Origin: Ferruginibacter sp.
GTDB lineage: Bacteria; Bacteroidota; Bacteroidia; Chitinophagales; Chitinophagaceae
DNA length: 64,000 nucleotides
Assembly (NCBI GenBank): GCA_025352695.1
Contig: JANXSK010000044.1
Coordinates: 1-64,000, forward strand
Reading direction: 5' to 3'
Shown: in pieces, positions 1-64,000 of the stretch
How the letters are laid out: every line of letters starts with the position of its first letter
Position numbering within the stretch: the first letter of the stretch is position 1
Position numbers and translations under genes: made by a program
Notes under the pieces: generated by a model
What the model was told of the DNA's origin: nothing
Databases searched by the model: none
Seen by the model: only the letters and a program-made list of their open reading frames with translations

Positions 1-171
1 TAAACTCTTGCTGTATTTATTAGATTGGTGTTTCTTACAGGCTTTACTGATTAATGAGGTGTCTATCAAAGTAAGTACTTGAGTGAATATCGGCTGTCCG
101 AGATAAGTAGTAGTTTTGTCCATATCAACATTGTTTGTGTGATAACTACAAAGTTGATAAAGGGTGGCCAT
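1..171 (-). mobile_element. IS4-family (DUF4372-type) transposase, N-terminal fragment cut by window edge
   Basis: Reading the minus strand from position 171 or 123 gives an open frame that runs off the left edge. The peptide contains YLGQPIFTQVLTLID followed by a basic stretch (KACKKHQSNKYSKSL), which resembles the DUF4372 N-terminal region of Bacteroidota IS4-family transposases (typically GQPIFSQLL...). The ATG at 121-123 (MDKTTTYLGQPIF) fits the usual family start; the ATG at 169-171 would add 16 residues. The sequence to its right up to about 230 may contain the IS end, but the other end is outside the window, so the inverted repeats cannot be checked. Confidence 0.6.
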
Positions 172-288
172 AAAACCTCCCTTATTTTAAATTATTTCGG
201 ACAATACTAGAAATTAATGTAAAGGGATTTTGCGGTGGCTTGCCAGAATTAATGAAAATAACTTTATATTCCTTATAAATTTTACCCT

Positions 289-1122
289 ATGAAAAATGCA
301 TTTATTTCTATAAACGATTTGCAAATTGCTTACTATGTCCACAATCCTGACCAGGATAATACCATTTTTTTTATTCATGGCAATTCATCTTCTTCTGGTA
401 ATTGGCGCAAGCAGGTATTAAATAATGCCCTTGCCGGTTATAGGTTAATTACTATTGATCTTCCAAATCACGGAAATTCTGATGCAATAGAAGCCGATGG
501 AGATTTTAGTTTACCCGCCATCGCAAAAACAATTGGAGCTGCTATTAAGCAACTCATCAATAATCACCCTTATATTATTTGCAGTATCTCTTTAGGTACC
601 AATCTTGTGGCCGAAATGTTGGCCGAAGATTTTTTTCTCAGAGGATTGTTATTAGCCGGGCCGTGTATTATAGGCGAAGGCTGTGGCATGAACAAGATGT
701 TATTAGAAGGCGCTGATGTTACAGCAGTTTTTTCGGAAAATTTACCAAAAAATACAGTTGAAAAATATGCTTTAACAATATCCAATTCAGGCGCCCAAAA
801 TGATCTGGAAGTTTTTCTTAAAGATTATTATGCGGTAAAGGGAAATTTTCGTTCTTCTTTGTATGATACCATTGCTTTAGGTAATTACAATGATGAAATA
901 GCTATAATACAAAAATTGAATGTGCCCGTTTGTGTTATTTTTGGAAAAGAAGAAAGGGTGGTAAACTAAAGTTACCTGGATATAGCACCCATCAATATTT
1001 GGAACAACATAATTTACAAAATTAAAGGGGCCAGCCATTTTGTAAATATTGATGCTCCTAAACCTTTTAATGAATTATTGGTTAAATTTGCTAAATATAT
1101 TTTTAAAAAAAATGCTGCCTGA
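289..1122 (+). pseudogene. alpha/beta hydrolase interrupted by an in-frame TAA
   Basis: The first 226 codons encode an alpha/beta-hydrolase fold: an oxyanion-type FFIHGNSSSSGNW at residues 27-39, DLPNHGNSD at 57-65 and a nucleophile elbow SISLG with Ser101 (the first Gly of GxSxG is Ser here). A TAA at 967-969 stops the frame, but the same frame continues for 50 codons to a TGA at 1120-1122. That stretch encodes a typical hydrolase C-terminus with the catalytic-His motif GASHFVN (His250). The stop therefore removes the catalytic His. The 3' end overlaps the convergent LuxR gene by about 20 bp. Either a recent nonsense mutation or a sequencing error is possible. Confidence 0.8.
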
Positions 1123-1903
1123 ATGCAAAGCTCAACAAAGCCGCAGCGTTTTGCGTATTTGACTTATTGTGCATGTTGCGCCTATGATTAATAACTGTGT
1201 GTTCGCTGATAAAAAGTTTATTTGCTATTTGCTTACTTGTTTGTCCATCCGACATCCACTTTAAAATTTCCTTTTCCCGCTTTGAAAAAGTTTTATCTTC
1301 TTCATGCAGGTAATAAGTATCCTTCTTAATAAGCTCAACAAGCCCTGTGACGGGATCAACCTTTTCTAACAAATGCACCACCGGATTTTCTGTTTTAAAA
1401 TGATTCACGTTTGTTATTAAACCCATGCTTAGTAAGGGGTTTCTATCCTCGTCCGACTGAATAAAAGAATTGCGCTGTAATAAATTTACATACTGACCCT
1501 TGCCATTTTTTACGCGGTAATTAAAAGAGAATATATGGTCCTTGTGTTGGTCTGCGGGTATCTCTTTTAGTACCCTTAACCTGTCTGTAAAAATTTGGTT
1601 GTTAAACAGTCTGAAATCATCAGGATGATATCTGTCTAAAACAAAGTTTATTCCTCCATCTAACATTTTTTCTACAGAAAAATTCAATACTGCATAGCAT
1701 TGGTTAGAAAAAAATGAATACCTGCCTGTTGTATAATCTAATAAATAAATTAAGGGTACACTATGGTTTAGTATCGTAAAAGCCTGATTTTGTAAACTGA
1801 TAAATTTATCAATGCCATCAATTACCAATTGCTTTGAAGTAATTTTTTTTTCACTTAACTGTTCAAAATAATTAACCCATGTGGTGGCTTTTTTTGCTGC
1901 CAT
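1103..1903 (-). CDS. PAS-domain LuxR-family transcriptional regulator
   Basis: This 266-residue protein has a C-terminal LuxR-type helix-turn-helix at about residues 205-266 (FSKREKEILKWMSDGQTSKQ, then ISEHTVINHRRNM), the classical GerE signature. The middle region (about 45-170) has a PAS-like layout with YHPDDFRLFN and FSFNYRVKNGKGQYV, as in PAS_3-type sensory domains. No receiver domain is visible, so it probably senses a small ligand or redox state directly, in the cytoplasm. It is convergent with the broken alpha/beta hydrolase; the two 3' ends overlap slightly. The regulatory target is unknown. Confidence 0.85.
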   Translation of the reverse strand: MAAKKATTWVNYFEQLSEKKITSKQLVIDGIDKFISLQNQAFTILNHSVPLIYLLDYTTGRYSFFSNQCYAVLNFSVEKMLDGGINFVLDRYHPDDFRLFNNQIFTDRLRVLKEIPADQHKDHIFSFNYRVKNGKGQYVNLLQRNSFIQSDEDRNPLLSMGLITNVNHFKTENPVVHLLEKVDPVTGLVELIKKDTYYLHEEDKTFSKREKEILKWMSDGQTSKQIANKLFISEHTVINHRRNMHNKSNTQNAAALLSFAFRQHFF

Positions 1904-2286
1904 AAAGCGGTGTTTATTGGTTTGGGTAAAAACAATCGTAATTAAATATACAAAGAAATCAGAAAAATGACAAGTTCTTGCTATAGGATGTTATTTGTTT
2001 GCAATTTACTTTAGCCAGTGTTTAATCAATACAGGTAAAACCCTGAAAAAAATACAGGAAAAACACCAAAAAAATACAATGGAAACGCCCTTGTATTACT
2101 GATTGCAAAATTGCAGGTTTGTAGGTTTGTAGTAGCCCTTAAACTTATCCCATCTCTATAAAAAATATTCTAATCCGTTATGCAAAAGCCTACCCGGTAG
2201 TTAGTTTACTTAAACTTTTTTTTCTCATCAGAAAGTGATGGATTGTAAGGTTTTAATTTTTTAAACATTATATTAAAATTTTTTTT
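1904..2286. other. intergenic, divergent promoter region
   Basis: This AT-rich gap separates the divergent LuxR gene and the small secreted-protein gene. It contains a short direct repeat (aggtttgt twice around 2115-2130) and several poly-A tracts. No ORF, RNA or confident promoter box was identified. Confidence 0.4.
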
Positions 2287-2673
2287 ATGAAAAAAGCTTT
2301 CCTGTTAATAGTACTGCAAGTTGTATTAATTACGCTGTTTGCCCAAAACAATGTACCTGCCACCAGGCAATTGCCAGAACCCGTTAATCCCATGAAAGAT
2401 ATGCAGGATTACCAGGGATATACCATCAGGCTAATCCCCGCTTTACCTACCCCGCAAAGTATTAGTAGCTATGGCTTTGATATTTTAAAAGATGATAAAC
2501 CGGTTGTACACCAGTTTCAAAACCCACTGCCCACTTCTCCTAAAGGAATACAGAAAAAAGATGATGCCTATAAAATTGCACAATGGATGATAAGGGAATA
2601 TAAAAAAAACGGGCACTGGCAAAATATGGTGCCGCCTCATATAGTAAACGAATTAAAAATTACTTCCAATTAA
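2287..2673 (+). CDS. small exported protein, DUF4907-like
   Basis: The 128-residue product starts with a clear signal peptide (MKKAFLLIVLQVVLITLFAQ). The mature part has SSYGFDILKDDKPVVHQ and GIQKKDDAYKIAQWMI, which resembles the pattern YGYDI...IHQP...A..VA seen in DUF4907 proteins of Bacteroidota. No catalytic residues are evident. It ends 18 nt before the giant secreted protein and is probably co-transcribed with it, so it may be an accessory envelope protein for it. The family assignment is from memory of the motif pattern and is moderate; the function is unknown. Confidence 0.7.
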   Translation: MKKAFLLIVLQVVLITLFAQNNVPATRQLPEPVNPMKDMQDYQGYTIRLIPALPTPQSISSYGFDILKDDKPVVHQFQNPLPTSPKGIQKKDDAYKIAQWMIREYKKNGHWQNMVPPHIVNELKITSN

Positions 2674-2691
2674 TTACCCTAAAATAACAAT

Positions 2692-5600
2692 ATGAAAAAG
2701 ATTTTACTTGGCATCATCTGTGTTGTTACAGGCATTTTCTATATTCAGGCACAAACTTTATATGGCACTACTTTTCAGGGCGGAAGTAATGGCGGCGGCA
2801 CAATCAATAAATTTAATGCCAACACTAATACTTTAACTGTAGCCAAATCACTGGATAGGGGCGAACAAAATCCTCGATATACAAATTTTATTCAGGCTTC
2901 AGACGGTAAACTATATGGTATGACGCAGGCAGGCGGAAGCGGCGGCTATGGTGCTATTTTCTCTCTTGACCCCGCCACTTCCTCCTACACCAAGTTGAAA
3001 GATTTTGATAATACCAATGGCGGCTATCCTTATGGCAGCCTCATGCAGGCTTCAGATGGCAAACTATATGGGATGACTTACCTGGGGGGCAGCAGCAGCG
3101 CAGGTGTTATTTTTTCTTTTGACCCCTCCACTTTCTCCTATTCAAAGTTGAAAGATTTTAATTATACTAATGGCGCTTATCCTTATATAGGCTCAGCATT
3201 TGTTGAGGTAGCCTCATGCCCACAAATAATGGTTACTGCCATAGCAGGCAACAGTGCACCAGGGGTTGTGTTGCCAAAGGTGATGAACTTTGCACTGGGC
3301 GGCGATGTAACTTTTGTTGGCCAAGGGCCGGGATCTAAGAAAGCAGGCGGCAGAACAAATATTTATTCTGCCATCAATACAACAGGGTTTAATGGATTGT
3401 GGTGGACCTTTACACCGATAGAAAATCCACGGCATAGTTCACAGACCAGCTCCACCGGGCAAATGGTTTTCAACAACTATGATGCATCAACAGGTATTAT
3501 TACATTTACTTCCACAGCTAATATTACATGGACAGCAAACAGTGGTACAGAGAATATTGGCACAAAGTTAAGGATGCAACTGCAACCTTATACAGGCGCT
3601 CACAGCGGGTCCATCGGCAGCGGATGGATAACACCTGTAACCGCAGGCGGTATTTCCCTTGCAAGCCTGCCTTCAGGTTATCCATTGATAGATATTAAAG
3701 CCCTTGGAGCAACAGGCCAATACCAGGTTTGGTATATTATTGAAACATCCGGAGGAACTCCATTGGATGATTATTATGCAACCTATCCGCATACCAGTAC
3801 GGTAGGTGGATCAACCATTACCTCTCAAACAGGTTCCTTCTTTTCATCAACTCCTTCTACCTGCAATGGTGGACCGGCGACAGTAACGGTAACGGCTACA
3901 GGCGGAACAGCACCTTATACAGGTACAGGAACTTTTTCTGCACCTATCGGTAGTAATTCCTATACCGTATCTGATGCCAATGGCTGCTCCGGTTCTACTT
4001 CTATCACTGTAGCTCCTCAAAACTGTATAGAATTAAATTGTATAACAGACAAGTTGGTAAATACAGCCACTAATTCCTGCAGCGCAGTTGTTGCCGGTTT
4101 AGATCCGATAATTACTCCTGCAGCTTCTGCTGTAAATTATGTGTTGACAGGTGTCACAACCGGCAATGGTACAGGCAGTGTTAGTGGCAAGACATTTAAT
4201 TTAGGTGTTACCACTGTTACTTATACATCAGTGGATGAACCTGCTAAAACATGTTCTTTCAAAGTTACAGTTGAAGATAATGTAAAGCCAACGGTAGTTA
4301 CACAAAATATCACTGTACAATTGGATGGCAATGGAGCAGCAATAATTATTCCGGCACAGATCAACAATGGCTCTAGCGACAATTGTTCTATTGCAAATTA
4401 TAGCCTTGATAAAACAAGCTTCAGCTGTGCAAACGTAGGCCTGAATACAGTTAAACTTACTGTAACCGATGTAAATGGTAATTCAAAAACCGGTACGGCT
4501 ACTGTAACCGTGCAAGATATCATCAAACCAATAGCCATTTGCAAAAGCATTGATGTATATCTGGGATTGAATGGAACAGTTTCCATTTTACCAACAGATG
4601 TTAACAATGGTTCCAACGATGCTTGTACTGTAAGCTTGAGCATTAATAAAAGTTCATTTAATACATCAAATATTGGTGCAAATAATGTAGTACTTACAGC
4701 AACGGACCCAAGCGGAAATAGTGCTTTCTGTACCGCAGTAGTGACTGTTAAAAAAAGACCCACAACATTGATGTATACAAGTGTTGGCTCCGTTCAATAC
4801 TCCGATCAGCTGGTACTAACTGCAACGCTGATAGACCAGTTGACAAATACTGCTCTTGGCGGCAAAACGATCAGTTTCGCTATTGGCACGCAATCTACCA
4901 CAGCAGTAGCCAATGCAAGTGGTGTGGCAACTACAACTCTTGTAATAACACAAAATCCAGCTCCTGCGTATTTCGTGGCAACTTCATTTGCTGGAGATGG
5001 TTCTTTTGTTGCCAGTAGCGATAATGATGCATTCGATATTACACAGGAAGACGCTTTAGTTGAATATACAGGAAATGAATTTGCAAGCACAGGAACAGCT
5101 ACTGCTACTACAGCAACTATCCGCCTAAATGCAAAAATAACCGATGCTGCTGATTTATACCGCGGAGATATCAGGAATGCAACTGTCAACTTTATCATTA
5201 CACCTTACGATTGTAATTCAATGGCGCCTGGCGCACCGATAACTTTGATAGGATCTGCTGTAACCTTAATGAATGCCCTTGATCATACTGTTGGAACATC
5301 CTATAAAGATTACACTTTTGATATAGGAAGTTGCAACGCTAAGATTTTTGATGTACAGGTTAAGGTAGGAAACTACTATCTAGGTGAAACAGTTGCAACT
5401 GTTTCGGTTGCCAAATCACTTAATGACTTTATAACCGGAGGTGGTCACCTTAACTTTGGCGCTGGTACCGCAAACACATCTTGTGGCACTTTGAAATCGG
5501 ATGATGGTTCCAAGACCAATTTTGGATTCAATGTTAAGTACAATAAAACAGGCACTAATTTGCAGGGTAATGTAAATATAATCTTTAGAAGTGCTAGTAA

Positions 5601-6531
5601 GGTTTACCAAGCGAAAGGTACAGTTGGTGGTAGTAATGGAATATTGAGTGTGAACGTAAGCGACCCAGCCAACAAGATGGCAGTGTTAACTGCCAAAGCC
5701 AGCATAACCAATACTGCTACAGGTCTTGTTATACCTGATGGTATTGGCGCCAGCATGGAAATGAGAATTAGTGACAAAGGCGAACCTGGTGTTAACGATA
5801 CCTATACCATCAAGATCTGGGGGGCCAGTGGGGCACTATTGTATGCAAGTAGCTACTCAGGTGCAGACATAAAAATCGATGGTGGCAATATCCAAGTAAG
5901 CAGTACCATTATTGGGTTACCTACAACAACTAGGTTGGTTTCATCACTTAATCCATCCAATACTGGTAATCCGGTAACATTTACAGCAACCGTTTCACGT
6001 GGTTCAAGTACGGCAATACCTTCAGGTATTGTAACCTTTAAGGATGGTACTACAACTTTGGGTACAAGAACAGTAGCATTGGTAGGTACGGCTTATAAAG
6101 CAACATTTACTACTTCTTCTTTAACTGCAGGGTCTCACCCCATAACAGCAGTTTACAGTGGTAATGCAAGCTTTAATTCAAGTACTTCTGCCATATTAAC
6201 TCAAAAAGTAATTAGTGCTATAGCAAGAGCTAACACAAGTGTTATTGCAGCACCGAAAGCAGCATTAACCGTGGCTACAGCTCAGGCATTGATGCTCAAA
6301 GCATATCCAAACCCTACTACCAGTTACTTTAATTTAACAATAACCGGTAGTATCAATAACCCAGTTACAGTTAGGGTACTAGATGCAAGGGGCAAAGTTA
6401 TTCAGTTGGTTCAAAAGATAGCATCACCTTCTACACTTCGTTTGGGAGATAACTGGACAAACGGTCTTTACATTATTGAAGTTATACAAGACCGTGAAAT
6501 TAAAATGGTGAAAGTTGTTAAGGCCAACTAA
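2692..6531 (+). CDS. giant T9SS-exported multidomain protein with HYR/Ig-like domains
   Basis: This 1279-residue protein has a signal peptide (MKKILLGIICVVTGIFYIQAQ), then near-identical 51-residue repeats with DGKLYGMT...GGS...IFS.DP of the Gloeo_Verruco (TIGR03803) type. HYR/SprB-like modules follow (about 440-690; TDVNGNSKTGTATVTVQD, TDPSGNSAFCTAVVTV), then an Ig-like domain (about 1080-1175; VTFKDGTTTLG, SLTAGSHPITAVYSG). The C-terminal type A T9SS sorting domain starts near LKAYPNPTTSYFN and ends VKVVKAN. It is presumably secreted or anchored at the cell surface by the type IX system, perhaps as an adhesin-like protein. No enzymatic domain was recognised. Confidence 0.88.
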   Translation: MKKILLGIICVVTGIFYIQAQTLYGTTFQGGSNGGGTINKFNANTNTLTVAKSLDRGEQNPRYTNFIQASDGKLYGMTQAGGSGGYGAIFSLDPATSSYTKLKDFDNTNGGYPYGSLMQASDGKLYGMTYLGGSSSAGVIFSFDPSTFSYSKLKDFNYTNGAYPYIGSAFVEVASCPQIMVTAIAGNSAPGVVLPKVMNFALGGDVTFVGQGPGSKKAGGRTNIYSAINTTGFNGLWWTFTPIENPRHSSQTSSTGQMVFNNYDASTGIITFTSTANITWTANSGTENIGTKLRMQLQPYTGAHSGSIGSGWITPVTAGGISLASLPSGYPLIDIKALGATGQYQVWYIIETSGGTPLDDYYATYPHTSTVGGSTITSQTGSFFSSTPSTCNGGPATVTVTATGGTAPYTGTGTFSAPIGSNSYTVSDANGCSGSTSITVAPQNCIELNCITDKLVNTATNSCSAVVAGLDPIITPAASAVNYVLTGVTTGNGTGSVSGKTFNLGVTTVTYTSVDEPAKTCSFKVTVEDNVKPTVVTQNITVQLDGNGAAIIIPAQINNGSSDNCSIANYSLDKTSFSCANVGLNTVKLTVTDVNGNSKTGTATVTVQDIIKPIAICKSIDVYLGLNGTVSILPTDVNNGSNDACTVSLSINKSSFNTSNIGANNVVLTATDPSGNSAFCTAVVTVKKRPTTLMYTSVGSVQYSDQLVLTATLIDQLTNTALGGKTISFAIGTQSTTAVANASGVATTTLVITQNPAPAYFVATSFAGDGSFVASSDNDAFDITQEDALVEYTGNEFASTGTATATTATIRLNAKITDAADLYRGDIRNATVNFIITPYDCNSMAPGAPITLIGSAVTLMNALDHTVGTSYKDYTFDIGSCNAKIFDVQVKVGNYYLGETVATVSVAKSLNDFITGGGHLNFGAGTANTSCGTLKSDDGSKTNFGFNVKYNKTGTNLQGNVNIIFRSASKVYQAKGTVGGSNGILSVNVSDPANKMAVLTAKASITNTATGLVIPDGIGASMEMRISDKGEPGVNDTYTIKIWGASGALLYASSYSGADIKIDGGNIQVSSTIIGLPTTTRLVSSLNPSNTGNPVTFTATVSRGSSTAIPSGIVTFKDGTTTLGTRTVALVGTAYKATFTTSSLTAGSHPITAVYSGNASFNSSTSAILTQKVISAIARANTSVIAAPKAALTVATAQALMLKAYPNPTTSYFNLTITGSINNPVTVRVLDARGKVIQLVQKIASPSTLRLGDNWTNGLYIIEVIQDREIKMVKVVKAN
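2890..3195 (+). repeat. two tandem 153-bp repeats inside the giant secreted protein
   Basis: Positions 2890-3042 and 3043-3195 encode two 51-residue units, each beginning with QASDGKLYGMT and ending with KLKDF....TNG.YPY. They are highly similar at both DNA and protein level. A degenerate earlier unit precedes them (from about residue 21). Such in-frame tandem repeats can expand or contract by recombination. Confidence 0.85.
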
Positions 6532-6551
6532 TGAAACAATATTTTAAAATA

Positions 6552-6653
6552 AAAAGAGGCTGTCTCAAAAGGGAAGCCTCTTTTTTATTTGACTGCCTAA
6601 AAATTGACGGCATAAAAAAACCGCCTGATTTATTTATGAGACGGCTTCTTTTC
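6552..6653. repeat. MITE-like or IS-end inverted repeat; left arm doubles as terminator
   Basis: The sequence at 6552-6570 (aaaagaggctgtctcaaaa) has an imperfect inverted copy at about 6635-6653 (15 of 19 bases match on the other strand). The gaggctgtctcaaaa core resembles terminal repeats of widespread IS1182/IS5-like elements. Within the left part, aaaagaggct (6552-6561) and agcctctttt form a hairpin followed by a T-run, which could end transcription of the giant secreted-protein gene. No transposase lies between the arms, so this is either a tiny non-autonomous element, an IS scar, or just a terminator. Confidence 0.45.
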
Positions 6654-6907
6654 ATGGACTAAATTAGGTTTATGGTTTATCAACGGCATCTGATCAATTG
6701 CGGTTTTAGTGTCTTTAATTGAGCAATAATATTTCTGAAAAAGGCATGTGTAAATTATGTAGTGAACCTTTAGGATATATAATGGAAATCTGTCCAACAA
6801 TGATACAATGAATAAAAGGATTAGCAATTCATAAAAAATAATTTTCAGCTTCCCCTAATAAATATCTAAATTGTAAATGCATATTCCCAAATCTTAAAAT
6901 AAATACC

Positions 6908-7369
6908 ATGCCCGTTTACGAAATTAATATCAACAATAAACCATACACGGTTGATGTGGAAACAAATATGCCACTACTTTGGGTAATACGTGATTTCGTA
7001 GGATTAACTGGAACCAAGTTTGGCTGTGGCATAGCGCAATGTGGTGCTTGCACAGTACACCTGGAAGGCAATCCAATAAGATCCTGTAGTTTTCCGGTAG
7101 CTGCCGCAGCAGGAAAAAAAATTACTACCATTGAAGGTATTTCTCAAAATGTAGATCATGCCATTCAAAAAGCATGGATTGAGTTACAAGTACCGCAATG
7201 TGGTTATTGCCAATCAGGGCAAATTATGAGTGCAGTGGCATTGCTTAAAAGTAAGCCATCGCCAACAGATGCAGATATTGATGCTGCCATGCAAGGCAAT
7301 CTCTGCCGATGCGGAACGTATCAACGCATCCGAAGTGCCATACACCGTGCAGCCGAATTAATAAAATAA
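6908..7369 (+). CDS. [2Fe-2S] subunit of a molybdenum hydroxylase (IorA/CoxS type)
   Basis: The 153-residue protein has the two-cluster architecture of xanthine-oxidase-family small subunits. The plant-type ferredoxin cluster uses Cys40, Cys45, Cys48 and Cys60 ([17 protein letters not shown]). The helical second domain has [11 protein letters not shown] (Cys98, Cys101) and [12 protein letters not shown] (Cys133, Cys135). It passes electrons from the molybdenum subunit encoded 59 bp downstream to the operon cytochrome c. It has no signal peptide of its own, so export would be by hitchhiking with the Tat-tagged partner. The substrate cannot be deduced; isoquinoline or aldehyde oxidation is typical of this subfamily. 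Confidence 0.93.
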
Positions 7370-7428
7370 CTAACAATTTTTATAACCCTTCTGTAAAAGA
7401 TGGGGGCTAAACTTTACAACTATCAGTC

Positions 7429-9600
7429 ATGCAACAAACATCTTCTAATATTAACCGCCGTAGGTTTATAAAACTAACAGGCATTACCGGTGCCGGTTTA
7501 ATTGTTGGTCTTTCAGTAAGTGGTAAAAATGGCATTGCTGCAATTGCCAACCTTAGTAATGCAGGCGAATTGTATGAATTAACACCGTACGTTATCATAG
7601 AAAAATCGGGTGCCATCACTATTTATAACGATAAGCCGGAAATTGGGCAAGGCACCTTTCAGTCTATTCCTTCACTGATAGCAGAAGAGTTAGAAGTGTT
7701 ATTGAGCCAGGTAACTATTAAACAAACAGGTGGCGAAAAAAAGTTTGGCTCAATGCAGTTTGCGGGAGGCAGTATGTCGGTACGATCAAGTTACACTTCG
7801 CTGCGAAAAGTAGGGGCTAGTGCAAAGGAAATGTTGGTAAGAGCAGCCAGCCAGCAATGGAATGTGCCGCTGGAAGAATGTTATGCCGCAGAAGCAAAAG
7901 TTTTCCACAGGCCATCTGGAAAGTATCTTGGTTATGGAGATTTAGCAGAAGCGGCTGCTAAATTAGAAGTTTCTAAAGAACCGAAATTGAAAGATCCAAA
8001 AGATTTTAAATTGTTGGGAAAGAATGTGCAGCGTCCTGACATTCCATTAAAAAGCAGTGGCAAAGCGATTTTTGGTATTGATGTAAAAGTGCCGGGAATG
8101 GTATACGCTTCGGTTGCCTATTGCCCGGTCTTTGGCGCAAAATTATTGAGTTATGATGCGGAAACATCACAAAAAGTGAAGGGTGTAATTGGTGTAGAAA
8201 GATGCGAAAGAATTTTTGGTAAATATAAGTACGATGTGGTGGCTGTAATTGCTGATAATTATTGGGCAGCATACCAGGGCCGCAAGGTACTTACCATTAA
8301 ATGGGATTATAAAGGCAAAGAAAATTTTAATTCAAAAACATTTGAACAGAGTTTGCGTGACCTTGCAAAAAAAGATGGTGTAGTAGCCCATAACCAGGGT
8401 GATTTTGATAAAACTTTTGTAGCTGCACCAACTAAAGTAGAAGCGTTTTACGAAACGCCTATCGTGTCACATTCTCCTATTGAACCGATGAACTGCGTAG
8501 CCAGTTGGTATGATACAAATAAACTGGAAATTTGGGTATCAACGCAGGTTCCCGGAGATATTATTGATTCGTTTGCCAAAGCATATAGCATACCTGAAGA
8601 AAATATAAAGGTAAATGTATTGTTTAATGGAGGTGGCTTTGGACGCAGGTTGTACAACGATTATATTCATGAAGCGGTGCAGCTAACAAAGAAAATCGGT
8701 AAGCCGGTTAAACTCATCTGGACGAGAGAAGATGATACTCAACAGGGACCTTTTCGTCCCATGACTTTCTCTGCAATGAAAGGCGCTTTATCTGCCGATG
8801 GCAAAGCAATTGCTTTTCAGCATAAAGTAATTGCTCCCTCACTGGATGCATCGGAAAAAGAAAATTACGATGTAACAAAACCTGATGCAAATATGACAGA
8901 GGGAATTAATGAGCAGAAGTATGAAATTGCCAACATGAAAAATCTGTATGTGTATGCAGATTCACACCTTCCATTTGCGGCATGGCGGGCAGTAACAAGT
9001 ACTACATTGGCATTTGCTCACGAAAGTTTTATAGATGAAATGGCGGTAAAAGCAAAAAAAGATCCGATGGCTTTTAGGATGGAAATGCTCACCAAAGATT
9101 CTGATACTAAAAATGTGTTACAAAAGTTAAGGGAAGTTTCTGGCTGGGATAAACCTTTACCTGCAGATTGGGGCAGGGGTGTTGCGCAGTATGAATTTTT
9201 TGCAGGGCTTGGTGGGTATGTAATTGAAGTTTCAAAAAAGGGAACAGGCATAAAAATAGAAAAGGTATTTGCGGTAATTGATTTGGGTACAGTAGTAAAT
9301 CCTGATACAGTAAAAGCACAGGTAGAAGGTGCCGCCACTATGGCTTTAACAGCTGCTATAAAGAGTGGCATCACCTTCGATAAAGGGCAAACTGTTCAAA
9401 CCAATTTTCATAACAACCAGCTGGTACGTATTAACGAAATGCCAGTGGTTGAAGTACACATACTCGCCAATGGAGGCCCCAATATAAAGGGTGTTGGAGA
9501 ACCTGGTTTACCACCTTTTGCGCCGGCTTTATGTAATGCTATTTTTGCAGCAACCGGAAAGCGCATACGCAGACTACCTTTTGATTTAAATAAGATATAG
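7429..9600 (+). CDS. Tat-exported molybdopterin-binding subunit of aldehyde/isoquinoline-type oxidoreductase (IorB-like)
   Basis: This 723-residue protein begins with a Tat signal ([19 protein letters not shown]) and continues as the Mo-binding subunit of the xanthine dehydrogenase family. Visible motifs include [18 protein letters not shown] near the start, [27 protein letters not shown], and the C-terminal [17 protein letters not shown] whose Glu is the catalytic base in the family. The single-chain two-half layout matches IorB and membrane-bound aldehyde dehydrogenases rather than cytosolic XDH. It acts in the periplasm with the [2Fe-2S] subunit and the cytochrome c. XdhC and the MocA-like protein downstream probably serve its cofactor maturation. 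Confidence 0.92.
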
Positions 9601-9691
9601 TGTGAGGGATGAATATCGAATAAAGAATAGTCAATCAATACGGTTTAGTTAATAATTTATTTCTGTACAAATAGTTGTTTTTCAATTAAGC

Positions 9692-9719
9692 ATTGTTGTG
9701 TCACTCTCTTGTACATTTG
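9692..9719 (+). promoter_or_regulatory. candidate Bacteroidota sigma-A promoter
   Basis: The octamer tacatttg at 9712-9719 matches the Bacteroidota -7 consensus TAnnTTTG. An attg at 9692-9695 lies 16 nt upstream as a possible -33 element. It sits in the gap after the Mo-subunit gene, ahead of the cytochrome c gene, suggesting that the cytochrome and cofactor genes have an internal promoter. Confidence 0.4.
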
Positions 9720-9780
9720 CAACTATGAGGAACAATGAAACGAAGTGTATAAATTGAACAATTTTTTAAAGTATTATAGT

Positions 9781-10191
9781 ATGTATAAAATATTAGTATC
9801 ATCAGTAATTGTCGTATTAGTATTTATTTTTACCACTTCTTTTTTTCAAAAATATGATCTCCCGAAAAGTATTGAACGTGGCCAGGAATTATATACTTTG
9901 AATTGCATGAATTGTCACATGATGAATGGCAATGGCACACAAGATGTTTATCCCCCGTTAGATAAATCTGATTATTTGAAAAAACCAATCAAAACATTAA
10001 TCAGTATTGTGTTGGAAGGGCAAAGTGATGAGGTTTTTGTAAATGGTATAAAATACAATGGAGAAATGCCTGCCCAAAATTATTTAACCGACGAACAAAT
10101 TGCTGATGTACTCAATTATGTCCGCAATAGTTGGAGTAATAAAAATCCTATTGCTGTTATTCCTTCACACGTAAAGGCATTGCGAAAATAG
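9781..10191 (+). CDS. membrane-anchored class I cytochrome c
   Basis: The 136-residue protein has an N-terminal hydrophobic anchor or signal (MYKILVSSVIVVLVFIFTT) and one haem site NCMNCHM (Cys42, Cys45, His46). Met96 in NGEMPAQNYLTD is the likely sixth ligand. ATG at 9781 was chosen over an in-frame GTG at 9745 because it directly precedes the signal-like segment. Lying between the Mo hydroxylase and xdhC, it most likely accepts electrons from the [2Fe-2S] subunit and passes them to the respiratory chain, as in IorAB-cytochrome aldehyde dehydrogenases. Confidence 0.88.
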   Translation: MYKILVSSVIVVLVFIFTTSFFQKYDLPKSIERGQELYTLNCMNCHMMNGNGTQDVYPPLDKSDYLKKPIKTLISIVLEGQSDEVFVNGIKYNGEMPAQNYLTDEQIADVLNYVRNSWSNKNPIAVIPSHVKALRK

Positions 10192-10222
10192 TAGTAACTA
10201 TTTTTATTTAATAAATTTTGTA

Positions 10223-11383
10223 ATGAAAGAAATACAAGATATTATAAAGGCTTTTGATGAAGCACAATTAAAGCAACAGCAAACGGCTTTAGCTACAGTA
10301 GTACATGTAGAAGGTTCCAGCTACAGAAGGCCTGGAGCTAGAATGCTGGTAGGTGAAGATGGTCGTTTAACAGGTGCCATAAGCGGAGGTTGTTTGGAAG
10401 GCGATGCGCTGCGTAAAGCCTTGTTGGCCATGAAGCAGCAAAAACCAATGCTGGTAACCTACGATACCAGTGATGAAGATGATGCCAAACTAGGTATGGG
10501 CCTTGGTTGCAATGGAATCATACAGGTATTGATAGAGCCAATTGATAATTTTGAAAAAAACAATCCCATTCAACTATTAAAATTGATTGTAAGCCAACGT
10601 CAAAAAGCAGTATTGGTTACACTCTTCTCTCTACAAGATAAAAAGGGTATGCAACCGGGTACTTGTATGTTGCTAATAGCGGATAATATAATTGCCTCCG
10701 AAAAACTTCTGCTGAAAGATATTTTGCTCCAACACGCTAAAGAAGTGTTGGATAAGCAGCAATCTTCTTTTATAAATTATATAAATGATCAGCACCAATT
10801 AACTGCATTTATCGAGTTGCTACAACCTGCTATTTCTCTTGTAATAATTGGAGCAGGAAATGATGTATTGCCTTTGATGAAAATGGCTGATATACTTGGG
10901 TGGAAAACAACAGTTGTGGATGGCAGACCCAATTATGCCAACGCAGAACGCTTTGCTAGCGCCTGCCATGTACTGGTATCTAAATCAGAAAATGTGTTGA
11001 GTCAAATTGCTATTGATGCGCAAACAGTTTTTGTACTGATGACCCACAACTATAATTACGACATGGCAATGTTAGCGACTTTATTAAACAGTAATGTTGT
11101 GTATGTTGGTATGTTGGGGCCACGAAAAAAACGCCAACAAATGCTGGATGAATTGGCAGAGAAAGGAATATATTTTACGCAAGCGCAACTTTCAATATTG
11201 CATAGTCCTGTTGGGTTGGATATTGGAGCCGAAACGCCTGAGGAAATTGCTTTATCAATTGTTGCGGAAATTAAAGCAATACTATCTGGAAGAGAAACAT
11301 TGTCGCTAAAAAATAATGTCGCAGTTATTCATTCCCGTTCTGCAGTACAAATAGAAGAAGTTAAAATACATACTCCACAATAA
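10223..11383 (+). CDS. xdhC: XdhC/CoxI family molybdenum cofactor insertion protein
   Basis: The 386-residue protein has an N-terminal XdhC/CoxI domain (EGSSYRRPGARMLVGEDG, GAISGGCLEGD, YDTSDEDDAKLGMGLGCNG) and a C-terminal Rossmann-like XdhC_C domain (VVIIGAGNDVLPLMKMAD, VYVGMLGPRKKRQ, PVGLDIGAETPEEIALSI). In the family it binds the sulfurated Mo cofactor and delivers it to the hydroxylase, here presumably the upstream two-subunit enzyme. The stop codon TAA at 11381-11383 is in the same frame as the following MocA-like gene, so a read-through product would be a direct XdhC-MocA fusion. Confidence 0.93.
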   Translation: MKEIQDIIKAFDEAQLKQQQTALATVVHVEGSSYRRPGARMLVGEDGRLTGAISGGCLEGDALRKALLAMKQQKPMLVTYDTSDEDDAKLGMGLGCNGIIQVLIEPIDNFEKNNPIQLLKLIVSQRQKAVLVTLFSLQDKKGMQPGTCMLLIADNIIASEKLLLKDILLQHAKEVLDKQQSSFINYINDQHQLTAFIELLQPAISLVIIGAGNDVLPLMKMADILGWKTTVVDGRPNYANAERFASACHVLVSKSENVLSQIAIDAQTVFVLMTHNYNYDMAMLATLLNSNVVYVGMLGPRKKRQQMLDELAEKGIYFTQAQLSILHSPVGLDIGAETPEEIALSIVAEIKAILSGRETLSLKNNVAVIHSRSAVQIEEVKIHTPQ

Positions 11384-11395
11384 AATAATCATCTT

Positions 11396-12010
11396 ATTCA
11401 TTTATCTCATAACATCATCAATCATTGCGGCATTATACTGCTGGCTGCCGGAAGCTCAAAACGTTTGGGTAAGCCCAAGCAGTTGTTGAATTATCAGGGC
11501 GAAACCTTGTTACGCCGTATTGTACATGTTAGTGCAACTACAACTGCAAAACCGTTGGTAGTTGTTTTAGGTTCAAATGCGAATTTATTAATTACAGAAA
11601 TTGAGGAGGCTAAAGTAAGTATAGTAATCAATAAGGAGTATAAAACAGGAATGGCCTCTTCTATCATTACAGGATTAAAATATTTGAAAGAAAAAAATCC
11701 TTTAACAGACGGCGTAATTATTTTAATGTGCGATCAGCCATTTGTCAGTACAGCCTTACTGAACAATTTGATGCTTACGCAACAGCAAACAGGTAAACCA
11801 ATTGTTGCCAGCAGCTATGGCGATACAATGGGTACGCCTGCATTGTTTCATAAATGCATTTTCAAAAAATTATTATTGTTACAGGGTGATACCGGTGCCC
11901 GAAAAATTATTCAGCAACATCTAAGTAAAGTTGTAACAGTACCATTTGAAAAAGGTACTGTTGATATTGATACGCAGGAGGATTATGAAAAATTTATTGA
12001 AAATCGATAG
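11396..12010 (+). CDS. MocA-like Mo-cofactor nucleotidyltransferase, start codon unclear
   Basis: The protein carries the NTP-transferase signature GIILLAAGSSKRLGKPKQLL encoded at 11429-11488, with MCDQPFVS for metal binding and a GTPALF motif, as in MocA/MobA-like CTP or GTP:molybdopterin transferases. It would add a nucleotide to the Mo cofactor used by the upstream hydroxylase. There is no ATG, GTG or TTG between the XdhC stop (11381-11383) and this motif; the first TTG, at 11465, would delete it. The start given here is an ATT; CTG at 11438 is another option, as is read-through from xdhC, since both are in the same frame. Confidence 0.8.
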   Translation: MHLSHNIINHCGIILLAAGSSKRLGKPKQLLNYQGETLLRRIVHVSATTTAKPLVVVLGSNANLLITEIEEAKVSIVINKEYKTGMASSIITGLKYLKEKNPLTDGVIILMCDQPFVSTALLNNLMLTQQQTGKPIVASSYGDTMGTPALFHKCIFKKLLLLQGDTGARKIIQQHLSKVVTVPFEKGTVDIDTQEDYEKFIENR

Positions 12011-12141
12011 TTTAAATAGTTAGACCCCGTAATTTAGCCACACCTTTTTACCATCATTTTTTTCTTATTCATCTAAAAAGAAGGCTTAGCGTTCCTTTGA
12101 CATTAGTGAAAATATTTTTTTCGTTAAAGCTTATAAAGTTA

Positions 12142-12990
12142 CTAATCCGGGTACGTTGTTTTCTTAAAAGTAGTTGGATTTTCTCCGGTAAATTTTTTAA
12201 ATGTTTTATTAAAGTGAGAAAGATTTTCAAAACCACTTTTGTAACAGGCTTCGGTAACAGATTTTTTTTGTAGCAATAATTTCTTTGCCTGGTTAATACG
12301 GTATTGGTTAAGAAAGTCAGTAAAAGTAAGGTGGGTTGATTTTTTAAAATACCTGCAAAAGGCAGCAGTAGTTAAATTTGAAAATACAGCAACTTCATTT
12401 ACATTAATTGAATGGTGGTAATGTGTTTCTACAAAGTGATAAATTTTATGAAGTCGCTGCTGTTCCTTTAATACTGAAATGTGGGTAATTGGTCTTGTTT
12501 TCAGGTCAATGGTTTCTTTACTTTCTGCAAGTAGTTGAAACACCTGTAACAGGGTAATGAGCTGATCGAAATTTGATAAAGCAGTAAGCTGTTTTAATTT
12601 TTCACCAGCAAGTATTTTAGTTGCTCCGTAAAAAGCCAGTCCTGTTTTTGCTCGTTCAAATAAATCATTGATTTGGGTAATTTCCGGCAATCCAAAAAAA
12701 GTAACTCCCAAAAAATGTTCTTTCATTTGTACCACTACTGTTTCTACAATTGTCTTAACGCCAAAATCGAAATTCAGGTGCGGTATATTGGGCCCTATTA
12801 AAGCCAGGTCGCTGCCTTCATATTTTGAAATGTGATCACCAATATGCCTTATCCCGCTTTTAGCTTCTACATAAACAATTTCATATTCTGGATGAAAATG
12901 CCAATAGAATAAATCATTCAGATTTGGGGTAAGCAGTATCTTAAATGAACTGTTTTCATCCGATTGTATGGCTTCTAATTTTACCTTCAT
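12142..12990 (-). CDS. AraC-family regulator with cupin sensory domain
   Basis: This 282-residue protein has an N-terminal cupin-like ligand domain (FYWHFHPEYEIVYVE around residues 28-42). A C-terminal pair of helix-turn-helix motifs occupies about 180-282: VNEVAVFSNLTTAAFCRYFK, then ACYKSGFENLSHFNKTFKKF ending in a TGENPTTF tail typical of AraC/XylS regulators. It is transcribed divergently from the phytanoyl-CoA-dioxygenase-like gene across a 367-bp gap, so that gene and the following aldo/keto reductase are the natural candidate targets. Confidence 0.88.
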   Translation of the reverse strand: MKVKLEAIQSDENSSFKILLTPNLNDLFYWHFHPEYEIVYVEAKSGIRHIGDHISKYEGSDLALIGPNIPHLNFDFGVKTIVETVVVQMKEHFLGVTFFGLPEITQINDLFERAKTGLAFYGATKILAGEKLKQLTALSNFDQLITLLQVFQLLAESKETIDLKTRPITHISVLKEQQRLHKIYHFVETHYHHSINVNEVAVFSNLTTAAFCRYFKKSTHLTFTDFLNQYRINQAKKLLLQKKSVTEACYKSGFENLSHFNKTFKKFTGENPTTFKKTTYPD

Positions 12991-13357
12991 TTGTTGAAAT
13001 TTAAAACGGAGAAAATACCTTTATCTCGTTGAATATACTTTCTTTCTTCAAATTTTATAAAAAATATCAATACAGATCAAATACTGGCTATTATACATGT
13101 AGAAGTAGGGTGGTAAGATAACTATTTTTGATCTGTCATTTAATAAAGGCTTTGTATATAAATCAGAAAATAGTAAGCAGGAATGAAACAGATAACCAGC
13201 CTCTAATAAAGAAATTTTTTTTCTGCAACAATGCCATTTAATAAAACCAATGATATAAAATTCTATATTAAAATAACTGAAAATTGCTGCCGCATATAGT
13301 ATCTGCAATGCGCTGCAACACGATTCGGTTTAACTTTAAACAATTAAAAATTGCTAT
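12991..13357. other. divergent intergenic region between araC-like and phyH-like genes
   Basis: The region is very AT-rich and carries the promoters of both divergent genes. No clear TAnnTTTG box, palindrome or RNA was identified. A short open frame on the minus strand (13048-13308) lacks recognisable protein features and is not called. Confidence 0.4.
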
Positions 13358-14329
13358 ATGGAACAAAAAACTATGACACCTGCTATGGCAACCACTAATG
13401 CACACAAAGATATACCAGGCAATCCCTCTACTGCAAAAAGTAGTACTACTAAACTCAACGATCGCAGCAATGGAAAACCTCTGCGTGTGCTGAGTGAATC
13501 CGACTGGCAATGCTGGATAACCAATGGTTACATTGTTATAAAAAATGCAGTACCTCATGAACAGGCAAAAGCAACTGCTGATTTTTTATGGGAGTTTGAA
13601 GAGAAAGATCCTGCTGATGCTGAAACATGGTATGCGCCACCACGTGCTGAAATGCAAATGAAAGAACTGACCAACACCGGAATGGTAGAAGTGTACAATA
13701 ACCAACATCTTTGGAACAACCGGCAAATGCAAAAAGTGTATGCTGCATTTGCGGATATTTGGGGAACAGAAAAATTATGGGTTACCATAGATAGGGCCAA
13801 CTTAAACTTTCCCATTCGCCCTGGTTTTGAGTACAAAGGTTTTATTCACTGGGATTATGATCCCGAAACAAAACCTGTGAATGTACAAGGGGTACTGGCG
13901 CTTGCTGACCAGGATGATGTTAATATGGGTGGTTTTCAATGCTTACCCGAATTGTTTCGCACCTATGATACATGGAAGCTTACACAACCGGAAGATCGTA
14001 ACCGATTTAAACCAGACATTACAGGTTTTGAAACGGAAAAAGTAAAAATGGAAGCAGGAGATCTGCTAATATTTAACAGCCTTCAACCACATGGAATAAG
14101 GCCAAATATTAGCGAAAATAAAGTACGCATTGCGCAATATATTTCGATGATGCCGGCAGAGGAAGATAACGAGGAATTGCGTCAGTGGCGCATTACTTCC
14201 TGGAAAGACAGAGTTGCTCCCGAAGGTTATGCTTTTCCCGGTGATCCCCGTAAATGGGAACAAACAAATTATGATACTGCTGAATTAAATGAGCTTGGAA
14301 AAAAATTATTGGGATTGGAAAAATGGTAA
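13358..14329 (+). CDS. phytanoyl-CoA dioxygenase (PhyH) family Fe(II)/2-oxoglutarate oxygenase
   Basis: The 323-residue protein shows the double-stranded beta-helix ligand set of non-haem Fe(II)/2-oxoglutarate dioxygenases: HWDYDPET (His164, Asp166), a distal PHGIRP (His245) and an Arg in NKVRIAQY (Arg257) for 2-oxoglutarate. An N-terminal 40-residue Ser/Thr-rich tail is unusual and probably disordered. The substrate is unknown; PhyH relatives hydroxylate lipids, amino acids or secondary metabolites. The gene is followed 93 bp later by an aldo/keto reductase on the same strand, so the two may act on the same compound. Confidence 0.85.
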   Translation: MEQKTMTPAMATTNAHKDIPGNPSTAKSSTTKLNDRSNGKPLRVLSESDWQCWITNGYIVIKNAVPHEQAKATADFLWEFEEKDPADAETWYAPPRAEMQMKELTNTGMVEVYNNQHLWNNRQMQKVYAAFADIWGTEKLWVTIDRANLNFPIRPGFEYKGFIHWDYDPETKPVNVQGVLALADQDDVNMGGFQCLPELFRTYDTWKLTQPEDRNRFKPDITGFETEKVKMEAGDLLIFNSLQPHGIRPNISENKVRIAQYISMMPAEEDNEELRQWRITSWKDRVAPEGYAFPGDPRKWEQTNYDTAELNELGKKLLGLEKW

Positions 14330-14422
14330 GGCTGGAAGACGAAATTTTTTATGAACAGGAAAACAAAATTCGATTTAAATAATATTTATATTGTATGCTA
14401 AAACTTCAAAAAAAATAATGCG

Positions 14423-15241
14423 ATGAATAAACAACCATATACCAAACTCAGCAATGGTATTGAAATGCCCTTGCTGGGTTTGGGCGTTTACAATATGCAC
14501 GGCAATGAAGCCGAACAAGCTGTACTGGATTCACTTGAAATTGGTTACCGTCTAATTGATACGGCATCGCTGTACAACAACGAAACGGAAATTGGAAATG
14601 CAGTAAAAAAAAGTTCTTTACCTCGGGATCAAATTTTTGTAACCACAAAAGTTGCCACTAACGATCAGGGTTATGAAAGTACGTTAAGGGCTTATGATGC
14701 CAGTCTAAAAAAGCTACAAATGGATTATGTTGATATGTACCTGGTGCACTGGCCTATTAAAGCCAAACGTAAAGATACCTGGCTGGCCCTGGAAAAATTG
14801 TATGCTGATAAAAGAGTAAAAGCTATTGGTGTTGCCAATTATTTAATTCCCTTTTTGGAGGAGTTAAAAACGTATGCATCGGTTATGCCAGTACTGAATC
14901 AAGTTGAATTTACACCCTGGCTTTTTCAAAAAGATTTATTAGATTATTGCGTTGAAAGAGATATTCAATTGCAATCATATTCTCCTATTACAAGAGGACA
15001 AAAATTTAATGATCCTCGGCTGGTAAAATTGTGTGATAAGTATGGCAAATCACCTGCACAAATTATTTTAAGATGGAACATAGAGCACGGCATTTCTACC
15101 ATCCCTAAATCGGCTAACAAAATCAGGTTGCAGCAAAACTTTGATATGCTAAATTTTTCTTTAACAAAAGAAGACGTTGCTTTAATTGACAGCTTTGATG
15201 AGCAATTCAGAATATGCGATAATCCGATGGATTTACTTTAA
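14423..15241 (+). CDS. aldo/keto reductase
   Basis: The 272-residue protein has the standard aldo/keto reductase TIM-barrel features: MPLLGLGVYNM near the start, catalytic tetrad Asp46, Tyr51, Lys76 and His109 (YRLIDTASLYNNE, VTTKV, LVHWP), and the NADPH-binding IPKSANKIRLQQNFD near the C-terminus. It reduces aldehydes or ketones with NADPH, in the cytosol. It lies in the same direction as the PhyH-like gene and ends 4 bp before the convergent universal stress gene. Confidence 0.93.
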   Translation: MNKQPYTKLSNGIEMPLLGLGVYNMHGNEAEQAVLDSLEIGYRLIDTASLYNNETEIGNAVKKSSLPRDQIFVTTKVATNDQGYESTLRAYDASLKKLQMDYVDMYLVHWPIKAKRKDTWLALEKLYADKRVKAIGVANYLIPFLEELKTYASVMPVLNQVEFTPWLFQKDLLDYCVERDIQLQSYSPITRGQKFNDPRLVKLCDKYGKSPAQIILRWNIEHGISTIPKSANKIRLQQNFDMLNFSLTKEDVALIDSFDEQFRICDNPMDLL

Positions 15242-15245
15242 TTTT

Positions 15246-16028
15246 TTATTCATGTACAGCTAATACTGGGACATTACTATGATAAATTAATTTTTTGGTA
15301 TGCTGTGTTTTAAACAACCTTTCAAAGAAATTATGGTACTTTGGCGCAATAATAATTAAGTCAATATTTTTATCTTTTACAAATACTTCGACTGATTCAT
15401 GAAAATCATATAGCCTCATGAAATAAAATTCAGGATTAAATTCAGAAAGCAATTCCTCCATTTTATCTCTTTCTTTTTTAAAATCTTGAGTTACTGAAAT
15501 GTAATGTTCACTATTGATATTTAATATATGCAGGGAAGGTTTAAAAAGATGTAACACTCTTTTTAAGGTAATTAATGTAGGCGTATCCTCTACAGATTTA
15601 AGTTCTGATGTAATTAAAGCATTCGAAATGCTTTTATAAACGGCATCTTCAGGAACAATTAATACCGGACACACTTCCTTTTCACTAAACTTAAGGGTAT
15701 TGCTTCCTGAAAAACGTTGTTCCATTGATGTTTTGCCTGTAAGACCCATTACAATCATAAAAGCACCTTTTACATGGGCAAAAGCTGCAAGACTATCGAT
15801 GAAATTATCACCGGATTCAAGTTCTGTTTCAATTGAATTTAAATAGCTGCTTAACTCTTGTTTCAAGCTATCTAAATAATTTTTAGCCATTATGGTATCT
15901 TCTCCATCCTGATAAAAATGATATAATATAATATTTACATCTATTTTGTCTTTATACATATTTGCTGCGTAGTGAGCAGCATTAAAAGAAGTCTGGGAAA
16001 AATCTAGGGGAACAATTACATTCAGCAT
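15246..16028 (-). CDS. tandem UspA-domain universal stress protein
   Basis: This 260-residue protein consists of two UspA-like domains. The first ends with the ATP-binding motif G-2X-G-9X-G-S (MGLTGKTSMEQRFSGSN, about residues 94-110) and VCPVLIVPED. The second is degenerate and ends with KLIYHSNVPVLAVHE. Such proteins bind ATP and help survival in starvation or low oxygen. It is convergent with the aldo/keto reductase. A clear terminator is not visible in the 4-bp gap. Confidence 0.92.
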   Translation of the reverse strand: MLNVIVPLDFSQTSFNAAHYAANMYKDKIDVNIILYHFYQDGEDTIMAKNYLDSLKQELSSYLNSIETELESGDNFIDSLAAFAHVKGAFMIVMGLTGKTSMEQRFSGSNTLKFSEKEVCPVLIVPEDAVYKSISNALITSELKSVEDTPTLITLKRVLHLFKPSLHILNINSEHYISVTQDFKKERDKMEELLSEFNPEFYFMRLYDFHESVEVFVKDKNIDLIIIAPKYHNFFERLFKTQHTKKLIYHSNVPVLAVHE

Positions 16029-16607
16029 TAATAAAAAATTTTATACAAAATAGATAAAAAAATAAATATTACAATTTTTATTTAACATTTTAAAACGCTA
16101 TCGATTGAATATTGTTTTAGTAATTAGCACTAATTTAAAAATCAGGAGATTTTTTTAATGACATTAAGAGTCTACACTTCAATAACCAGTTTCAAGTACT
16201 TGTAGCTGGTCATACAAATCAAATAATATTCCAGTGTACTTTAACCGCAAATGGTAAATTCATTCAGTTGGAAAGCATCAATAGTTTTCATGTTATTAAT
16301 CATAAATAGTTTAACCGTTCATTTTGGTTTGCATGGATAATTTTGTGGGGAATAATTTCAATAATTTATAAGTTGCAGGTGCAATTATATACATCGATAA
16401 ATACCGTTAATGTTGATTAATGCACAAGTCGGGTAATACTATTTGGGTATAATTTTTTGGTAAAGAATATTTTAATAAAGAAAATAACTAAAGTTATTCA
16501 GGATTTTAAATGCCGCGTTGTTAATGACATGGCGAGTTTAAAATAAGCGTTGCCTATTTGTTTATTTCCTTTTAATAGGTTGAATGGATAATCTTAAAAA
16601 GCTACAT
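16029..16607. other. long AT-rich intergenic region
   Basis: About 580 bp with no open frame of note, no tRNA and no recognisable riboswitch. It carries the promoter of the minus-strand stress gene at its left end. I see no other supported feature. Confidence 0.4.
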
Positions 16608-16640
16608 AAAAAAAGGTCGGAATTTCTCTGACCTTTTTTT
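16608..16640. terminator. Rho-independent terminator, bidirectional
   Basis: An inverted repeat with arms aaaaaaaggtc and gaccttttttt surrounds an 11-nt loop. The flanking A and T runs make it usable from either strand. It lies 20 bp beyond the 3' end of the minus-strand T9SS protein gene. Confidence 0.75.
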
Positions 16641-16660
16641 ATTAAAAAATATTTTATTAA

Positions 16661-17812
16661 TTATTCAATAACCAGCTTTTGGTAACTAAAATTTTTCCCA
16701 TCATTAAATCTTACATAATACAATCCTGAAGCAAGGGTAGAAATATTTACACTTGCAGTATTTGTTCTGGTACGGATAGATAAAACCTGCTTACCGCTTG
16801 AATTAAAAATTGTTAATACACCAGGTTGTGTTAAACCTTGAATGCTTACAATATTTTTAGCCGGATTGGGTGATAATTTTAATGTTTGTTGCAATGAATT
16901 TTTCACAGAAACTATGTTGCTGTAAGAAAATTTGCCATCAATATCTACCATTTTCAACCTGTAAAAATAGTTATCTGAGTTGCCTCTGGTATTTTTATCA
17001 ATATAAGTATAGTAATTTTTGCCTGCCGGTATAGTGGCAATTGTAGTGAAACTAGTGCCGTTATTGCTACGCTCCAATTGGTAATTTACAAGATTTAATT
17101 CTGCCGTTGTTTTCCAATTAATATTTACATTGTTGCCATCTGCATTTCCAATAAAAGATAGTAAAGTTACTGGCAACACGATGCCTTTAAAAATTGCGAT
17201 ATCATCAAAGTAAACATTTATTTCCGGTGTATTGGTAAAGAGCTGGGTTTGTAAACGGATACTTATTTTCCGGGTGCCTGTGGGCGCTTTTCTGGTGTTA
17301 CTGTAAAAAATCCAGGAAGGGTCAAGAGCTAATGCATTTGATTGCCAGCTGCTAGTATAACTTGTGCCCAATATAACATTGGAGGCATCTAAATAATCTA
17401 CAATAAACCGTCCCTGGTCTGTTTCTCCATTCGCAGGTGTTTGTATATAGCCGCTAAAAGTATATTGAATTTTACCTAAATCAATATTTGCAGCATCTGT
17501 TGCTACATTAATATCCTGTTTTAATTCAAATGGCCCTTGGTTAGCAACACTGCAACCAGAAAAAAAAGTAGTTCCTCCGGCCATCCCACTGGTATGGTCA
17601 AATGGATAAAGTGCAGGGTTGCCATCAGGAATCATCGTCCAGTTGCTGTAACTATTTGTAGGCGCAACGGCACATGTAGTAGCACCAGCAGTAACAATTA
17701 TCCAACCTGTTCCTCTAGGTAAACTTTCTGCATCTGAATTGACTATTAAGTTTTGTGCCGAAACAGATAAGGTACCAATTACGCATAGCAAAGCGTGTAA
17801 GATTTTTAGCAT
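16661..17812 (-). CDS. T9SS-exported protein with C-terminal sorting domain
   Basis: From ATG at 17812 the protein has a signal peptide (MLKILHALLCVIGTLSVSAQ); the longer in-frame start at 17845 would put a charged stretch in front of it. The middle carries a carbohydrate-binding-like jelly-roll layout (FSGYIQTPANGETDQGRF, INVYFDDIAIFKG). It is followed by a fibronectin-like segment (INWKTTAELNLVNYQLERS) and a type A T9SS sorting domain (LSPNPAKNIVSIQ to SYQKLVIE). It should be exported across the outer membrane. No catalytic domain was recognised, so it is probably an adhesive or binding protein. Confidence 0.85.
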   Translation of the reverse strand: MLKILHALLCVIGTLSVSAQNLIVNSDAESLPRGTGWIIVTAGATTCAVAPTNSYSNWTMIPDGNPALYPFDHTSGMAGGTTFFSGCSVANQGPFELKQDINVATDAANIDLGKIQYTFSGYIQTPANGETDQGRFIVDYLDASNVILGTSYTSSWQSNALALDPSWIFYSNTRKAPTGTRKISIRLQTQLFTNTPEINVYFDDIAIFKGIVLPVTLLSFIGNADGNNVNINWKTTAELNLVNYQLERSNNGTSFTTIATIPAGKNYYTYIDKNTRGNSDNYFYRLKMVDIDGKFSYSNIVSVKNSLQQTLKLSPNPAKNIVSIQGLTQPGVLTIFNSSGKQVLSIRTRTNTASVNISTLASGLYYVRFNDGKNFSYQKLVIE

Positions 17813-18129
17813 GGTCCAATTTTTTTCAAATATAAATAAAAACAACGCAGTAGAAAAATACGACCTAGATAAAAATTGATTTTCTGCTTCTTTAGCTTAT
17901 TAATTTTTTGCTTGGTTATTAACGGGTAGTTAAAATAAATTTTTTACTGATTTTTTTGAGTTTCCAAATTTTTCATTTCTTATTAATTTACAGTTAATGA
18001 ATGCTTGTATTGTTATTTTATAATTTTACTGAGTATTTATAAAATTATTATTACCCAGATTTTATTTTACATAAATAGTTATTAGTTTTTATTCTTAAAT
18101 TGGCTTTCAAAGTCAAAAAAATAAATCAA
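17813..18129. other. divergent intergenic region
   Basis: AT-rich gap between the minus-strand T9SS protein and the plus-strand DUF1080 protein. Nothing beyond general promoter-like AT content was seen. Confidence 0.35.
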
Positions 18130-19110
18130 ATGAAAAAAACGCATTGTATTGCGCTGCAGTCTATCTGCAGTAAAGTATGTTTACAATTTGTATGCTTGTT
18201 ATTTGTTGTATCCGCTTCAAAAGCAAACAGTAATTCAATCAAAAATTTTGCTGATCCTGCTATTGAAGGAAGATGGGATTTAACCATTGATATGGAAGGA
18301 AAAGAAGTGCCTTCCTGGCTGGAAGTCAGTCATTCAGGATTACATACACTTGTTGGTCATTTTGTTGGTGCAGGTGGAAGTGCCCGTCCGATATCAAAGG
18401 TTAATTTTAAAGATGGTAAAATTAGCTTTACGCTGCCGCCACAATGGGAGCCGGAAGATAAAGACATTGTGGTAGAAGGCACTTTACAAGGTGGTAACTT
18501 AAGCGGTACGATAACCGGCAGTGACGGAAAAACACATAACTGGACCGGCACAAGAGCACCATCTTTAAAAAGACAAAAGCAACCTGTGTGGGGAAAACAA
18601 ATAAAACTTTTTAGTGGTATTGACCTTAAAGGTTGGCACGCAATGGGAAAAAACCAATGGGTTGCCAAGGAAGGAATTTTACAAAGCCCACGTCCGGGAT
18701 CTAATTTAGTAACAGATCAAACTTTTAACGACTTTAAACTCCATATTGAATTTCGTTATCCCAAAGAAAGTAACAGCGGGGTTTACCTGCGTGGAAGGTA
18801 CGAAGTGCAGGTTGCTGATAATAAAGGATTAGAACCTTTAAAAGACTATTTTGGTGCAATTTATGGCTTTATAGCTCCCAATGAAATGGTGGCAAAAGAT
18901 GCAGGACAATGGCAAACCTATGACATTACATTAGTGGGTAGGTTGGTTACTGTTGTTGCAAATGGCAAAACCATTATTTGTGAACAGGAAATACCTGGAA
19001 TAACTGGAGGTGCTATCAATAGTAGAGAAGGTGAACCTGGTCCTATATTTTTACAGGGAGATCATGGAACAATTGAGTACCGTAATATTTTAATAACGCC
19101 AGGTAAATAG
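18130..19110 (+). CDS. exported DUF1080 (3-keto-disaccharide hydrolase-like) protein
   Basis: From ATG at 18130 (MKKTHCIALQ) the protein has an N-terminal signal. A first beta-rich domain (IEGRWDLTIDMEGKEVPSWL to ITGSDGKTHNWTGTRAP) is followed by a DUF1080 domain from about residue 155: KLFSGIDLKGWHAMG, FRYPKESNSGVYLRGRYEVQ and PGPIFLQGDHGTIEYRNI. Characterised DUF1080 members hydrolyse 3-keto-glycosides in the periplasm. A TTG start 30 bp upstream was rejected because ATG better fits the signal peptide. A strong terminator follows. Confidence 0.88.
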   Translation: MKKTHCIALQSICSKVCLQFVCLLFVVSASKANSNSIKNFADPAIEGRWDLTIDMEGKEVPSWLEVSHSGLHTLVGHFVGAGGSARPISKVNFKDGKISFTLPPQWEPEDKDIVVEGTLQGGNLSGTITGSDGKTHNWTGTRAPSLKRQKQPVWGKQIKLFSGIDLKGWHAMGKNQWVAKEGILQSPRPGSNLVTDQTFNDFKLHIEFRYPKESNSGVYLRGRYEVQVADNKGLEPLKDYFGAIYGFIAPNEMVAKDAGQWQTYDITLVGRLVTVVANGKTIICEQEIPGITGGAINSREGEPGPIFLQGDHGTIEYRNILITPGK

Positions 19111-19164
19111 TTTATAAAAAAGTATTTTAATATGCCTTGATAAAGGTGTTGATTTTTTATTTTT

Positions 19165-19200
19165 CAATGGCCGGTTTAATTACCGGCCATTGATTTTTTA
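19165..19200. terminator. Rho-independent terminator, bidirectional
   Basis: A perfect 11-bp inverted repeat, caatggccggt / accggccattg, with a 6-nt loop (ttaatt) is followed by a T-rich run and preceded by gattttttattttt. It sits between the convergent DUF1080 gene and the minus-strand hypothetical gene and can serve both. Confidence 0.85.
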
Positions 19201-19264
19201 TTTTGCGAAGCAATATCTGTAGCCAATCAAAAGGGTTTAAAATTAAAAGAATAAAATTTAATAT

Positions 19265-20578
19265 TTATAATTGCTGTCGGGTATTGTAGAATATTTTAAT
19301 GATGTTTTTATCACCCGGTTTGCTTTCCATTTCGTAATGTTTTCTTCTCTTTCCGTCAATGATTTCAAGTGCAGAAGTATTGGGAGGAATTGAGCCAAGA
19401 TTATCAGCCATAAAAAGGATAGTGTTGGCACCAGGCTTTAATGTTACGGTAATGTATTTAGGCACCTTCTTTACCGGACACCCCTTCACAAGCCATTCGT
19501 TATTTATCTTGATTGAAATACTATCTCCATCATCAATTACTTCATCCCATATCGCAAAAGTTAGTTGCTGTGTGCCGGATATAATGCTACCTATCAGTTT
19601 TTCATCTTTTTGTAATAATTTTTCTTCACCTAATGTAGTATTTTCAACAAAGTAACTTTCTTTGGATTTGTCTGGATCGCAAACAAGTCTTACCGTTATA
19701 AATGTTGCGGCACTGTCCTTTCTGTTTGTAAAATCAAGGGTAAATTTTTTATTACCAAATTCAAGATTAAGCTTGCTTGTATTAGGCAATTCATCTCCAA
19801 AATTATCTGCAAATAAAGTTAAAATATTTAGCCCTGGACTAAGCAAAATATCAGATTCATATTTCTTTTTTTCGGTTTCAATTTTATCAAAAATTACCTG
19901 ACCGTTTAATGTTATGGTTACAAGATCATGCTTTCTTTTTTTTATTCCTGAAAAATTAATAAGTCCATCCCTTGTTGGCAAATAAATGGTATCTCTTAAA
20001 CCAAAATAAGTTGGTGATAAAGTTGCCTCTAGAATGCGATCGCTATTTTCATTGTGCCACGGTATACTGTTTATTTTTTTGAGGCTAATGTCTGCATCTT
20101 TTAAAAAATTATGTAGTCTAATTACAATTGCCGGCAGGGTATCTGCCATACCTGCAATACCAGGTTTTTTAGCGACAGGTTCTTTTGTCTGCATGCGAAG
20201 GATATTTAAAACAGGCATCCCTTTTAAATCTTTACTAAGATCAAAACTACCGCATAAAAACAACGACCTGTTATTTAAAGAGAATGGTTTTTCAAACCTG
20301 GGAAATTTATTTTTGCTGATGCCTAACTCACGGCTGTTTTTTCGTACCAGCAGAAATTCGTACTCAGCCACAAAGTTGTCACACTCCAGTTTTAGATGTG
20401 CTGGATAAAGTATATTTTTTTCTGAAGGGGCAATTTGTAATTCAAGTTTGATTGTTGATAAACCTGGTGGGGGTATATATTCCATCTGCCAGGTACCAGC
20501 AAAAGCATCGGTTTGTGCCACCATTTTTAAACAATAAAAATGGGAACAAAAAATGAATAAAAGAGTATTTCTAATCAT
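19265..20578 (-). CDS. exported protein with two repeated beta-sandwich domains, function unknown
   Basis: The 437-residue protein has a signal peptide (MIRNTLLFIFCSHFYCLKMVAQ). After an N-terminal region beginning FAGTWQMEYIPPPG there are two related domains. One is near residues 215-275 (DLVTITLNGQVIFDK ... LTLFADNFGDELPNTSKLNL), the other near 350-410 (DSISIKINNEWLVKG ... ILFMADNLGSIPPNTSALEI). The repeated pattern NxLxFxADNLGxxPPNTS is common in Bacteroidota envelope proteins, but its function is not established to my knowledge. No catalytic residues were identified. Confidence 0.75.
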   Translation of the reverse strand: MIRNTLLFIFCSHFYCLKMVAQTDAFAGTWQMEYIPPPGLSTIKLELQIAPSEKNILYPAHLKLECDNFVAEYEFLLVRKNSRELGISKNKFPRFEKPFSLNNRSLFLCGSFDLSKDLKGMPVLNILRMQTKEPVAKKPGIAGMADTLPAIVIRLHNFLKDADISLKKINSIPWHNENSDRILEATLSPTYFGLRDTIYLPTRDGLINFSGIKKRKHDLVTITLNGQVIFDKIETEKKKYESDILLSPGLNILTLFADNFGDELPNTSKLNLEFGNKKFTLDFTNRKDSAATFITVRLVCDPDKSKESYFVENTTLGEEKLLQKDEKLIGSIISGTQQLTFAIWDEVIDDGDSISIKINNEWLVKGCPVKKVPKYITVTLKPGANTILFMADNLGSIPPNTSALEIIDGKRRKHYEMESKPGDKNIIKIFYNTRQQL

Positions 20579-20705
20579 CGATGTATTTTTGAATCAATGC
20601 GTTATTGTAAAAATTGTACAGGTTAAAATTACCTGCATAATTAATCTTTTTTATATATCCCAGTGTAAATTTTGTAATCACAATAAACCTATTACTGACT
20701 GCTTA

Positions 20706-21290
20706 TTAATTAGCAGGTTTTTTTACATATTTTATAAGAATAATAATTTGGGTATCATTCACCTTACCTTCTATTTGTTCATGATTATCTTCTACTAAAC
20801 AAATTTTATGCACCACAGTTCCAACCTTGGCACTAAAGCTAGCACTTTTTACATTCAGGGATTTAACTAGTACTACCGTGTCGCCATTATTTAGCACGGC
20901 ATCAAAACAATCCAAATGTTTTATAATATCATCGGGGTTTTTATCATCCCCTGAAGCTTTGGCCAATTCCATCGTTTCATCATCGAGGTAAGCAATCTTT
21001 AACAGGTCTGTCACTCAGTCAAGCGCTTTCAATTTGTGCAGCATCCGCAAGGAAACATTTTTTACAGCAGCTTCTTCACTCCAGATACTTTCGTTTAAAC
21101 AACGCAAGTGATTGACATTGGCTGTTTCAATATTTTTCATTTGCATATCGCAGGTTGGGCATATACAAAGATGAGTTTCTACTTTATTTCCGGGGCTTGA
21201 AGGTATTGCATATGAAATACTTGCTTCTACTAAGCCACATAATTCGAAATGTGCATTGCTTCTTTTTTGTAGTTCCTTTTCAAAACTCAT
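20706..21290 (-). pseudogene. phnA: phnA/yjdM-like gene split by an in-frame TGA
   Basis: The minus-strand frame from 21290 encodes the N-terminal zinc-ribbon part (RSNAHFELCGLVEASISYAI, LCICPTCDMQM, CLNESIWSEEAAVKNVSLRM) of PhnA/YjdM. It stops at TGA 21015-21017. The same frame continues without a gap and encodes the family C-terminal SH3-like domain (FDAVLNNGDTVVLVKSLNVK, EDNHEQIEGKVNDTQIIIL). Homologues are single chains of about 190 residues, and the stop falls where a Trp codon (TGG) would fit (KALD-stop-VTDLL). It is best read as one gene with a G-to-A nonsense change, although two separate peptides could still be made. Confidence 0.82.
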
Positions 21291-21433
21291 GTAGATGTTA
21301 TTTATTGAACTTGGCGAAGGTAATAAAATATATTGCCTTCAATATATTCATCCTTAAAAGCGTACAATACCAATGGTGCTGCTAGTTAAAGCAATGTTGT
21401 TAGGGTTTACAACATTTAAAAAATACAAAAAAT

Positions 21434-21982
21434 TTATTCTGCTACCTTTCTTTTTAAAATTACCATGCCGCGGTATTCTTTTTTCATCAATTCAAATTCG
21501 GGAAGTGGTAATTGAAGATTTCCACAAATGGAATAGCCGATTGACTTATAAAAAGACATGGCATTTGTAGCGGAATCCATCGCTTTTAAAAATATAATTT
21601 CTTTTTGCAATTGTGTTGCCCTTAGCAAGGCAAGCTCCATCATTTTTTTGCCAAAGCCTTTTCCAATCGATGATTGGTGCAGGTAAATACGCTCAATTTC
21701 CAGCGCAGCTGTCATTTTATTATCAGGTAAGGTGGTGGTTAAAACCAACTTCATATATCCTGTTATATTTCCATCTTGCGCTAGCAGATAATATTCAATA
21801 TTTGTATCTGCTAATTCTTTTTCTATTTTATCGGGTGCATAAGCATATGTTGTCATATACCATTCAGCACCACCAGCAAGCCAAAGATGTAAATAATGTT
21901 CCTTGTAAATTTCTCTGGCAGGTTTTATAATATTTTCTGCATCTTTCAGCGATGCCTTTTTGATAGTAATCACAATGGTCAA
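21434..21982 (-). CDS. GNAT-family N-acetyltransferase
   Basis: The 182-residue protein matches the GNAT fold: ITIKKASLKDAENI at the N-terminus, EIERIYLHQSSIGKGFGKKMMELAL (acetyl-CoA-binding motif A with the Q/RxxGxG/A pattern, about residues 95-118), and AMDSATNAMSFYKSIGYSICG (motif B). It transfers an acetyl group from acetyl-CoA to an unknown amine. It is a single cytosolic gene, on the same strand as the broken phnA gene and separated from it by 143 bp. Confidence 0.88.
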   Translation of the reverse strand: MTIVITIKKASLKDAENIIKPAREIYKEHYLHLWLAGGAEWYMTTYAYAPDKIEKELADTNIEYYLLAQDGNITGYMKLVLTTTLPDNKMTAALEIERIYLHQSSIGKGFGKKMMELALLRATQLQKEIIFLKAMDSATNAMSFYKSIGYSICGNLQLPLPEFELMKKEYRGMVILKRKVAE

Positions 21983-22234
21983 AAATAAAAGTTGAGCAAT
22001 TATAACTTTTAAAATTAATTTTTTTCTTTGGGTATTCTTGCAACGCCCTTGAATTGAAAAATAACTTTATAGCTGCGGTTTATGTCAATACATTTTATAA
22101 AAAAATACTTTTATTTATATGTTGGGTTCAGCCTGTTATCAATTCAATATTAAATAACTAAATGAAAACAAACATAGTAGCTACTTATTTACCATAGTGA
22201 TAAATTGTGTAAATGAAATTTTATTTTAATATAT

Positions 22235-22855
22235 TTAAATAAGATCATCAGTTGCACGAAATGGTAAATTTTTAAAATAATAATTTTTGTCTTCAGCAGT
22301 TATTTTTCGCAAAATTCTGCAAGGATTTCCAACAGCAATTACATCGCAGGGAATATCTTTTGTTACAATACTTCCAGCTCCAATTACAGCATTGTCGCCA
22401 ATTGTTATTCCCGGATTGATTACTACATTACCTCCAATCCAAACATTATTGCCAATTATTATCGGAAAAGCATATTCGTATTCGTTGTTTCTAGGTTCAA
22501 AATGCACTGGATGTCCCGCAGTATAAATACTTACATTGGGTGCAATTAAAACATTGTCTCCAATTGTAATTTTAGGGCAATCCAGCAGGATAAGGTTGTG
22601 ATTAGAATAAAAATTTTCGCCGATAGAAATATTGTACCCATAATCACAACGGAAGGGAGGTTCTATAAAAAATTTATCACCTGTTACTCCCAATAATTTT
22701 TTTATTATTTGATTGCGTTCTGTTATAGCTGATGGACGTAAATTATTATAATCAAAAATCAACTCTTTGGCATACTGCCGTTCTGCTAATAATACTTTGC
22801 CAAAAGATTTATAAGGTTTCCCCGACAGCATTTTTTCTTTTTTACTATCTGTCAT
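22235..22855 (-). CDS. sugar O-acetyltransferase (maltose/galactoside type, hexapeptide repeat)
   Basis: The 206-residue protein has the N-terminal Mac domain (KEKMLSGKPYKS, with YNNLRPS) and left-handed beta-helix hexapeptide repeats (ITIGDNVLIAPNVSI, IIIGNNVWIGGNVVINPG, IGDNAVIGAGSIVTKDIPCD). The catalytic His115 lies in YTAGHPVHFEPR. It acetylates sugars from acetyl-CoA as a cytosolic trimer. A perfect 8-bp inverted repeat lies 15 bp upstream of the start codon. Confidence 0.93.
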   Translation of the reverse strand: MTDSKKEKMLSGKPYKSFGKVLLAERQYAKELIFDYNNLRPSAITERNQIIKKLLGVTGDKFFIEPPFRCDYGYNISIGENFYSNHNLILLDCPKITIGDNVLIAPNVSIYTAGHPVHFEPRNNEYEYAFPIIIGNNVWIGGNVVINPGITIGDNAVIGAGSIVTKDIPCDVIAVGNPCRILRKITAEDKNYYFKNLPFRATDDLI

Positions 22856-22869
22856 CAGCTGTTAAATTT

Positions 22870-22890
22870 ATTTGTTACAAGTTAACAAAT
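22870..22890. promoter_or_regulatory. palindromic candidate operator upstream of sugar acetyltransferase
   Basis: Arms atttgtta and taacaaat are perfect 8-bp inverted repeats separated by 5 nt. The site is 15 bp upstream of the start codon of the minus-strand acetyltransferase gene, the position of a TetR/MarR-type operator or of an RNA hairpin close to the ribosome-binding site. Confidence 0.45.
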
Positions 22891-23098
22891 AAAAAATTTA
22901 TTCAAAATCGTTTGCTGGTATAAATCTTATTCATGAAACAAGGTCGTATTTATTTGCAGAGGCGTTAGATAAAATTAATTTTGATAAATTTTTTACAATG
23001 GATGAAGTACACTGCGTTCGACTTACTTGATCTGGTAAACCTGTTTATTTTCCTTAATTTCAATGTGGCTACTTTTAAACAACAATAACAACATTCAT

Positions 23099-24817
23099 AT
23101 GCGAATTATTTACCTGCTTACAATTGTACTTTTTACAGTTTCGTCATCTACAGCACAAAATAAATTAACCGGTACTGCGGATATAATACTTTTTAACGGC
23201 AAAATTTGGAGTGGTAATGAGCATGTTGGTTTTATGGAAGCGGTGGCCATTCGCGGAAACATAATTTTACAAATGGGAAGATCTGTCGAAATAAAAAAGC
23301 GAGCAGGCAAACATACCAACTTGGTTGACTTAAAAGGTAAATTAGTAACAGCAGGCATCAATGATGCACACATTCATTTTTTGGAAGGATCACTTGGTTT
23401 AACCGGAATAGATTTGTATGAAAGTAAAACATTGGATGAAGCCCTTGCTGCAATAGAATCCTTTGTAAAAATGCATCCTGAAAAAAAATGGATTACCGGC
23501 ATGGGATGGCAATACGGAATTTTTGAAGGCGGTATGCCAACAAAAGAAGCCTTGCAAAAATTGGATAGAATTGTTAGCGACCGACCTGTATACATTGATG
23601 CTTATGATGGGCATAGTATATGGGTAAATAGCAAGGCTATGGAAATGGCAGGTGTAAACAAGGATACCAAGTTTGAAGGTTTTGGAGCCATATTAAAGGA
23701 TAGTAACGGAGCGCCAACAGGTGCCATAACAGAAGGTGCCAGATCGCTTGTTTCAAAAATTATCCCAGCCCCCACTACGCAGGAAAAATTAGCTGCATTA
23801 AAGGATGGAATGCAATATGCAGCGGCGCATGGCATTACCAGTATACAAAATGCAAGTGGTTCTGCAGAAGAATTTTCATTGTATCAAACCTTATTAAAAA
23901 ACAAACAACTTACCCTGCGGTCAACTACTGCTTTTAGTGCTGGAAAGACAACAAGAGAGAAAGATATACAACAGTTTATACAACTAAAAAATAAAACAAA
24001 TAGAAACCTACTGCTAAGGGCTGTTTGTATAAAGTTTATGCTGGATGGTGTGATAGAATCCCATACTGCGCCAATGTTAGCGCCTTACAGTGATGTAACA
24101 CCGGATGCTAAAAATGCCAATAGCGATTTTGCAATACCGTTACCTACTTACCGTAGCTTGCTCAATCGTTTTGATAAAGAAGGTTTTCAGATTTATACAC
24201 ATGCTATTGGCGACAGATCGGTAAGGGAAGCATTGAATGCGTATGAAAATGCACAACGAATAAATGGTACAAAAGGCAAACGCCATCGTATTGAGCATAT
24301 TGAACAAAGTTCTCCTGATGATATTCCCCGTTTTGCAAAATTGGGTGTGATGGCTTCTATGGAACCCATTCATGCGGACCCAGGTACGATTGCTGTTTGG
24401 CAAAAAGCTATGGGTGAAAAAAGATTGTCTCATTCATTTGTTTGGGCTTCTATGTTAAAAAATAAAGTGCACCTGGTTTTTAGCAGCGACTGGCCAGCAT
24501 GCCTAACACCCGATCCTATGCGTGGCTTGCACAATGCCGTTAACCGACGCACCCCAGAAGGTTTTCCTGATGGAGGATGGGTGCCGGAGCAATGTATTTC
24601 AGTTAAAGCGGCATTGATTGCTTACACACAAGAAGGGGCTTATTCTTCTTTTGATGAAAAAATAAAGGGTAAGATTTTGCCCGGTTACCTCGCAGACATT
24701 ATTGTTTTTTCACAAGATCTTTTTACCATACCATCTATGGATATTTTTAAAACAAAAGTGCTGATGACCATTTTTAATGGTAAGGTTATTTACCAGGATA
24801 AACAGTTAATAAATTAA
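23099..24817 (+). CDS. exported amidohydrolase (YtcJ-like, metal-dependent)
   Basis: From ATG at 23099 the protein has a signal peptide (MRIIYLLTIVLFTVSSSTAQ). The longer in-frame start at 23063 adds a poly-Asn tail and was rejected. Motifs of the amidohydrolase_3 family are present: NDAHIHFLEG (metal His pair), GMGWQYGIFEGG, YIDAYDGHSIWVNSKA, YTHAIGDRSVREALNAYE, RIEHIEQSSPDDIPRF, SSDWPACLTPDPMRGL and a C-terminal PGYLADIIVFS. It is presumably periplasmic; its substrate is unknown. The stop codon is directly followed by the TsdA-like cytochrome gene, so the two are co-transcribed. Confidence 0.9.
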   Translation: MRIIYLLTIVLFTVSSSTAQNKLTGTADIILFNGKIWSGNEHVGFMEAVAIRGNIILQMGRSVEIKKRAGKHTNLVDLKGKLVTAGINDAHIHFLEGSLGLTGIDLYESKTLDEALAAIESFVKMHPEKKWITGMGWQYGIFEGGMPTKEALQKLDRIVSDRPVYIDAYDGHSIWVNSKAMEMAGVNKDTKFEGFGAILKDSNGAPTGAITEGARSLVSKIIPAPTTQEKLAALKDGMQYAAAHGITSIQNASGSAEEFSLYQTLLKNKQLTLRSTTAFSAGKTTREKDIQQFIQLKNKTNRNLLLRAVCIKFMLDGVIESHTAPMLAPYSDVTPDAKNANSDFAIPLPTYRSLLNRFDKEGFQIYTHAIGDRSVREALNAYENAQRINGTKGKRHRIEHIEQSSPDDIPRFAKLGVMASMEPIHADPGTIAVWQKAMGEKRLSHSFVWASMLKNKVHLVFSSDWPACLTPDPMRGLHNAVNRRTPEGFPDGGWVPEQCISVKAALIAYTQEGAYSSFDEKIKGKILPGYLADIIVFSQDLFTIPSMDIFKTKVLMTIFNGKVIYQDKQLIN

Positions 24818-25789
24818 ATGAAGTCAACCAGAATAAAAAAACAAACCATGATTATTGGGTTACTACTACTTGCTACGGGTATAATAATTTTCTGCATATA
24901 CATGCCGGGTAAAAGTGAGTTAATAAATAAAATGGATACGTATGTCTGGCATTTTCCTGATACCATTTCACTAAAATCAACTCCCGAGGCTAAATTGATA
25001 AGCTATGGCAGAGAACTGATTGTTAATACTGCAGTTTACCTAGGCCCAAGAGGAACAGTTAAACAGATTAGCAATGGTATGAATTGTGGCAATTGTCATT
25101 TGGAAGCAGGTACAAGGCTCAATGGAAATTGCTTTGCTATGGTGGCATCAACCTATCCAAAATTTCGCAATAGGAGCGGCAAATTAGAATCGATAGAATA
25201 TCGTGTAAATGATTGTATGGAAAGAAGTTTGAATGGAAAAAAACTTGACGATCACAGCAAAGAAATGCAGGCAATTGTAGCCTATATAAAATGGCTCGGT
25301 ACAGATGTACCAAAAAGTGTTTTGTTGCAAGGGATGGGCACTCCAGAAATTCCGGTATTGCAACGGGCTGCATCAATTGATATTGGCAAACATGTTTATT
25401 TTAATAATTGCAGCCGTTGTCACGGCACCAATGGGTTGGGTATATTAACACCCGATTCAACAAGCTATATATTTCCACCGCTTTGGGGTCCTCACAGTTA
25501 CAATGTTAGTGCAGGAATTTTTATGCTTTCAAAAAATGCAGGATTTGTAAAATACAATATGCCCTATAGTTCCTCGCAGCAGGTTCCTGCACTTACAGAT
25601 GCAGAAGCCTGGGACGTGGCGGCTTATATCAATTCACAAGAGCGGCCTGGAAAAATATTTAAAGAAGATTGGCCGAATATTACTACCAAACCATTTGATT
25701 ATCCCTTTGGTCCTTATGCAGATAGTTTTTCTGCACAGCAGCATAAATATGGCCCCTATAAAATAATAAAAAAAGGCAAGCAAAATTAA
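24818..25789 (+). CDS. tsdA: dihaem cytochrome c, thiosulfate dehydrogenase (TsdA)-like
   Basis: The 323-residue protein has an N-terminal membrane anchor and two CxxCH haem sites: MNCGNCHLEAG (Cys90, Cys93, His94) and NNCSRCHGTNG (Cys198, Cys201, His202). Cys133 in RVNDCMERS lies 43 residues after the first haem Cys, the same spacing as the Cys that ligates haem 1 in characterised TsdA. Met248 is a candidate ligand for haem 2. TsdA oxidises thiosulfate to tetrathionate or works in reverse. It starts immediately after the amidohydrolase stop codon, an unusual partner. Assignment to TsdA rests on motifs, not on a full alignment. Confidence 0.82.
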   Translation: MKSTRIKKQTMIIGLLLLATGIIIFCIYMPGKSELINKMDTYVWHFPDTISLKSTPEAKLISYGRELIVNTAVYLGPRGTVKQISNGMNCGNCHLEAGTRLNGNCFAMVASTYPKFRNRSGKLESIEYRVNDCMERSLNGKKLDDHSKEMQAIVAYIKWLGTDVPKSVLLQGMGTPEIPVLQRAASIDIGKHVYFNNCSRCHGTNGLGILTPDSTSYIFPPLWGPHSYNVSAGIFMLSKNAGFVKYNMPYSSSQQVPALTDAEAWDVAAYINSQERPGKIFKEDWPNITTKPFDYPFGPYADSFSAQQHKYGPYKIIKKGKQN

Positions 25790-25853
25790 AGATTCTGATT
25801 TCCTTTTTTTATTCAGTACAGCTACTGAACATACAAATAGGTTGCTGTATGTA

Positions 25854-28379
25854 TTAAACTGTCTTGCCCATCGCAGGATCGCTTGTTGTATCCTCACCTG
25901 TTTCTACATGACCGGCATATCTTACTTCAAACAAATCATTGCCTTTTATTTTTACAGTAAAATCATACCAATACTGGCTTTTGCTGAGGTTTAAAATAAT
26001 GTTGGTTGCATCCGCTGTGGCAGCCAATGTTTTTGTTTGAACAGGAGATTTATACGCATTATCTGTAATTTGAATAATCTGTTGCTGGCCACTATTATTT
26101 TTAATGCCCAATGTGATATTACCGGTAAGTCTCTTTGCATTCATTTTCGCCTGTTCATAACCGCAGGCAATGTCAATAGCAGGGTTATTACTGTTTCCCT
26201 TAAATTCTCTAAAAAATCCATTGGGCCCATATATGCACAGGTGATAATGATAGTTTTCAAAATCTGCCAATGGCCAACTATCTTTCACGGTATCGCCGGC
26301 AACAGTTGTGTACGCCCATGTTTCAACTGCTTCTTTGCGATAGTTGCCGGGTGCGTACACATTAAATGGTGAGCCGGAAGATTGCAGCCCAAAAAAATCA
26401 TTGCCAGCTTTAAACTGTATTTCAAATAATTTTTTATCGTTGCTAAGCCGTCCATCTACATATAATTCGTAAGGCAATGCACAGGCCGAACGGGTACCAT
26501 TTTCCTGACGAGGCATAAAGGTAAAAGCAGTAGGATCTTTTTTTATTTTTGCAATTTCTGCGCTGGATAGTTTTTTATAATTAGAAGGTAGTTCTTTAAA
26601 TTTGGCTTTGTGGATACCTTCTACCACTTCATTTCTTTTTAATGATGCAGGCATAATTATCTTTTCGCCATTGAAAGGCCTGAAAGTACTAGTAAGATTT
26701 CCACATACCACCCTGCGCCACTGGCTGATATTGGTTTCTATAATTTTCTTTTTGTATTTAGTATTTAAAAAATGCTCCAGAAATTGTAATGAGGAAGTGT
26801 GATCAAATACCTGTGAGCAAACAAAACCTCCGCGGCTCCATGGCGAAGCAATCACTAGGGGTACCCGAAAACCAAGCCCGATAGGGCTTTCCCTTACATC
26901 CTCCTCTGCGGAAGACTGTTGTGTTTTTGTAACATATTCTAAGCTGCTATTTATACCCGCAGATGTTTTACCCTGTGCTGCTTTATGAAGGTGTGGTACA
27001 GTAAATGGTGGAACATGATCAAAGTAGCCATCATTTTCATCGTAGCCAAGAATGAAAATTGTTTTTTTCCACACTTCAGGATCTTGCGTAAGAATATCCA
27101 TTACCTCACTAATATACCAGGCTCCGTACCAGGCTGCACCCGGATGATCCGAATAGTTTTCTGGCGCAACTAACCATGAAACAGTGGGTAGCTCCCCTTT
27201 TTTTACATCAGTTCTAAACTGGTGCAATACATCTCCTTTGGGCACCTTCACTTCCCTTTCTGTAGTGCCATCCTGGTATTTTAAAGAAGTCAGTTCGTGA
27301 TAATGAGGATCATTTTTATTTGTGGTAAAAGCCTTATTGTGAATATGCTGTTCCTGTTCGGTTAACTGATTGTATTTTTCGAGGGTATAAATTTGTTGCT
27401 CTTGTAAGTTTCTTAAAAGATATTTTTTATAGTCCCCAATTTTCTTTCTTTGTGCTGTTGCTTTATCACCTGTTAAAGAAGGTAACTCGCCTTCCATTTT
27501 TTTTATTTTGGCTTTGGCTGCTATGGCTGCTTTAGGGAGATTGGCAATATAGCCTGCAGAAAGTTTTACATTATACTGAGCAAAAAACTCCAGTGGGTTA
27601 TCAGTAAAATTTGCTAACCAGGCATCTTCTTCACCTTCCAAACCTACACCTACACTAATTTCATTCTGGTACACTTTCCAGGAGATATCATTTTCTTCCA
27701 GCCTTTCAGGAAATGTTGTCCAGTTAGCCCAGTTATCATAATCAGCATCACCATTCCATACTTTTGCCATTGCATCAGCCTGTTGTTTTTCTCGCAACGT
27801 TCCCGACCAAAAATAAAGCCTGTTAGGCGTAGTACCTGTAAGCGCCGAACAAAAATTCTGATCACAAATTGTAAATGCATCTGCCAGCGCATAATAAAAG
27901 GGAATGTCCTGACGGTTGTAGTAGCCCATTGTTAAAGGCATGGCACTATATTCCTCATGGCTCGAATGTTTTGCATCTAGCCATTTATTGTATTTGCCAT
28001 CGTTTCGTGCATCTACCTGGTTACTCCAGGAATGGGGTAACGAACTCATCCAGGTAGCGTTGGTAGCTTTTATATCAAGATGAAAGGGAGGATAGGTTTC
28101 GCCTTCTTTGTTTGTTTGAAGCCATACAGGATTTTTATTGGGCAGTGTGATAGCTCTGGGATCATTAAATCCACGTACACCTTGCAGTGTACCAAAAGTA
28201 TGATCGAAAGAACGGTTTTCCTGCATCAATATTACAATGTGTTCCGCATCCAGGTAAGTGCTGCCTGTGGCCGGATTAATCGCCATGGCTTTTTGTATTG
28301 ACATAGGCAATACATTTAACATACCGGCTCCGCCTGCAAGCAACGTGGCACGCTTAAGAAATTCTCTTCTGTTGTCCAT
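25854..28379 (-). CDS. phosphocholine-specific phospholipase C, Tat-exported
   Basis: This 841-residue protein starts with a Tat signal (MDNRREFLKRATLLAGGAG). The acid-phosphatase-like phosphoesterase domain opens with IVILMQENRSFDHTFGTL (metal and substrate binding in the family), followed by WSNQVDARNDGKYNKW and GYDENDGYFDHVPPF. The C-terminal part carries two PLC_C (DUF756-like) modules, about 660-745 and 750-835. Length and layout match bacterial non-haemolytic phospholipase C. It cleaves phosphatidylcholine or sphingomyelin outside the cytoplasm. With the OMPLA and lipase remnants at 33-36 kb, this region looks lipid-oriented. Confidence 0.93.
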   Translation of the reverse strand: MDNRREFLKRATLLAGGAGMLNVLPMSIQKAMAINPATGSTYLDAEHIVILMQENRSFDHTFGTLQGVRGFNDPRAITLPNKNPVWLQTNKEGETYPPFHLDIKATNATWMSSLPHSWSNQVDARNDGKYNKWLDAKHSSHEEYSAMPLTMGYYNRQDIPFYYALADAFTICDQNFCSALTGTTPNRLYFWSGTLREKQQADAMAKVWNGDADYDNWANWTTFPERLEENDISWKVYQNEISVGVGLEGEEDAWLANFTDNPLEFFAQYNVKLSAGYIANLPKAAIAAKAKIKKMEGELPSLTGDKATAQRKKIGDYKKYLLRNLQEQQIYTLEKYNQLTEQEQHIHNKAFTTNKNDPHYHELTSLKYQDGTTEREVKVPKGDVLHQFRTDVKKGELPTVSWLVAPENYSDHPGAAWYGAWYISEVMDILTQDPEVWKKTIFILGYDENDGYFDHVPPFTVPHLHKAAQGKTSAGINSSLEYVTKTQQSSAEEDVRESPIGLGFRVPLVIASPWSRGGFVCSQVFDHTSSLQFLEHFLNTKYKKKIIETNISQWRRVVCGNLTSTFRPFNGEKIIMPASLKRNEVVEGIHKAKFKELPSNYKKLSSAEIAKIKKDPTAFTFMPRQENGTRSACALPYELYVDGRLSNDKKLFEIQFKAGNDFFGLQSSGSPFNVYAPGNYRKEAVETWAYTTVAGDTVKDSWPLADFENYHYHLCIYGPNGFFREFKGNSNNPAIDIACGYEQAKMNAKRLTGNITLGIKNNSGQQQIIQITDNAYKSPVQTKTLAATADATNIILNLSKSQYWYDFTVKIKGNDLFEVRYAGHVETGEDTTSDPAMGKTV

Positions 28380-28996
28380 ACATTTTTTAAAAGTAGTAAA
28401 AAATAAAAGTATGTTTTATCGGTTAACCATCACCCAATATTTAAAACTTAAAGACAAGTTAATATCAACGACTTGTTTTACAAGTATTTTCTTCACCACG
28501 GGTAAAATTACTACCTTATTTTTTTGATTTCTTACAGCCGTAACATTTTTTCATATATAAAAAAATACCCCTGATTGTCATTAAAAAATTATATAGGTAG
28601 AAACAATTATACTAATTTATTTTTGATTTTAACTTTCCTATGGTACAAGGGAATGGAACCTGTGTAAAGGGGTTGCCTACAAAATTTGCCATATTTATTT
28701 TTAATATTAAAATAGCTAGAGCATACCAGCCAGGAGGCTAGGACAAGTTTTATTTTATGAAGATATTTTTATTTTCTTTATTTTATAATAGCCATACCAA
28801 TACGATTGAAAATATTTTAGTCTGTTTGTAGTGAATTAATTAGTTATAAAAGGCTACTCTTTTTATCATTACTCTTCTTAAAATATATATATTTACAAAA
28901 TGCTTTCAGGTTGCAAAATATAACTATTGTATCTGGGCACACCAATATCCAAACATCCAAAAAGTGTGAAATATATACTTTTTATAAAAAAATATC
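28380..28996. other. intergenic region, nothing clear
   Basis: About 617 bp, strongly AT-rich, between the divergent phospholipase C and lipoprotein genes. No coding frame, tRNA or stable hairpin with a T-run was found. Confidence 0.4.
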
Positions 28997-29584
28997 GTGA
29001 AGAACTCGTTCATCATCCTGGCATTATTGCTATTTGCCGGATGTAAAAAAGATGCAGTTAAAATTTCTTCTGACTCCTCATTAACTGATCCCTTGTATAC
29101 AAAATATAGCATTTCAGTAGGAGAACATTATTGTGATAAAACTACTATCAAAGCTTTTGCAGGTACGCATATCAACTTTAATGTAAAATTCGACAGCACT
29201 GCCATCTACAAAACAATAGATCCTATTAACCAATATGACATCAATAAATTGTATGGGTTTTCTGAAGGTATCGATAATCATCTTAACAGCGCAAGGATTG
29301 GTTGGAGCTGGAACAAGAATGCCCTTCGGTTATATGCCTATGTATACGCTGACGGTATAAGAAATTTTAAAGAGATTTCAACTGTTGCAATCGGAGCCGT
29401 AATTTGCATTACTATCAGCATTTCTGAAAAGGAATATATTTTTTCTGTAGGTGGAAAAAAACTTTCATTACCCCGGGCATTAGATGAAACAACGGTATCA
29501 GGCTACTGGCAATATCCCTATTTTGGCGGAGATGAAACGGCGCCGCACAACACGTATATTTATATTCTTGACACACAAAATTAA
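28997..29584 (+). CDS. lipoprotein of unknown function
   Basis: Beginning with GTG, the 195-residue protein has a lipoprotein signal with lipobox LFAGC at residues 12-16. The mature part has many aromatic residues, including DPINQYDINKLYGFSEG, NSARIGWSWNKNALRLYAY and YWQYPYFGGDETAPHN. This pattern recurs in a Bacteroidota lipoprotein family without assigned function. It is likely a beta-sandwich binding protein on the membrane surface. It stands alone, 132 bp before the PIG-L gene. Confidence 0.75.
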   Translation: MKNSFIILALLLFAGCKKDAVKISSDSSLTDPLYTKYSISVGEHYCDKTTIKAFAGTHINFNVKFDSTAIYKTIDPINQYDINKLYGFSEGIDNHLNSARIGWSWNKNALRLYAYVYADGIRNFKEISTVAIGAVICITISISEKEYIFSVGGKKLSLPRALDETTVSGYWQYPYFGGDETAPHNTYIYILDTQN

Positions 29585-29716
29585 AGCTGTCTAAAAAATG
29601 GAAATGTAATTGTGAAAAATGATTTTCTTCCTTTTTTAGGCTTTACCTTCTCTCTTAAATCGTACACATACATTTCATCGAATTAGCCTAATTTCAATGG
29701 TATAAATTATTAACAG

Positions 29717-32449
29717 ATGAAATTTCTACAATGGCAATTTTCCCCTTTTTTTAAGGTACTTATTTGCATCTTCATTGCAAGCAATTTTTTTCCTTTTTAT
29801 AGTTTGGAAATATCAGCACAATTAAATCCGCAGGCTTTGTATAAAGTGTTAACGCTATCAGGCGAAAAGCAAGGCGCAAGAGATTTACCACAAGACCATG
29901 GAGCAATAGGCATTTATCAAAAACTTTTAAAGCTTACCACTACAGCAAGTGCGTTGCATACACAGGCACATCCTGATGATGAGGCGGCTGACTTATTAAC
30001 TTTTTTAAGCCGGGGCACTGGTGTCCGTACAGCTTTATTATCATTAAACAGGGGAGAAAGTGGCGGTAATGTTTTGGGAGAAGAGTCTTTTGATAATTTA
30101 GGTTTGTTGCGCACAGAAGAATTTTTACTAGCAGCCAGTTATTATGGATTAGACGATTTGTATTTTACCAAACTTATTGATTATGGATTTTCCAAACGGG
30201 TCGAAGAAGCCTATGATAAGTGGGGTAAGCAACATGTATTAAACGAAATGGTGAGGGTTATCCGCATAAACAGGCCGTTGGTAATTATTTCACGTTTTTA
30301 TGGAACACAACGAGACGGACATGGCAATCACCAGGCTGCAGGTGAAATGAGTCAGCAGGCGTTCTTGCTGGCGGGCGACCCAACTGCTTTTCCTGAGCAA
30401 ATTACTAAAGAAGGATTAAGGCCATGGAAGGCGCTTAAATTTTATCGGGGAGGTATTACCGAAGAGGAGCATTGGAATATGCAATTGAATACAGGAGTGT
30501 ATAGCCCCTGGATAGGACAATCGTACAAAAATTTTTCAATGCTTGGTTACAGCTTTCACCGGTCGCAGTTTGGTGGCCAGGTGAATGAGATAAATGGAGC
30601 TTCCTTACAATATTATGAACATCTGGAAGGCGACAAAAAAAATGATCAAAAAGAAAATAGTTTTTTTGAAGGGATAGATACTTCTATCACCGGAATTTTT
30701 AAAATTACGGGAGAAAAAATCCCAATCGGCGTTATGCCATTACTTACAGGTGTCGCCAAAGAAATTGAGCATACTATTTCCGTATTTCAGCTTAATAATC
30801 CTGCGGCTATTATTCCGTTTCTTACCAATGGGCTAACTAAAGTGCGTTCCATACTTAAGTTACTAACCAATCAGCCGGAAGCGCTGTTTCTATTACAAGT
30901 TAAAGAGCAGCAGTTTATGCATGCCATCAATGCAGTATTAAATGTTCGCCTGCAAGCCATAGCAGTACCAAGCACTACCAATGCAATTAGAAACTTTTAT
31001 GAACCGCTACCAACGATGGAATTTGCTGTTGCAGGTAAACTTTTTAAAGTAGAAACAGCATTTGTAAATAATAGTCCTGTTTCTATTGAACCAAAAAATA
31101 TTCACTTGATTGCGCCAGCCAACTGGATAATAGAATCCAATCGGCAAAATCTAACATCCTTGCAATCCAATAAGAAAATTGAGCAGGTTTACAGCGTAAT
31201 TGTTCCCGAAAATGGGGATTATTCGCAGCCCTATTTTTTCAGGAATTCATTGGAGGAAAATCAGTACCAGTTTAAAGATAAGCAGTATGAAAATTTACCC
31301 TGGGGTGCACCTGCAATGAAAATTTCGACTACCTACTCCATCAATAATGAGCTGGTGGAAATACAATCGCCGGTGCTGGTTAGGCAGCCTAATTTGCCTT
31401 ATGGCTACGATATGTATTCACTAAAAGTTGCACCAGCCATTGCTGTAAATATGCAATTGCGACGGAGCGTAATTCCTGTAAATAATAAAACGAAAAGTTT
31501 TGTTGCCCAAGTGGAATTGATAAACAATTTCGACAGCACTATCAAAGGTAATCTTACAATGAAAGTTCCTGATGGGTGGAAAGTGGAGCCACAAAAAATA
31601 CCTTTTGCATTTAGCAGGGCCGGAGAGAAAAGTAACTTCACCTTAAAAATTTTAATACCTGCCATAACAAAAAAAAGCTACATGATTCATGCTATCGCAA
31701 CTGCTAACAATATAGTGTACACGCAGGGATACGATTTGATCAGCCACCGGGATCTTGATCAAACTATTTTGTATCATCCAGCCGTTTGCACTATAAAAGG
31801 TATTAACGTAAATGTACCTGCTGGTATCCGGATTGGGTATGTGATGGGTGTTGGAGATGAAGTGCCACATGGCCTTGAACAATTGGGTGCGACAGTAAAA
31901 TTGCTGACTCCAAATGATCTTGCATTTGCAAGGTTAGCTCAATACGATGTAATAATGATCGGCACAAGAGCGTATGCAGTGCGGCAGGATTTAAATACCT
32001 ATAACCAGCGGTTACTGAATTATGCAAAAGCTGGGGGTCATTTATTGGTGCTGTTTCAAACGCCTGAATTTATTCCTAATCTGATGGCTCCTTTTCCTGC
32101 TGAATTGCCTGATAATTCGGAAGAAGTTTCCGAGGAAGATGCGCCCATTAACTTACTAGACGTTCATCACCGGGTGTTAAATTATCCAAATAAAATTACA
32201 GTAGCTGATTTTGGGAATTGGGTAGAGCAACGGGGATCTAAATTTTTTTCAACATGGGATACGGCTTATGTCCCCATTATTTCAAGTTATGATAAAGGGC
32301 AGGCTCCACAAAGCGGCGGATGGCTGATGGCTAAATACGGTAAAGGAAATTATACATACTGCGCTTACTCATTTCACCGACAACTGCCTGCAGGGGTTGA
32401 AGGCGCTTATCGCATCATGGCAAATTTAATTTCTTATGGGAAAAAATAG
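29717..32449 (+). CDS. exported PIG-L family deacetylase with C-terminal GATase-like domain
   Basis: The 910-residue protein has a signal-anchor, then a PIG-L/LmbE zinc deacetylase domain: the metal motif AHPDDE at residues 84-89, SLNRGESGGNV, and RDGHGNHQAAGEM with the second metal His. The middle (about 430-690) resembles Ig-like modules. The last 200 residues (RIGYVMGVGDEVPHGLEQLG, YDVIMIGTRAYA, LLNYAKAGGHLLVLFQT) form a class-I glutamine-amidotransferase-like fold without an obvious catalytic Cys. PIG-L enzymes remove acetyl groups from N-acetylglucosamine-type substrates; here it is likely envelope-exposed. Confidence 0.9.
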   Translation: MKFLQWQFSPFFKVLICIFIASNFFPFYSLEISAQLNPQALYKVLTLSGEKQGARDLPQDHGAIGIYQKLLKLTTTASALHTQAHPDDEAADLLTFLSRGTGVRTALLSLNRGESGGNVLGEESFDNLGLLRTEEFLLAASYYGLDDLYFTKLIDYGFSKRVEEAYDKWGKQHVLNEMVRVIRINRPLVIISRFYGTQRDGHGNHQAAGEMSQQAFLLAGDPTAFPEQITKEGLRPWKALKFYRGGITEEEHWNMQLNTGVYSPWIGQSYKNFSMLGYSFHRSQFGGQVNEINGASLQYYEHLEGDKKNDQKENSFFEGIDTSITGIFKITGEKIPIGVMPLLTGVAKEIEHTISVFQLNNPAAIIPFLTNGLTKVRSILKLLTNQPEALFLLQVKEQQFMHAINAVLNVRLQAIAVPSTTNAIRNFYEPLPTMEFAVAGKLFKVETAFVNNSPVSIEPKNIHLIAPANWIIESNRQNLTSLQSNKKIEQVYSVIVPENGDYSQPYFFRNSLEENQYQFKDKQYENLPWGAPAMKISTTYSINNELVEIQSPVLVRQPNLPYGYDMYSLKVAPAIAVNMQLRRSVIPVNNKTKSFVAQVELINNFDSTIKGNLTMKVPDGWKVEPQKIPFAFSRAGEKSNFTLKILIPAITKKSYMIHAIATANNIVYTQGYDLISHRDLDQTILYHPAVCTIKGINVNVPAGIRIGYVMGVGDEVPHGLEQLGATVKLLTPNDLAFARLAQYDVIMIGTRAYAVRQDLNTYNQRLLNYAKAGGHLLVLFQTPEFIPNLMAPFPAELPDNSEEVSEEDAPINLLDVHHRVLNYPNKITVADFGNWVEQRGSKFFSTWDTAYVPIISSYDKGQAPQSGGWLMAKYGKGNYTYCAYSFHRQLPAGVEGAYRIMANLISYGKK

Positions 32450-32659
32450 GCTAAATCATTTATCGTAAGCTGCCTTTACCGGAATATAAACCCTTGAACT
32501 TTTAATTATAAAATCACCTCATTTTATTGCCCTATAAATTTTAAAAAAACGTTGTTATTAACTTATTATATAAGAAATCAATAACAGCAAATCTTCGTTA
32601 TATTTACAATATATAAGCTTACATCCGTTTTTTAAAACAAAATTTTAAAAATTACCATT

Positions 32660-33145
32660 ATGAAATATTCAATGTTACTAATAATAATTGTAGCTGTTAT
32701 AGTGTTCTCTTGTAACAATGAATCAAAAAAATCTACTGAAGAAGCTACCATGGCGGATACAACTAAATCTATAGAAAACAAGATAATGATTCCTCAATCT
32801 ACCTGTTACATGTCTGTAACTGGTAAAGACACTTTTAATTTAAAATTAGAAAAATTTCCCAACGTAGTTACAGGTACCCTTTCGTATAATTTTTATGAAA
32901 AGGATGATAACAATGGTACGATTGATGGATTGTTAAACGGCGATACACTAACAGCAAACTATACGTTTAAATCTGAAGGTAAATCATCCATTAGGCAAGT
33001 GGCTTTTTTAATAACAGATAGCAGCGTAATTGAAGGGTTTGCACCAATGGAAAAAAAAGAGGATAAAATGATGTTTAAAGAATTGAAAGAAATCAATTTT
33101 AAAAGTGGAACTAAATTTATTAAAATACAATGCCCTATACAATAA
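32660..33145 (+). CDS. small lipoprotein of unknown function
   Basis: The 161-residue product has a hydrophobic signal with a lipobox-like IVFSC at residues 14-18, then a polar Ser/Thr/Glu linker. The mature domain contains YMSVTGKDTFNLKLEKFPN, VVTGTLSYNFYEKDDNNGTIDGL and a KFIKIQCPI end. This layout occurs in short Bacteroidota lipoproteins of unknown role. No catalytic residues are evident. Confidence 0.75.
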   Translation: MKYSMLLIIIVAVIVFSCNNESKKSTEEATMADTTKSIENKIMIPQSTCYMSVTGKDTFNLKLEKFPNVVTGTLSYNFYEKDDNNGTIDGLLNGDTLTANYTFKSEGKSSIRQVAFLITDSSVIEGFAPMEKKEDKMMFKELKEINFKSGTKFIKIQCPIQ

Positions 33146-33231
33146 TTACTTATCATCAAAATTATCGTAATACGGAATAATTTTAAATCTTACTGCTAAT
33201 AGCATGCACCTATTTTTATCAAAACATATTT

Positions 33232-34149
33232 ATGAAGTGTAATCGTTCAGGGAACAAATTGTTTGTAATAGCCTTCGTATTAATAATCTTTCCAACCCTT
33301 TGCATAAACGCACAGGATACTACAAAGGGAGGATTTTTACAAAATAGTAAAACAATGAATCAACGATGGGAATTGGGTGCTGTTAATCACAAGGGCCTAT
33401 TTCTGATTACATCTTATCGGCCGGTATATGTAACAGCCGGCAGATTGTCTAACGATCCTAATGAACAACCAACGAGTGAAAATCTTTTTTATTCTCTCCC
33501 GTTTAAAGTGCCATATAACAATTACGAAGCTAAATTTCAATTAAGTTTTAAAACCAAAGTAGCTACAAATTTATTCTGGGGTGCCGGAGATGTATGGGTA
33601 GCTTATGCGCAAAAAGCGCATTGGTAATTGTACAATGAAAAATTGTCACGGCGTTTCAGAGAATTAAATTATGAGCGGGAAGTAATATTGAATTTTGCCA
33701 CCAACTATAAGTTATTTGGGCTTAGAGGACGGATGTTGAGTATTGTATTTAATCACCAGTCAAATGGTAAAGTATTGTCGCTATCAAGGAGCTGGAATCG
33801 GGTGATACTGCAGACTGGTTTCGAAAGCAAGAACTGGCAAGTTTTCCTTCGGCCATGGTTAAGGTTGAAAGATGCAGATGATGAAAATCCTGCAATTGAA
33901 GATTATACAGGCCGTGCGGAAGCGGTGGTAATTTATAATCCGGGCAAACATCAACTCTCTGTGGTTATAACTCATTCATTAAGGGTTAAAAATGGGGGTA
34001 GAGGAAGTATTCAATTAAGCTGGGTATTTCCTGTAATCAAGAATTTTAGAGGTCAGTTTCAGGTATCGGATGGATATGGTGAAACCTTAATGGATTACAA
34101 TCATCGTCAAACTACATTTGGTTTAAGTGTATCATTGGTTGAATGGTAA
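33232..34149 (+). pseudogene. pldA: outer-membrane phospholipase A1 (OMPLA/PldA) split by in-frame TAA
   Basis: The 131-codon first part has a signal and YRPVYVTAG, LPFKVPYNNYEAKFQLSFK. It stops at TAA 33625-33627. The same frame continues for 173 codons with the whole OMPLA active site: NHQSNGKVLSLSRSWNR (catalytic His and Ser) and LRLKDADDENPAIEDYTGR. The stop falls in the family sequence AHWQLYN, where CAA (Gln) has become TAA. Without suppression the encoded enzyme is inactive because all catalytic residues lie after the stop. The codon before and after show no other damage, so the mutation, or an assembly error, is recent. Confidence 0.87.
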
Positions 34150-34263
34150 TCTTTAGCTACTTTCTCCAAACATTTTAAAATTCTACTTGTTTATTTCTCT
34201 CTGATCTTTTGAATCCACCGAAAAGTTACTCAATTTTTAAATAACAATTTTAATAACAGATTT

Positions 34264-36062
34264 ATGAAAACAGTACTCATCTATTTTATTTTTTTTATAC
34301 TATCGTTATCTTTTTTAAATGCTCAACAATTAAAGCCTGGCTTTGACAAAGAAGAGTATCGTCAACTGATGTTGATATCAGCAAGAACGACTGCAAATGA
34401 GAATTATGCAAAGGATTTTGAACTTCCAAAAGAATATCTAATGATTTATCGGTCTTCTACCATGGGGTTAGATAATTTATGGGATCTGTGGACTGCTAAT
34501 AATAATACAGCAGTAATCAGCATACGAGGAACCACAGAAAAAGCGGAAAGCTGGCTGGCCAATTTTTATGCGGCGATGGTACCGGCAAAAGGTAAAATAA
34601 GAATAAACGAAAAGGAAGAATTTAGTTATCAACTTGCAGCCAACCCTAAAGCAGCAGTGCATGTAGGATGGTTGTTAAGTACTGCTTATTTATCCAAAGA
34701 TATGTTGCCGAAAATAAAGGAATTGTACAGTAAGGGCACAAAAGAATTTATAATAATAGGTCATAGCCAGGGAGGTGCTATTTCTTTTTTATTAACTTCT
34801 TATTTAAACAATCTGCAAAAAATGAATGAGCTGCCTGCAGATATTCGTTTTAAAACTTATTGCAGCGCAGCACCTAAGCCAGGTAACCTTTACTATGCGT
34901 ATAGTATGAAGCAATGACTCAGGGCGGCTGGGGTTTTAATGTGGTAAACGCTGCCGACTGGGTTCCCGAAGTGCCATTTTCCATTCAAACAATGGATGAT
35001 TTTAATTCACCTAATCCGTTTGAAGGAGCAAAAGATATGATTAACAAACAAGGCGTTATTAATAGGATAGCTTTGAAGTATGCCTATAACCAGTTAGATA
35101 AACCAACAAGGAAAGCACAACGTAATTTTCAAAAATACCTGGGCGGTATGACTTCTAAAATGGTAAGTAAAAATATACCTGGTTTTACCCCACCTAATTA
35201 TTATAACAGCAACCATTATGTAAGAACAGGCACAACGATTGTTTTGTTACCCGACGAAGAATACTATAAAAAATTCAGCAGCGATACTGCAGGTATTTTT
35301 GTGCATCATCTACATATACCATATCTTTTTTTATTGAATAAACTACCTGCAACAATCGATAACAGCGCTAAAGTGGCCGGTGTTATGTACACACCAAGCA
35401 AGATTGATTTGGACGCAGCAAAAGCAAGAACAAAGCCATTGGTTGCCAAGCGCATGTTTTTGCATGCAGCATTTGGGTTTCAGTTCCCAAATTTTGACAA
35501 CTTGAATCAGCAACTTGCTTCAGCTGGATTTATGAAATTTAATAAGACTTATTTTTCCAGAGGCGCAGGATTATTTACTGTGTTTCCTCAAATAAGGCTT
35601 GCTACTTTACTTAATTATCAAACCTACACAGCAACAAAAAATGAAGGCAATGCCGAAAATTCTTTACGAGGTACAACTGTTGGGACTTCTTTAGGATATT
35701 CTTTACTAAGGTCATCTACCACCTTTATTATACCTTTTGCTAGTATTAGCTACTCTTGGTTTGGCGCAACAATTTCAAAAAGTACCGTTGGGACTGAAAA
35801 TTTTGATAGCTATTTAAACAGCACAGCCAACCAGCAGCACATCAATTACAATAGCTTCGCAAGTAATATTGGGTTACATGTTTCTTTTATGCCCTTTTTA
35901 AATAGTAAGATTGGAAAAAATACTGTTATGGGTTTTAAAGCAGGTTACATTTCGCCCATTGGGAATACTACCTGGAAAACAAATAATGCAAAATTAGATA
36001 ATGGCCCTAAAACAAATACACAGGGATTGTATGCAAATTTTATAATAGGAACAGCACTTTGA
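34264..36062 (+). pseudogene. class-3 lipase fused to outer-membrane beta-barrel, broken by a 1-nt frameshift
   Basis: The first frame (34264-34917) has a signal peptide (to LNAQQ) and a lipase_3 domain with nucleophile elbow IIGHSQGG (Ser168) and CSAAPKPGN. It ends YSMKQ-stop. A second frame (34914-36062) carries straight on with GGWGFNVVNAADWVPEVPFS, the family sequence after CSAAPKPGN. Inserting one T after 34903 would restore AYSYEAMTQGGW. The last 200 residues of the second frame (AFGFQFPNFDNLNQQ to LYANFIIGTAL) look like an outer-membrane beta-barrel. The break is either a real 1-nt deletion or a sequencing error. Confidence 0.8.
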
Positions 36063-36450
36063 TGGAAGGGATATAGTGCGCTGGAGGCTTTTCTTTTATC
36101 GGTTTTTGACTGTTAGGTATTTTTAAAGATTGAACTGAAGCAAGGTCATAAAGTTAATTTTAAATTCTTAATTTGATGGCCTTGCTCACGGTATAAAAGA
36201 CTTACCATTGCATCCAAAAAACGCTTAAAACTGGAGTAGCAACTTTTAGACATTGTGCAAAAGCGATGCGCCAGATGAGTAATTTAGAATAAATTTGGCG
36301 CACATAAAATAAAATGTATTGTTATATAATTTATACTTTAATAGAGTCTTTAAAAGCGGTCCTATAAAAGTGGATGATCCTCCGCTGGGTAGAAACTTAT
36401 AACAATGCTTAATTTAAAAACTACGGTAAAAAACTCAAAATAATACAGCA
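36063..36450. other. intergenic region with two hairpin-like repeats
   Basis: The gap holds two inverted repeats without T-runs: agcaaggtcat/atggccttgct at about 36138-36186 and tgcgcca/tggcgca at 36267-36302. Neither matches an RNA family that I recognise. No ORF was called. Confidence 0.35.
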
Positions 36451-36672
36451 CTAAATCCTCAACACTTCCTTTAATTTAGTATAGCCAGCCTAACTTAAAG
36501 GCAGGCGTGCATCAGTGCTAAGTAATACAATATGGCTCTCTTTTTCGTGCTGTTCATTATGGGTAATAAGTGCAGGGTTAATGAGGTAAGTGCGATGGAT
36601 GCGGATTAAATTCTGCGGCGGTAAACTGTCTTCAAAATACTGCATTGTTTTCTTTTTTTTAAAAACTGCCAA
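36451..36672 (-). pseudogene. remnant of a LytTR-family response regulator DNA-binding domain
   Basis: The frame encodes the end of a LytTR domain: MQYFEDSLPPQNLIRIHRTY, LINPALITHN, ESHIVLLSTDARLPLS. A TAG at 36490-36492 interrupts it. The same frame continues AGYTKLKEVLRI to a normal stop at 36451-36453, as in intact LytTR proteins. The receiver domain and first half of the LytTR domain are missing; instead the frame abuts the LiaI-like gene remnant. It is a truncated, non-functional gene. Confidence 0.72.
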
Positions 36673-36981
36673 TTTGTTTTGGCTGGCCTCAGGATAAAAA
36701 GTACTCCAATGCTTATGATATTGAGCGGCCAGAAAAAGAGCTCAAGTGCTAAATGGGGAATACACTCGTTTACTAAAAAAAACTTCCCACAGCGATTAGT
36801 ATAAACCACGAATTATTTTAAAAATTGTGTTTAAAGCCGGAATAAATACCAACAAGTATCAAAATCATGGGCTAGGAAAATAACCTGACTGGTAAAAAAA
36901 ATCCATATTTCGCAATAATAAAAATGCACCTACTCCTACCAATATTAATCTACCTGCAATCCTGCTATCTTCGTTGTTCAT
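36660..36981 (-). pseudogene. frameshifted remnant of LiaI/DUF5668-like membrane protein
   Basis: Starting at ATG 36981 the sequence reads MNNEDSRIAGRLILVGVGAF, LLLRNMDFFYQSGYFPSP. It then switches frame to PMILILVGIYSGFKHNF, NNSWFILIAVGSFF, and again to LVNECIPHLALELFFWPLN, IISIGVLFILRPAKTNW. This is the layout of the LiaF transmembrane/DUF5668 family (several hydrophobic segments, ...FWPLIIIGIGVLFILRP). At least two frameshifts and internal stops break it. Its end runs directly into the truncated LytTR frame, so a deletion probably joined the two. Confidence 0.68.
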
Positions 36982-37279
36982 AAAATTTTTGTTCTATTCC
37001 ATAGTGGTTAATTTTTATAACACAAATGTATAAGTATGCAAGTAGGCGTAAAAACGGATTTAGGTATTTGTAGGATGATTGGCAGTTAAAATTATTGTAT
37101 TAATAAATCTCAGTTAGTGAATAGGTAAGATATTAAAATTGTGAGTAAAAAATTCCACAAACTATTTATGAAAATAAATATTATTAAGAGCTAAAATTTT
37201 GGCACATATTTTATCTTGTTTATTACATTAGAAAAAATTAGTAATAAATCCATATTTTAAACACCTTTTTTAGCAAATT

Positions 37280-38395
37280 ATGATAAACAATATTAAAAGG
37301 GTATCCTATTCTCAAAAGTTGAGTTACCAGCTTTTAATGATCTTACTTATTGGAATTTTTATTTATCTTGGTCAGGGGGTGTTGGTACCTATATATTTTT
37401 CTATCCTTTTATCAATCTTGCTACTACCCATTACAAACTTTTTAGAAAAATGTTATTTCCCATCAACACTGGCTAATTTTATTGCGGTAATTTTTGCGCT
37501 TGCTTTAATTGCAGGAATAATATATTTTCTTTCATCTCAGATGGCTGTCTTTTTAAAAGATGTCACTTCTATACGGGAGCATTTAACTGAACATATTGCT
37601 ACTTTGCAAAACTGGGTACAGCAAAAGCTTCATATCAGCACAGCACAACAAAAGGTTATTTTTGATAATGCCAGTGAAGGGGTTAAGCATTCAGGTGGGC
37701 AATACATAGGTCAAACTTTTCTTACAGTATCAGAAACTGTTGTTCTTGTTATTTTAGTCGCAATTTATTCTTTTTTGATATTGTGCTACCGGCATTTAAT
37801 AAAAAGATTTTTATTTGCAGTTTTTAGTAGCCAGCATAAAGAAAGTATTCAACAGGTAGTGGTTGAATCAAAACAAATTATTCAGAAATATATGACGGGG
37901 TTATTAATTGAAATGGCAATAGTAGCTATTTGTAATTCTATTCTCTTATTTGTAATAGGCGTTAAGTATGCAATTTTTTTGGGTGTATTTGCAGCCATAC
38001 TTAATATTATTCCCTACATAGGTTTATTTACAGGATTAATTTTTACAATATTGGTAACATTGGGTAATTCATCCACTATGAATAATATTATTTGGATAAT
38101 TATAGGAATGGAGACTATTCATTTTTTAGATGCAAATTTTTTGATGACCAAAATAGTTGGATCAAAGGTTAAAATAAATGCCCTGATGACCATTGTGGGT
38201 GTTGTAATAGGCGGTACATTGATTGGCCTGCCAGGAGTTTTTTTGGCGTTGCCAACCATTGCCATTATAAATGTAATATTTGCACAAATAGATACGCTTA
38301 AACCATGGTCTATTTTACTAAGTGATGACCGGGAAAATATCCCTCAAAAAAGAATTTTAAAACACCTACAAAAAATAATGAGTGAAAAAAAATAG
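37280..38395 (+). CDS. AI-2E family transporter/permease
   Basis: The 371-residue protein has the eight-segment layout of the AI-2E/TqsA permease family (UPF0118): two N-terminal hydrophobic pairs, a soluble stretch around 100-150, and the conserved C-terminal YAIFLGVFAAILNIIPYIGL and GLPGVFLALPTIAIIN. Members export autoinducer-2 or act as Na+/H+ antiporters; sequence alone does not decide. It is monocistronic, after a 298-bp AT-rich gap with no clear features. Confidence 0.9.
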   Translation: MINNIKRVSYSQKLSYQLLMILLIGIFIYLGQGVLVPIYFSILLSILLLPITNFLEKCYFPSTLANFIAVIFALALIAGIIYFLSSQMAVFLKDVTSIREHLTEHIATLQNWVQQKLHISTAQQKVIFDNASEGVKHSGGQYIGQTFLTVSETVVLVILVAIYSFLILCYRHLIKRFLFAVFSSQHKESIQQVVVESKQIIQKYMTGLLIEMAIVAICNSILLFVIGVKYAIFLGVFAAILNIIPYIGLFTGLIFTILVTLGNSSTMNNIIWIIIGMETIHFLDANFLMTKIVGSKVKINALMTIVGVVIGGTLIGLPGVFLALPTIAIINVIFAQIDTLKPWSILLSDDRENIPQKRILKHLQKIMSEKK

Positions 38396-38492
38396 CGAAT
38401 GGCACTTTATATACTAATTAAACATAGTTGTAAATTTTAATTTACTTGCAACGTTTACCTTCCATCATTTTTAAATAAAAACGCTGCAAAAT

Positions 38493-39575
38493 TTATGCAA
38501 TAGACTTTAATATTTCCAGTATTGGGGTATCTACTTTTCCAAATAAAGAAACGCCGGCGGCACCATTTTTCATGGCGAGTTCTATGCCAGTTTTTATGTC
38601 TTCCTTACTTTTAAAATCGGATAAATAAAGGCCCGCATACAAGGGGAATTTGCCAGCAATTCCTTTCACGCCTTCGGCTACGGCATCACCAATCCAGCCT
38701 ACACCTTCTTTGTAAAATCCATGATAAATCATTGGGCAAACAGCATCAATATTCCAGTTGGTCCAGTCTTGCCTAACATTTCTTTTTGCTACTTCTGGCG
38801 TGGGAAAAACTGCTGCCGTGATGGGTTTTTTAAATTCATGTGCTACTGCAGACAAACGATTTACCAACCTTGTAATATTATTGTATCGGAACCTGCGCCA
38901 CGATAAATTTTGATCGGGATAAATTACAGATAATGGATCAGTTCCATTTTGTAATCTAAAGTTCTCTCTGCAAACATCGCAATAGCAGTAATCATATTCC
39001 GGCAATTCTTTGGTTTGCTCAATGCCATAGTTATCCCATAAATTTAGTGGCAAAATAACATCGCAATATCTAACATAATCCAGGTGAATACCATCAACAT
39101 ATTCTTTACTCAGTATGTTTTTTACCTGTGTTTCAAGGTACTGGTATACTTCTTCTCTGGAGGGACAAAGCCAGCGGTAATAATCAACATAAGGAGGTTT
39201 GTCTGCACAGGATTCGCCCTTTCTGTTTACGGCATACCATTCTGGATGAGCTGCCAGCAAACCCTTTTCGCCCCGGTTCATGGTCCACATCCACCGGTGA
39301 GCAGCTATTTTATTTTTCTTTGCCAGGCGAAAATGTTTTTCACTATCAGCTTCAAAAAAAATACCCCTAATGCCAGCCTCATGGTAAGATGCATACAAAG
39401 CATCCACGTCAGTATCCATATCAGTTGGGTTGGGATTAATCCATACCCAATGCTTCCATTTTTTTTTATTCTTTTTTAAAAAATCATTCTTGCTGGCAGA
39501 TGCACCAAGAGGTAATTGTGTACCAGCCAAACCCGCTATTAGTACTGATTTTAAAAACTGTCTTTTGCTGATCAT
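38493..39575 (-). CDS. putative glycoside hydrolase-like (GHL10-type) exported protein
   Basis: This 360-residue protein starts with a Tat-like signal (MISKRQFLKSVLIAGLAGTQ). It has a TIM-barrel layout resembling family-10-like putative glycosidases: WVWINPNPTDMD, GIRGIFFEADSE, KEYVDGIHLDYVRYCD (likely acidic active-site residues), DYCYCDVCRENF and VCPMIYHGFYKEGVGWIG. Its start codon overlaps the end of the CBM9-like gene by 4 bp (ATGA), so both are translated from one mRNA. The substrate is unknown, presumably an extracellular polysaccharide. Confidence 0.83.
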   Translation of the reverse strand: MISKRQFLKSVLIAGLAGTQLPLGASASKNDFLKKNKKKWKHWVWINPNPTDMDTDVDALYASYHEAGIRGIFFEADSEKHFRLAKKNKIAAHRWMWTMNRGEKGLLAAHPEWYAVNRKGESCADKPPYVDYYRWLCPSREEVYQYLETQVKNILSKEYVDGIHLDYVRYCDVILPLNLWDNYGIEQTKELPEYDYCYCDVCRENFRLQNGTDPLSVIYPDQNLSWRRFRYNNITRLVNRLSAVAHEFKKPITAAVFPTPEVAKRNVRQDWTNWNIDAVCPMIYHGFYKEGVGWIGDAVAEGVKGIAGKFPLYAGLYLSDFKSKEDIKTGIELAMKNGAAGVSLFGKVDTPILEILKSIA

Positions 39576-40681
39576 GGATTTACTGTTTTATTGATTTTAC
39601 CTTCCTGATCAATCTGCCATTTTTCATTGCCAGGTATTGATTGTATGATTGCCGTAAACTGAAGGGGTGTTGCCTGCAGAACGATACGGCAATTTAAGTC
39701 ACTATCGCCAATTATTGCAGGAAAATTTAACTGCGAAAGTTCGGTAGCATATTGCTTCTTTTGTTGCCTGTATTGCTGTTGTTTGTAAAATAGCAACCAT
39801 AAATATTTTTTATATTTTTCTGCTGCCGGAAGAGGAATATTTATTTTTGCAGTACCAGCTTTTTGTGTGCTGAACTGCAGGTAGCCCCAACGTTCTGGCA
39901 GGTGCATATTTACCACACCTTGTGGCGACCAAACCCAGTTATGTTCCGGCAAAGGGCGGTGGTGGATGGTATCTGTTTTTTTAGTATGATTACCATTTAT
40001 TATTTCTGTATCATATGCAACTCTTGAAAAATTCATGCGCCACACAGTGCCATCTGTTGGCACCTGTACTTTATTGCCCATGCTGATTGAACGCAAAGGA
40101 ATGGCCATTTCAACAACCCATTCTTTATCAGTATCCATTGCACAGTTAAGGGTGCCTTTAATAGATACGGCCGATTTTAAATGCTGTACATCCCAGTTTA
40201 ATAAGGCTACACCGCCGCTGCGATAGGGTTTGTTTAAAAAAAGATCAAAAATAGTATTGAGTGCATTTATTTCTATTTCAAAATAATTGTGGGTATCACC
40301 AATTGGGTCTATAAAAATTTCAAAATCATTATCGTAAAAAATAATTGCGTCGTGTTGTTTAAGGGTGGCCCAGATAGCAGGTTCTTCCAACGCTGCTGCT
40401 ATGTAAACATATTGTGAATCCCACAATAATTTAAAACGAGTTTTTAATGGAGGTGCAGGGTATTTGCTCCCTTTTATATCAATAAAATAATCTGACCATT
40501 CCGCCTTCTCCCACGAAGATTCTTTTAAGTTGCCATCAATGCGTATTTTTCCGGTTGTTTGGTATGCCGTGTATTGGCTGGGAGTAGTAAATAATTGTTC
40601 ATAGCCAGCAAAAAGCTCTTGCGCATTAACAGTAGGCACAAACAAAAATACGGCTATAATAAAAAAAAATAATCGATGCAA
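39572..40681 (-). CDS. exported carbohydrate-binding family 9-like protein
   Basis: The 369-residue protein has a signal peptide (to FVPTVNAQ) and a CBM9-like domain from about residue 40. Its features are IRIDGNLKESSWEKAEWSDY, KTRFKLLWDSQYVYIAAALE, DNDFEIFIDPIGDTHNYFE, EWVVEMAIPLRSI and a WRMNFSRV strand, ending with WVWSPQGVVNMHLPERWGYL. Such domains bind sugars at the cell surface. It is the first gene of a two-gene unit with the GHL10-type hydrolase and overlaps it by 4 bp, which suggests joint action on a glycan. Confidence 0.87.
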   Translation of the reverse strand: MHRLFFFIIAVFLFVPTVNAQELFAGYEQLFTTPSQYTAYQTTGKIRIDGNLKESSWEKAEWSDYFIDIKGSKYPAPPLKTRFKLLWDSQYVYIAAALEEPAIWATLKQHDAIIFYDNDFEIFIDPIGDTHNYFEIEINALNTIFDLFLNKPYRSGGVALLNWDVQHLKSAVSIKGTLNCAMDTDKEWVVEMAIPLRSISMGNKVQVPTDGTVWRMNFSRVAYDTEIINGNHTKKTDTIHHRPLPEHNWVWSPQGVVNMHLPERWGYLQFSTQKAGTAKINIPLPAAEKYKKYLWLLFYKQQQYRQQKKQYATELSQLNFPAIIGDSDLNCRIVLQATPLQFTAIIQSIPGNEKWQIDQEGKINKTVNP

Positions 40682-40873
40682 AATGAGGCGAGGTTTAGGC
40701 TGAAAATGAGTTACAAGTATACAACAATGTATGTTAAATAAATTACTGATTTTGCTCGCCCAAATAATTCATTATTCTAAAACTACTAAAAGAAGACTGG
40801 TGGTGCCTATAAAGATTAAGGTATCAAATAGGCAGAAGAAACTATTGTATGTTGGGGCGCTCCTCTTGTAATA

Positions 40874-42109
40874 TTATGTTTCAATAAAATCTAAATCCTT
40901 GCCAAAAGTTTCTGTTGTTAACAGTACCGAAATAAAACCAATCATGAGTATAAATATACCGGTAACCCATGCCGCAGTAACATAGCTATTTAAGATGTTC
41001 GGGCTTCGTAAAAATTTAAAGAGTAACAAGATTAATGGAAGAAAACCCCTTACCAGATTAGGGATAGAAATAGCCGCTGTTGCCCTCAGGTTAGTGCCAA
41101 ATTGTTCTGCACTCATTGTAATATACAGCACCGAAATGCCAGCGCCAAAGCCAAGTCCCATACAAATAAGATACATATTGAAAGTACTGCCTCCACCTTT
41201 TAAAGTAAAGAAAAGTAGCAGGAAAAATGATAGGATTGCATAAAAAATGAGCAATGTCTTTTTGCGGCTTTTAATGTAGTTACTCAATATACCTGCCGTC
41301 ATATCACCAAAAACAAGAGCTACATATTGCAGCATTAATGCCTTTGGCTGATCAAAACCTGTAATGCCAAAACGGGTAGCAAATTCATCAGAAAAACTAA
41401 TAAGCATACCAATAACATACCAAACCGGCAAGCCGATCAGGATTGCTTTGAAGTACCTTAAAAAACGTTCCCTTGTATTGAGTAACATTAGAAAATTACC
41501 CATCTTAACATGCGCTTTTTTTACAGTATCGTACATAGTACTTTCCAGCACACGAACTCTTAAAAACAATAATGCAATCCCCATGCCTCCGCCGAGGAAA
41601 TAGCATAGCCGCCAGTTTTCATCACTCAGGTAAAAAACAAAATAAGCCGCAATGGTACCCATTACCCCGCTCGTGGCAATAATGGCAGCAGCAATACCTC
41701 GTTTTTCTTTAGGTAGCAATTCGCTAGTTAGTGTAATGCTGGCACCCAGCTCACCTGCAAGGCCAAGGCCTGCAATAAAACGCAGCAAAGTATAAGTATT
41801 AATATCTTGTACAAAGCCATTGGCAATTGTGGCCAATGAATATAAAAGAATGGAACCAAAAAGTACTTCTTTTCTTCCTTTTTTATCACCGATGATTCCC
41901 CAGATAATTCCTCCAATAGTTAGCCCAAGCATTTGCCAGCTGATAATATTTTCCCCTACATTTTTCATGGCATCTTTTGCCACTCCTAATTCCAGGAAGC
42001 TGGACTTTCGTACAATGCTAAACAACAACAGGTCGTAGATATCTACAAAAAAACCTAAAGATCCTACTATGACAGGGAGGGAAAAAATACCATATTGCTT
42101 TTGCTGCAT
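40874..42109 (-). CDS. MFS transporter (sugar/organic-acid type)
   Basis: The 411-residue protein has twelve predicted hydrophobic segments and the MFS signature GDKKGRKEVLFGS between TM2 and TM3 (about residues 73-85). An LLPKEKRGIAAAIIATSG loop and a second-half KSRKKTLLIF repeat are also present. This type (metabolite:H+ symporter-like) moves organic acids or sugars. It is transcribed away from the TPP riboswitch locus and may be the third gene after the CBM9/GHL10 pair in direction but is separated by 192 bp. Confidence 0.88.
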   Translation of the reverse strand: MQQKQYGIFSLPVIVGSLGFFVDIYDLLLFSIVRKSSFLELGVAKDAMKNVGENIISWQMLGLTIGGIIWGIIGDKKGRKEVLFGSILLYSLATIANGFVQDINTYTLLRFIAGLGLAGELGASITLTSELLPKEKRGIAAAIIATSGVMGTIAAYFVFYLSDENWRLCYFLGGGMGIALLFLRVRVLESTMYDTVKKAHVKMGNFLMLLNTRERFLRYFKAILIGLPVWYVIGMLISFSDEFATRFGITGFDQPKALMLQYVALVFGDMTAGILSNYIKSRKKTLLIFYAILSFFLLLFFTLKGGGSTFNMYLICMGLGFGAGISVLYITMSAEQFGTNLRATAAISIPNLVRGFLPLILLLFKFLRSPNILNSYVTAAWVTGIFILMIGFISVLLTTETFGKDLDFIET

Positions 42110-42487
42110 TCGTTGTAGTTATGTAGTATAATACCGTTATCCGGCAGGTTGAAATTAATGGAATAAATGAAACCGGTAAAAATATTGTTTTTAATAGCAA
42201 CAGTATGTGAGCTTGTTAGGGATGTTGAAGAAATATTTGTGTATTATTGATTTCAATATGTTCGAATTGTTCTAGTAAAAGATTCGGTTACAAAGCAAAA
42301 ATGATCTTACCCATTTAAAGATTACAACAAGCTGATGGTTTAAAAAAATGGCGTAAATATTTACTGGCAATCTCCTAGTTTCTTATCAAGGTAGAGATAT
42401 TACATGGAAGCTATATTGTATCTTGTTTACCAGCCCGGCTATTATTTCGTTCCCAGAAAAAAATTGAAGCCATATCTTTACAGCTAT
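42110..42487. other. intergenic region before the TPP riboswitch
   Basis: Carries the promoters for the minus-strand MFS transporter and for the plus-strand riboswitch transcript. No clear consensus box or repeat was identified. Confidence 0.35.
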
Positions 42488-42622
42488 ACTCAAGGGGTGC
42501 CTTACGGAAAAGTTAACTGATTACAACTTTTTGCGATGAAAACAGGCTGAGATTATACCCATTGAAAAACTGCTTCGGCATTTTTTCATACACCTGATCC
42601 GGATAATGCCGGCGTAGGAATA
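42488..42622 (+). promoter_or_regulatory. TPP (THI-box) riboswitch
   Basis: The conserved thiamine-pyrophosphate aptamer segments occur in order: aaggggtgcc (about 42492-42501), the pyrimidine-sensing ggctgagattataccca (42545-42561) and the pyrophosphate-sensing cacctgatccggataatgcc followed by ggcgtagg (42591-42618). The P3 arm carries an extra stem insert. It lies about 73 bp upstream of the PnuC-like gene, so thiamine pyrophosphate levels should control that gene. The gap does not show a strong T-run terminator, suggesting translational control. Confidence 0.92.
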
Positions 42623-42694
42623 AAGGATAATAACGACTCATTTTACATCCCGGCCACGCTTTGAGTAATCTCTTAATTATTCAATATAACATGC

Positions 42695-43312
42695 ATGCAT
42701 TTACACGATTGGGGGAATTTATTTTGGCAGCAAATCAAAGCAACCGATACTTTGCAGTGGCTGGCTGTAACATTGGGTATGGTGGAAGTATTGCTGGCCA
42801 AAGCCAATAAAATAGCGCTTTATCCTGTTGGCATTGCAGGCACACTGATCTCCATATACATTTTATTATCGGTAGGTTTATATGCCGAATGTTTCCTAAA
42901 CGGTTATTACTTAGTAATGAGTATTTATGGCTGGTGGTACTGGTTTAAAAAGAGAAATAGTACACCCGTTACCGCTAGTTACTGCAATTGCAAAGACTGG
43001 ATAATCATTGTCCTGATTGTGGCAGTAAGTTTTATGCTGTTAGCATTTTTATTAAAATACTTTACGGCTTCTACTGTGCCTTTTTGGGATGCATGGGTAA
43101 GTGCTACTGCATGTGCAGGTATGTGGCTGCTGTCCAAAAGAAAAATAGAAAATTGGGTATTGCTCAATATTTCAAACTTATTTGCCATTCCGTTATTGGT
43201 ATATAAAAAATTACCGCTTTTTGCTGCACTAACCATGTTTTTATTTGTTGTAGCCATTGTAGGTTACTACGATTGGCGAAAAATTATCCAACAAGAAAAA
43301 ATACTATACTGA
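42695..43312 (+). CDS. pnuT: PnuT thiamine transporter (PnuC family)
   Basis: The 205-residue protein has the PnuC-type membrane layout with about seven hydrophobic segments and family motifs: LAVTLGMVEVLLAKANKIAL, YPVGIAGTLISIYIL, NGYYLVMSIYGWWYW (WxxW region that stacks against the substrate ring in PnuC), and VLLNISNLFAIPLLVYK. PnuC itself takes nicotinamide riboside; here the TPP riboswitch upstream points to thiamine, as in the known PnuT branch. The TGA stop overlaps the ATG of the next gene, indicating translational coupling. Confidence 0.9.
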   Translation: MHLHDWGNLFWQQIKATDTLQWLAVTLGMVEVLLAKANKIALYPVGIAGTLISIYILLSVGLYAECFLNGYYLVMSIYGWWYWFKKRNSTPVTASYCNCKDWIIIVLIVAVSFMLLAFLLKYFTASTVPFWDAWVSATACAGMWLLSKRKIENWVLLNISNLFAIPLLVYKKLPLFAALTMFLFVVAIVGYYDWRKIIQQEKILY

Positions 43313-44385
43313 TGAAAATTATGGATCATCCCGCTACACATATAGCACCCGAGCTTTCAATTGCTTTACGTATAGTTGCTGGCGATGCAGAGCAACTAAA
43401 GCAGCTGTACCCTGCACAAATGAAAATTATCCTTAAGCAAAAATGGTTCCAGTTATTTGTACCAAAACAGTACAACGGTTTGCAGTTATGCCTGACAGAA
43501 GCATTGCAACTGGAAGAAGCAATTGCGTGGGCAGACGGTGCTGTTGGCTGGACTGTTACACTTTGCGCAGGAGCCGGCTGGTTTATTGGCTTTTTAAATG
43601 CTGAATTAACTACCGATGTTTTTAATGATAAAAAACTTTGTTTGGCAGGTAGTGGAAAAGTTTCGGGCACTGCAATAAAAATTGCTGGCGGATACGAAAT
43701 AACCGGTTATTGGGATTATGCCACAGGCGCCTATTGTGCAACTGCTTTTACGGCCAATTGTATGATAGTAGAAAATGGAGTTGCACTAAAAAATGCAGTG
43801 GGTGATCCGCTTGTTCAATCTTTTTTATTTTTACGTAACGAAGTAACGGTGCATGAAAACTGGAAGCGCATAGGGATGATTGCAACTGGTAGCAATAGTT
43901 TTGAAGTAAACAAAATAGAGGTAAAAGAAAATAGAACATTCCTTATTGATCCACAGCATGCAATATTAAAAGATCCCGTTTATCAATATCCGTTTTTACA
44001 ATTTGCCGAAACTACGTTAGCGGTAAATCATAGCGGTATGGCCATTCGGTTTTTAGATTTATGTAAACTTTTATTTGTACAAAAATCAACCAGTACCAGC
44101 CAGCAGCTTTTAATTAACTCGGTGATAGAAATGAACGAAGCAAGACAATTGTTTTACAAAACAGCAGCAGCATCATGTGAAGCAGGTTGTAATCATTTAC
44201 TGATTACCCCTCAATTATTGCATCAGGTAAGTATCGCTAGTAAAATGCTGGCATTTACATCCCGTAAAGTAGTGGATGCATTATATCCTTATTGTGGCAT
44301 GCAGGCTGCAAATCCAGAAACGGAAATTAACAGGGTTTGGAGAAATTTGCATACTGCAACTCAACACAATATTTTTAATAGTTAA
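43312..44385 (+). CDS. acyl-CoA dehydrogenase-like flavoprotein
   Basis: From ATG 43312, overlapping the pnuT stop, the protein of about 357 residues shows a shortened acyl-CoA dehydrogenase fold: MKIILKQKWFQLFVPKQYNG, EEAIAWADGAVGWTVTLCAG and GSGKVSGTAIKIAGGYEITG (middle beta-domain). The C-terminal helices follow (VNHSGMAIRFLDLCKLL, NRVWRNLHTATQHN). It lacks the catalytic-Glu loop seen in many beta-oxidation members, as do flavin monooxygenases of this fold. Translational coupling to pnuT places it under TPP control, which suggests a role linked to thiamine, for example precursor salvage. That role is inference. Confidence 0.75.
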   Translation: MKIMDHPATHIAPELSIALRIVAGDAEQLKQLYPAQMKIILKQKWFQLFVPKQYNGLQLCLTEALQLEEAIAWADGAVGWTVTLCAGAGWFIGFLNAELTTDVFNDKKLCLAGSGKVSGTAIKIAGGYEITGYWDYATGAYCATAFTANCMIVENGVALKNAVGDPLVQSFLFLRNEVTVHENWKRIGMIATGSNSFEVNKIEVKENRTFLIDPQHAILKDPVYQYPFLQFAETTLAVNHSGMAIRFLDLCKLLFVQKSTSTSQQLLINSVIEMNEARQLFYKTAAASCEAGCNHLLITPQLLHQVSIASKMLAFTSRKVVDALYPYCGMQAANPETEINRVWRNLHTATQHNIFNS

Positions 44386-44584
44386 TGGGAAATAAAATAA
44401 AGCGCTTACAATTACACCTGCCGGAAAGCTGAAGTAAATTTTTGTGTATGCTCAAGATGTAGTAACAAATAAGCCCTGACAACAGTTTATATATCAAGCT
44501 TTTTTACTGGGTATTGCTTCTCCTTCGCTTGCTGTTGGCTACAGGTATACTTTCTGTGAATTGTTCTGTCAATTAATTTATTTA

Positions 44585-45045
44585 TTAAATCATTTTTACT
44601 AACTCAATTTCAAGGCTGTCAAAATTTTATTCATTTTTTTTAACAGCAAATACTTTTACTTTATTGAACTTGGCAGCAGAATTTAAGATTATTTTAAAAA
44701 TAATTTTTGTCTTGTCGGTGGAGACTATTTCAAATGTTGCAACTACTTGAAATATAGGTTTGGAAAGGCGTTTTCAAGCAAGAACTGTCGGGTTGTCTAT
44801 TTTTATAAATTCACATTTATTAGGATAATTTACGTTGTCATGTCCGTGCATAATAAAACTCCATTTACCATCTAGCCGTATGTTAAACTCGTTAAAAGTG
44901 TTAGTAAAGCCGCCTGGTCCCCACCAATTTTTTAAATAGTTAGGATTAGTCCAGCGATGTAAACAATGTCTCTTGATGCGTTTACAATTCTTAAACTTAC
45001 AATTTTACAGTCAGGTGTTGTTGAGATAATTTATGCTGTTATTTA
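44585..45045 (-). pseudogene. decayed SRPBCC/AHSA1 domain gene
   Basis: The minus strand reads RWTNPNYLKNWWGPGGFTNT, FNEFNIRLDGKWSFIMHGHD, NYPNKCEFIKIDNP, KPIFQVVATFEIVSTDKTKI and NSAAKFNKVKVFAV, which together match the AHSA1 (Hsp90-ATPase activator-like) SRPBCC family. TGA at 44774-44776 replaces the Trp of AWKR, TAA at 44627-44629 and a frameshift before RWTNP further break it; the N-terminus is only partly recognisable (RIVNASRDIVYI). The limits given are approximate. Confidence 0.72.
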
Positions 45046-45212
45046 TATCGTATTCAATTTTAAAATGTAAGATTAGGTATTTAGTTAGCAAAGACTTAAG
45101 CTATTGTGGTAAAAGCTACTTTCTTTTTTTCTTTAAAAAAAAGGCTTTCAATATTCAATAAAAATGCTAAAATAACCGTTAGCTTACCAAGCAAATACCT
45201 AATCCTATAAAT

Positions 45213-46254
45213 TTATTTGAGTGCAGCTTTTAATTCTGCAGCTGCTTGCAACATGGCAGATTTAGTTCCTGGTATTTTACTAATTGCATTTGGTAATCCC
45301 CAGTCATGTATCATTCCATTATAACGGGTAGCGGTAACTTTTACACCCGCTTCATCTAATTTACGGCATATGCTTAATCTTCGTCTCCCAAAATATCGTT
45401 TTCTACAATTTGCACTAATGCAGGCGGCAGACTTTTTAGTTGTTCGGTTGTTGCCAGCAAAGAGGAAGCGTATATATCTTTGCGTTGATCAGGGTCTGTG
45501 ATATAATTATCCAACATCCACTTCATCAAAGATTTGGTTAAGAATCTATCTTTTCAAAATAGGTTGTAGGAGGATGTTTTAAAATCAGCATTGGTAACTG
45601 GCCAAAATAAAACTTGCAATTTTATTTTAGGGCTTTTTTTATCCTTAGCCATTAATGCTATTACTGTTGCCATGTTTCCACCCACGCTATTACTTGCTAC
45701 AGCCAATCGTTTACCATCAATACCAATATCATTACCTTGTTTTGCCACACATTTTGTTGCGGCATAAGCTTGGTTAGTGGCAACAGGATAATGTGCTTCA
45801 GGATAAGGGGTGTAATTTACAAAAACTACTACTGCACCTGATTCTATCACTAAATTTCTTGCTATTCTATGATGTGTAGGAAAATCTCCCAATACCTAAC
45901 CACCACCATAAAAAAACATAAACACGGGTAATATACATTTAGTAGTTGCAGGTTTTACAATGTTAAGTTTGATGGTTTGACAATCTTGTGTAATTTTTTT
46001 TGTGTAACGATAATACCACATAAATCAACTTTTACAGAAGCCTATGCGCCTGGTAAAACCAATCTTGCATCTTTAGGCGTTAATTACTCCAAAGGTATAC
46101 CAGTACCAGCATTTAGAACTTTTAAAAATGCCCTTACATTACTTACAATGTTTGGGTCTTGATAAGCGTCGATAGTTTGTGCAGCTTCTGCAGCATTTAA
46201 AGTAATAGCAACAACTGCTGCAGTTACTTTTTAAGTTTCGATTTTATTTTTTAC
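45213..46254 (-). pseudogene. heavily decayed HSL-type alpha/beta hydrolase (esterase) gene
   Basis: One frame carries most of an exported alpha/beta-hydrolase-3 esterase: TAAVVAITLNAAEAAQTIDA, FLKVLNAGTGIPLE, LPVFMFFYGGG, LGDFPTHHRIARNLVIESGA, VASNSVGGNMATVIAL, LPPALVQIVEND and RYNGMIHDWGLPNAI. At least six internal stops interrupt it, including TAG at 45896-45898 right after the oxyanion motif (HGGGW reads Y-GGG-stop). A frameshift lies near LGDEDEAYA. The start position reads GTA instead of ATG. Most lesions are compatible with C-to-T or G-to-A changes. The longest intact piece is 45554-45892. Confidence 0.83.
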
Positions 46255-46459
46255 GTATTTAAATTTAGTGAATTATTTTATAATTTCTAAAATACTGTGC
46301 CATTAGTATTGCACTGCATAGCTGCGTTTAATTATACGGATGCTTGTACCTTCTATAATTTAATATTGCTTCGCATTTAAAGCGAATCACAAAGCTAAAA
46401 AGTACAAGTGTACTACGCAACAATATTTAACATTGCTTTGTAGCCCGGATAAAAAAATA

Positions 46460-47116
46460 TTATAAAGTCTGCATCAGCAGCGAATTAAAATTACTGAGTG
46501 AAAAAATTTTTAAATCTGCCGCATTAAATTTTTCATTTTTACTATCGTGTGGTGCAGGTACAACAACACATTTCATACGGGCAGCCTTAGCGGCGATGAG
46601 GCCATTAAAAGAATCTTCGAAACAAATGCATTGCGTGGGATGGCTGTTAAGCGCATTGGCACAATTTAAATATACCTGCGGATGTGGTTTGCCATAGGGC
46701 AGGTCAGCGGCAGATTCGATGGCCTGTAAATAATTGCGGATGCCAAGCTTATCCACCACCACATCTATTAGCGGTGTGCCCGAAGAGGTAGCTAGCCCGA
46801 TTTTAAAATTACGTTCAATAAAAAAATTAAAAATGTGTGCTACGCCGGGCAAGGCTTTTCCTTTGTCAGCAACTTTATCTACCACATTTTTTAGTATGGC
46901 AGTTTCTGCTTCGGCATTGTGCCGGGCATCAATTTTATAATGGGTAAACCACCACTCTACAAACTCTTTTGTGCGCATACCCGTAGTTGTGGCATATTGT
47001 GCTTTTGTTAATTGAAAATTATAGTGGATAAAAATTTCATGGGCTGCTTCTCCCCACAAAGGCTCAGAATCTATGAGCAGACCATCCATATCGAAAATTA
47101 CTGTGTTAAGTTGCAT
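46460..47116 (-). CDS. HAD-family sugar-phosphate phosphatase (YniC/HxpB-like)
   Basis: The 218-residue protein has the HAD motifs: motif I VIFDMDGLLIDSEPLWGEA (nucleophile Asp9, acid Asp11), motif II GLATSSGTPL, Lys in YGKPHPQVYL and motif IV CICFEDSFNGLIAAKAARM. A helical cap occupies about residues 18-85. The length and the DMDGLLIDSEPLW opening match the hexitol/2-deoxyglucose-6-phosphate phosphatase group. It dephosphorylates small sugar phosphates in the cytosol. It is the intact neighbour of the decayed hydrolase region. Confidence 0.9.
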   Translation of the reverse strand: MQLNTVIFDMDGLLIDSEPLWGEAAHEIFIHYNFQLTKAQYATTTGMRTKEFVEWWFTHYKIDARHNAEAETAILKNVVDKVADKGKALPGVAHIFNFFIERNFKIGLATSSGTPLIDVVVDKLGIRNYLQAIESAADLPYGKPHPQVYLNCANALNSHPTQCICFEDSFNGLIAAKAARMKCVVVPAPHDSKNEKFNAADLKIFSLSNFNSLLMQTL

Positions 47117-47340
47117 AGCGGTAAAGATATTAACTTATTAATTCAATGCTGTTTTGTTAAGCGTTTCCCTCTTCGTTTAAACCGATAAAAAGAAGGAAAA
47201 AAAAGCAAAAAAATATTTTCAACTAAAAGGTATTGCTTATTAATTGTTAAAAAAAACCACCTAATAAATACGGCCCGGCTCACTAAAAAAAATGATTAAT
47301 CCGTATATTGCACAGGTGATAGCAGGTTTAAAATTTTTAC

Positions 47341-48111
47341 ATGTCTAATTTTTTTATAAAATTTAAGAAGAGCAGGTTTGTTAAAGGAATAGTGTATGCT
47401 ATTGTGGGCGCTATAACGTATCCCGGTATTAACATTTTTAATAAGTTGCAGGTAAACGGGATGGAAAACCTGCACAAACTACCTAAGCAAAATGTATTGT
47501 TTGTAAGCAATCACCAGACATATTTTGCAGAGGTTATTACTTTTATACATATTTTTTGTGCTGTTAGCTGGCGAAAAAAACATAGCCTCGGCATACCATT
47601 TTACTTGCTATGGCCTTTTACAAAAATAAATTATGTGGCCGCAGAAGAAACGATGAAAAGCGACTGGATAAGTAAAATATTAAGTTTGGGCGGAGCCATA
47701 ACGGTTAAGCGTACCTGGGTAAAAGACGGTAAGGAAGTTAGAAGAAATTTAGACCCAAGCGATACAAGAAAAATTGAACGGGCGCTGAAAGATAGCTGGG
47801 TAATTACATTCCCACAGGGCACTACCAAACCCTTTGCGCCAGGTAGAAAGGGTACAGCATTTATTATTCAGCACCATCGCCCTATAGTGGTACCTGTTGT
47901 TATAGGTGGTTATTGGAGGGCATTTGATAAAAAGGGTTTGAAATTTAAAAAGAAAGGAACAAGGCTTTCGATTACTTTTAAAGAACCTTTGATAATTAAT
48001 TACAACGATACCTGCGAAAATATTTTGGCACAGGTAATGGACGCTATCGAACAAAGCAAACAATACATGTTAAAAGGAAAGCATCATTTAATAAGCTCAC
48101 CGGAAGATTAA
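47341..48111 (+). CDS. 1-acyl-glycerol-3-phosphate acyltransferase (PlsC family)
   Basis: This 256-residue protein has the PlsC/AGPAT layout. The catalytic block reads VSNHQTYFAEVITF (His58), where the usual HX4D is spaced as H-X5-E. The substrate-binding FPEGT motif reads FPQGTTKPF at about residues 158-166, followed by PIVVPVVIGGYW. These departures suggest a subfamily with altered acyl donor or acceptor. It is membrane-associated and is followed after 3 bp by a secreted-protein gene, implying one operon. Confidence 0.85.
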   Translation: MSNFFIKFKKSRFVKGIVYAIVGAITYPGINIFNKLQVNGMENLHKLPKQNVLFVSNHQTYFAEVITFIHIFCAVSWRKKHSLGIPFYLLWPFTKINYVAAEETMKSDWISKILSLGGAITVKRTWVKDGKEVRRNLDPSDTRKIERALKDSWVITFPQGTTKPFAPGRKGTAFIIQHHRPIVVPVVIGGYWRAFDKKGLKFKKKGTRLSITFKEPLIINYNDTCENILAQVMDAIEQSKQYMLKGKHHLISSPED

Positions 48112-48114
48112 ATT

Positions 48115-49233
48115 ATGGGAACACTGCGAATAAACTTGCTACATTACAAATTAGTAATACTCTTGTTTTTTTATACTCCTGCATACACACAAATAACCCT
48201 TATTGGCAAAGTAGTTGATGCAATTACGGACATACCGGTAACCAATGCAAGCATTTATTTTAACAATACAACAATTGCTACCAAAACAAACCTACAGGGT
48301 GAATTTAATTTTACTGCCCTCAATTTTATTACTTCAGCGTTGCTGATATCGAGTAGCAGATACGAGTTACTGGTGTTTAAACCAACTGCAGTACAACTGA
48401 AAGGAACAAGGAAATTTGTATTTAAACTACAGGCAAAAGAACCTCCACCTCAAGATAAGATACCTCCGACTGTTCCCTTGAGAAAAAGATGGCTTGAGAT
48501 TTTTTACAGCACCGTTTTGGGGATATCTGCAGAAGCTGCTAAAAGCACTATATTGAACGATACCAGTATTTATTTTTTATCTGCATCGGGTAGCAACATT
48601 TTTTTTGCCTATGCTGATGAGCCACTGGTAATTAATAATCCTATGCTGGGATACAAAATTAGTTTCGACCTGGTTGAATTTTGGTATGATGATGCAACCG
48701 GAAAAAGTGATTTTGTTGGCTATTGCAGGTATGAAGAAACGGGTGCTAATAAAAAATATGAAAAGAATCGAAAGCGTTCGTACTATGGAAGCTCTTTGCA
48801 CTTTTACCGCAGCCTAGTTACCCACCAATTGCAGCAACAAGGGTTTGGTACTTTTTTGGTAAAAACGGATAGTGTAAAAGGAAGAGATAAAACCACTACA
48901 ACTTTGCAGGAAGATGACCTGGATGCTTTTGTTCCGGTAACTGCGCAGCAACTGTTATACATAGATAGCAGTAACAATTTTTCTATTCGGCTTGCCAGTC
49001 GTTTATTAGTGCAATACTACCAAAATCCTTATGGCAAGGCGTATCTTTCTCAAAATATTTATGTACAGGGAGTACTTCCTACGGGTGTTGAAAGTTACCT
49101 CTCACTTAACACATCGTCAGTCGCCATTAACAATGCAGGAGCCTTAAGTGATGCAGCTGCCATAAGCTATACCGGTTATTGGAACTATGAAAGAATAGCG
49201 AATATATTGCCCTATGATTACCAGCCGGAATAA
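48115..49233 (+). CDS. exported carboxypeptidase-D-regulatory-like protein (paralogue A)
   Basis: The 372-residue protein has a signal peptide (to TPAYTQ) and a CarboxypepD_reg-like beta-sandwich at about 27-110 (GKVVDAITDIPVTNASIYFN, TNLQGEFNFTAL). The rest is shared with the gene at 49442: ILNDTSIYFLSASGSNIFFA, LGYKISFDLVEFWYDD, YYGSSLHFYRSLVTHQLQQQ and GYWNYERIANILPYDYQPE. The N-terminal domain is the same type that starts SusC-like receptors, but no barrel follows. The role is unknown; the acyltransferase ends 3 bp upstream. Confidence 0.85.
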   Translation: MGTLRINLLHYKLVILLFFYTPAYTQITLIGKVVDAITDIPVTNASIYFNNTTIATKTNLQGEFNFTALNFITSALLISSSRYELLVFKPTAVQLKGTRKFVFKLQAKEPPPQDKIPPTVPLRKRWLEIFYSTVLGISAEAAKSTILNDTSIYFLSASGSNIFFAYADEPLVINNPMLGYKISFDLVEFWYDDATGKSDFVGYCRYEETGANKKYEKNRKRSYYGSSLHFYRSLVTHQLQQQGFGTFLVKTDSVKGRDKTTTTLQEDDLDAFVPVTAQQLLYIDSSNNFSIRLASRLLVQYYQNPYGKAYLSQNIYVQGVLPTGVESYLSLNTSSVAINNAGALSDAAAISYTGYWNYERIANILPYDYQPE

Positions 49234-49441
49234 GACTTAATTACTTTCTTGGCGTTTACAATTTGTAAGATTGTGAAGGGGTATTGGTATTGGAAATACT
49301 ACCCATAACCAACAGAAAATACCTTAACTGAATGAACTCTATCGTTAAGTTTGCTAGGGGAAAAGTAAAAGTTGTATCCTTGCAAAGGGAAACAGCTACT
49401 TTACACATTCAGGTAAAGTATGCAGCAAATAAGCAAGCCAT

Positions 49442-50587
49442 ATGATATTTTTAATGATAAAAAGAAACCTATTTTTTTTGGTTGTACTTTTTCTTTTACC
49501 CTTTAATTTGATAGCACAAAAAACAATTAGGGGTACTGTGCTAAGCGAAGCTACGGGCTTACCGCTTGAAGGTGCTAGCGTATATTTTAATAACACTTCG
49601 ATTGGTACAAGTGCGAATGCATCAGGCCAATTTTTCATTACCTTACCAGAAATAGCAAATGCAGAACTCATTATTTCAGCAGTAGGTTTTCAGCTAATAG
49701 TTTTTAAACCGGATGCTGCAGTTATTAAAAATAACAACATAGTATTTAAACTTTCACCAAAAGAGCAGCAGTTGAAAGAAGTATTGATATTGACTGATGC
49801 CGTAAGAAAAAAATACCTGGCTATTTTTGAAAAAAATTTTTTAGGTATAACCGAGGAAGCTTCCAGAAGTAGTATAAAAAATAAAAAAGATATTTACTTT
49901 ACTTCCAGCGGTGCAAAGAATTCTTTTATGGCTTACAGCGATACTCCTTTGGTGATCATCAATAAAATGCTTGGGTACAAAATTAGTTTTGAGCTGGGGG
50001 AATTTTTTTACGATGAACAAAGCGGCCGTACCTTTTATTATGGCTACACCCGCTTTGAAGAAATGGGCATCAAAAATAGGTGGGTTAAAAACCGTAAGAA
50101 TTGTTATTATGGCGGTACAGTGCATTTTTACCAGTCGCTTATAAACAACGATCTTAAAAAACAAGGATACCAGATTTACCTGATAAAACCGGTACATTTT
50201 TCAAATGACAACAGTACAAATAGCAGTAATAAAAGATCAATCCGCCAACCAGATCAACAGGAAGAGATGGCGATGGCAATAAGCGTAACTGCAGGGCAAA
50301 TTATTACCGCAGATAGCGTTAACAGCATTAATTATGTTGTTACCATTCCAGGTAAATTAATGGTGCAGTATGAAAAAGATCCTTCGTCTAAAAAATATTT
50401 GTTGAAAAATACTTTTATTCAGGGCAATTTGCCTTCAGGCTTTCGGTCGTATGTAACTGTTAAAGCGCCCTTTTTAAGTCTTAATAATGCAGGCATCATC
50501 AACAATCCGATGAAAGTAGAATACAGTGGTTATTGGATATACGAAAAGGCAGCCAATATGCTGCCTTTTAATTATGTACCAGAGTAA
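49442..50587 (+). CDS. exported carboxypeptidase-D-regulatory-like protein (paralogue B)
   Basis: The 381-residue protein is a paralogue of the preceding gene: signal peptide (to NLIAQ), GTVLSEATGLPLEGASVYFN, LGYKISFELGEFFYDEQSG, YYGGTVHFYQSLINNDLKKQ and the same C-terminal GYWIYEKAANMLPFNYVPE. An internal ATG at 49454 is an alternative start. Tandem duplication followed by divergence explains the pair. The gene is convergent with the thioesterase, with only 2 bp between the stops. Confidence 0.85.
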   Translation: MIFLMIKRNLFFLVVLFLLPFNLIAQKTIRGTVLSEATGLPLEGASVYFNNTSIGTSANASGQFFITLPEIANAELIISAVGFQLIVFKPDAAVIKNNNIVFKLSPKEQQLKEVLILTDAVRKKYLAIFEKNFLGITEEASRSSIKNKKDIYFTSSGAKNSFMAYSDTPLVIINKMLGYKISFELGEFFYDEQSGRTFYYGYTRFEEMGIKNRWVKNRKNCYYGGTVHFYQSLINNDLKKQGYQIYLIKPVHFSNDNSTNSSNKRSIRQPDQQEEMAMAISVTAGQIITADSVNSINYVVTIPGKLMVQYEKDPSSKKYLLKNTFIQGNLPSGFRSYVTVKAPFLSLNNAGIINNPMKVEYSGYWIYEKAANMLPFNYVPE

Positions 50588-50589
50588 TT

Positions 50590-51099
50590 TTATTTTGTAA
50601 ATAAAGCTCTTAATTCTCCTGCATCTTCTGCTTTCATTTTTCCGCCCAAAACCAATCTTAATTGTCTTCTTCTTAAGGCACCTTCATACAAGTTTTTCTC
50701 CTCTTCAGTTTCAGCAATTAAAGGGCTTGCTGGTTTTGGCTTGCTGTTAGGATCAAGTGCTACAAACGTAAAATAGGCTTCGTTGCTTTTGTATTTATGT
50801 TGGTGTATGGCATCTTCTCCCCAAACTTTTATATGTACTTCCATGCTGCTGTTAAACACCCTGCTAACCTTTGCTTCAATGTGTACTACATTACCCAGTT
50901 TAATGGGGTTTTCAAAAGATATATTATCTACAGAAGCTGTTACTACAGGTGATCCGCAATGTTTCATCGCCGATAAGGCAGAGGCTATATCCATCCAATA
51001 CATCAGGCGGCCACCCATCAGGTTTCCAAATGTATTGGTATCGTTTGGCAGTACCAGTTCTGTCATTATTACCAACGATTCATTTGCTTTCTTATCCAT
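50590..51099 (-). CDS. acyl-CoA thioesterase, hotdog fold (YciA-like)
   Basis: From ATG 51099 (MDKKANESLVIM) the protein has about 169 residues and a hotdog fold: LVLPNDTNTFGNLMGGRLMY (catalytic Asp/Asn region), WMDIASALSAMKHCGSPVVT, ASVDNISFENPIKLGNVVHI and VWGEDAIHQHKYKSNEAYFT. It hydrolyses acyl-CoA thioesters in the cytosol. A longer in-frame start at 51129 adds 10 residues not typical of the family. Confidence 0.9.
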   Translation of the reverse strand: MDKKANESLVIMTELVLPNDTNTFGNLMGGRLMYWMDIASALSAMKHCGSPVVTASVDNISFENPIKLGNVVHIEAKVSRVFNSSMEVHIKVWGEDAIHQHKYKSNEAYFTFVALDPNSKPKPASPLIAETEEEKNLYEGALRRRQLRLVLGGKMKAEDAGELRALFTK

Positions 51100-51344
51100 G
51101 TATTCAATTTTCGCAAAGATAAGGGGCAATGGTTGATGTGTGATTTTATGCTGGTTGATTTTTCACTCTGAAATTTTTGGGTATTTTATTAATCATCAGT
51201 ATGCCATCCTTTAGCCTAATTACGTTGGTTGGGCGAATCATTAAATTGCTACCATTGAGCTTTAGCACGTGATTTACAAGAACGTATTTGACAGTATGCA
51301 AACTGATAGAAAAAAAGCCAGTTTATAACAAGTTCTGTTATACC

Positions 51345-52442
51345 TTAATTTAAATATTTGACGCAATTTTTCCAATAAGCAGAAAAGGAAGAAAAATAAC
51401 CTGTTACCTCAGGAAAAAGTTCATCGTATTTTTCTGCAATTCCCTCGTAATGCATGGTGGTAGGGTGGGCTTTATAAATGAGTTGCCTGCTACCTGAAAT
51501 TTTTTTTAATTCGTTAAAATTATTTGCAAAAATTTGTATGCCTTCTATATTTTTAGATAGGTTGCTGATGAACTGCATTACTGTATCACTCACCGGATAT
51601 TTTTTAAAATGAGCAGGTTCAAGCAATAGTATTTTATTGGCAGTTTCACCTGCATGCCATGTTGGATCTATGTTGTAGGAGTTATAAATAAGAACTGGCA
51701 GCTCATCTTTTAATACAAGCGCTTCTGTAGCAGGTAGATTTGTTTTTGCAAAAAAATTACTTTTTTCTTTCAACACTTCAGGTAGCTGCATCGTAGTAAT
51801 AGCTTCATACGAATTGTTTAAAAAACTATCTTTCTGGTTGCTATTGGTATATCTGTTAATGTTTTCCTGATTACAATAATATTTTTTTGAACTAAAAGTA
51901 CCGGCAATCCATTGCCAGCTTAAGCTGTTGCTGGCTAGGTCGCCATCTAGTAAATGGTAATACATCCATTGCGCAGGTTGTAACCAATGTGCGTTGGCAA
52001 TGTTACAGGTAATGCTGCTTATATACATGCGAGCATGATTGTGCATATAACCAGTAGCATATAGCAACTCAATTTGTTCGTCTATGGCTTCAATGCCGGT
52101 AGTTGCATTTTCAATCGCAGCTACCATTTTTCTGTGTATTACTTTAGGCTGCTCCTGTTTAATATCGGTAAAAATATTATCGCCGATAGATTGCCAAGTC
52201 CTTTGCCAGTAGGCTCTCCAGGCAAGTTCCTGAATAAATTTTTCTATTTGGTAAGGCTTATATGTTTTTAGTACCTGCTGCAATATTTGTTGTAAACTAA
52301 TTACACCTCTTGAAATATAAGGCGACAAATAAGTTACATCGCCACCAATAAAATTTCTTGTTCGGGCATATTTTACAGGGTCAATATTATCCAGTCTTTT
52401 AAGTATGCTTTTGTAGTTTGTTGGAAAGTTAGGTGCAGACAT
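51345..52442 (-). CDS. photolyase/cryptochrome-like protein with FAD domain first and a C-terminal alpha/beta domain
   Basis: The 365-residue protein begins directly with the FAD-binding domain of photolyases: GGDVTYLSPYISRGVISLQQ, QELAWRAYWQRTWQ, YATGYMHNHARMYIS and SLSWQWIAGTFSSKKYYCNQ (classical FAD pocket). The usual N-terminal antenna Rossmann domain is missing. Instead an alpha/beta-like domain follows at about 225-365 (LPVLIYNSYNIDP, ANKILLLEPAHFKKYP, IQIFANNFNELKKISGSRQL). The domain order is thus opposite to standard photolyases. It is the last gene of the minus-strand photolyase cluster. The function, DNA repair or light sensing, is open. Confidence 0.83.
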   Translation of the reverse strand: MSAPNFPTNYKSILKRLDNIDPVKYARTRNFIGGDVTYLSPYISRGVISLQQILQQVLKTYKPYQIEKFIQELAWRAYWQRTWQSIGDNIFTDIKQEQPKVIHRKMVAAIENATTGIEAIDEQIELLYATGYMHNHARMYISSITCNIANAHWLQPAQWMYYHLLDGDLASNSLSWQWIAGTFSSKKYYCNQENINRYTNSNQKDSFLNNSYEAITTMQLPEVLKEKSNFFAKTNLPATEALVLKDELPVLIYNSYNIDPTWHAGETANKILLLEPAHFKKYPVSDTVMQFISNLSKNIEGIQIFANNFNELKKISGSRQLIYKAHPTTMHYEGIAEKYDELFPEVTGYFSSFSAYWKNCVKYLN

Positions 52443-52494
52443 TTTTTTATTTTTAATATTCCATTGATGGGACTGGTAATTAAATATCTCGTTA

Positions 52495-52776
52495 TTACCT
52501 TTTACTTATTTTATTATGTGTTATAGTGCGCTGGCTTTTACATTTAAACCGGTTTATTGCATCATCCCTTAAAGCAGCATGTTTAGTATTCCTTCCGTTG
52601 GTGCGTTTTCGCCACATTTTAAAGCTGGAGGTTTTCATTTCTTTACGCATCAACTCAATCACTTCTTTTTCTTTTAAACCAAACTGTATTTCTATGGCTT
52701 CAAATGTGGTTCGGTCTTCCAATGCCATTTCAATGATGCGGTCTATATCTTTATCAGTAAATACTATTTTCTCCAT
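52495..52776 (-). CDS. TIGR03643/DUF2805 family small protein
   Basis: This 93-residue basic protein shows the family pattern KDIDRIIEMALEDRTTFEAI, FGLKEKEVIELMRKEMKTSS, FKMWRKRTNGRNTKHAALR. The first half has helix-turn-helix-like features (LEDRTTFEAIEIQFGLKEKEV), suggesting nucleic-acid binding. The family is usually found next to photolyase genes. It lies 1 bp after the flavin reductase and 52 bp before the photolyase-like gene, in one operon. Confidence 0.88.
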   Translation of the reverse strand: MEKIVFTDKDIDRIIEMALEDRTTFEAIEIQFGLKEKEVIELMRKEMKTSSFKMWRKRTNGRNTKHAALRDDAINRFKCKSQRTITHNKISKR

Positions 52777-52777
52777 T

Positions 52778-53329
52778 TTATATTCTGATTAATTTATGTG
52801 CTCTTAAAATATCTAATGTTAGTGCTTCGCCCTCATTCAAATTTTTGTATGCAGTTACATCACATACAAATCCCTGGTGATCGCCACCTTCAAATGTGCT
52901 GATTACTTTTAACTGCATTACTGCCAGGCAGTTTTTTAAAATAGGGTAACCATTCCATTCTGCCAGTTCAGATCTCTTTGTTAACCGGCTTATTTTATCA
53001 ATTTGTTTACCACTTTGTTTACCCAGTAAATCTACCAGCCGGTATTGGGCAGCAGCTAATAACTGCAAAATAAATTCTCCTTGCTTTGTTACATTTTCAA
53101 GGGTCTGGGTTCCTTTGAAAATGCCACATACAAAACGTTTGGGTTGCATACTTATTTGAGAAGCATAGGTTATAATATGCATGTTTTTATTGCCATCAGT
53201 TTTGCTGCTGATGCTGTATACGGGAAGATTTACACGATTCCATGGGCGCTTACTGCTTTTGATAGAAGACTTTATAAATTCTTTTGAAGGAGACTTTAAA
53301 AGAATAGTTGAGTTGTTAATTTCTTTCAC
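52778..53329 (-). CDS. flavin reductase-like FMN-binding protein
   Basis: The 183-residue protein has the flavin-reductase split-barrel fold: PVYSISSKTDGNKNMHIITY, ASQISMQPKRFVCGIFKGTQ, TLENVTKQGEFILQLLAAAQ and GYPILKNCLAVMQLKVIS. It would bind FMN and may supply reduced flavin to partner enzymes such as the two photolyase-like proteins. Its start overlaps the end of the upstream photolyase gene by 14 bp; the next gene starts 1 bp after its stop. This tight packing supports a common function. Confidence 0.88.
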   Translation of the reverse strand: MKEINNSTILLKSPSKEFIKSSIKSSKRPWNRVNLPVYSISSKTDGNKNMHIITYASQISMQPKRFVCGIFKGTQTLENVTKQGEFILQLLAAAQYRLVDLLGKQSGKQIDKISRLTKRSELAEWNGYPILKNCLAVMQLKVISTFEGGDHQGFVCDVTAYKNLNEGEALTLDILRAHKLIRI

Positions 53330-54821
53330 GATCGCTGAGGTTTTCTTTGTCTAATTTTTGCAGATATTTTTCTGCTATATCAATGTGCTTTTTTCTTTTT
53401 TCTTCAGGCATTTTATCAAAGGTTTTTATTAACATGCCAAGCCTCGGGTTTTTTAAAAAAAAGTCTCTGTGCATGTGCATAAAACGCCAAAATAAGCCGT
53501 CCCATATTTCAGTCCATTCTCCTTTGGGATAATCACTCATTTTTAATAAATAATTACTACCGCTGATGTACGGCTTGGTGGTCATTAGTCCTCCATCGGC
53601 AAACTGCGTCATCCCATAAACGTTAGGTACCATAACCCAATCGTATGCATCAACATACATTTCCATAAACCAGCGGTACACTTCATCGGGATCAAATTCG
53701 CAGAGTAACATAAAATTACCCATTACCATTAGCCTTTCAATATGATGGCTATAGCCGTTCTGTAACGTTTTTTTTATAACGTTGTCTACAGGTACAATCC
53801 CAGTTTTGCCTGTCCAAAAACTGCCAGTTATTTTTCTTGTAAAGCCCCAATAATTTTTTGTACGTTGTTTACTGCCTTCTCTTTCGTACACAATTTTTAT
53901 AAACTCCCGCCAACCCAATATTTGGCGAATGAATCCTTCGAGAGAATTTAAAGGCACGTTGTACTTTGCTGCACCCACCATGGCTTTATCTATAATTTGT
54001 TGAGGCGATAATAAACCAATGTTTAACATCGGGCTTAATACCGAGTGGTATAAAAAATGTTCTTTGGCAACGATTGCATCTTCGTATATGCCAAATGCTG
54101 AAAAACGTTGTTGTAAAAATTCATCCAGCCATTTTTCGGCACCTGCAAAATCAATAGGGTAAATAAATGTTTTGCCATCACCATAATTTGTTTCAAAATT
54201 TGTGGCCACATATACTTTTGCTTCTTTAACATAAGTAGTTTCTTTAGCAAACGTTACCAATGGGGCTACTGCTGTTTTTGGAAACCGCTGCCGGTTGTCT
54301 GCATCAAAAGTCCATTGCCCACCTTCGGGTTGTCCGCCTGCATCCAGTAAAATATTTCGTTGCTTTCGTTGGGCTGTATAAAAACCCGTTTGAAAATAGC
54401 TTTTCTTTTTATCGAAATACGAGCTTACTTCATCCTGCGTATTTAAAAAATTGGGTGAAGCATATTCTATAATATTAATGGCATATTTTTTACAACTTTC
54501 CTTTATTTTTTTATGCAACCAGTTATCTGCTACAGCTGCAATATGGATGGAAGTAATTTTTTGTTTACTCAGGTGTGTTAACAGATTTTGTATATCCGAA
54601 TAGGGGGAATCCGCTTCAATATATTCAACAACTATTTTCTTTTTTAGGAGGTAATCTTCGTAGGCTTTCATGCTGGCCCTGTGAAGGATTAATTTTTGCT
54701 TGTGAAAATTGTATTGGTTAAAGAAAAGTGTTTCTTCAATAAGATAAACAGTACGTGCGGTTGTAACCGCAGGATGTTGTTTAAAAAGCTGGTGTGGAAA
54801 TATAATAACAATCTCATGCAT
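53316..54821 (-). CDS. (6-4)-photolyase/FeS-BCP-related cryptochrome, lacking the Fe-S cysteines
   Basis: The 501-residue protein matches the photolyase-related branch that includes bacterial (6-4) photolyases (PhrB/CryB). Features are VIIFPHQLFKQHPAV at the N-terminus, LNSLEGFIRQILGWREFIKI (FAD region), GYSHHIERLMVMGNFMLLCE, VPNVYGMTQFADGGLMTTKP. Fe-S members have DYCKGC...ACPF in the following segment, but here it reads SDYPKGEWTEIWDGLFWRF, so these cluster ligands are absent. The enzyme probably works without a [4Fe-4S] cluster. It is the second gene of the cluster and overlaps the flavin reductase gene. Confidence 0.88.
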   Translation of the reverse strand: MHEIVIIFPHQLFKQHPAVTTARTVYLIEETLFFNQYNFHKQKLILHRASMKAYEDYLLKKKIVVEYIEADSPYSDIQNLLTHLSKQKITSIHIAAVADNWLHKKIKESCKKYAINIIEYASPNFLNTQDEVSSYFDKKKSYFQTGFYTAQRKQRNILLDAGGQPEGGQWTFDADNRQRFPKTAVAPLVTFAKETTYVKEAKVYVATNFETNYGDGKTFIYPIDFAGAEKWLDEFLQQRFSAFGIYEDAIVAKEHFLYHSVLSPMLNIGLLSPQQIIDKAMVGAAKYNVPLNSLEGFIRQILGWREFIKIVYEREGSKQRTKNYWGFTRKITGSFWTGKTGIVPVDNVIKKTLQNGYSHHIERLMVMGNFMLLCEFDPDEVYRWFMEMYVDAYDWVMVPNVYGMTQFADGGLMTTKPYISGSNYLLKMSDYPKGEWTEIWDGLFWRFMHMHRDFFLKNPRLGMLIKTFDKMPEEKRKKHIDIAEKYLQKLDKENLSDRERN

Positions 54822-54926
54822 AAAATAAATTGAGCCCTAGGAGGTTGAATACATTTAAATAGTTAAGAGCGCATTATCTGCATTAATTTAAAACAACAAA
54901 TAAAGTATTTGATTTGTTAAAAACAT

Positions 54927-55718
54927 TTATGTCGTCATCAATTGTTTTTTATTTACAATAGCTTCATATACGCCATCCCAAAGTTCAATACGTTTCTTTA
55001 GAGAATTAATGGTTGCCTTTTCTGCTGCAATCCAAAATAATTCATTGTTGCCACAAAGCTTAGCAGTCATTTGTAATGCAAGGTGGCTATGGTGCCCACC
55101 ATCTACTTCAATGTGCCTTTCCAGGTAGTATTTAAAAATAGAAATATCATCAGGAAAATTTTTATCCAAGTCATTGATAATAGAAATGAACATATTAGGA
55201 ATCAGATCTTCTCTGCCAAAAGTAAAAATGGCAGCTTGTAAATATGCTTTATCACTATTAATTATTTCGAAAGTACAATCAACAAAATTAGCAGCAGCAG
55301 CAGGTGTATCGGATACCAAAAATGCCTCTTTAAAATTGTTCGTTTTCAATAAAGTAGAAATAAATTGATGTATTTGTTCTGTGTTAGCACCACATTGATC
55401 CATCGCATCTAAATAAATTTCAAAATGGCTTGTACGATTGCCAAAATTATCAACATCGGATTCTTCGCCCACTACAATTTCATTAATAAGGAACCTAGTA
55501 TCAGCATATCCTTTTGGAAACCAGGGAACAGATGTACAAGTTAAATTTTGTTGTAATGTTTTTAATAACGACATAAAATCCCAAACTGCATACACATGGT
55601 ATTGCATAAATAATTTAAGGTCTTCAATATCTTTTATAACACCATACACTTTATGATTGATTATTTGTTGTCTTAACGGTTCAATATTTTTTTGTATTTT
55701 ATCTATGTGCTGATTCAT
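54927..55718 (-). CDS. DUF3050 protein, heme-oxygenase-like fold, candidate diiron enzyme
   Basis: This 263-residue all-helical protein belongs to DUF3050: VYGVIKDIEDLKLFMQYHVY, AVWDFMSLLKTLQQ, VGEESDVDNFGNRTSHFEIY and YYLERHIEVDGGHHSHLALQ. The last motif has the spacing H-x3-D-x2-H, seen in heme-oxygenase-like diiron oxygenases such as CADD, and EE...SHFE can supply the other ligands. This reading is inference; no function is established for the family to my knowledge. It is the first gene of the minus-strand photolyase cluster, divergent from the SDR gene. Confidence 0.85.
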   Translation of the reverse strand: MNQHIDKIQKNIEPLRQQIINHKVYGVIKDIEDLKLFMQYHVYAVWDFMSLLKTLQQNLTCTSVPWFPKGYADTRFLINEIVVGEESDVDNFGNRTSHFEIYLDAMDQCGANTEQIHQFISTLLKTNNFKEAFLVSDTPAAAANFVDCTFEIINSDKAYLQAAIFTFGREDLIPNMFISIINDLDKNFPDDISIFKYYLERHIEVDGGHHSHLALQMTAKLCGNNELFWIAAEKATINSLKKRIELWDGVYEAIVNKKQLMTT

Positions 55719-55898
55719 CTTTACTTTATATTATTCGGTAAATTTTTTTAAGTGTTTTTAAATAATATCCTATTAATTTGAAAGACGGGACAACGAACAA
55801 AAATACCTGAATAATTACGGTTGCCTGACTTGCATCCTGATCTGCCGACGTTCCAAACAATACGACAAGCATTTTGTTTAATACATAAATAGTTTATT
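55719..55898. promoter_or_regulatory. shared promoter region of DUF3050/photolyase cluster and SDR
   Basis: The 180-bp gap between divergent starts must hold both promoters. A TAnnTTTG-like box (tatttttg) occurs on the minus strand near 55795-55805, reading towards DUF3050, and an imperfect repeat aaacaa/ttgttt lies at about 55856-55880. No known operator was identified. Confidence 0.4.
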
Positions 55899-56615
55899 AT
55901 GGAAATATTAAATGGAAAAAATATATTGATAATTGGTGCTACAGGTGGTATAGGATCAAGGGCTGTCAAATTACTGGCAGGTAGTGGCGCAAAGTTATTT
56001 CTGGCAGGCAGAAATTCAGATAAATTGCAACAGGTAGCAAAAGAAAACAATGTACCTGCGGAAAGAATATTTGTGTTGGATATTTCTCAACCTGATGCAG
56101 TAACTGAACTAAAAGAAAAATATTTTCAGCAGTTTCCTTCGATAGACATTCTTGTAAATGCAGCAGGCATCGGCATTATAAAAACGATGGATACGTTAAC
56201 CGAAGTTGATTTTTTTAAAACACTTAACTATAATTTGTATGCTCCCTTTTTATTGATAAAAGCTTTTTTACCTGCGATGAAGGAAGTTAAAAAGGGCCTT
56301 ATCATCAATATTCCGGGCGTATTGGGAAAAGTGCCTATGGCCGGCGCAGCTGCCTACTGTGCCAGTAAATATGGATTGGTGGGCATGCTGCAAAGTATTA
56401 GGGAAGAATTAAAGAGAACGGATATTCGCATTACAAATTTATTTTTAGGTGGCGTAGATTCACCTTTTTGGGATACCATCGAATTAAAAGTACAAAGAGA
56501 AAAAATGGTGCAGGCTGAAGAAGCTGCCAAAGCGATCTGGTTTTTATGCCAGCAGCCGAGCAGTGGAGTGGTAAGCGAAATGGTGTTGCAACCTTTTAAT
56601 CACCAAGCCATATAA
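55899..56615 (+). CDS. short-chain dehydrogenase/reductase, catalytic Ser absent
   Basis: The 238-residue protein has the SDR cofactor motif GATGGIGS (residues 13-20), NAAG at 87-90 and YCASK with Tyr153 and Lys157. The usual catalytic Ser about 13 residues before Tyr is replaced: the strand reads LIINIPGVLGK. Activity may therefore be altered or use another residue. It is divergent from the photolyase operon and probably regulated with it. Confidence 0.88.
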   Translation: MEILNGKNILIIGATGGIGSRAVKLLAGSGAKLFLAGRNSDKLQQVAKENNVPAERIFVLDISQPDAVTELKEKYFQQFPSIDILVNAAGIGIIKTMDTLTEVDFFKTLNYNLYAPFLLIKAFLPAMKEVKKGLIINIPGVLGKVPMAGAAAYCASKYGLVGMLQSIREELKRTDIRITNLFLGGVDSPFWDTIELKVQREKMVQAEEAAKAIWFLCQQPSSGVVSEMVLQPFNHQAI

Positions 56616-56775
56616 AAATTATTTAAATGATTTAGTAAGAAATTATTGTCATTTAATACTTGTTTTAATTTATAAATTGCAAAATTTACTTGTTAGTAAA
56701 AAGGTAAATGTTGCTATAGTTGTTAAGGATACAGCGAAATTGGATTCATTATATTTGTGCATATTTTTATTTTTT

Positions 56776-58008
56776 ATGAATTTCGATCAATCTATTTCAT
56801 TCGACAATACGGAGACTGCTTTTGCTTACAAAAAGGAAAATGAATTAAAAACAGCTCATTTTTTATTTGGTGCCATGGGCAAACCATGGCTGGTTAACCT
56901 GGGTTTAAAACTTACTCCTCTGGCAATAAAATGGCAAGTACCTTTTATAACTTCTATAATAAAGAAAACTATTTTTCAACAATTTGTTGGAGGAGAAACG
57001 CTGGAAGAAACGGCTACTGTTGCCAAAAAATTAGGTGTTTATAATGTAGATGTAATTCTTGATTATGGGGTAGAAGGTGGTGATGATGGCGAAAATGGTT
57101 TTGATCATTCTACTGAAGAATTTATAAGGGTAATTAATTATGCAGCCACGCAACCCAATATTCCGTTTATGAGTGTTAAGGTTACGGGGTTTGCACGTTT
57201 TGCTTTGTTAGAAAAAATTGATGCGCTGATGACCAATGCAACTGGTACATTGATGAGACGTTATTTGTCAGTTATAGAAAATTTGCCGGAAGCCGAAAAG
57301 GAAGAATGGCACAGGGTAAGGGTACGGATATTGCGTATTTGTGAAGCAGCAGCAGCAAAAAAAATTGGGGTGCTGGTAGATGCAGAAGAAACCTGGATAC
57401 AAGATCCTGTTGATGCCCTCACCATTTTAATGATGGATACTTTTAACAAACAACGTGTGGTGGTGTTCAATACTATACAACTTTACCGTCACGACCGCTT
57501 TAAATTTTTACAAGATTCTTACGCGGCTGCAGCAGAGCGCAATTTTGTGCTGGGTGCAAAGCTGGTTAGAGGTGCTTATATGGAAAAAGAACGATTGCGT
57601 GCAATAGCAATGAACTATTCATCTCCGATACAAACAGATAAAGAAAATACAGACAGGGATTACAATGCTGCTGTAAAATTTTGTATTGATCATTTAGATA
57701 TTATAGCCTTCATCATTGCATCGCACAATGAACAATCCAATTTAACTGCTACTGAATTATTACAACAAAAAAATATTCCACTCAATCATCCGCATGTACA
57801 TTTTTCGCAGTTATATGGCATGAGCGACAACATTACTTTTAACCTCGCCAAAGCCGCTTGTTCTGTAAGCAAATATTTGCCATTTGGCCCCATTAAAGAT
57901 GTAATTCCATACCTGATGAGAAGGGCCGAGGAAAACTCTTCTGTAAGCGGACAAACAGGCCGGGAATTAAGGCTGATAAAGAAGGAACTCGATAGAAGAA
58001 AGCAGTAG
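56776..58008 (+). CDS. proline dehydrogenase
   Basis: From ATG 56776 the protein has 410 residues. It shows the PRODH TIM-barrel motifs: NVDVILDYGVEGGDDGENGF, VLVDAEETWIQDPVDALTIL, FNTIQLYRHDRFKFLQDSYA, FVLGAKLVRGAYMEKERLRA, FIIASHNEQSNLTA and YLPFGPIKDVIPYLMRRAEE with the substrate-binding RRxxE. It oxidises proline to pyrroline-5-carboxylate with FAD. The upstream in-frame start at 56677 adds a hydrophobic stretch not seen in the family. Confidence 0.93.
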   Translation: MNFDQSISFDNTETAFAYKKENELKTAHFLFGAMGKPWLVNLGLKLTPLAIKWQVPFITSIIKKTIFQQFVGGETLEETATVAKKLGVYNVDVILDYGVEGGDDGENGFDHSTEEFIRVINYAATQPNIPFMSVKVTGFARFALLEKIDALMTNATGTLMRRYLSVIENLPEAEKEEWHRVRVRILRICEAAAAKKIGVLVDAEETWIQDPVDALTILMMDTFNKQRVVVFNTIQLYRHDRFKFLQDSYAAAAERNFVLGAKLVRGAYMEKERLRAIAMNYSSPIQTDKENTDRDYNAAVKFCIDHLDIIAFIIASHNEQSNLTATELLQQKNIPLNHPHVHFSQLYGMSDNITFNLAKAACSVSKYLPFGPIKDVIPYLMRRAEENSSVSGQTGRELRLIKKELDRRKQ

Positions 58009-58132
58009 TAAGTTATCATTTTTTTTGAAGTGATGTTGATATGAAATAAAGAAAGTAATGAGGCCACATATATTTTTTAATCTTTGTTTTAATAAATTTG
58101 TTAATGATTTTTAAACCAAGATAAAAATTGTT

Positions 58133-60721
58133 ATGAAAAAGGTTTACCTGAATCGTTATTTAGTAAATAAATATTGTTTTCCCTTAACTGCTATTCTACT
58201 ATTTATCTTAGGAAATAATATTGATTGTATTGCGCAAAACAAGCCTTTTAAAACCGATACCGTTTTAGTCGATGCTGTTTTTTTACAGGATGTGGTAGTA
58301 ACAGCTTCCAGGGTTTACGAAAAACAATTAACAGCACCGGTTAGTGTTTCCAAAATGAATGCTGTACAGCTTCAGCAATCTACTTCGCCTTCTTTTTTTG
58401 ATGCCATTGCAAATATGAAAGGGGTTCAAATGATTGTGCCAAGTCTGGGTTTTAAAGTGATCAATACAAGAGGATTTTCTAACACTACCAATGTACGTTT
58501 TGTGCAATTGGTAGATAATATAGATAACCAGTCGCCACATATTGGTGCACCCATTTCCAATGTCTTGTGTCCTGGTAATTTGGATATTGAAAATGTAGAA
58601 ATCATACAGGGCGTGGCTTCTGCTTTGTATGGGATGAATGCTACAAATGGCTTGGCAAATTTTACAACAAAAAATCCATTTACCTCAGAAGGTATCAGCA
58701 TACAACAACAGGTTGCTGTTAATCATGTAAATGATCCAAATAATATTGGGGCAAAACTGTACAACGAAACCAATATCCGCTGGGCAAAAGTACTATCTCC
58801 CCAATGGGCTTTTAAAATTAATGCAGGGTTTACAAAAGGGTACGACTGGATTGCAGATAATAAAGATGATTTAAATCCAACTGCCAATCAGACTACAGGT
58901 TTACTGGGCAAAGATAATCCTGGTTATGATGCGGTTAATGGTTATGGGAACGAAGCGAGCAATCGTAAAACACTTAGTCTGGGCGGAAAGAATTATGTGG
59001 TTGCACGAACAGGTTATTCAGAAAGACAAGTAGTAGATTATAATTTGCAAAACTTTAAAGGCGACGTATCTGTTTATTTTAAACCCAATGAGCAATCTTT
59101 ATTTACCTACACCTACCGAACAGCTTTTTTAAATAGTGTGTATCAGAGGTCTAACCGTTTTCGGTTACAGGATTATTTGTTGCAGCAACATATTTTGCAA
59201 TATAAAAATTCTTTCCTTCAGCTTTGGGCATATGTGACAACAGAAAATTCAGGTAACTCTTATAACCTTCGTTCAATGGCAGAAAATATTGATTTGGGTT
59301 TTAAAAATACCAAACAATGGTATGCAGATTATACAACTGCTTATAACAATGCTACTGCATCAAATAATAACATTGCCGCTGCACATCATGTTGCAAGGGA
59401 AGCTGCGGATAATGGCAGGTTGCAACCCGATACGGATGCATTTGAAAAGAAATTGCAACAATTGCAACAAGTAAATGATTGGAATATTGGTGCGGCATTA
59501 AAAGTAAAAGCCAATTTGGTGCATACAGAAGGAACCTATGATGTAGGAAAGTTTTTACACCTGAAATATAAACTACAGGTAGGTGCAGATTTTAGAGATT
59601 ACATCATTGTGCCAGATGGAAATTATTTTATTAACCCAATAAGTTCAGGTCATAATTTAAACTATACCAGCGTTGGATTTTTTGCTCATGTATCCAAAGG
59701 TTTTTTTAAAGAAAGGGTGCAGGTAAGTGCGGCACTCCGTGCAACCCGGTATGAATATTTTAAGTTGCAATGGAACCCAAGAGCAACGATAGTTTATGAG
59801 CTTTCAAAATCAAATTTTATACGTTTCTCTTACCAAAACGGGTATCGGTATCCAAGTATTTTTGAAGGCTTCTCCAACATTAATAGCGGAGGTGTAAAAA
59901 GAGTCGGGGGATTAAAAGTTATGTCGAATGGAATTTTTGAACAATCCTGGTTAAAAAGTTCAATTGATACTTTTCAAGCTGCTGTTAATAAAGATGTAAA
60001 CAGTTCGGGACTAACACAAACTGCAGCAATTGATAAAAATAAAATACTGCTTAAACGCAATACCTATACTTATTTAAAGCCAGAACAAATGCATTCTTTT
60101 GAGTTGGGATACAGGAGCATTTTATTGGATAACAAATTGTTTATTGATGGAGATTGTTATTACAACCTTTATGCTAATTTTATTGCTCAAATAGAAGCAA
60201 GTATTCCCAACACTACTGATGAAACAAAAATACCAGCGGCCCTGTTTGATAAAAATGGGCAGGCCCGTTACAGGCTGTGGACTAATTCGAAAACTGTGGT
60301 ACGTAATTATGGTGCAGAACTAGATATATGTTATGTACTCAGCAGTCATTATTCATTTTCCGCCAATGGCAGTTATCAAACCTTAAAAAAAACAATGGCA
60401 AATGATGGGCTGGAAGATGGATTTAATACACCTGCCTGGATAACAACTGCAGGCATCAACGCAACAAATATATACAAGCAGCTGGGCTTTGGTATTACGT
60501 TAAAATACCAAAGCAGTTATTACTGGCAATCTTTTTTAATCAATGGCAATGTACCTAGTACGTTTAATGCAGATTGTATGGTACGATATACGATTGCCAA
60601 GCCTAATCTTGATCTCAAAATGGGCGCAAGCAATGTTTTAAATAATTATTATTTTTCTATTTTAGGTGGCCCGCAAGTTGGCGCATTTTATTATACTACG
60701 CTTACGTATTCTTTTAAATAA
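58133..60721 (+). CDS. TonB-dependent outer-membrane receptor
   Basis: The 862-residue protein has a signal (to IDCIAQ), a plug domain at about 45-165 (VVVTASRVYEKQLTAPVSVS, INTRGFSNTTNVRFVQLVDN, NVEIIQGVASALYGMNATNG) and a beta-barrel whose last strand ends ...YYTTLTYSF, with a terminal aromatic residue. No carboxypeptidase-D-like extension or SusD partner is present, so it is more like siderophore/vitamin receptors than SusC. No substrate can be assigned; it follows proline dehydrogenase by 125 bp. Confidence 0.9.
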   Translation: MKKVYLNRYLVNKYCFPLTAILLFILGNNIDCIAQNKPFKTDTVLVDAVFLQDVVVTASRVYEKQLTAPVSVSKMNAVQLQQSTSPSFFDAIANMKGVQMIVPSLGFKVINTRGFSNTTNVRFVQLVDNIDNQSPHIGAPISNVLCPGNLDIENVEIIQGVASALYGMNATNGLANFTTKNPFTSEGISIQQQVAVNHVNDPNNIGAKLYNETNIRWAKVLSPQWAFKINAGFTKGYDWIADNKDDLNPTANQTTGLLGKDNPGYDAVNGYGNEASNRKTLSLGGKNYVVARTGYSERQVVDYNLQNFKGDVSVYFKPNEQSLFTYTYRTAFLNSVYQRSNRFRLQDYLLQQHILQYKNSFLQLWAYVTTENSGNSYNLRSMAENIDLGFKNTKQWYADYTTAYNNATASNNNIAAAHHVAREAADNGRLQPDTDAFEKKLQQLQQVNDWNIGAALKVKANLVHTEGTYDVGKFLHLKYKLQVGADFRDYIIVPDGNYFINPISSGHNLNYTSVGFFAHVSKGFFKERVQVSAALRATRYEYFKLQWNPRATIVYELSKSNFIRFSYQNGYRYPSIFEGFSNINSGGVKRVGGLKVMSNGIFEQSWLKSSIDTFQAAVNKDVNSSGLTQTAAIDKNKILLKRNTYTYLKPEQMHSFELGYRSILLDNKLFIDGDCYYNLYANFIAQIEASIPNTTDETKIPAALFDKNGQARYRLWTNSKTVVRNYGAELDICYVLSSHYSFSANGSYQTLKKTMANDGLEDGFNTPAWITTAGINATNIYKQLGFGITLKYQSSYYWQSFLINGNVPSTFNADCMVRYTIAKPNLDLKMGASNVLNNYYFSILGGPQVGAFYYTTLTYSFK

Positions 60722-60760
60722 ATGAATGTGCTAATAATTTTTAACAGCAAACTTTGTTGA

Positions 60761-61486
60761 TTATTTGGTTATTTTAAGTGCATCATTCAAGCGTTGTGCC
60801 ACATTATCCCAATTAATGATGTTGAATAAAGCATCTACAAAATCTGTTCTTTTGTTTTTGTATTTTAAATAGTAGGCGTGTTCCCAAACGTCTATCACTA
60901 ATATTGGAATGGCACCCCATTGTGTTAGTTTTTCATGATTCTCACATTGCAAAACAGTTAAACTATCGCTATATGGTTGGTAAGCAATAATACCCCAGCC
61001 ATTGCCATCAACATTTTTAGAAGTTGCCGCAATCAAAGCTTTCAGTCTGTCGAAACTACCAAAGTTTTTTTCAATGCGTTTCTGTAATTCACCGGAAGGC
61101 TCATTTTTTTTATTTGTAAGATTTGTCCAAAAAATTGAATGCAGCACATGCGATGAGAAATGAAAAGATAGTTTTTTTGTCCAGTAATCAACTGTTTCTA
61201 AATTATTTTCATCTAATGCTTTTTTAATTATTTGTAAATCTTTATTAGCGCCTTTTACTGCACCGCCGTGGTGAAAAGTATAATGCAGGTGCATGGTTTC
61301 AGCATCCATGTAAGGTTCTAAAAAATTCTCATTGTAAGGTAAAGGTTGCAGCACATAGTTACCATCGGCATCCACTAGTTTATCAATACCATTGTTGGTT
61401 AAATTTTGTGCAAAGGCATTGCTTGTTGAAAGTAAAGATGCTGCACTTAATAGTGTTCCTGATTTTAAAAAGTTGGCTCTGTTCAT
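60761..61486 (-). CDS. exported Fe/Mn superoxide dismutase
   Basis: The 241-residue protein has an N-terminal export signal (MNRANFLKSGTLLSAASLLS) before the SOD fold. Metal ligands are His68 (TMHLHYTFHH), His116 (VLHSIFW), Asp199 and His203 (VIDVWEHAYYLKY). It disproportionates superoxide outside the cytoplasm. The gene is the last of the chromate operon; its start overlaps the chrA stop by 4 bp. A superoxide-removing enzyme fits because chromate reduction makes superoxide. Confidence 0.92.
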   Translation of the reverse strand: MNRANFLKSGTLLSAASLLSTSNAFAQNLTNNGIDKLVDADGNYVLQPLPYNENFLEPYMDAETMHLHYTFHHGGAVKGANKDLQIIKKALDENNLETVDYWTKKLSFHFSSHVLHSIFWTNLTNKKNEPSGELQKRIEKNFGSFDRLKALIAATSKNVDGNGWGIIAYQPYSDSLTVLQCENHEKLTQWGAIPILVIDVWEHAYYLKYKNKRTDFVDALFNIINWDNVAQRLNDALKITK

Positions 61487-62649
61487 AAAATTAGTTTTAT
61501 CAGGATACCAATTATTGCTGCAATGGCAATTATATATGGTTCCTGAATTTTTTTTATATAGATTAAAGAAAATATTGTGGCGACTGATATTAATGCAGTG
61601 CTAACATCTACTATACTTCTTGTGGCAATTATAATTACTGCGCCCACCAATGCACCAACAACAGCTGCAGTTATACCATCAACAAATGCTTTGATTGAAT
61701 GATTGGCTGCTATTTTTTTAAAATAGGATGCAGGAATAACGGTAAACAAATAGCAAGGTAAAAAAGTAGCTGCTGCTGCAACACATGCACCCGGAAACCC
61801 TGCCACCAAATAGCCTATGAAGCCTACCGTAATAACAACCGGGCCAGGTGTTATCATTGCCACTGCTACAGAATCCAGAAATTGCTGTTCTGTTAACCAA
61901 TGATTTTCGGTTACCACGCCGGCATGTAAAAATGGAACAATTGCCAAGCCACTTCCAAATATAAAGGTACCTGCTTTGGCAAAGAATATTGCGATTTTGC
62001 CTAATATACCTGGTTCAAAATTCCAGAAATCTATTTGTAATAGTACCAGCGAATTTGTAATTTTATTGGTAAACCATTTAGGAGGGGCTTTTATGATCAT
62101 ATAAATTAGTCCTGCTGCAACAAATAATAAAACCTGTTCCTGTTGCGTAAAAAAAGTAATGGCAGCTGCCGCAATAAAAAATAACCAAAGCAACCAGTCT
62201 TTTTTAAAGGAGGTTACATTAAATTTTCCTATAGATTTGGTAGTGAGTTTGTACGCACTCTTAGCGATGATACCGATAACAGCTGCACCAACGCCATAAA
62301 AAACTGCCTGCATCCAGGCAAGTCCGCCGTATAGTTTGTAGGCCATGCCCAACAATACTACCATAATAAACGATGGAATAATAAATGCAAGGCCAGCTAA
62401 AGTAGCACCAACAATTCGATAATGTACAAAGCCAAGGTAAATTCCTAATTGTGCAGCTAAAGGTCCTGGAGCCAATTGTGCCAACGCCAAACCTTGTTTA
62501 TATTCTTCTTCAGTAATCCATTTACGGTTTTCCACAAGATCTTTGTGCATATAACCTACCAGAGCAACCGGGCCACCAAAGCCGGTTGCGCCAAGTTGTA
62601 AGAAATATAAAACGAGTTGTTTTAAACTATATGCCGGCTGCTTGTTCAT
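61483..62649 (-). CDS. chrA: chromate efflux transporter ChrA
   Basis: The 388-residue protein is a long-chain CHR transporter with two homologous halves: first GGPVALVGYMHKDLVENRKW, ALAQLAPGPLAAQLGIYLGF; second FGSGLAIVPFLHAGVV, SVAVAMITPGPVVITVGFIG. Ten hydrophobic segments are visible. CHR transporters export chromate using the proton gradient. It sits between the ChrB-AraC regulator and the exported SOD, with a palindrome 100 bp upstream of its start. Confidence 0.93.
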   Translation of the reverse strand: MNKQPAYSLKQLVLYFLQLGATGFGGPVALVGYMHKDLVENRKWITEEEYKQGLALAQLAPGPLAAQLGIYLGFVHYRIVGATLAGLAFIIPSFIMVVLLGMAYKLYGGLAWMQAVFYGVGAAVIGIIAKSAYKLTTKSIGKFNVTSFKKDWLLWLFFIAAAAITFFTQQEQVLLFVAAGLIYMIIKAPPKWFTNKITNSLVLLQIDFWNFEPGILGKIAIFFAKAGTFIFGSGLAIVPFLHAGVVTENHWLTEQQFLDSVAVAMITPGPVVITVGFIGYLVAGFPGACVAAAATFLPCYLFTVIPASYFKKIAANHSIKAFVDGITAAVVGALVGAVIIIATRSIVDVSTALISVATIFSLIYIKKIQEPYIIAIAAIIGILIKLIL

Positions 62650-62748
62650 CGAAGCATTATTTAAAATGATATTATAAACATGACAACATTACTGCAACCT
62701 GTTTCTAAAAACTAGTACGATAATAAAATTTTATTGCAGATTTTGCAC

Positions 62749-62765
62749 AATTTGTAATACAAATT
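62749..62765. promoter_or_regulatory. 17-bp palindrome, candidate operator of the chrA-sod operon
   Basis: aatttgta-a-tacaaatt is a palindrome with perfect 8-bp arms around one base. It lies 100 bp upstream of the chrA start and 31 bp downstream of the regulator gene, so it can control the chrA-sod unit. The likely binder is the ChrB-AraC fusion protein encoded next to it, although AraC proteins often use direct repeats. Confidence 0.5.
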
Positions 62766-62795
62766 TATTGAGGTCCGTGATAAATAAATAGGATG

Positions 62796-63665
62796 TTATT
62801 TACCTTTTGTAAAGGGTTTACTTTTTTTAAAATTTTTTCTGTACAAAGAAGGATTGTTTCCGGTATGTTGTCTAAATATTCTTGTAAAATGGCTTTGGTC
62901 AGAGAAGCCGGTTAGGTAAGCAATTTCTGTAAGCGAATAATCGAAGTTTTGAATAAGAGAAATTGCTTTTTCAATACGTATTTTCCGGATATATTCGCCA
63001 AAGTTCAGGTCTTCAAAATATTTTGAAAACTCCCTTGAAAGGTAGGAAGGATGCATTGCTAACTCACTCGATATTTTTTTAAGATCAAATGTAAATTGTG
63101 TATCTACCTGGTCCTGGATAATTTCTTTCAGCCCTTTCACCCAATCTGGAATTTTCTTTTTATTTACAGGTTTAGTTTTTAAAAATTTAGTATATACATC
63201 ATGTAATAAGTTTTCAAAAGGGTTATTTTGTAAATGCTTTTGTTTGTATAAATGTGTAGCCCAGGCATACAACGCATCATAGATAATCATTCCTGTTTCC
63301 AAGAGCTTGTCGTCTTCAGTAATATTATGAGACAGTCCGGCAGAGATCGCCCAAAGGCCTGCAGCTTCATTGGCTAAATCGTGTCGGTCAGTATCTGCAC
63401 CCCGAACAATGACTGACATTATTGCAACGGCAGGATCTTTTATTTTGTACTTTTTTATGATACAATCAAATGTGCATTGATCTTCATAATGGGTTAGTTC
63501 CACACTTGGAATATCAAACGGAATGGCATTTAGTTCTTTTGCTTTATCTGTTACCTGGTTGAAAGGCACGTAAATAAATATAGCCTCTTTATCTACAAAT
63601 TTTTTTATTAACCAGGGACAAGCTAGCCTGTCAATTTTTGGTCTTTCTCTTGTTATCCATTTCAT
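62796..63665 (-). CDS. ChrB-domain/AraC fusion transcription regulator for chromate resistance
   Basis: The 289-residue protein starts with a ChrB-type domain: MKWITRERPKIDRLACPWLI, EAIFIYVPFNQVTDKAKELN, ALYAWATHLYKQ (about residues 1-150). It ends with an AraC HTH pair at about 190-280: FDLKKISSELAMHPSYLSRE, SLTEIAYLTGFSDQSHFTRI ending TGNNPSLYRKNF. ChrB senses chromate in other bacteria. Here the sensor is fused directly to an AraC DNA-binding domain, making a one-protein switch for the chrA-sod operon downstream. The fusion is uncommon as far as I know. Confidence 0.88.
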   Translation of the reverse strand: MKWITRERPKIDRLACPWLIKKFVDKEAIFIYVPFNQVTDKAKELNAIPFDIPSVELTHYEDQCTFDCIIKKYKIKDPAVAIMSVIVRGADTDRHDLANEAAGLWAISAGLSHNITEDDKLLETGMIIYDALYAWATHLYKQKHLQNNPFENLLHDVYTKFLKTKPVNKKKIPDWVKGLKEIIQDQVDTQFTFDLKKISSELAMHPSYLSREFSKYFEDLNFGEYIRKIRIEKAISLIQNFDYSLTEIAYLTGFSDQSHFTRIFRQHTGNNPSLYRKNFKKSKPFTKGK

Positions 63666-63860
63666 ATATGAAAGTTTAGCCTTATTTTTCGAAGTTAAAA
63701 ATAGAAATAATTGTCTGATACAAAAGTGTAAAAGCTTTAAAAATTAAATGGCTAATCCTACTAACTGATAAAATAGGGTGTCAAGAAAATAACAAAATAG
63801 GTATTCTAATTTTCTGCTTTATCTGTTTTAATACAAACATACAATTGAAATAAATCATTT

Positions 63861-64000
63861 TTAAAAGAATACTTTTAACGCAGTCCTGAAAGTATTGCAA
63901 TGTGCCTCAATAATTATTTTTACATCAGCACTATACCCTCCACCCATCGACACTGCACAGGGAATATGCTGCTGTTGCAACAAGGTAAACACAAATTCAT
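63861..64000 (-). CDS. histone-deacetylase-family protein, C-terminal fragment at window edge
   Basis: The minus-strand frame ends at 63861 and runs off the right edge. It reads EFVFTLLQQQHIPCAVSMGG, GYSADVKIIIEAHCNTFRTA, close to the C-terminal SMGGGYS...IVEAHxNTFRxA pattern of bacterial histone-deacetylase/acetoin-utilisation-type (arginase-fold) proteins. Only 46 residues are visible, so catalytic motifs cannot be checked. Confidence 0.75.
   Translation of the reverse strand, partial: EFVFTLLQQQHIPCAVSMGGGYSADVKIIIEAHCNTFRTALKVFF

What the first reader, a model, noticed from the sequence alone, without database searches (positions are those of the whole stretch)
51345..55898. Compact photolyase cluster with two atypical photolyases, flavin reductase, TIGR03643 protein and a candidate diiron DUF3050 enzyme
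Five minus-strand genes are tightly packed: DUF3050, (6-4)-type photolyase, flavin reductase (14-bp overlap), TIGR03643 (1-bp gap) and a FAD-first photolyase-like protein, with a divergent SDR across a 180-bp shared promoter. Seen: packing, FAD motifs and, in DUF3050, the H-x3-D-x2-H motif used by heme-oxygenase-like diiron oxygenases. Inference: a light-linked repair or photoprotection module in which the flavin reductase feeds reduced flavin and DUF3050 performs an oxidation. DUF3050 has no assigned reaction that I know of.
Basis: partly seen in the sequence, partly recalled or inferred. Interest (0 to 1): 0.7.

Follow-up and report, generated by a model that had tools for sequence, protein, structure and literature searches.

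The report
Operon of two iron-sulfur-free photolyases
This stretch holds a cluster of genes for light-driven repair of UV-damaged DNA, in which one repair enzyme has its two halves in swapped order and both repair enzymes lack the iron-sulfur cluster that many of their relatives carry; the neighbouring DUF3050 gene is probably only a local addition.

Summary
The five minus-strand genes, the overlaps and the divergent SDR are real. The cluster reads best as a light-driven UV-repair operon whose parts (FAD-first photolyase, TIGR03643/DUF2805, flavin reductase, DPRP-type (6-4) photolyase, SDR, proline dehydrogenase) recur together, in varying order, in other genera. DUF3050 is not part of that core: it sits beside the module in 2 of the 52 family genomes that carry it, and no neighbour family is shared by more than 3 of 30 DUF3050 loci. 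Its diiron assignment dates from 2015, and a DUF3050 structure is in the PDB.

Two things stand out. (1) The FAD-first protein is a photolyase in inverted domain order: residues 1-226 are the FAD domain, residues 236-365 match the alpha/beta domain that normally comes first. In distant relatives that domain is a separate gene just downstream (57 of 83 loci) or fused behind the FAD domain (11 of 83). (2) Both photolyases here lack the Fe-S cysteines.

Inverted-order and Fe-S-free photolyases are already in print, so this is a new variant of a known kind. The spread of the split arrangement conflicts with the description of 'short photolyase-like' proteins as lacking that domain.

The parts
51345..52442 (-). 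FADf: inverted-order photolyase; aa 1-226 FAD-binding/catalytic domain, aa 236-365 alpha/beta domain of the kind found at the N-terminus of ordinary photolyases; no Fe-S cysteine set
51345..51737 (-). C-terminal alpha/beta domain of FADf as modelled alone (130 aa)
52495..52776 (-). TIGR03643 / DUF2805 protein, conserved upstream partner of FADf; function unknown
   Evidence: 119.2 bits, cut-off 66.55; 123.4 bits, cut-off 22.5; beside FADf in 8 of 17 full-length FADf genomes of the phylum sample
52778..53329 (-). flavin reductase-like protein
   Evidence: PF01613 78.9 bits, cut-off 27; no NCBIfam equivalog reaches its cut-off
53316..54821 (-). BCP: Fe-S-free prokaryotic (6-4)-type photolyase
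   Evidence: PF04244 186.2 bits; 7ykn/8a1h E 2e-84; Fe-S loop deleted
54927..55718 (-). DUF3050, haem-oxygenase-like diiron-type protein; judged a local neighbour, not core
   Evidence: PF11251 322.5 bits; 9vwb E 8.8e-50; linkage
55899..56615 (+). divergent SDR oxidoreductase, recurrent neighbour
   Evidence: PF00106 150.4 bits; within 5 kb of 11 of 32 Fe-S-free BCP genes
56677..58008 (+). proline dehydrogenase, recurrent neighbour
   Evidence: PF01619 241.7 bits; within 5 kb of 9 of 32 Fe-S-free BCP genes
50590..51129 (-). thioesterase (4HBT), recurrent neighbour
   Evidence: PF03061 65.1 bits; within 5 kb of 9 of 32 Fe-S-free BCP genes

Best explanation
A UV-damage photoreactivation operon built round two photolyases that should act on different lesions. 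BCP is an Fe-S-free prokaryotic (6-4) photolyase. FADf is an inverted-order photolyase, most likely for CPD lesions: the catalytic FAD/DNA domain comes first and the alpha/beta domain, normally first, comes last. Shown here: gene content and order, recurrence in other genera, domain order of FADf, and absence of the Fe-S ligands in both proteins. Inferred: light drives electron transfer from reduced FAD to the lesion; the flavin reductase, where present, keeps flavin reduced; TIGR03643 is an accessory partner of FADf; SDR, proline dehydrogenase and thioesterase are co-regulated neighbours. Also inferred: FADf descends from a two-gene (split) photolyase, FAD protein and alpha/beta protein encoded side by side, by fusion in that gene order and loss of the Fe-S cluster. 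DUF3050 is a separate diiron-type protein that lies beside the module in two genera.
Confidence: 0.72

Rival explanations
1. First reader's module: DUF3050 is a functional member that performs an oxidation in a light-linked repair or photoprotection pathway, with the flavin reductase as electron source.
For: Adjacency here; a second genus (G058) has DUF2805-FADf-DUF3050-SDR in a row, and the two copies are not sisters, so the linkage may have arisen twice. DUF3050 and DUF2805 share 22 of 147 genomes (p 6e-4). All six metal-ligand candidates are conserved.
Against: 50 of 52 family genomes with DUF3050 do not have it beside the module; in the phylum lists (46 genomes with DUF3050) only the own genome has it near DUF2805, read off; no conserved neighbour.
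Confidence: 0.12
2. The C-terminal domain of FADf is a generic Rossmann/universal-stress-type domain unrelated to the photolyase alpha/beta domain, so there is no inverted photolyase.
Against: Photolyase rows cover 115-120 residues including the last strand and helix, universal stress proteins 82-97. The partner-domain profile bridges both sides, hits 22 of 25 class I photolyases always from residue 7, and a Deinococcus relative shows PF03441 then PF00875 (E 1e-4 for the isolated C-term, below the curated cut-off). Inverted order is published for relatives (PMC9426592).
Confidence: 0.1
3. A photosensory rather than a repair unit: FADf or BCP acts as a cryptochrome and signals through the small basic protein TIGR03643 to control transcription of SDR and the other neighbours.
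For: TIGR03643 directly precedes FADf in several families and is basic at its C-terminus; divergent layout.
Against: Catalytic positions of photolyases are kept in both proteins; no solved relative and no DNA-binding fold was found for TIGR03643 (one chance-level hit).
Confidence: 0.1

Closest known systems
Inverted-order photolyase Phr4/Phr5/Phr6 of Synechococcus and Cyanobium (PMC9426592, abstract, section 5 and passages seen; two-gene form noted earlier in PMC3441193, passage seen)
   Same: FAD domain first, alpha/beta domain second, as two neighbouring genes or one fused gene
   Different: FADf has no Fe-S cysteine set, lies in a different phylum, is tied to TIGR03643 and paired with a (6-4)-type photolyase
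Phr7 / NewPHL: N-terminal FAD domain plus C-terminal Z-domain, ssDNA CPD photolyase (described in PMC9426592; Emmerich 2020 itself not held, recalled only)
   Same: FAD domain first, no Fe-S cysteines
   Different: FADf does not group with the four alphaproteobacterial FAD-first proteins in the tree; a link between their C-terminal domains was inconclusive
Short photolyase-like proteins, SPL (PMC9178010 section 13; PMC9649867 and PMC9498864 passages; Xu 2021 not held)
   Same: catalytic domain without an N-terminal alpha/beta domain; many FAD-first relatives found here have Fe-S cysteines
   Different: SPLs are described as lacking the alpha/beta domain; here it follows in the same protein, and in 57 of 83 relatives as the next gene. 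That these relatives are the published SPLs was not checked by accession
Fe-S-free prokaryotic (6-4) photolyases, subgroup M / PromaPL / most Phr2 (PMC9178010 section 13; PMC9426592 section 5; PMC12082625 passage)
   Same: BCP: PF04244 domain, (6-4) motifs, no Fe-S cysteines
   Different: operon context; placement in subgroup M by tree not tested
Haem-oxygenase-like dimetal oxidases, HDO (PMC13108848 section 4; DUF3050 assignment PMC4520260 passages; MgoB PMC3298696 passages; PDB 9vwb)
   Same: DUF3050 keeps E, H, E, H-x3-D-x3-H ligand candidates
   Different: no reaction for a DUF3050 protein seen in the papers looked at; MboA of the mangotoxin work is another HDO

Membership tests
Inverted-order (FAD-first) photolyases | FAD-binding/catalytic domain at the N-terminus | tested here: met
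   PF03441 aa 69-203; model aa 1-226 on the whole photolyase FAD domain
Inverted-order (FAD-first) photolyases | photolyase alpha/beta domain at the C-terminus | tested here: met
   [not shown]
Inverted-order (FAD-first) photolyases | four Fe-S cysteines, as in Phr4/Phr6 (absent in Phr7) | tested here: not met
   0-2 Cys in the loop in 19 of 19 FADf against 3-4 in 58 of 83 relatives; so not a Phr4/6-type Fe-S member
NewPHL / Phr7 | groups with the alphaproteobacterial FAD-first proteins; C-terminal Z-domain | tested here: inconclusive
   tree separates them with weak deep nodes; C-domain comparison failed on a poor set
NewPHL / Phr7 | repair of CPD in single-stranded DNA | not testable with these tools
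   needs enzyme assay
Prokaryotic (6-4) photolyases | PF04244 DPRP domain and nearest solved relatives | tested here: met
   186.2 bits; 8 of 8 PDB sequences at E up to 0.001 are of this group or bear the cryptochrome/photolyase name
Prokaryotic (6-4) photolyases | PhrB His366, Tyr424, Tyr430 motifs | tested here: met
   motifs SHHIERLM and TKPYISGSNY in the alignment to 7ykn against PhrB motifs read from PMC4619345 primers
FeS-BCP subtype of these | four Fe-S cysteines | tested here: not met
   loop deleted here; 32 of 36 fetched family loci lack it, 4 keep it (alignment)
Subgroup M of prokaryotic (6-4) photolyases | clusters with PromaPL in a tree | not tested
   PromaPL sequence not fetched
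Haem-oxygenase-like dimetal oxidases (DUF3050) | 3 His / 3 carboxylate ligands | tested here: met
   sequence level only: E85/E86, H98, E170, H202, D206, H210 invariant in 31 of 31
Haem-oxygenase-like dimetal oxidases (DUF3050) | ligands converge on a metal site in seven-helix fold | not tested
TIGR03643 | score above the curated cut-off | tested here: met
   119.2 against 66.55 bits

The most novel reading that the evidence does not exclude
The FAD-only 'short photolyase-like' proteins are not domain-less relics near the root of the photolyase family but the catalytic halves of split, probably heterodimeric photolyases whose alpha/beta half is the next gene. Fusion in that gene order, in more than one lineage, gave inverted photolyases, and the branch seen here then lost the Fe-S cluster and became tied to TIGR03643 in an operon with an Fe-S-free (6-4) photolyase. 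If so, the argument that SPLs are ancestral because they lack a domain loses its basis.
Probability: 0.5. Interest if true: 0.65.

Novelty: new variant of a known kind. Interest (0 to 1): 0.45.

Why it matters
It turns a 'FAD-first photolyase-like' curiosity into a defined inverted-order photolyase and links it, through split two-gene relatives in many phyla, to the ordinary photolyase fold. A debated point, whether short photolyase-like proteins are ancestors of the photolyase/cryptochrome family because they lack the alpha/beta domain, becomes directly testable by co-expressing the neighbouring gene. The operon also offers two photolyases from largely Fe-S-bearing lineages that both do without the cluster, a natural comparison for the unknown role of that cluster. 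The DUF3050 part of the original claim turns out to be mostly local.

Tried and rejected
DUF3050 as a core member: tested by neighbourhood and co-occurrence and set aside. HHalign of FADf's C-terminus straight against class I N-domains, class I FAD domains and BCP N-domains failed, and Foldseek on that domain alone gave a best E of 0.2 with no photolyase among the 50 listed rows; the case rests on VIA and the intermediate profile. An attempt to tie the C-termini of alphaproteobacterial FAD-first proteins to the photolyase alpha/beta domain was inconclusive; the set of 10 was poor, with one fragmentary reading (L309) and one ordinary-order photolyase (L311) left in. My first extraction of the relatives' ORFs used a motif filter that kept 24 of 80 and was dropped for the HMM approach. 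The DUF2805 profile found no solved relative, so a helix-turn-helix role is not claimed. Promoter and terminator scans gave nothing above shuffles.

Biases. The partner profile was seeded from one of these loci (L221, itself one of the 11 fused) and iterated on the same set. Of 85 loci examined, 2 truncated ones were dropped; of 15 without a detected partner, 6 have long C-termini that the profile does not recognise and 9 look FAD-only within the flank held. Twelve of 954 decoy ORFs hit the profile at E below 1e-3; several are the same ORFs as the named positives or were called photolyases, the others were not examined one by one. PF00875 hits to the separate ORFs are all under the curated cut-off (9 of 10 scanned have one). 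Fisher tests ignore phylogeny. Gap lengths were typed over.

Not in print: that a fused Fe-S-free inverted photolyase in this phylum and the wide spread of the split form are new rests on paper searches in a library that lacks the two key papers (Emmerich 2020, Xu 2021).

Full report
Observation. The window carries the five minus-strand genes as described, with the stated 14-bp overlap, 1-bp gap and 180-bp divergent gap. From the distal end: FADf (51345-52442), TIGR03643/DUF2805 (52495-52776), flavin reductase (52778-53329), BCP (53316-54821), DUF3050 (54927-55718), and divergently SDR (55899-56615) with proline dehydrogenase (56677-58008). A thioesterase gene (50590-51129) lies beyond FADf.

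What recurs elsewhere. In 147 genomes of the same taxonomic family, the own genome included, PF04244 is in 37, DUF2805 in 37 and DUF3050 in 52. DUF2805 and BCP share 27 genomes (Fisher p 2e-13, uncorrected for phylogeny) and lie within 3 kb of each other in 11 of those; DUF3050 and BCP share 17 (p 0.16) and are within 3 kb only here; DUF3050 and DUF2805 share 22 (p 6e-4) and are within 3 kb in 2. I fetched 36 BCP loci of up to 20 kb, the window itself not among them. Of these, 32 lack the Fe-S loop cysteines and 4 keep them. Within 5 kb of the 32 lie FADf in 14, SDR in 11, DUF2805 in 10, and proline dehydrogenase, flavin reductase and thioesterase in 9 each; 14 of all 36 have none of these within 5 kb, some on short contigs. 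Order and strand vary between genera, which speaks for functional association rather than inheritance of one block. In a phylum sample of 296 genomes full-length FADf is in 17, with DUF2805 directly beside it in 8. DUF2805 itself has a photolyase in its held flank (about 1.5 kb a side, less at contig ends) in 18 of 30 family loci and 9 of 29 phylum loci, so it is not tied to photolyases everywhere. On an Acinetobacter plasmid TIGR03643 sits close to a cryptochrome/photolyase gene.

DUF3050. It is a clear PF11251 member with all six ligand candidates of haem-oxygenase-like dimetal oxidases invariant in 31 of 31 aligned sequences, in register with the solved 9vwb. The assignment was made in 2015 (PMC4520260, passages seen), and MgoB of the mangotoxin mgo operon is a DUF3050 protein (PMC3298696, passages seen). 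I saw no assigned reaction. Apart from this window only G058 has DUF3050 in the module, as DUF2805-FADf-DUF3050-SDR; the two copies are not sisters in a DUF3050 tree (support 64 for the clade of 8 that holds both). In G143 DUF3050 lies 5 kb from DUF2805 with other genes between. No neighbour family is shared by more than 3 of 30 DUF3050 loci. In the phylum lists (46 genomes with DUF3050, 84 with DUF2805) only the own genome has the two close together, as read off. I take DUF3050 as a local addition, with a 0.12 chance that it is a working part.

BCP. The nearest solved relatives are prokaryotic (6-4) photolyases (7ykn/8a1h, E 2e-84). The loop with three Fe-S cysteines is deleted and the position of the fourth cysteine holds another residue. 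Motifs known from A. fabrum PhrB (His366, Tyr424, Tyr430; PMC4619345, passages seen) are present. The same paper reports that 7% of 464 relatives lack the Fe-S cysteines. Fe-S-free prokaryotic (6-4) photolyases are known as subgroup M with PromaPL (PMC9178010, section 13) and as most Phr2 (PMC9426592, section 5).

Profiles gave independent support. A Deinococcus relative has PF03441 first and PF00875 second (E 1e-4 for its isolated C-term, below the curated cut-off). A scan of named genomes returned 80 FAD-first loci (best of 587). With 5 more from plasmids and 2 truncated ones dropped, 57 of 83 have the alpha/beta domain as a same-strand ORF just downstream (median distance 12 nt, 46 of 57 at most 40 nt), 11 have it fused behind the FAD domain and 15 show none. 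Titles name Cyanobacteria, Chloroflexi, Acidobacteria, Proteobacteria, Verrucomicrobia and others. Nine of 10 separate ORFs scanned have PF00875 as best hit, all below the cut-off. The profile of these domains hits 22 of 25 class I photolyases, always from residue 7, and 4 of 4 DASH-like proteins, but 0 of 36 BCP and only 1 of 21 FADf at E below 1e-3. Profile-profile comparison gives prob 98.0 to the class I N-domain, 0.1 to the class I FAD domain, 73 to the BCP N-domain and 96.2 (E 2.3e-9) to FADf's C-terminus. I conclude that FADf is a photolyase with its two domains in swapped order. How the C-domain docks on the FAD domain was not measured.

Phylogeny. In a FAD-domain tree of 64 sequences FADf is monophyletic (100/100) and sister to two FAD-first proteins from Rubrivivax and Limnobacter (99.4/92); class I and DASH form one clade (99.7/100); the four alphaproteobacterial FAD-first proteins stand apart; deep nodes are weak. 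The Fe-S loop has 3-4 cysteines in 58 of 83 FAD-first relatives and 0-2 in 19 of 19 FADf. A fusion of split genes followed by loss of the cluster fits these facts, but the direction is inference.

Relation to print. The two-gene arrangement was noted in 2012 for Synechococcus WH7803 (PMC3441193, passage seen). PMC9426592 (2022; abstract, section 5 and passages seen) describes the inverted order as phr4/phr5 or fused phr6 with Fe-S cysteines, reports that each photolyase gene disrupted contributes to UV survival, and describes Phr7 as FAD domain plus C-terminal Z-domain. [quoted passage not shown] Emmerich 2020 and Xu 2021 are not held; what I recall of them is not used as evidence. New here, as far as searches show: a fused, Fe-S-free inverted photolyase family in this phylum, its link with TIGR03643, the operon that pairs it with an Fe-S-free (6-4)-type photolyase, and the spread of the split arrangement over many phyla. 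The choice of loci favours those with a partner, so the proportions are upper estimates.

Mechanism. Most likely both proteins bind FAD, BCP repairs (6-4) photoproducts and FADf repairs CPDs by light-driven electron transfer from reduced FAD. The flavin reductase could keep flavin reduced in the dark, but most related modules lack it nearby. TIGR03643 is small and basic; its role is unknown. None of the functional steps was tested.

Noticed in passing
L225-L304, e.g. L225:3001-4179 and L229:3001-4161: FAD-only photolyase genes in many phyla are followed by a separate short gene for a photolyase alpha/beta domain (57 of 83 loci).
   Followed up: yes
L313:6718-9871 (G058): DUF2805, FADf, DUF3050 and SDR in a row on one strand: the second genus with DUF3050 in the module.
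   Followed up: partly
L158:6989-8928: TIGR03643 next to DUF2256 and a cryptochrome/photolyase gene on an Acinetobacter plasmid.
   Followed up: no
G000:C113:1083-2201 (own genome): The genome also has an ordinary-order photolyase (PF00875 first) on another contig.
   Followed up: no
window 48115-49233 and 49442-50587: Two neighbouring ORFs of 372 and 381 aa with visibly similar protein sequences, probable paralogues, next to the module.
   Followed up: no
L222, L224, L310: Alphaproteobacterial FAD-first proteins sit beside DUF3429 genes (three of the loci read).
   Followed up: no
[not shown]
   Followed up: no
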